Assembly: GCA_938001995.1 (NCBI GenBank)
Contig: CALLAV010000223.1
Location: forward strand, 1 to 18,685
DNA length: 18,685 bases
Direction: 5' to 3'
Origin: an uncultured Amylibacter sp.
GTDB taxonomy: Bacteria; Pseudomonadota; Alphaproteobacteria; Rhodobacterales; Rhodobacteraceae
Under the pieces are notes generated by a model that saw nothing but the letters and a program-made list of their open reading frames with translations, was not told where the DNA came from and did not search any database. This document shows positions 1 through 18,685 of this stretch, one piece after another. Position 1 is the first letter of the stretch. Each line of letters begins with the position of its first letter. Both the position numbers and the translations under genes were made by a program.

Positions 1-434
1 CGATGTTCCACCTCTTCGGACATCGCAGGGCCAACCCGCAGCATCTGCCAGAAAAAGTTCTTTTTCATCATCAACTGACGGCCCGTCATCACGTTTTCCA
101 CGGTCGTCATGCCTTTGAACAACGCAATGTTCTGGAACGTCCGTGCAATGCCTTGGGCTGCAATCTGATAGGGTTTCATCGACGGACGCTTTGATCCACG
201 GAACCAAACTTCACCCTCTTGTGGGTGATAAAATCCGTTGATCACGTTGAGCATCGAGGATTTCCCCGCCCCGTTCGGCCCAATGATTGCGCGAATTTCA
301 CCTTCGCGAATATCAAAAGAGATATCTTGGATCGCCACCACACCACCAAAGCGCAGGGTGATGTTTTTCATCTCCATCCTGACGCCACCGATGGTGCGCC
401 CGTCTGGGGTTACATAGGATTCTGCTGTGTTCAT
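1..434 (-). CDS. livG: Branched-chain amino acid-type ABC transporter ATP-binding protein (LivG family), 3' end cut by window
   Basis: This is the cytoplasmic ATPase of a LIV/HAAT-type importer. About 144 N-terminal residues are visible and the reading frame stays open to the window edge. Walker A (GPNGAGKS) lies at residues 52-59 and the Q-loop (ARTFQNIALF) around residue 101. The segment after the Q-loop (GMTTVENVMTGRQ) is typical of LivG rather than LivF. Walker B and the LSGGQ signature would lie beyond the left edge. The ATG at 434 is preceded by GGTGAGG as ribosome binding site and sits 4 nt after the stop of the upstream small membrane protein. It is therefore third in an operon starting with the acyl-CoA ligase. 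The family call is firm. The substrate is unknown; the neighbouring CoA ligase suggests a carboxylate rather than an amino acid, which is inference. Confidence 0.92.
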   Translation of the reverse strand, partial: MNTAESYVTPDGRTIGGVRMEMKNITLRFGGVVAIQDISFDIREGEIRAIIGPNGAGKSSMLNVINGFYHPQEGEVWFRGSKRPSMKPYQIAAQGIARTFQNIALFKGMTTVENVMTGRQLMMKKNFFWQMLRVGPAMSEEVEH

Positions 435-438
435 TGCC

Positions 439-726
439 TCACCAATCCAGTGTTGGGCGTAGAAGCACGATGGCTCCAAAAATCGCACCCAATACAAAGA
501 CCCACGCATCGTTCACTGAACGGGCTGAGCCAAAATAGTTTTTGTAAAAGAAACGCCCCTTGATAAGGCCGCGTCCTTCATTTTCTTCAATGACCGCAAA
601 GGCCAGAACCGCCACCAGACCGAACATCAGGATTTGGAAGACCACGCCTTGCAAAAAGCCAGCCACCACAAACAGGATGAAGGCCCAAGCCAACGCAAGC
701 ATCAGGGCTTTGCGGTTCAACATCAT
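439..726 (-). CDS. Small membrane protein (95 aa) in acyl-CoA ligase/ABC transporter operon
   Basis: I recognise no named family. The protein is hydrophobic, with two adjacent candidate membrane segments (about residues 7-25 and 29-45) and a third near the C-terminus (about 74-90). A short polar stretch with several Arg, Lys and Tyr (about 47-68) lies between them. The ATG overlaps the stop codon of the ligase gene as ATGA, which implies translational coupling. A second in-frame ATG follows immediately, so translation could begin one codon later. Its stop is 4 nt before livG. Being locked between the ligase and the ATPase suggests an accessory role at the transporter, but nothing in the sequence proves this. 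Confidence 0.8.
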   Translation of the reverse strand: MMLNRKALMLALAWAFILFVVAGFLQGVVFQILMFGLVAVLAFAVIEENEGRGLIKGRFFYKNYFGSARSVNDAWVFVLGAIFGAIVLLRPTLDW

Positions 727-2690
727 TCCGCCGCGACCTTATCACTCGCAGTCGCAAAAACCTTTGCGTCACGCATTTCCAAAGTCGCCGAGATGGAACC
801 TTTGCGCCCATCTTCATACGTCACTTCGGTCTCTGTCGAAATCTGCGCGGACCCGTCGTAAAGCCCCGCAATCAAATCCGCGAATTTCTCTTCAATGATG
901 CGTCGGCGCACCTTCTGCGTCCGCGTCAGTTCTCCATCATCCGCATCGAGCTGTTTGTGCAGCACACAGAAGCGATGGATCTGGCAGCCCGACAACATTG
1001 GGTCTTCGGCCACGGATGCGTTCACCGCCTCCACATGCTCTTGCATAGTGGCCAGCACTTGCGGATGCCCCGCGAGTTCTTGGTAGGAGGAATAGGCAAT
1101 GTTATTCCGCTCGGCCCAATTACCAACCGCCGTAAGGTCAATATTCAGAAACGCAACGCAGCGGTCTTTTTCGTTCCCGAAAACCACAGCCTCTAGGATG
1201 TTGGGATAGAATTTAAGTTTGTTTTCAACGTATTTGGGCGCAAACATGCGGCCATCTGCCATTTGCCCCACGTCCTTGGCACGGTCAATAATCCGCAGAT
1301 GCCCCGTGTCTTCTTCGATAAAGCCCGCGTCGCCCGTCGCGACCCAACCTTCGGCGTCTTTGGTGTCCGCCGTGCTTTCTGGATTCTTGTAATACTTCAC
1401 AAACGCACCCGGTGAACGATAGAACACCTCACCGCTTTCTGCGATCCGCAGCTCTACACCCGGCGCAGGAACGCCAACTGTATCAGCACGCACTTCGCCG
1501 TCTGGCTGCACGGTTACAAACACAGATGCTTCGGTCTGGCCATAAAGCTGCTTTAGATTGATCCCAAGCGAGCGGTAAAAATCGAAAATCTCAGGCCCAA
1601 TCGCCTCCCCCGCTGTGTAGCCGACCCGCACACGGGACAGGCCGAGCGTATTTTTCAATGGTCCGTAGACAAGGAAATTGCCAATCGCGTATTTCAGCTT
1701 TTCGCCAAAACTCACTGGCTTCCCATCGAGGATTTTTGGCCCAATCTCTTTGGCAAACTCCATGTATTTCTTGAACATCCGCTGCTTGCGCGGGGACGCA
1801 TCTTCCATACGGATCATCACCGATGTCAGCACGCCCTCGAAATAGCGCGGCGGCGCAAAGAAATAGCTCGGCCCGATTTCCCGCAGATCATGCTGCATGG
1901 TTTCTTGGCTTTCAGGGCAGCACACGCAAAAGCCGCTCCACATGCCAGTGCCAATGGTAAAGATGAAATCACCCACCCACGCCATGGGCAGATAGGCCAG
2001 GACCGAGTCATCGACGTTCAGGTTATCAAACTCCGCTGCGGCCTTACCTGACATAATGATATTTTGGTTCGACAGCACCACACCCTTGGGACGGCCCGTC
2101 GTGCCAGACGTATAAAGCATCACGCAGGTCGTATCGAAATCCTGCTTGGCCAGACGCGCATCCAGTTCGGCCTTAAGGCTGCTTTTGCGCCCGATTTCCT
2201 GTAAATCGCGATACCCGTGCAAAGCCGTGTGATCGTATTTGCGCAGTCCGCGTGCATCCAGATAGATGACCTGTTCCATGCCTGGAAGTTGGTCTTTCAC
2301 GTCCAAACATTTATCGACCTGTTCCTGATCTTCGGCGAACACAAACCGCGCGGAACAATGATCAAGGACGTAAGCCATCTCTTCGGCAACAGCATCTTGG
2401 TACAAAGGCACGGGGACAGCACCACAGGATTCAATCGCCATCATCGCCCAGTAAAAATATGGGCGGTTCTTGCCGATGATCGCAACGTGATCGCCTTCGT
2501 TAAGGCCGAGATTCAAAAGGCCAAGCGCCAGCGCGTTCACTTCTTCGCCCACTTGCGCCCATGTCCAGCTTTGCCAGATACCAAATTCTTTTTCACGATA
2601 CGCAGGCTTGTTGCCAAATTGTGCAACATTACGGGCCAGTAGGCGCGGAATAGTATCGAGGCCCCCGACAGGGGATTGTCCTGATGTCAC
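723..2690 (-). CDS. Long-chain acyl-CoA synthetase (AMP-binding enzyme)
   Basis: This enzyme adenylates a carboxylic acid with ATP and transfers it to CoA. The 655 residues fit a long-chain type ligase. Visible motifs are the phosphate loop YTSGTTGRPKG (193-203), YGQTE (383-387), ATGD (451-454), DRAKD (469-473), and a C-terminal LTRTQK that fits the A10 catalytic lysine. The start is GTG at 2690, supported by GGGAGGAA about 6 nt upstream; no ATG serves better. The gene opens a minus-strand operon with a small membrane protein and livG, the stop overlapping the next ATG. Linkage to a LIV-type importer suggests activation of the imported acid (inference). The exact chain length or aromatic preference cannot be read from sequence. 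Confidence 0.93.
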   Translation of the reverse strand: MTSGQSPVGGLDTIPRLLARNVAQFGNKPAYREKEFGIWQSWTWAQVGEEVNALALGLLNLGLNEGDHVAIIGKNRPYFYWAMMAIESCGAVPVPLYQDAVAEEMAYVLDHCSARFVFAEDQEQVDKCLDVKDQLPGMEQVIYLDARGLRKYDHTALHGYRDLQEIGRKSSLKAELDARLAKQDFDTTCVMLYTSGTTGRPKGVVLSNQNIIMSGKAAAEFDNLNVDDSVLAYLPMAWVGDFIFTIGTGMWSGFCVCCPESQETMQHDLREIGPSYFFAPPRYFEGVLTSVMIRMEDASPRKQRMFKKYMEFAKEIGPKILDGKPVSFGEKLKYAIGNFLVYGPLKNTLGLSRVRVGYTAGEAIGPEIFDFYRSLGINLKQLYGQTEASVFVTVQPDGEVRADTVGVPAPGVELRIAESGEVFYRSPGAFVKYYKNPESTADTKDAEGWVATGDAGFIEEDTGHLRIIDRAKDVGQMADGRMFAPKYVENKLKFYPNILEAVVFGNEKDRCVAFLNIDLTAVGNWAERNNIAYSSYQELAGHPQVLATMQEHVEAVNASVAEDPMLSGCQIHRFCVLHKQLDADDGELTRTQKVRRRIIEEKFADLIAGLYDGSAQISTETEVTYEDGRKGSISATLEMRDAKVFATASDKVAAE

Positions 2691-2769
2691 GAGTTGTTCC
2701 TCCCAGTTGCCAGCGGTCGACTGATGCGACCGTCCAGCGTGACGCAGGGCTCATGATTCCCCGCTCCAC

Positions 2770-2798
2770 ATCATTGATTGAGAATAGGGTGACGTCAA
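2770..2798 (-). promoter_or_regulatory. Candidate sigma-70-type promoter for the acyl-CoA ligase/liv operon
   Basis: Read on the minus strand, TTGACG (2798-2793) is separated by 17 nt from AATGAT (2775-2770). This would start transcription near 2763, giving a leader of roughly 70 nt before the GTG at 2690. The -35 matches 5 of 6 consensus bases and the -10 only 4 of 6, so it is a plausible but unproven promoter. Confidence 0.35.
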
Positions 2799-2956
2799 AA
2801 CACTTCTGAATTTTTTCGGAAATGTATCAGAATGTTACAAGCAGCTTTGCCGCGCAATGCTGCGCCGGAAGAGCTTTGTGGGACAAAGGCCGAGAGGCAA
2901 GCCTGCACAAGATTGCCCCTAGTAATTCCTCTCTTGCCTCTGCTACCCACGATGCC

Positions 2957-4876
2957 ATGTCGGACCAAAACACAGCTCAGATGATGCGTTCCGGCCTGAA
3001 CCTTATTGGTCAGGCCCTGACAATCTATGACCAAGATCTGATCCTCGCCGTGGCCAACCGACGGTTTCGCACCATGTTCGATTTGCCCGATCACCTTGCC
3101 CAGCCTGGGGCGTCCTTTGCCGACACTCTTCGGTATTTGGCAACCCGTGGGGAATACGGCGAAGTGGGTGAGATAGAAACGTTTTTGGAACAAAGAACCC
3201 AGCAGGCCCGCGCATTTGAACCCCATTACATGGAACGGCAACGGGCCAACGGGCAGTGGATTTCCGTTGAAGGTAGCCCTTTGCGAACAGGCGGTTGGGT
3301 CACAGTTTACACCGACATTACCCAGATCAAACAACAAGAGGTTCTGTTGCGATCAGAGGGTGCAAAACTGGAAGCGGACCTGTTCACCCGTTCCGAAGAA
3401 CTGGCAGAAACCAACCGCTCCTTGGCGGCAACGATTGCCGCGCTAGAAGAAACCAAACGGGACCTGACCGAGGCAGAGGCCCGCGCGCGGATGACATCCG
3501 AGATGACACCCGCCCATATCGCCCACGTGGACCGCAACCAACGCTACACCTATTCAAACCGCAAACTGGCCGAGGTCATCGGCTCGCGTCCCCGATCCAT
3601 TATTGGGTTGCATGCCAGCGAAGCGTTAGGAGCCGAAGCCTACGCCCAAATCGGCCCGAAGTTTGAACTGGCCTTGCTGGGCGAACCCTCTGTGCTTGAG
3701 GTGGATCTGCAAGACGCAACGCGCCGCATCCGCGTGGCCTTAACGCCAGACATCGCGGCAGACGGCGCAATCAACGGCGCTTATATACTGTCCATGGACA
3801 TCACCGCCGAGGCGCAAGCCCGTGCCGCACTCACCCAAACCCGTAAACGTGAATTGGCCGCCCAACTGACCAGCGGGTTGGCCCATGATTTTGCCAATCT
3901 ATTGACCGTGATCCTTGGGTTGCAAGGCAAGCTGGAACGGATCAGCGGCCTGCCATCAGCGGCTCATGACGCCATTTCAACCACCAAAGCCGCCGCTTTA
4001 CGCGGAGGGGAACTGCTGGACAAATTGTCGGATGTATCTGGCCGCCGCGATCTTTCGATTTCTGCCGTGTCCGTAGACGATCTGTTCACGGACATCCAAA
4101 ACCTCGCATCTGCCACCTTGCCTGAAACCATTGTGCTTAGCACGGAAAACCAAGGCGTTTCTGACGCCATAATGCTCGATCACGGGTTCATGCAAGATGG
4201 GCTTTTGAACCTGATTTTAAACGCCCGCGATGCTATAAACGGGGCTGGAACAATCAAGCTGACGGCGCGGTTGCGTGGCTCTACTTGGGTTGAATTCATC
4301 GTGACTGACACGGGTCCAGGCTTTAGCACCGAAGCCCTGCAAAGCGCGCTCGATCCGTTTTTCACCACCAAAGCCGACGAAGGATCTGGGCTCGGGCTGA
4401 CAATGGTTTATGACTTTGCGCAAATGTCTGGCGGGCGGGTGCGCATTAAAAACGGTTCCCCCAATGGGGCCGAAGTAACGATCCAACTGCCTTTGCGCTT
4501 TGGCAAACAAACGTCGGCGCCGGGTATGGTTCTGCTGGTTGAGGATCGCGAAGATCTGCGCGAACAAACCCGCGAGATGCTGCGCGAAATGGGCCATTCC
4601 GTAATCGAGGCAGAAACGGCAGAAGAGGCGCTGAGTCTTGTGCAGATTCCTGGCATCAGCCATGTGTTGTCCGATATCATGCTTGGCGACGGTATGAACG
4701 GGTTTGAGATGGCACGGGATCTGCTGACCTCTGGGCACAACATGCCTGTAATCATGATGACGGGCCTGCCAACCGATGATCCGATTCACCAACAGGCGAG
4801 TGCGCAATTTCCCGTGCTGCGCAAACCTTTCGCGGCCCCCCAACTGGCCGAGAAATTCAACGAGGTCCATGCATGA
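2957..4876 (+). CDS. PAS-containing hybrid sensor histidine kinase with C-terminal receiver
   Basis: A cytoplasmic sensor kinase of 639 residues with no membrane segment. The order is PAS-like domain (about 10-125, ending in VTVYTDIT), coiled-coil linker (about 127-180), second PAS (about 180-290), dimerisation/phosphoacceptor domain with H310 in GLAHDFAN, HATPase with N418/N422, DTGPG (451-455) and GSGLG (476-480), then a receiver with D530, phospho-acceptor D573, T602 and K623. The kinase core resembles CckA/NtrB-like proteins. No Hpt domain is seen, so the receiver may tune the kinase rather than relay onward (inference). The frame is open back to an ATG at 2822, but those 45 extra residues are low-complexity and not PAS-like, so I prefer 2957; neither start has a strong Shine-Dalgarno. 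Its stop overlaps the next gene as ATGA. Confidence 0.88.
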   Translation: MSDQNTAQMMRSGLNLIGQALTIYDQDLILAVANRRFRTMFDLPDHLAQPGASFADTLRYLATRGEYGEVGEIETFLEQRTQQARAFEPHYMERQRANGQWISVEGSPLRTGGWVTVYTDITQIKQQEVLLRSEGAKLEADLFTRSEELAETNRSLAATIAALEETKRDLTEAEARARMTSEMTPAHIAHVDRNQRYTYSNRKLAEVIGSRPRSIIGLHASEALGAEAYAQIGPKFELALLGEPSVLEVDLQDATRRIRVALTPDIAADGAINGAYILSMDITAEAQARAALTQTRKRELAAQLTSGLAHDFANLLTVILGLQGKLERISGLPSAAHDAISTTKAAALRGGELLDKLSDVSGRRDLSISAVSVDDLFTDIQNLASATLPETIVLSTENQGVSDAIMLDHGFMQDGLLNLILNARDAINGAGTIKLTARLRGSTWVEFIVTDTGPGFSTEALQSALDPFFTTKADEGSGLGLTMVYDFAQMSGGRVRIKNGSPNGAEVTIQLPLRFGKQTSAPGMVLLVEDREDLREQTREMLREMGHSVIEAETAEEALSLVQIPGISHVLSDIMLGDGMNGFEMARDLLTSGHNMPVIMMTGLPTDDPIHQQASAQFPVLRKPFAAPQLAEKFNEVHA

Positions 4877-5577
4877 CTGCCCCTTTGATCACGATCCTCG
4901 ACGATGAACCACAAATTCGCCTTACCCTCGCTGACGCGCTTGAGGCGGCAGGCTTTCGCACTGCCAGCTTTGGCCGTGCTACGGAATTTGAGGCATCGCT
5001 CAAAACCACGACACCCGACATCTGCCTTGTGGATTTGGGTTTGCCCGACAAAGACGGTCTTGCGCTTGTCCATCGACTGGCCACCGACCAAGGCGCCGCA
5101 ATCATCATCATATCGGGGCGCAATCAGGTGCAAGACAAGATCACGGGGTTGGAACTGGGCGCGGACGATTACATCATCAAACCGTTCGATCCAGCCGAAG
5201 TGGTTGCCCGCGCGCGCGCTTTGCTGCGCCGTGGAAAATCCACCCCGACCGAGGCATCCCAAGTGGCGAAATTTGCGGGCTGGTCTGCTGATTTTGACCA
5301 ATATCTTTTGACCCCAGATGAAGGTGATCCCGCCCCGCTGTCCCAAGCGGAAGGCGAGGTTCTGCGCCTGTTTTTGAACGCCCCAAATCGCCTGATTTCG
5401 CGCGCCTTTATGCAAGAAAATCTTGGCGGTGACGCCTCCGACAGCTTTGATCGCGCGATGGATGTGCGCGTATCGCGTTTGCGCACGAAACTGCGGGATG
5501 ATCCGAAAAACCCGAAGCTGATCAAAACGATCTATGGCGCAGGTTACATCTTTCTTGGGGATGTAAGTTGGGGCTAA
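4873..5577 (+). CDS. OmpR/PhoB-family response regulator
   Basis: A DNA-binding response regulator of 234 residues. The receiver (about 1-120) has the acidic pair D10/D11, phospho-acceptor D54 in CLVDLGLPDKDG, S81 at the usual Thr/Ser site and K103 in IIKPF. The C-terminal winged helix (about 150-230) shows the family pattern DVRVSRLRTKL followed by IKTIYGAGYIF. The ATG overlaps the kinase stop (ATGA), so it is almost certainly the kinase's partner and translationally coupled to it. The gene for an SHMT-family enzyme follows 18 nt later and is probably co-transcribed, making it a candidate target or metabolic partner of the pair. The regulated genes and the stimulus are not evident from the sequence. 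Confidence 0.93.
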   Translation: MTAPLITILDDEPQIRLTLADALEAAGFRTASFGRATEFEASLKTTTPDICLVDLGLPDKDGLALVHRLATDQGAAIIIISGRNQVQDKITGLELGADDYIIKPFDPAEVVARARALLRRGKSTPTEASQVAKFAGWSADFDQYLLTPDEGDPAPLSQAEGEVLRLFLNAPNRLISRAFMQENLGGDASDSFDRAMDVRVSRLRTKLRDDPKNPKLIKTIYGAGYIFLGDVSWG

Positions 5578-5595
5578 GCTTGGCCAGAATCAACG

Positions 5596-6933
5596 ATGAA
5601 AGACAGTGACATGACAGCCTTGCAAAACCGCCCCTGGGTGCCAGCCACTAGCGAAACACTCGTACAACGGATTGCCGCAGAAACGGCAAAAGCAAACAGC
5701 ACAACCATTGCCACACGTATCGAAACGCTTGCGACGGACAACCGTACCATTCACGAGCAGGATTGCTTTAACCTGAACCCAGCCACGAACGTGATTAATC
5801 CCCGTGCCTCGGCTCTCTTGTCGAGCGGCATCGGCGAACGCCCATCCCTTGGCTACCCCGGTGACAAATATGAAATGGGACTCGAAGCCATCGAAGAGAT
5901 CGAGATCATCTGCGCCGAAATCGCCGCAGAGATTTTCCGAGCAAGCTACGCCGAAATCCGCGTGCCTTCGGGTGCGATTGCCAACCTTTATGCCTTCATG
6001 GCCACTTGCAAACCAGGTGACACGATCATCGCGCCGCCTGCATCGGTTGGCGGGCACGTCACACATCACATGGCAGGGTGCGCAGGGCTTTATGGCTTGA
6101 ACGTTCTACATGCGCCGATCAATGCGGATGGGTACACCATCGACGTGACTGGCCTGCGTGACATGGCGCATAAAACCAACCCAGCGCTGATCACCATCGG
6201 CTGTTCGCTGAACCTGTTCCCTAATCCTGTGGCTAATGTTCGCGCCATCGCGGATGAAGTCGGAACGAAGGTCTTGTTTGACGCTGCGCACCAGTGTGGG
6301 ATCATCGCGGGGCAAGCTTGGCCCGACCCGTTGGACGAGGGCGCGCATTTGATGACCATGTCCACTTACAAATCGCTTGGCGGTCCTGCGGGCGGGTTGA
6401 TTGTGACCAATGATGCGCAAATGGCCGAACGTCTTGATGCGATTGCATTTCCGGGCATGACCGCCAATTTTGATGCGGCGAAATCGGCGGCCCTTGCCAT
6501 GACGCTGTTGGATTGGCGGGATCACGGTGCGGCGTACGCACAGCAAACGATTGATGTGGCGCAAGCTTTGGCAAAAGCGCTGTCCGATACAGGCATTCCC
6601 TTATTTGCAAGGGATAAGGGCTGCACAACCTCGCATCAATTCGCAGTCGAAGCGGCGGGGTTTGGAGGCGGTCAGACAGCCGCGAAAAAGCTGCGACAGG
6701 CGGGCTTTTTGACCTGTGGGATCGGCTTACCGATTGCAGAGGTGGAAGGTGATTTGAACGGGTTGCGATTTGGCACGCCAGAAATTGTCCGTTGGGGTTT
6801 GGGCGTCAAGGACGCCCCGCAACTGGCGGATATGATTGCGCGGGGATTGCAAGCAAACGATGCGTCAACCTTGGCTGGAGAGGTGGCTGAGTACCGCAAG
6901 ACCTTTGACACATTGCATTACGTCAATTCATAG
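5596..6933 (+). CDS. Serine hydroxymethyltransferase-family PLP-dependent enzyme
   Basis: A fold-type I PLP enzyme of 445 residues related to glycine/serine hydroxymethyltransferase. Family landmarks are SLGYPGDKYEMG (84-95), VPSGAIAN (123-130), PGDTII (140-145), GGHVTHH (152-158), FDAAHQCG (228-235) with PLP-ring Asp229 and His232, and STYKSLGGPAGG (256-267) with K259 as the internal-aldimine lysine. The motif is STYK-S rather than the usual TTHKT(L)RGPRGG, so this is a divergent paralogue, not certainly the housekeeping GlyA. Alpha-methylserine or beta-hydroxy amino acid aldolase activity are alternatives. ATG 5596 could be replaced by ATG 5611 (MTAL); neither has a strong ribosome binding site. 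It lies 18 nt after the response regulator and its 3' end overlaps a convergent gene by 16 nt. Confidence 0.85.
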   Translation: MKDSDMTALQNRPWVPATSETLVQRIAAETAKANSTTIATRIETLATDNRTIHEQDCFNLNPATNVINPRASALLSSGIGERPSLGYPGDKYEMGLEAIEEIEIICAEIAAEIFRASYAEIRVPSGAIANLYAFMATCKPGDTIIAPPASVGGHVTHHMAGCAGLYGLNVLHAPINADGYTIDVTGLRDMAHKTNPALITIGCSLNLFPNPVANVRAIADEVGTKVLFDAAHQCGIIAGQAWPDPLDEGAHLMTMSTYKSLGGPAGGLIVTNDAQMAERLDAIAFPGMTANFDAAKSAALAMTLLDWRDHGAAYAQQTIDVAQALAKALSDTGIPLFARDKGCTTSHQFAVEAAGFGGGQTAAKKLRQAGFLTCGIGLPIAEVEGDLNGLRFGTPEIVRWGLGVKDAPQLADMIARGLQANDASTLAGEVAEYRKTFDTLHYVNS

Positions 6934-7316
6934 TCCGGAGCGACATAGGCAGATCCACTAAAGAAAATATTCCCGGGTCTGCGAATCCGCATATTGCTAC
7001 GATCCAGCCGATAGCCGCGCTGTTCCAAAACTTGGCGAACCATATGCCCAACCATCTGTTTCATAGAGTTTGACCGCATGCGCGCACCAAACTGCGCGAT
7101 CAAATAGGGCGACAAAGCCTCAACCGCGGGGCGCCGCAAATAGCTGGCAACTTCCATAATTTGCACGACTTCGGGGGTGTGCAACCACTGCCAGATGGAC
7201 GGGCCATTGTGGGTTTTGTAAGTTTTAGCAAAGTGGTCGGGGCGGTAAGGCACAAGCATCATCGGGTCCTGCAAAGTCGATTTTTGGTCAGCTAACAACG
7301 ACCCCACATTACGCAC
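6918..7316 (-). CDS. Hypothetical protein (132 aa)
   Basis: No family recognised. The predicted protein is soluble, basic, rich in Arg and Met, with no signal peptide or membrane segment. It contains a central helical region (about 45-95) and an Arg-rich stretch near 100-113. The longest frame starts with GTG at 7316, with a weak ACGGGA upstream. ATG codons at residues 19-20 are alternative starts and would give about 114 residues. The 3' end overlaps the convergent SHMT-family gene by 16 nt. It lies downstream of the formate dehydrogenase gene but is separated from it by a strong terminator and a long palindrome, so it is probably an independent transcript. Confidence 0.62.
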   Translation of the reverse strand: MRNVGSLLADQKSTLQDPMMLVPYRPDHFAKTYKTHNGPSIWQWLHTPEVVQIMEVASYLRRPAVEALSPYLIAQFGARMRSNSMKQMVGHMVRQVLEQRGYRLDRSNMRIRRPGNIFFSGSAYVAPDYELT

Positions 7317-7335
7317 TATCCCGTTACAATTTCCT

Positions 7336-7371
7336 TAATGCCGACACGTCTATGTAGACGTGTCGGCATTA
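7336..7371. repeat. Near-perfect 36-bp palindrome (17-bp arms, 2-nt centre)
   Basis: The left arm 7336-7352 (core AATGCCGACACGTCTA) is the exact reverse complement of 7355-7371, with only TG between the arms. It begins 20 nt upstream of the 132-aa gene's GTG start. As DNA it is a fully symmetric site, suitable for a dimeric regulator. As RNA it would form a 14-16 bp hairpin. On the plus strand it is followed by a loose T-rich stretch (ATGCTTTTGTT), which is a poor terminator tail; on the minus strand there is no T tract. Confidence 0.85.
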
Positions 7372-7401
7372 TGCTTTTGTTAATATTTGGCTAATGCACA
7401 C

Positions 7402-7428
7402 AAAAAAGGGCGCCCCGAAGGACACCCT
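7402..7428 (-). terminator. Rho-independent terminator of the formate dehydrogenase gene
   Basis: On the minus strand, AGGGTGTCC pairs with GGGCGCCCT (9 bp including two G-U pairs) around a UUCG tetraloop, followed at once by a run of six T. It begins 22 nt after the formate dehydrogenase stop codon. This is a textbook intrinsic terminator in the right orientation and position. Confidence 0.88.
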
Positions 7429-7449
7429 AAACTTTTAAACACCCGCGGA

Positions 7450-10230
7450 TCATTCAGCCGCAATCGCATCCTCGACCTTCTCAACCTTCACAGCCGAAAA
7501 TTTGAACTCAGGGATTTTCCCATACGGGTCTAGTGCCGAGTTTGTCAGGATATTCGCCGCTGCTTCAACGTAAGCAAATGGCAAGAACACCATGTCTTCG
7601 GCCACTGCACGGTCCGCGCGGGCCATGGTCACAATGGACCCACGTTTCGTCGTCAATCGGATCATACCACCCGGCATCACACCCATATTTCGCAGTGTTT
7701 TTGGGTGCAGCGAACAGTTCGCCTCTGGCTCCAACCCATCCAAAACCGTCGCACGGCGGGTCATGGACCCTGTGTGCCAATGCTCAAGCTGACGACCCGT
7801 TGTCAAAATCATCGGGTACTCCGCATCTGGAACATCGTCAGGCGCAATAATGCTGGCAGGCGTGAACTTTGCACGCCCGTCTGGGCGCGGGAAGCCATCG
7901 CCAAACACAATCGGCTGACCGGGATCGGTTGGGGACAGCGACGGATAGGTTACCGCCTCGTTTTCCAACCGCTCCCATGTGATGTTGTCGAGGGACTTCA
8001 TCCCCATCTTCATCTCGGCAAACACTTGGCTGGGGTGCGTATACCCCCAATTTAGGCCCAAGCGATCTGCCAGCTCTGTGGTGATGGCCCAATCTTCGCG
8101 TGCTTCACCTGGCGGAGGCACCGCAGGGCGACCCATCTGTACCTGACGGTTTGTGTTGGTCACGGTCCCTGTCTTCTCGGCAAAGGCGCTCGCAGGCAGG
8201 ATCACATCGGCGTAGTTCGCAGTTTCGGTCAGGAAGATATCCTGCACGACCAGATGTTCCAACTTCGCAAGCGCATCGCGGGCGTGCTCCACATCAGGAT
8301 CGGACATGGCTGGGTTTTCACCAAGGATATACATGCCGCGAATATCGCCATCATGAACTGCATCCATAATCTCAACCACAGTCAGGCCTTTTTCAGCGCC
8401 GAAATCCACGTCCGAATTCCAAATCTCGTTGAAGGCGGATCGCACACCGTCTTCGCCAACAGGTTGATAATCTGGCAGGAACATCGGGATCATCCCTGCG
8501 TCAGACGCACCTTGCACGTTGTTCTGACCACGCAGCGGGTGCAGGCCCGCACCGGGGCGACCCACCTGCCCTGTCATCAGCGCAAGCGAGATCAAGCAGC
8601 GTGAATTGTCCGTGCCGTGGATGTGCTGGGAAATCCCCATGCCCCAGAAAATCATGCCCGCATTTGCATTCGCAAACAAACGTGCCACTTCTTTCAACTC
8701 TTCCGCTTCTACGCCGCAAATCTCTGCCATCTTCTCTGGCGGGAAATCCTTGAGGTGCGCTTTCTGCGCCTCCCAGTTTTCGGTGTAGGCTTCGATGTAC
8801 TGCTGGTCGTAAAGGTTCTCCTCGACAATCGTGTGCATGATCGCGTTCAGCATCGACACATCTGTACCAGGACGGAATTTCAAACGGTGCGTCGCGTATT
8901 TGCCAAGGCCAACGCCGCGCGGATCCATCACGATCAACTTACCGCCGCGTTTTGTGAACTGCTTAAAGAAGGTCGCCGCGACGGGGTGGTTTTCAATAGG
9001 GTTCGCCCCGATCACAATCGCCACATCTGCGTTTTCAATTTCGTTGAACGTCGCCGAAACCGCACCTGAACCAACATTTTCCATCAACGCCGCAACGGAT
9101 GACGCATGGCACAGCCGCGTGCAGTGGTCCACGTTGTTGTGGCCAAAGCCTTGGCGAATGATCTTCTGGAACAAATACGCTTCTTCGTTGGTACATTTTG
9201 CAGAACCAAAGCCCGCAATGGATTTCCCGCCCACATCATCGCGCAGCTTAGCCAAGCCGCCTGCGGCGAATGTCATCGCCTCTTCCCAGGATGCTTCGCG
9301 GAAAAAATCGAGCACATTGTCAGGATGCACATTCAAACCCTTGGCTGGTGCATCGTCACGACGGATCAGCGGTTTCGTCAGGCGGTGGTCATGGTGGATG
9401 TAATCAAAGCCGAAACGGCCCTTCACACACAAGCGGCCTTCATTCGCAGGACCATCGATGCCATCGACCCAAGCGACCTTGCCGTCTTTGACCTTCATAG
9501 AAACCTGACAACCCACACCGCAGAACGGGCAAACGGATTTCACTTCTTCGTCGTAATCTTTGCTGTCCCCAACCAGAAACTCATCAAGCGCTTTTGCTGG
9601 CATCAACGCACCTGTTGGACAGGCCTGCACACATTCGCCGCAGGCAACACAGGATGAATCGCCCATCGGGTCATTCATATCGAACACGATCTCGCTACCG
9701 CGCCCGCGTCCGGCCATACCGATCACATCGTTGACCTGCACTTCGCGACATGCACGCACACACAGATTACAGGAAATACAGGCATCAAGGTTCACGGACA
9801 TCGCAACATGGCTGTCATCGAGCAGCGGAATGCGGTCGTTTTCAATCTTGGGGAAGCGGCTTTCGGACACGCCGTTCAGATCGGCCATATCCCAGAAATG
9901 CGAGGATTTGTCGTGCGCTGTTTCACGCTCGGGCTGATCCGCCACCAGCATTTCCATAACCAACTTACGGGCTGTTTGCGCACGGTTGCTTTCGGACTTC
10001 ACCACCATCCCTTCGGACGGTTTGCGAATACAGGAGGCCACAAGCGTCCGTTCGCCGTCGACTTCGACCATACAGGCGCGACAGTTCCCGTCAGAGCGAT
10101 AGCCCTTTTCGCCCGAATGACACAGATGTGGAATCGTTGTGCCTTCGCGTTTTGCCACTTCCCAGATGGTTTCATCTGGACCAGCGACGACGACTTGACC
10201 GTCTAGCGTGAATTGAATTGCGTCGGCCAT
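7450..10230 (-). CDS. fdhA: Formate dehydrogenase alpha subunit (molybdopterin, Cys type)
   Basis: Oxidises formate to CO2 at a bis-MGD molybdenum or tungsten centre. The 926-residue order is an N-terminal [2Fe-2S] domain (C37, C50, C53, C67), two [4Fe-4S] ferredoxin motifs (C151/154/157/161 and C194/197/200/204), the molybdopterin-domain cluster (C234, C237, C241, C268), catalytic C374-H375 in DHCTRLCHASS, then MGD-binding domains. The His-Cys3 cluster found after the [2Fe-2S] domain in NuoG and in NAD-linked FdsA appears absent: the corresponding stretch near residues 98-118 has no cysteines. ATG 10230 has GGGAG at good spacing and begins the ferredoxin fold; an upstream in-frame ATG at 10320 is rejected. 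No beta or gamma subunit, fdhD or fdsC gene lies beside it, so the electron acceptor is not evident. Confidence 0.94.
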   Translation of the reverse strand: MADAIQFTLDGQVVVAGPDETIWEVAKREGTTIPHLCHSGEKGYRSDGNCRACMVEVDGERTLVASCIRKPSEGMVVKSESNRAQTARKLVMEMLVADQPERETAHDKSSHFWDMADLNGVSESRFPKIENDRIPLLDDSHVAMSVNLDACISCNLCVRACREVQVNDVIGMAGRGRGSEIVFDMNDPMGDSSCVACGECVQACPTGALMPAKALDEFLVGDSKDYDEEVKSVCPFCGVGCQVSMKVKDGKVAWVDGIDGPANEGRLCVKGRFGFDYIHHDHRLTKPLIRRDDAPAKGLNVHPDNVLDFFREASWEEAMTFAAGGLAKLRDDVGGKSIAGFGSAKCTNEEAYLFQKIIRQGFGHNNVDHCTRLCHASSVAALMENVGSGAVSATFNEIENADVAIVIGANPIENHPVAATFFKQFTKRGGKLIVMDPRGVGLGKYATHRLKFRPGTDVSMLNAIMHTIVEENLYDQQYIEAYTENWEAQKAHLKDFPPEKMAEICGVEAEELKEVARLFANANAGMIFWGMGISQHIHGTDNSRCLISLALMTGQVGRPGAGLHPLRGQNNVQGASDAGMIPMFLPDYQPVGEDGVRSAFNEIWNSDVDFGAEKGLTVVEIMDAVHDGDIRGMYILGENPAMSDPDVEHARDALAKLEHLVVQDIFLTETANYADVILPASAFAEKTGTVTNTNRQVQMGRPAVPPPGEAREDWAITTELADRLGLNWGYTHPSQVFAEMKMGMKSLDNITWERLENEAVTYPSLSPTDPGQPIVFGDGFPRPDGRAKFTPASIIAPDDVPDAEYPMILTTGRQLEHWHTGSMTRRATVLDGLEPEANCSLHPKTLRNMGVMPGGMIRLTTKRGSIVTMARADRAVAEDMVFLPFAYVEAAANILTNSALDPYGKIPEFKFSAVKVEKVEDAIAAE

Positions 10231-10257
10231 AGCGGAATCTCCCAGGACTGTAGGCAT

Positions 10258-10270
10258 TTGTATACATACA
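10258..10270. promoter_or_regulatory. Possible GntR/FadR-type operator upstream of formate dehydrogenase
   Basis: TTGTATACATACA contains the inverted repeat TGTAT-AC-ATACA, the general shape of operators bound by FadR-subfamily GntR regulators. It lies about 30 nt upstream of the fdhA start in the divergent gap. No clear -35/-10 pair could be placed beside it, and no regulator gene is adjacent, so this is a weak suggestion. Confidence 0.25.
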
Positions 10271-10430
10271 CCACAGCGCGCCGTTTTCGCAGCGTGGATA
10301 ATCGACATTTTCCCGTTCAATACCGTCGCTTCGCGCAGAAGTGACCCTGCGCATGCAATCGCCTCTACCCCTGCCCCCCTGAACCCTGCTAAGATTCACA
10401 CGAACCTCAAACGTCGAAATGGACCCGAAC

Positions 10431-10958
10431 ATGCGCCGCATTCTTGCATTAACTGCCTTTCTGGTTTCCCTGTCGGGCCTGCCCACACTGGCCGCTGATA
10501 TCACAGATTTCTTCGGAACCTTCACGGGCAGCGCCACTGTGACAAGCGGTAGCGTGAATGAAGACCGCGACATGAGCGTGACTGTTTCTGAAACGCCAAA
10601 GGGGTTTCAGTTGGAATGGACGTCCGTGATCTACAAAACCGATGGGCGCAAAAAGTCCAATGAGTATAAAATACTATTCGTCCCCACACAGCGCGACGGG
10701 GTTTTTTCCTCTGCGATGAAAGCAAATGTGTTCGGCAAGGCTGTGCCGCTCGACCCGCTTAAAGGGGATCCTTACGTTTGGGCGCGTTTGACCGGTAACA
10801 CGTTTAGCGTGTTTTCTTTGTTGATAGACGAAGACGGGAACTACATGGTCCAAGAATACCATCGTACGTTGGTAGAAGGTGGTTTGAACCTTGAATACAA
10901 CCGGTTCCGAGATGGCAAAGCACTAAAAACAGTCAACGCATTTTTAGCAAAGAGTTAG
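10431..10958 (+). CDS. Secreted/periplasmic hypothetical protein
   Basis: No family recognised. The N-terminus is a clear Sec signal peptide: MRR, a hydrophobic core, and a likely cleavage after the TLA at residues 19-21. The mature part, about 154 residues, is rich in alternating polar and hydrophobic strands and resembles a small beta-barrel or lipocalin-like fold (inference). There are no cysteines in the mature protein and no lipobox. An ATG at 10419 would add MDPN in front of the arginines; ATG 10431 gives a more typical signal peptide, but neither has a good Shine-Dalgarno. The gene diverges from formate dehydrogenase, and its stop overlaps the 3' end of the convergent SDR gene by 4 nt. 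Confidence 0.75.
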   Translation: MRRILALTAFLVSLSGLPTLAADITDFFGTFTGSATVTSGSVNEDRDMSVTVSETPKGFQLEWTSVIYKTDGRKKSNEYKILFVPTQRDGVFSSAMKANVFGKAVPLDPLKGDPYVWARLTGNTFSVFSLLIDEDGNYMVQEYHRTLVEGGLNLEYNRFRDGKALKTVNAFLAKS

Positions 10959-11743
10959 CGCTGCTCGGCCGTCTTTGATTTGTTCGCTGTCGGCTTTGGC
11001 TTATCCAAATCCGCCTTTCGCCCAAACACACGGTAATAGGCCCATGCGGGCAAGAAGTTCGCGCCGCGGAACAGCCACGAAAACATACGTGGGAAGTTGG
11101 TTTGGAACCGATTGGACCGCATGGCCGCGATCACATTATCTGCCGCCTCGTCAGGGCCCATTACAAAAGGCATGCTGAAATCATTCTTATCCGTCAGCCG
11201 CGTTTTTATGAAACCAGGGTTCACAAGCTGCACTTTCACGCCCGTATTGTGCAACTCCGCATACATATTTTCCGCCAAATGCATCATGCCAGCCTTGCTC
11301 GCCCCGTACCCGATTGCGCCGGGCAGGCCGCGAAAACCTGACAAGCTGCCGATCAAGACGACATGACCCGCATTGCGTTCTATCATCGCAGGAACGGTGG
11401 TTCCCATAACCCGCGCCGCGCCTGTAAAATTGATATCGCACATGGCCTCGACCGCTTCAGCGTCCCAATCCTTGGCATCCATTGGCCAGTAGACACCCGC
11501 AGCATAGATCACACCATCAACCTGCCCTACTTCAAAAGCCACGTCCTTTACTGCCTGCAAATCAGACACATCTAACGGATGCACCGTTGCTGCGGTCGGC
11601 AGGTCATCCGCCAGTTCTTGCAACCGCTCGCCATTGCGCGCGCTTAATGCCAGCTCGATCCCCGCCGCAGAGAGTTTGTGCGCAAGCGAGCGCCCCAACC
11701 CTTCAGAAGCACCAACCAGCCAATATCGCGCGCCCTGTTCCAT
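10955..11743 (-). CDS. Short-chain dehydrogenase/reductase (SDR), last gene of the sigma-E-controlled operon
   Basis: An NAD(P)-dependent oxidoreductase of 262 residues, classical SDR. The nucleotide-binding motif GASEGLG is at 11-17, the structural YAAG at 80-83, N105 in the helix before the active site, and the catalytic S133, Y146 and K150 (YGASK). The C-terminus carries a hydrophobic stretch (about 211-235) and a basic tail, which may hold it near a membrane. The start is coupled to the preceding gene through TAATG. Position in the operon with an FAD oxidoreductase and DUF1365 suggests a lipid or lipid-derived substrate formed under oxidative stress. From memory, an SDR also lies in the R. 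sphaeroides RSP_1087-1091 sigma-E operon. Substrate unknown. Confidence 0.9.
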   Translation of the reverse strand: MEQGARYWLVGASEGLGRSLAHKLSAAGIELALSARNGERLQELADDLPTAATVHPLDVSDLQAVKDVAFEVGQVDGVIYAAGVYWPMDAKDWDAEAVEAMCDINFTGAARVMGTTVPAMIERNAGHVVLIGSLSGFRGLPGAIGYGASKAGMMHLAENMYAELHNTGVKVQLVNPGFIKTRLTDKNDFSMPFVMGPDEAADNVIAAMRSNRFQTNFPRMFSWLFRGANFLPAWAYYRVFGRKADLDKPKPTANKSKTAEQR

Positions 11744-12303
11744 TAGGCATCAACCCTGCGCACGGTCGCGACAAGTTCGGCCACTTTAATACCGAACTTA
11801 CGCATCTGAGAGCGGTTCACGATGGTCCCGTTATCAAGCATGTACATCCAATCCGTTGTGTCCAATTCATGCCCACCAGCGGCATCTGCCAGCTTGATAC
11901 GGTATTTGAGTTCGATCGCGGACCCCATCTGCGTGCCTTGACCAACCCCAACTACATCTGGGGCTTCGGCCTCAAAGGTTCCATCGTTCTTGGACGTCAA
12001 AAACCATTCGCGCTTTTGCTTTGTCCCGCTGTCGAATTGGAAATTCTCTACTAAATAGCCCTTGTTGCCTTCCCATGACCCATGCGCCTCGGCCACAAAT
12101 CGGGATGTGACGCGACCCATTGGGCCGTAAAGAACGCCTTCCATAATCAGCGGCCCATTCAGGTGTGTGCGAATATCAAACTCGGGCCCGCCATTCGCAT
12201 AATCCTGCGGCTTTTGCGCCTTAAAGCCGACAAATCGCAGCATCAAGGTAACGCTCAGCAGCACAGCCACCGCGCCCATCAAAAACATCATTAAGTCAGA
12301 CAT
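11743..12303 (-). CDS. DUF3833 family protein
   Basis: A 186-residue protein with one N-terminal membrane segment (about 5-25) followed by a soluble domain. The mature part shows the DUF3833 pattern: the KAQKPQDYANGGPEFD region (about 29-44), LNGPLIMEGVLYGPMGRV (48-65), a central G-W-E motif, DTTDWMYMLDNG and the NRSQMRKFG near 162-170. Biochemical function is unknown. It is commonly found near SDR and DUF1365 genes in ChrR-controlled clusters (from memory). The ATG has an excellent AGAGGAG site and overlaps the MFS gene by 8 nt. The stop shares a base with the SDR start. An inner-membrane-anchored periplasmic protein acting on lipid is a reasonable guess only. Confidence 0.87.
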   Translation of the reverse strand: MSDLMMFLMGAVAVLLSVTLMLRFVGFKAQKPQDYANGGPEFDIRTHLNGPLIMEGVLYGPMGRVTSRFVAEAHGSWEGNKGYLVENFQFDSGTKQKREWFLTSKNDGTFEAEAPDVVGVGQGTQMGSAIELKYRIKLADAAGGHELDTTDWMYMLDNGTIVNRSQMRKFGIKVAELVATVRRVDA

Positions 12304-13540
12304 ATTGAGTCTCCTCTATCGGTGTCCAATACAGAACAGCCAAAGCAAAAATTTTCAGAACGCAGGGAATGACCGCATAGGTGATGGTCAGAACCATCAG
12401 GACCTGCGGCGGGTTCACTTCGCGAGTAGAGAACCCTGCATTGTCTAGGGCAGGCAAAACCGTGACTGCCGCCAGCGCGAGCGTGAACTTCGCGCAGAAA
12501 TTCCAAAGGCCAAAGGCTTGTCCGCCACCCCGATGCACCAGCTTCACACGCTGGCTGAACATGGCGGGCAACAGCGTCATGTCAGCGCCAAGTGCCGCAC
12601 CCGAAAACAGGCAGATCGCGGCAAAAGCCCAAACATCGCCCTCCCCCAGTGTGATCGCAAAGCTAAAGGTCACGATTGCCATCAGCATCCCAACCATTAG
12701 CGTCCATTTTGCACCCTTATGGTGTGCTACTTTCGCCCAAACTGGCACGCTAGCCGCAGCTGCTAAGAAAAATAGCAGCAACAATGGACCAGCACTGTCA
12801 GCACTGCCAAGGCGGTATTCAACGAAGAACAAAAACAGGCTCGAACTGACCGCTGCAGGGGCCGCATTCAACAGCCCCACGACCAGCAACTGGCGCAAGA
12901 CGGGATCGGCCAGCAATTCGCGCAGATTTGTCGGCTCCACTAGAGTTTTGCCCTGCCATTCATGCACCATCATCGCCGCCCCCACGGCGGCAAAGGCCGC
13001 AAACACAATCGCAAACGCCGCCATTGGCGCACCGAAACCGAAGCTAAGAAAGATGGTCGGCATGATGGCAGCAAGACAGATGCCGATCAGCGCACCGCTT
13101 TCGCGCCAGCCAGCAAGGCGCACATGCCCGTCGTCACCGATGGCATCGCCTTTGGCAACGCCGCGCGCGTAAAACAAGATCGACAGGGCGCTAAACGCCG
13201 TGAACAACACAGCCAGACACAAGATGAACCATACCAAAGGATTGATCGGAGCAGGCACAGCGAACAGTGCCACCATTGCGGCTGCCAACAGGGCTGTCAT
13301 GGCCCCGGCAAATGCACCGCGCCACTGGCCCAGATGATCGACCACCCAACCAAGGATCGGGTCTTGGATAAAGTCCAATAACCGCAGCCCCAAAAGCGCT
13401 GAAGCAATTGCAGTCAACGAAACATCATACTGATCCACATAAAACTTGGGCGCATGGATATAGAGCGGCAATCCAGCCGCCGCTAAGACCCCTGCAAAGG
13501 TTGCATACCGATGCAAGCCCATGTTCGATGCTGCGTTCAT
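12296..13540 (-). CDS. MFS/GPH-family transporter
   Basis: An integral membrane protein of 414 residues with about 11-12 hydrophobic segments and a cytoplasmic loop near the middle, typical of MFS permeases of the GPH (MelB-like) kind. The motif YVDQYDVSLTAIASALLGLRLLD region near 34-56, leading to DFIQDPILGWVVDH, matches the GPH family signature with D-P in the second/third helix. The ATG follows the stop of the chalcone-isomerase-like gene directly (TAAATG), with CGGAG upstream. In R. sphaeroides a GPH-type symporter sits in the equivalent sigma-E operon (from memory). The substrate is unknown; export or flipping of a lipid-related product is possible but speculative. Confidence 0.88.
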   Translation of the reverse strand: MNAASNMGLHRYATFAGVLAAAGLPLYIHAPKFYVDQYDVSLTAIASALLGLRLLDFIQDPILGWVVDHLGQWRGAFAGAMTALLAAAMVALFAVPAPINPLVWFILCLAVLFTAFSALSILFYARGVAKGDAIGDDGHVRLAGWRESGALIGICLAAIMPTIFLSFGFGAPMAAFAIVFAAFAAVGAAMMVHEWQGKTLVEPTNLRELLADPVLRQLLVVGLLNAAPAAVSSSLFLFFVEYRLGSADSAGPLLLLFFLAAAASVPVWAKVAHHKGAKWTLMVGMLMAIVTFSFAITLGEGDVWAFAAICLFSGAALGADMTLLPAMFSQRVKLVHRGGGQAFGLWNFCAKFTLALAAVTVLPALDNAGFSTREVNPPQVLMVLTITYAVIPCVLKIFALAVLYWTPIEETQYV

Positions 13541-14071
13541 TTAGCTGGCTCCGCGCAACCGTTGTGCACCGCGTGCATCACGCGATGTGGGGGCCAACCA
13601 GATACCAAAGAACCGCTGACGCAGGTTCGGATAGCTCATGGTACAGCTTTTGCGCCCGTTCACATACAGGGCCACTTTGCTGGCAGTTTCAGCAACGCCC
13701 GTTATACGCGTGCCTTTGTCTACATCCACCAAACACTTGGTCAGTTGCTTTTCCAAACTCGCGTGTTTTGCAGGGGAACTGCCTTCAACCCGCGCGATTT
13801 CTTCGACGGAAGAACGGGCAAGCACTTCGCGAGTGAACGGATACAGATAGCTAATAGTCAGCGCGAACTGTTGATCGAAGCTGAACTTGCCAGGTTTGCT
13901 GGTCCACAGCTCAGCATTGAACAGTTTGAACCCCCAATACCGTGCAGTGTGCTTGCCCTGCAATTGCGGCGTCGAGATTTGGCTTTCTACCTCTTTGGGG
14001 GCCGCCATCGCTGGGGCCACTGATACCGCCGCAACCAGAGCAGCTGCGAGCATCGTTTTGAACATCTTCAT
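13541..14071 (-). CDS. Chalcone isomerase-like periplasmic protein
   Basis: A 176-residue protein with a Sec signal peptide (MKMFK, a hydrophobic alanine/valine core, AMA cleavage near residue 23). The mature part resembles the bacterial chalcone-isomerase-like domain: GKHTARYWGFKLFNAELW (about 39-56), the SYLYPFTREVLARSSVEEI region, and a conserved late segment NGRKSCTMSYPNLRQRFFGIWL (about 138-159). Plant enzymes of this fold bind flavonoids or fatty acids; the bacterial members are not enzymatically defined, and fatty-acid binding would fit this operon (inference). Start and stop are coupled to both neighbours, ATGA with DUF1365 and a direct junction with the MFS gene. Confidence 0.82.
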   Translation of the reverse strand: MKMFKTMLAAALVAAVSVAPAMAAPKEVESQISTPQLQGKHTARYWGFKLFNAELWTSKPGKFSFDQQFALTISYLYPFTREVLARSSVEEIARVEGSSPAKHASLEKQLTKCLVDVDKGTRITGVAETASKVALYVNGRKSCTMSYPNLRQRFFGIWLAPTSRDARGAQRLRGAS

Positions 14072-14832
14072 GAAGATACCTCCGTTTCAGGTGCGACAGG
14101 GCGCGCGCGAAAGCCCGCACCCTTCCACCACAATCGCACCGCTTGCCAATGGATCAGCGCAAGCACCCGCAGCGACCCGAGGGGCCGCGCGACAGCTGCG
14201 CCGATAATGGAACTGTTTGTCATCTTTTGGCGGCGTCCGTGGAACGTCGCATACACACCGCTTTCGGCACTGCGGTAGTCAATAACAATGCCAACATGTT
14301 CATCCGTCACATCAAAGCGAAAGGTGTATTCCCCCGCGATAGGTTGGAACGGTGACACATGAAAAATCTTCTGAGCCTTTAAACGATCCGTTGGCAGGAT
14401 CGGGCTAAGGTCTTTGTGATAACACAAGTAGGAATGGCGATCCCCGTAGGTGTTGTTCACCTCGGCGATAACCATACGCAGCACGTCGGACGTATCATAG
14501 ACGAGCCAAAAAGCGACGGGGTTGAACACATGACCCCATACCCGTGGCTGGGCGAGCAAAAGAATGCGGCCTTTGGTCAAACCTTCAAATCCGTGGTCTG
14601 TCAAAACTTCGCGTACCCAATCGAGCCCGCGTCCGTTGCCCCGTTCACCACCGTGATCCACATCATAAAGCGCGGTCACGTTGCCCTTGTTGCGCGAAAA
14701 AAGGCGCGGGCTTTCGGCGTTGGACGCCAAATCCGTCAGCACATAATCCACACGGTAGCGGAACGCGTTTTTGATCGCGCCGTGTCTGCCGTGGTAGGTG
14801 TGGCCACAGATATGATCGGGGCTCATGCCCAT
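14068..14832 (-). CDS. DUF1365 family protein
   Basis: A 254-residue DUF1365 protein, near the usual family length. Conserved segments are HTYHGRHGAIKNAFRYRVDY (11-30), LDWVREVL (70-77), and RVWGHVFNPVAFWLVYD (96-112), plus VSPFQPIAGEYTF (about 155-167). Function is not biochemically settled in general. In proteobacteria it sits beside an FAD amine-oxidase-like gene, often with a cyclopropane-fatty-acid-synthase-like methyltransferase, and is linked to fatty-acid modification under singlet oxygen stress (from memory). Two starts are possible: 14832, or 14826, which gives an ATGA overlap with the upstream stop. Its own stop overlaps the chalcone-isomerase-like gene by ATGA. Confidence 0.9.
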   Translation of the reverse strand: MGMSPDHICGHTYHGRHGAIKNAFRYRVDYVLTDLASNAESPRLFSRNKGNVTALYDVDHGGERGNGRGLDWVREVLTDHGFEGLTKGRILLLAQPRVWGHVFNPVAFWLVYDTSDVLRMVIAEVNNTYGDRHSYLCYHKDLSPILPTDRLKAQKIFHVSPFQPIAGEYTFRFDVTDEHVGIVIDYRSAESGVYATFHGRRQKMTNSSIIGAAVARPLGSLRVLALIHWQAVRLWWKGAGFRARPVAPETEVSS

Positions 14833-16109
14833 TGCGGCACCATCCCCATATCCTCGGCCACATCAACGCCGCTGGAATATCCGTCTTCATGAAAGCCATT
14901 GCGCATGTACGCACCACAGAACCACGTGTTCTGCTGACCCTGAATAGATTTCAGTTTGGTTTGCGCATCAAGTGCCGCACGATCAAACACGGGATGCATG
15001 AAGTTGGTTTCTTCATAGGTCAGCTCGTCTTTGATGTTCACACTGGGATTCAACGATCCCAGCAACAGATCATCGTGCGGGATCGGCTGAAGCGAGTTCA
15101 TCCAATAGGTAATGCCAACAGGGTCCGCCACGTTTTGCTTGGCCGTGGAATAGGTCCAACTGGCCCAACACGCCTTGCGCTTTGGCATAACGGCGGGATC
15201 GGCATGCAATACAGCACGGTTGTTTTGGTATTTGATTGCACTGAGCAGCGCTGTTTCATCGGCGGATGGGTCTGCCAACATCGCTAAAGCCTGATCCGAA
15301 TGGCAAGCAAAAACGATACGATCGAATTGCTCCCATTCGCCCCCTACAGACCGCACTTCAACGCCCTTGGCGTTGCGTCGCACGCCTTGCACGTCTGCAC
15401 CCAAACGAATGTCGCATTGCTGATTGCGCATCGCAGTTTCCATCCGATTAACATATTCGATGGAGCCGCCTTCAACAGTGTACCACTGATGCTGTCCATA
15501 AACGCCAAGCAGGTTATGGTTTTGGAAAAACCGCGTCAAAGCCTGCGCAGGAAAGGATAGCATTTGTTCCAAGGGCGTGGACCAGATCGCGCCAGAAAAC
15601 GGCAGCAGATAGTATTTCTGAAACCACTCGCCCATCTTCAAGCGCTGCATCAATTCCCCAAGCGTCACATTCGGGTCTTGCGCAACTTTCACGGCTTTTG
15701 CATTGAACCGCATGATGTCGACGAGCATTCCCAGAAATTTCGGGTTCACCATATTGCTTTTTTGCGCGAACAACGCCGCTAGATCATTCAACGCATATTC
15801 CACGCGCCCACCATCCGCCGACACGCCGAAGCTCATGTCGCTTTTGGCAATCGGCACGTCCAGCTCTTTGAACAGCGCAGCCAGCCGAGGATAGTTTGCA
15901 TAATTGAACACGATAAATCCTGTATCTACCGGTTGATCGCCGTTTTTCCCCGCTATGACGGTCCGCGCGTGGCCACCCAAACGTTTCTCGCTTTCGAACA
16001 AGGTGACGTTATGTGCTTTGGACAGCATGTGTGCGGCCCCCATGCCCGATATCCCTGCCCCGACAACTGCGATTTTCAGTGGGGCACTTAGAGCGTACTC
16101 AAACGGCAT
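14823..16109 (-). CDS. FAD/NAD(P)-dependent amine oxidase-like oxidoreductase, first gene of the sigma-E-controlled operon
   Basis: A flavoprotein of 428 residues. The Rossmann motif is VVGAGISGMGAAHML (15-29), with E39 for the ribose and GGHART at 45-50; the C-terminal FAD contact lies in CGAYMRNGFHEDGYSSG near 401-417. It belongs to the amine-oxidase/phytoene-desaturase-like group that accompanies DUF1365 genes. The ATG has AGGA 7 nt upstream and begins 28 nt after the proposed sigma-E -10. In R. sphaeroides, products of the equivalent sigma-E operon (UfaD and UfaO) convert methylated unsaturated fatty acids towards furan fatty acids. This gene is a candidate for one of these steps, but I do not assign the symbol without alignment. 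Confidence 0.9.
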   Translation of the reverse strand: MPFEYALSAPLKIAVVGAGISGMGAAHMLSKAHNVTLFESEKRLGGHARTVIAGKNGDQPVDTGFIVFNYANYPRLAALFKELDVPIAKSDMSFGVSADGGRVEYALNDLAALFAQKSNMVNPKFLGMLVDIMRFNAKAVKVAQDPNVTLGELMQRLKMGEWFQKYYLLPFSGAIWSTPLEQMLSFPAQALTRFFQNHNLLGVYGQHQWYTVEGGSIEYVNRMETAMRNQQCDIRLGADVQGVRRNAKGVEVRSVGGEWEQFDRIVFACHSDQALAMLADPSADETALLSAIKYQNNRAVLHADPAVMPKRKACWASWTYSTAKQNVADPVGITYWMNSLQPIPHDDLLLGSLNPSVNIKDELTYEETNFMHPVFDRAALDAQTKLKSIQGQQNTWFCGAYMRNGFHEDGYSSGVDVAEDMGMVPQWA

Positions 16110-16136
16110 TCTGTATTCCTTAGATGGTATTCCTAA

Positions 16137-16166
16137 TAGATACGCGCCCGAGCGCGGATTAGATCA
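16137..16166 (-). promoter_or_regulatory. Sigma-E-type promoter for the oxidoreductase/DUF1365 operon
   Basis: On the minus strand, TGATCT (16166-16161), extended by TAAG upstream and AA downstream, is followed after 18 nt by TATCTA (16142-16137) with GCG just before it. The twin element on the plus strand has the same extended -35, spacing and pre -10 GCG. TGATCC-like -35 boxes are known for R. sphaeroides RpoE. Transcription would begin near 16130, leaving a leader of about 20 nt that holds AGGA. Confidence 0.75.
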
Positions 16167-16200
16167 CTTATAACGAGTGGAGAAAATTTCACAGGTTAAG

Positions 16201-16230
16201 TGATCCAACCCTGACTGGGCTGCGTACACC
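16201..16230 (+). promoter_or_regulatory. Sigma-E-type autoregulatory promoter of rpoE-chrR
   Basis: On the plus strand, TGATCC (16201-16206), preceded by TTAAG and followed by AA, lies 18 nt before TACACC (16225-16230), again with GCG before it. Of the 18 spacer bases, 11 match the opposing promoter. Transcription would begin near 16237, which makes the ATG at 16235 unusable and gives a leader of about 95 nt to the preferred rpoE start. Confidence 0.72.
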
Positions 16231-16330
16231 TTGTATGATTGAAGCAAGCACCCTTTTGGAGAAAACCGATGCACCGCGTCTGATGACGGGGTACAAATCG
16301 CTTGCGGACAAGCCAAAGCTAAGGAAACAA

Positions 16331-16891
16331 ATGGCACGGACCACCGAAGCGCCCCGTCCAGAAGCGGATTGGTCGCGCAAAATACTTTCGGTCAGAGACA
16401 CCCGTGACGAGGGTGCCTTTGCGGAGCTGTTTGCGCATTTTGCCCCTAGAATCAAAGGCTTCCTGATAAAATCAGGGGCCTCTGCAACAATGGCAGAAGA
16501 ATGTGCGCAAGAAGCAATGGTGACTTTATGGAACAAAGCACATCTATTTGATCCGTCCCGCGCATCCGCGGCGACGTGGATCTTTACGATTGCTCGAAAC
16601 AAAAAAATTGACGCCTTCCGCCGCGCTGCACGGCCAGAGCCTGAGGACCTGCCATGGGGTCCAGAGCCAGAACCAGAAGCAGCGGATGCGATGGCGCTTC
16701 AACAGGAAACACAAAAACTTGCCAAAGCGATTGAGGAATTGCCGCAAAAACAGCGTGACATTGTGCGTCGCGCCTATTTTGGCGATCTGTCTCATGCGGA
16801 ATTGGCAGAAGAAACCGGTTTGCCTCTTGGCACAATCAAATCCCGAATTAGGTTGGCGCTGACTCGACTGCGCCAAACACTGAGTGAGTAA
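16331..16891 (+). CDS. rpoE: ECF RNA polymerase sigma factor, RpoE (ChrR-partnered, ECF11-like)
   Basis: An ECF sigma factor of 186 residues. Region 2 (about 28-98) includes FAELFAHFAPRIKGFL, ECAQEAMVTLWNKAHLFD and TWIFTIARNKKIDAFRR. Region 4 (about 132-184) includes LPQKQRDIVRRAYFGDLSHAEL and the recognition helix GLPLGTIKSRIRLALTRLR. The start at 16331 has AAGGA about 5 nt upstream; the open frame reaches back to 16235, but that start coincides with the predicted transcription start. The chrR-type anti-sigma gene begins 5 nt after the stop, and a sigma-E promoter precedes the gene, so autoregulation is expected. Known role in R. sphaeroides: response to singlet oxygen. Confidence 0.93.
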   Translation: MARTTEAPRPEADWSRKILSVRDTRDEGAFAELFAHFAPRIKGFLIKSGASATMAEECAQEAMVTLWNKAHLFDPSRASAATWIFTIARNKKIDAFRRAARPEPEDLPWGPEPEPEAADAMALQQETQKLAKAIEELPQKQRDIVRRAYFGDLSHAELAEETGLPLGTIKSRIRLALTRLRQTLSE

Positions 16892-16896
16892 ATGAA

Positions 16897-17535
16897 ATGA
16901 CTGTAAAACATGTACTGAATGATCAGCTTGCAATGGGCTACGCCGCTGGTGTTTTGCCCGAGGCGTTTGACGTTGTTGTCGCTGCGCACCTGTCCCTGTC
17001 GGACGAGGCGCGCGCAATGGTAAGCAGCTATGAAGCCGTTGGCGCATGCCTGATGGAAGATTGCGAGTGCTTTGACATGAAGCCCGACGCCTTCGCCTCT
17101 ACGCTCAATCGGATCAAGCAGAGCGACATTGTGGTTGAAAAGCCAAAAGCCAAGAACGTGCTGCCAGAACCGATCCAAAAGTATTTTGGCGGCGATGTAG
17201 ACAAGGTAAAATGGAAATCCTTGGGCGGCGGCGTTAAGCAAGCCATCCTGCCAACGGACAGCAAAGCGCAGGCACGCCTGTTGTACATTCCCGCGGGGCA
17301 ATCAGTACCGGATCACGGTCACCGCGGCTTAGAACTGACACTGGTGTTGCAAGGCTCTTTTGCGGATGAAGTGGATCACTTTGGCCGTGGCGACCTAGAA
17401 ATCGCGAACGAAGAACTGGATCACCAACCTGTTGCGGGCATGGAGGCAGATTGCATCTGTCTTGCGGCGACTGACGCGCCGCTACGGTTCAACGGTTTGA
17501 TTCCACGCATTTTACAGCCGTTCTTCAAAATCTAA
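16897..17535 (+). CDS. chrR: ChrR-type anti-sigma factor (cupin), lacking the N-terminal zinc cysteines
   Basis: Binds and silences the adjacent sigma factor. It has 212 residues: an N-terminal anti-sigma domain (about 1-85) and a C-terminal cupin (about 105-195). In R. sphaeroides ChrR, as I recall it, the N-terminal zinc is held by H6, H31, C35 and C38. Here H5 and H31 are present, but the sequence is HLSLSDEA, so Ser35 and Ala38 replace both cysteines. Codons are TCG and GCG, not a one-base misread of a cysteine. Nearby cysteines C51, C56 and C58 might compensate. The cupin metal set is intact (H140, H142, E146, H176), matching R. sphaeroides H141, H143, E147 and H177. The gene is 5 nt after rpoE and is followed by a terminator. 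Confidence 0.92.
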   Translation: MTVKHVLNDQLAMGYAAGVLPEAFDVVVAAHLSLSDEARAMVSSYEAVGACLMEDCECFDMKPDAFASTLNRIKQSDIVVEKPKAKNVLPEPIQKYFGGDVDKVKWKSLGGGVKQAILPTDSKAQARLLYIPAGQSVPDHGHRGLELTLVLQGSFADEVDHFGRGDLEIANEELDHQPVAGMEADCICLAATDAPLRFNGLIPRILQPFFKI

Positions 17536-17556
17536 GAACGACAAACATCTACGAAT

Positions 17557-18685
17557 TCAGGGGTCCTTGCGGCCCCTTTTTTCTGCCATTTTGCGAATGT
17601 TGCGCACCATCATCCACACCACAAGCACAACCGGTGCGACCACAATTGCGCCGACCCAGCTTTCTGTCAGGCCAACTTGTTTTCCAAACGGATACAAGAA
17701 TTTCACCAGCAGGCTGACGGCGTAGTAGCTGATTGCAACCACAGACAAACCTTCGACAGTTTCTTGTAAACGCAACTGCAATGCTGCGCGTTTGTCCATT
17801 GTTTCTAGGATCCTACGGTTTTGATCGTTGACCTGAACGCTGACCCGCGTGCCAAGCAATCGTGACGCCCGCGCCGCACGACCAGAAATATCCGACAACC
17901 TTGCTGAGGCGGACCGACAGGTGCGCATCGCAGGTTCAAAACGACGCATCATGAATTCGGAAAACAACTGATATCCAGACAACCGTTCCTCGCGCAGCAC
18001 ATTCACACGCGAATACACCAGCGCAGAGTAGGCCTCCGCGGCGGTAAACCGAAACGCGGTCTCTGCGGAAAAGCTCTCAACCTTGCTGGAAATGTCCAAC
18101 AAATGGTTCAGCTCTTCTTGCGAGTCGTCCGTTTCCTCGGTCATTCCCGATACGACTTTGCCAAGATCGCGGTCCAAATCAGACAGTCGCGCGAACACAT
18201 CCCGCGCAATAGGCAGCGTCAGCATGGACATGGTTTTATAGGTCTCAATCTCGATCAAACGCTGCACAATACGGCCCATACGATGCCCGCCCGTATCCCC
18301 CACTTGGAACACCGCAAACCTGATGTGGCCTTGCTCGTCCAAACGGAAATCTCCGACAATCGCGGCCTCTTTTTCCAGTACAAAAGCCGCAGCCATTGCC
18401 TCATCAAAAAACCATTCTGGCCCAACTTTGTGGACCCGCTTAATGACCTCAGTCGGATTTTTCGCGGCCTCAATCCGCACAAGAACAGAGGACAAAAGCC
18501 GCCCAGGGCTCTTGTCGCGCCACGCATCAGGGAAAAACTTGAACAGGTCACCAGAAAACGGCACCTCGGACACTTGGTCAGAAAACAACGTATATGTCGC
18601 GAATTCGGAATGGCGTTCCCATTTCAGTCGAACCTTGCCCAAATCAGCAGAGTGATGCGAGGCATCGGGCGCTGGATGTGCCGCA
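17557..18685 (-). CDS. DUF3422 family membrane protein, 5' end cut by window
   Basis: A DUF3422 protein; 375 residues are visible and the frame is open to the right edge, so the N-terminus (roughly 50 residues by family length) is missing. Family landmarks are the segment HHSADLGKVRLKWERHSEFATYTLF near the window edge, VGDFRLDE, RMGRIVQRLIEIETYKTM and the long helical region after it. Two C-terminal membrane segments (about GLSVVAISYYAVSLLVKFLYPF, and WVGAIVVAPVVLVVWMMV) end in a basic tail. The architecture resembles RMD1/YagE-like and CorA-like proteins, but function is unknown. Any start inside the window, such as TTG 18642, is artificial. It converges on chrR with 21 nt between the stops. 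Confidence 0.9.
   Translation of the reverse strand, partial: AAHPAPDASHHSADLGKVRLKWERHSEFATYTLFSDQVSEVPFSGDLFKFFPDAWRDKSPGRLLSSVLVRIEAAKNPTEVIKRVHKVGPEWFFDEAMAAAFVLEKEAAIVGDFRLDEQGHIRFAVFQVGDTGGHRMGRIVQRLIEIETYKTMSMLTLPIARDVFARLSDLDRDLGKVVSGMTEETDDSQEELNHLLDISSKVESFSAETAFRFTAAEAYSALVYSRVNVLREERLSGYQLFSEFMMRRFEPAMRTCRSASARLSDISGRAARASRLLGTRVSVQVNDQNRRILETMDKRAALQLRLQETVEGLSVVAISYYAVSLLVKFLYPFGKQVGLTESWVGAIVVAPVVLVVWMMVRNIRKMAEKRGRKDP
17560..17582 (+). terminator. Rho-independent terminator of rpoE-chrR
   Basis: GGGG-T-CC pairs with GG-CCCC around a TTGC loop (one bulged T), followed by six T at 17577-17582. It starts 25 nt after the chrR stop. It lies wholly inside the last codons of the convergent DUF3422 gene. 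Confidence 0.8.

Follow-up and report, generated by a model that had tools for sequence, protein, structure and literature searches.

The closest described system is the ECF11 anti-sigma factor ChrR of R. sphaeroides (PDB 2z2s and 2q1z), whose structure paper is reportedly Campbell 2007. E. coli RseA and M. tuberculosis RskA are membrane proteins that are not known to have a cupin. The zinc ligands of the R. sphaeroides ChrR anti-sigma domain are given as 6His, 31His, 35Cys, and 38Cys in a review (PMC6852236), which describes zinc binding as required for inhibition of sigma-E and a fold common to the ChrR and RseA domains, held by zinc in the former and by protein contacts in the latter. Only the second histidine of the N-terminal HH pair is reported to bind zinc, giving the motif H-X24-H-X3-C-X2-C (PMC6432622). 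RseA and RskA are described as lacking the zinc motif, and zinc and non-zinc anti-sigma domains are intermixed across the superfamily tree (PMC7406223); groups AS19-1 and AS27 contain members of both kinds, and the account of mixed groups in that source does not name ECF11/ChrR. B. subtilis RsiW is reported to bind its sigma factor whether zinc is present or not (PMC5358783).

Singlet-oxygen sensing by ChrR is placed in the cupin by PMC2877774 and PMC4960319, and oxidation at the zinc-cysteine site has been suggested, from work with a model peptide, to contribute to sensing (PMC6432622). Full activation in R. sphaeroides is described as needing RSP_1091 and RSP_1090, whose operon adjoins rpoE-chrR and has its own RpoE-dependent promoter, and RSP_1090 as required for ChrR degradation under singlet oxygen (PMC3818230). 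Loss of the zinc site within ChrR/ECF11 was not reported in the titles and abstract beginnings of the open-licence literature, among the matches listed.

The window (the whole stretch of DNA analyzed, 18,685 nucleotides of contig CALLAV010000223.1 from an uncultured Amylibacter sp.) carries chrR at 16897..17535 (+ strand), which encodes a ChrR-family anti-sigma factor of 212 aa with a zinc-less N-terminal anti-sigma domain and a cupin domain. The protein passes the curated cut-off of TIGR02451 (210.6 versus 124.5 bits) and the cut-off of Cupin_7 (50 versus 27 bits) and fails that of NF051881, the equivalog for cadmium/peroxide/UV-responsive ChrR (155.1 versus 300 bits). Its only sequence matches in the PDB are R. 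sphaeroides ChrR 2z2s and 2q1z, and the alignment to 2z2s_B (E 1.1e-65) is free of gaps up to residue 74, so that residue numbers map directly onto R. sphaeroides ChrR, with which the window protein shares both domains, the cupin ligands, and an ungapped zinc region. Codon 5 (16909-16911, +) encodes a His opposite the nonligand H5. Codon 6 (16912..16914, +) is GTA and places Val opposite the R. sphaeroides zinc ligand His6 (PMC6852236, PMC6432622), and codon 31 (16987..16989, +) is CAC, a His opposite H31 and the sole zinc ligand retained in the domain. Codon 35 (16999..17001, +) is TCG, which replaces the ligand Cys35 with Ser directly before helix III of the model, and codon 38 (17008..17010, +) is GCG, which replaces the ligand Cys38 with Ala.

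The initial annotation had read both N-terminal cysteines as lost, and the alignment, with no gap through residue 74 and S35 and A38 opposite C35 and C38, bears this out. It had also counted H5 as a retained fourth ligand; this was mistaken, the ligand being His6 in the published descriptions (PMC6852236, PMC6432622) and Val6 occupying that place in the window. The alignment therefore confirms that the anti-sigma domain has lost three of its four zinc ligands (H6V, C35S, C38A), in which the window protein differs from R. sphaeroides ChrR. The suggestion that the domain may bind no N-terminal zinc thereby gains support, and the additional loss of H6 strengthens it. The ZAS motif H-x3-C-x2-C is absent and reads H31-LSL-S35-DE-A38, and its fourth ligand, a His or Cys 24-25 residues ahead of the motif (His6 in ChrR), is likewise missing (Val6); H5 stands at X25 spacing, yet in ChrR it reportedly does not bind the zinc (PMC6432622). 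Because Ser occupies position 35 in 41 of the 120 best-listed homologues, the window protein included, Ser35 is not a sequencing error. As the initial annotation had also stated, all four cupin metal ligands (H140, H142, E146, and H176, in the pattern HxH...E...H; 17314..17424, +) are kept; none of them varies among the 52 zinc-less sequences of alignment A1, which was built without relatives whose cupin ligands are altered.

The genes around chrR are arranged as in R. sphaeroides, with an adjacent sigma-E, a divergent RSP_1091-1087-like operon, and sigma-E-type promoters (gene order according to PMC3818230). The ECF11-type sigma-E partner, rpoE (16331..16891, +), encodes 186 aa from ATG 16331; an AAGGA at 16321-16325 precedes this codon, which is probably a better start than the 16235 of the ORF list. 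A sigma-E-type promoter, TGATCC-N16-CGTA (16201..16226, +), lies ahead of rpoE-chrR, and a divergent one, TGATCT-N16-CGTA (16141..16166, -), ahead of the RSP_1091-like operon. TGATC[C/T]-N16-CGTA was found upstream of rpoE in 59 of 59 rows, 666-724 bases before chrR, at a chance that we estimated by hand as well under 0.01 per locus. The divergent operon begins with an RSP_1091-like flavin amine oxidase/oxidoreductase (14823..16109, -), assigned from Pfam and from position and gene order (PMC3818230), and continues with an RSP_1090-like DUF1365 protein (14068..14832, -), assigned from Pfam and gene order (PMC3818230); that RSP_1090 is itself a DUF1365 protein we infer from gene order. Beyond the DUF1365 gene come a weak chalcone-isomerase-like match and then MFS, DUF3833, and SDR genes. 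On the other side, a DUF3422 gene (17557-18685, -) is convergent with chrR; its N terminus is probably cut off, since the match begins at profile position 70 and the window ends there.

The comparison set joined 303 proteins, gathered in three database searches from the top 120 entries of each (of 6888, 2142, and 1134 hits, respectively), with the chrR genes of the fetched genomes, L001 being the same locus as that of the window. After copies and the contig-edge fragments L038 and L052 were removed and the R. sphaeroides reference was added, it counted 476 distinct ChrR sequences. Scored at positions 6, 31, 35, and 38, 352 of these have CxxC, 15 have one Cys, 91 have neither, and 18 with a missing start were unscorable; because the set was gathered around zinc-less queries by similarity, these fractions are not frequencies in nature. 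H6 and H31 are both kept in all 352 CxxC proteins and in only 16 of the 91 lacking both cysteines, 21 of which have Gln at position 31, and no sequence of the 476 has lost a His ligand while keeping both cysteines. When Cys loss was set against His loss on the tree, the starred branches offered only one independent pair that could be used. The neighboring H5 behaves independently of the zinc site, being His in 351/352 CxxC, 15/15 one-Cys, and 91/91 no-Cys proteins. A group of 201-aa HQSA-type ChrR entries (P0124-P0127 and P0129-P0141) starts at an internal Met and so drops the N-terminal HH; these look like errors of start-site annotation, since in L046, a copy read from a genome, there is a start farther upstream.

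What replaces the ligands is restricted. In the 91 zinc-less proteins, position 35 is Ser (89) or Asn (2), position 38 is Ser (55), Ala (33), or Gly (3), and position 6 is frequently aliphatic. Arg, Tyr, Phe, and Trp, whose codons are also one base change from TGY, do not occur at 35 or 38 in any of the 91. H5, D36, and R39 are invariant and S35 nearly so in the 52 zinc-less A1 sequences.

The invariance of H5 and D36 could be taken to mean that metal is still held by other ligands, for example by H5, H31, D36/E37, Ser hydroxyls, or C51/C56/C58, and C51 and C56 occur together in 29/91 zinc-less versus 1/352 CxxC proteins, many of the 29 being close relatives of the window. We consider this quite improbable. 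The initial annotation had proposed C51, C56, and C58, all present in the window protein, as substitutes, and as general replacement ligands they were rejected: residues 1-88 are free of cysteine in 43 of the 91, and all three cysteines occur in just five, the window protein included. H31 is also lost in the 21 proteins with Gln at that position, C51 lies in the model near the end of helix III that is far from position 35, and the near-universal H5 of zinc-type ChrR is reported as a nonligand there (PMC6432622).

The initial annotation had left it undecided whether the loss was unique or clade-wide; it is clade-wide, and probably of more than one origin, with a single origin not rejected. In a draw from the window's family, 325 of 394 genomes, nearly all of different genera, had a chrR match. 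Among the best-scoring 149 of these matches (from other genera, the window's own excluded), 144 read H31-C35-C38, four lack both cysteines (L111, L113, L139, and L163), and one lacks C38 alone (L172). A ChrR match was present in 23 of the 33 genomes of the window's genus, the one in G401 being an 87%-identical contig-edge fragment without the anti-sigma domain; among the 22 readable proteins, 14 lack both cysteines (window included), one lacks a single cysteine, and seven have CxxC.

Loss of C35 with C38 kept was seen in 0 of 476 sequences and the reverse does occur, from which it follows that C38 was probably lost before C35. The Ser38 codon of the single-Cys genome L044 is AGC, as are those of 8 of the 9 loci read (the ninth, L040, has AGT), and these codons fit a stepwise path out of an L044-like state. 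Ser35 is encoded by TCN in L113 and the clade of the window and by AGY in L111, L163, and the four HQSA genomes, and the Asn35 codon of L139 is AAT. Serine codons of the TCN and AGY types are two base changes apart, each being one change from a TGY cysteine, which makes it likely that the site was lost several times independently. In agreement, the best 190-row protein tree needs seven changes, of which at least three are forced by starred branches. AU tests on a 69-row subset rejected neither a single clade of the rows lacking at least one Cys (p 0.33) nor a single clade of those lacking both (p 0.64), and the latter constrained tree was 10.1 log units better than the free tree. As one origin is thus left unrejected, that the zinc site was lost more than once stays likely and is put no more strongly.

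Zinc-less chrR genes are under purifying selection. Across seven unsaturated zinc-less gene pairs, dN/dS was 0.04-0.36 for the whole gene and 0.05-0.48 for the anti-sigma domain, and 0.04-0.07 for three pairs within the L041-L043 group; saturated pairs (pS above 0.7) are left out of this conclusion. Most pairs vary more in the domain than in the cupin, as HHCC ChrR also do, and the median ratio of domain dN to cupin dN was 1.26 in zinc-less pairs versus 1.79 in 4311 HHCC pairs, the seven pairs being nonindependent and the HHCC controls mostly more distant. The zinc-less domain is therefore not specially relaxed.

These values bear on the suggestion of the initial annotation that the protein may be a constitutively weak inhibitor. 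In a fuller form, this alternative has a weakened and partly constitutive inhibitor whose zinc site was lost under relaxed selection, in lineages on the way to loss of the whole system. As an account of the window protein it keeps some standing, since inhibition by R. sphaeroides ChrR is described as requiring zinc (PMC6852236), neither sigma-E nor ChrR was found in 10 of the 33 genus genomes (G395, G399, G400, G403, G404, G407, G408, G414, G416, and G422), and a branch that includes L053, L054, and L060 has lost cupin ligands as well, the L053 match also containing a stop codon. In those 10 genomes, some of which are incomplete, the search for a sigma-E orthologue gave weak matches (E 6.5e-16 or worse) or none; G403 lacks both genes despite its reaction-center genes and DUF1365. 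We do not favor this alternative and regard it as unlikely. The dN/dS values are well below 1 with a domain-to-cupin relaxation no greater than in HHCC genes, the promoter is conserved, D36 and R39 are invariant and S35 is nearly so, and a sigma-E orthologue adjoins ChrR in all 22 genus genomes with a readable ChrR, none having sigma-E without ChrR. The sigma-E proteins of 15 zinc-less and 42 HHCC ChrR differ strongly at 25 positions; these differences may follow relatedness alone, and no compensating contact is claimed.

The reading that we prefer, and hold to be probable, is that the window protein is an orthologue of R. sphaeroides ChrR whose zinc-free domain holds sigma-E and which senses through the cupin and an RSP_1091/1090-type arm. 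From the sequence comparisons and models we infer that the four-helix domain would still fold without metal and sequester sigma-E, with ordinary packing taking the place of the zinc that joins helices I-III in R. sphaeroides. Serine and asparagine are good helix N-cap residues. Ser35 or Asn35 would cap the start of helix III instead of a metal-bound thiolate, a small residue at 38 would keep the core packed, and position 6 would often carry an aliphatic residue. With packing in place of zinc, inhibition would be zinc independent, as in RseA or RskA; by this analogy, zinc-free inhibition by the window protein is plausible.

The full-length structure model (pLDDT 87.0) has domain helices at 9-17, 22-32, 36-53, and 65-75 and matches the class I anti-sigma fold of a three-helix bundle plus helix IV, as a prediction with a large rmsd (8.7-9.0 A against 2q1z/2z2s, TMq 0.67-0.73). 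The domain-only model is mediocre (pLDDT 75.9, pTM 0.47; rmsd 6.7-9.6 A to ChrR chains, best Foldseek E 1.1e-3), and the alignment behind it mixed zinc-less and HHCC sequences. The nearest PDB chains to the models are ChrR, and helix III begins at 36 in both, which places residue 35 at the N-cap. Because AlphaFold does not respond to point changes, the models are no proof of stability.

On the preferred reading, singlet oxygen would act by way of the intact cupin metal site and the RSP_1091/1090-type arm to bring about degradation of ChrR and release of sigma-E, with no oxidation of a zinc-cysteine site. Two PF00124 reaction-center genes lie side by side in three of the 33 genus genomes, namely, the window's genome, G401, and G403, and the window's organism is probably an anoxygenic phototroph. 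Singlet oxygen is thus probably still a hazard to it, and absence of exposure would be a poor reason for loss of the zinc site. The other 30 genomes have no PF00124 match, as would be expected had the clade ceased to sense singlet oxygen and turned to another signal for which zinc is not needed; that is highly improbable here, given the PF00124 genes of the window's genome and G401 and the retention of the RSP_1091/1090-like operon and the cupin ligands in the window. Five of the 33 genomes have a rhodopsin above the cut-off, and the four genomes with HQSA ChrR carry one.

Further losses are seen in one branch. Six to eight cysteines occur in the first 90 residues of L054:1498-2136 (-), L060:1498-2124 (+), L051, L053, and P0221-P0231, and several members of this branch also lack the cupin metal ligands. 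Among the genus genomes, the cupin ligands are lost as well in G406, G409, and G412, which fall in a 13-row clade with many cysteines within and just after the domain. Four genomes of the cysteine-rich branch have neither DUF1365 nor a divergent sigma-E promoter beside rpoE. Of the 23 ChrR genomes, five lack DUF1365; cupin ligands are lost in three of these five and in none of the 18 that have DUF1365 (Fisher p 0.0056), the three sharing ancestry and so representing one or few events. On this pattern, the fate of the cupin site seems tied to that of the DUF1365 arm, and neither seems bound to the zinc site. Two pairs of the cysteine-rich branch gave dN/dS of 0.17 and 0.20. The ChrR of this branch may be a thiol-based regulator with changed wiring, or it may be in decay.

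Set against the systems described elsewhere, the window protein resembles B. subtilis RsiW in that zinc-independent sigma binding, reported there (PMC5358783), is proposed here; RsiW retains its CHCC ligands, whereas those of the window protein are themselves gone. Unlike the zinc-free class I proteins RseA and RskA, it comes from a soluble family described as zinc dependent and has lost the site. Given the mixed superfamily (PMC7406223) and the placement of sensing in the cupin (PMC2877774, PMC4960319), a zinc-free domain and cupin sensing are both of kinds already known; what the open-licence titles and abstract beginnings listed did not report is loss of the zinc site inside the ChrR/ECF11 group.

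A clade that has lost the site and kept the cupin ligands and the RSP_1091/1090-like operon, with reaction-center genes in the window's genome, offers a natural test: it would separate the structural from the sensing role of zinc while avoiding mutants that may unfold. More tentatively, and with somewhat less than even confidence, we propose that the ChrR domain needs its zinc neither to hold sigma-E nor to sense singlet oxygen, that a lineage with a probable bacteriochlorophyll phototroph among its members mounts the whole response with a Ser-capped, metal-free domain and senses by the cupin and RSP_1091/1090-type arm only, and that a sister branch may be a new thiol-based sensor. If so, the sister branch, without the cupin ligands and DUF1365 and with at least six cysteines in or beside the domain, would have gone further.
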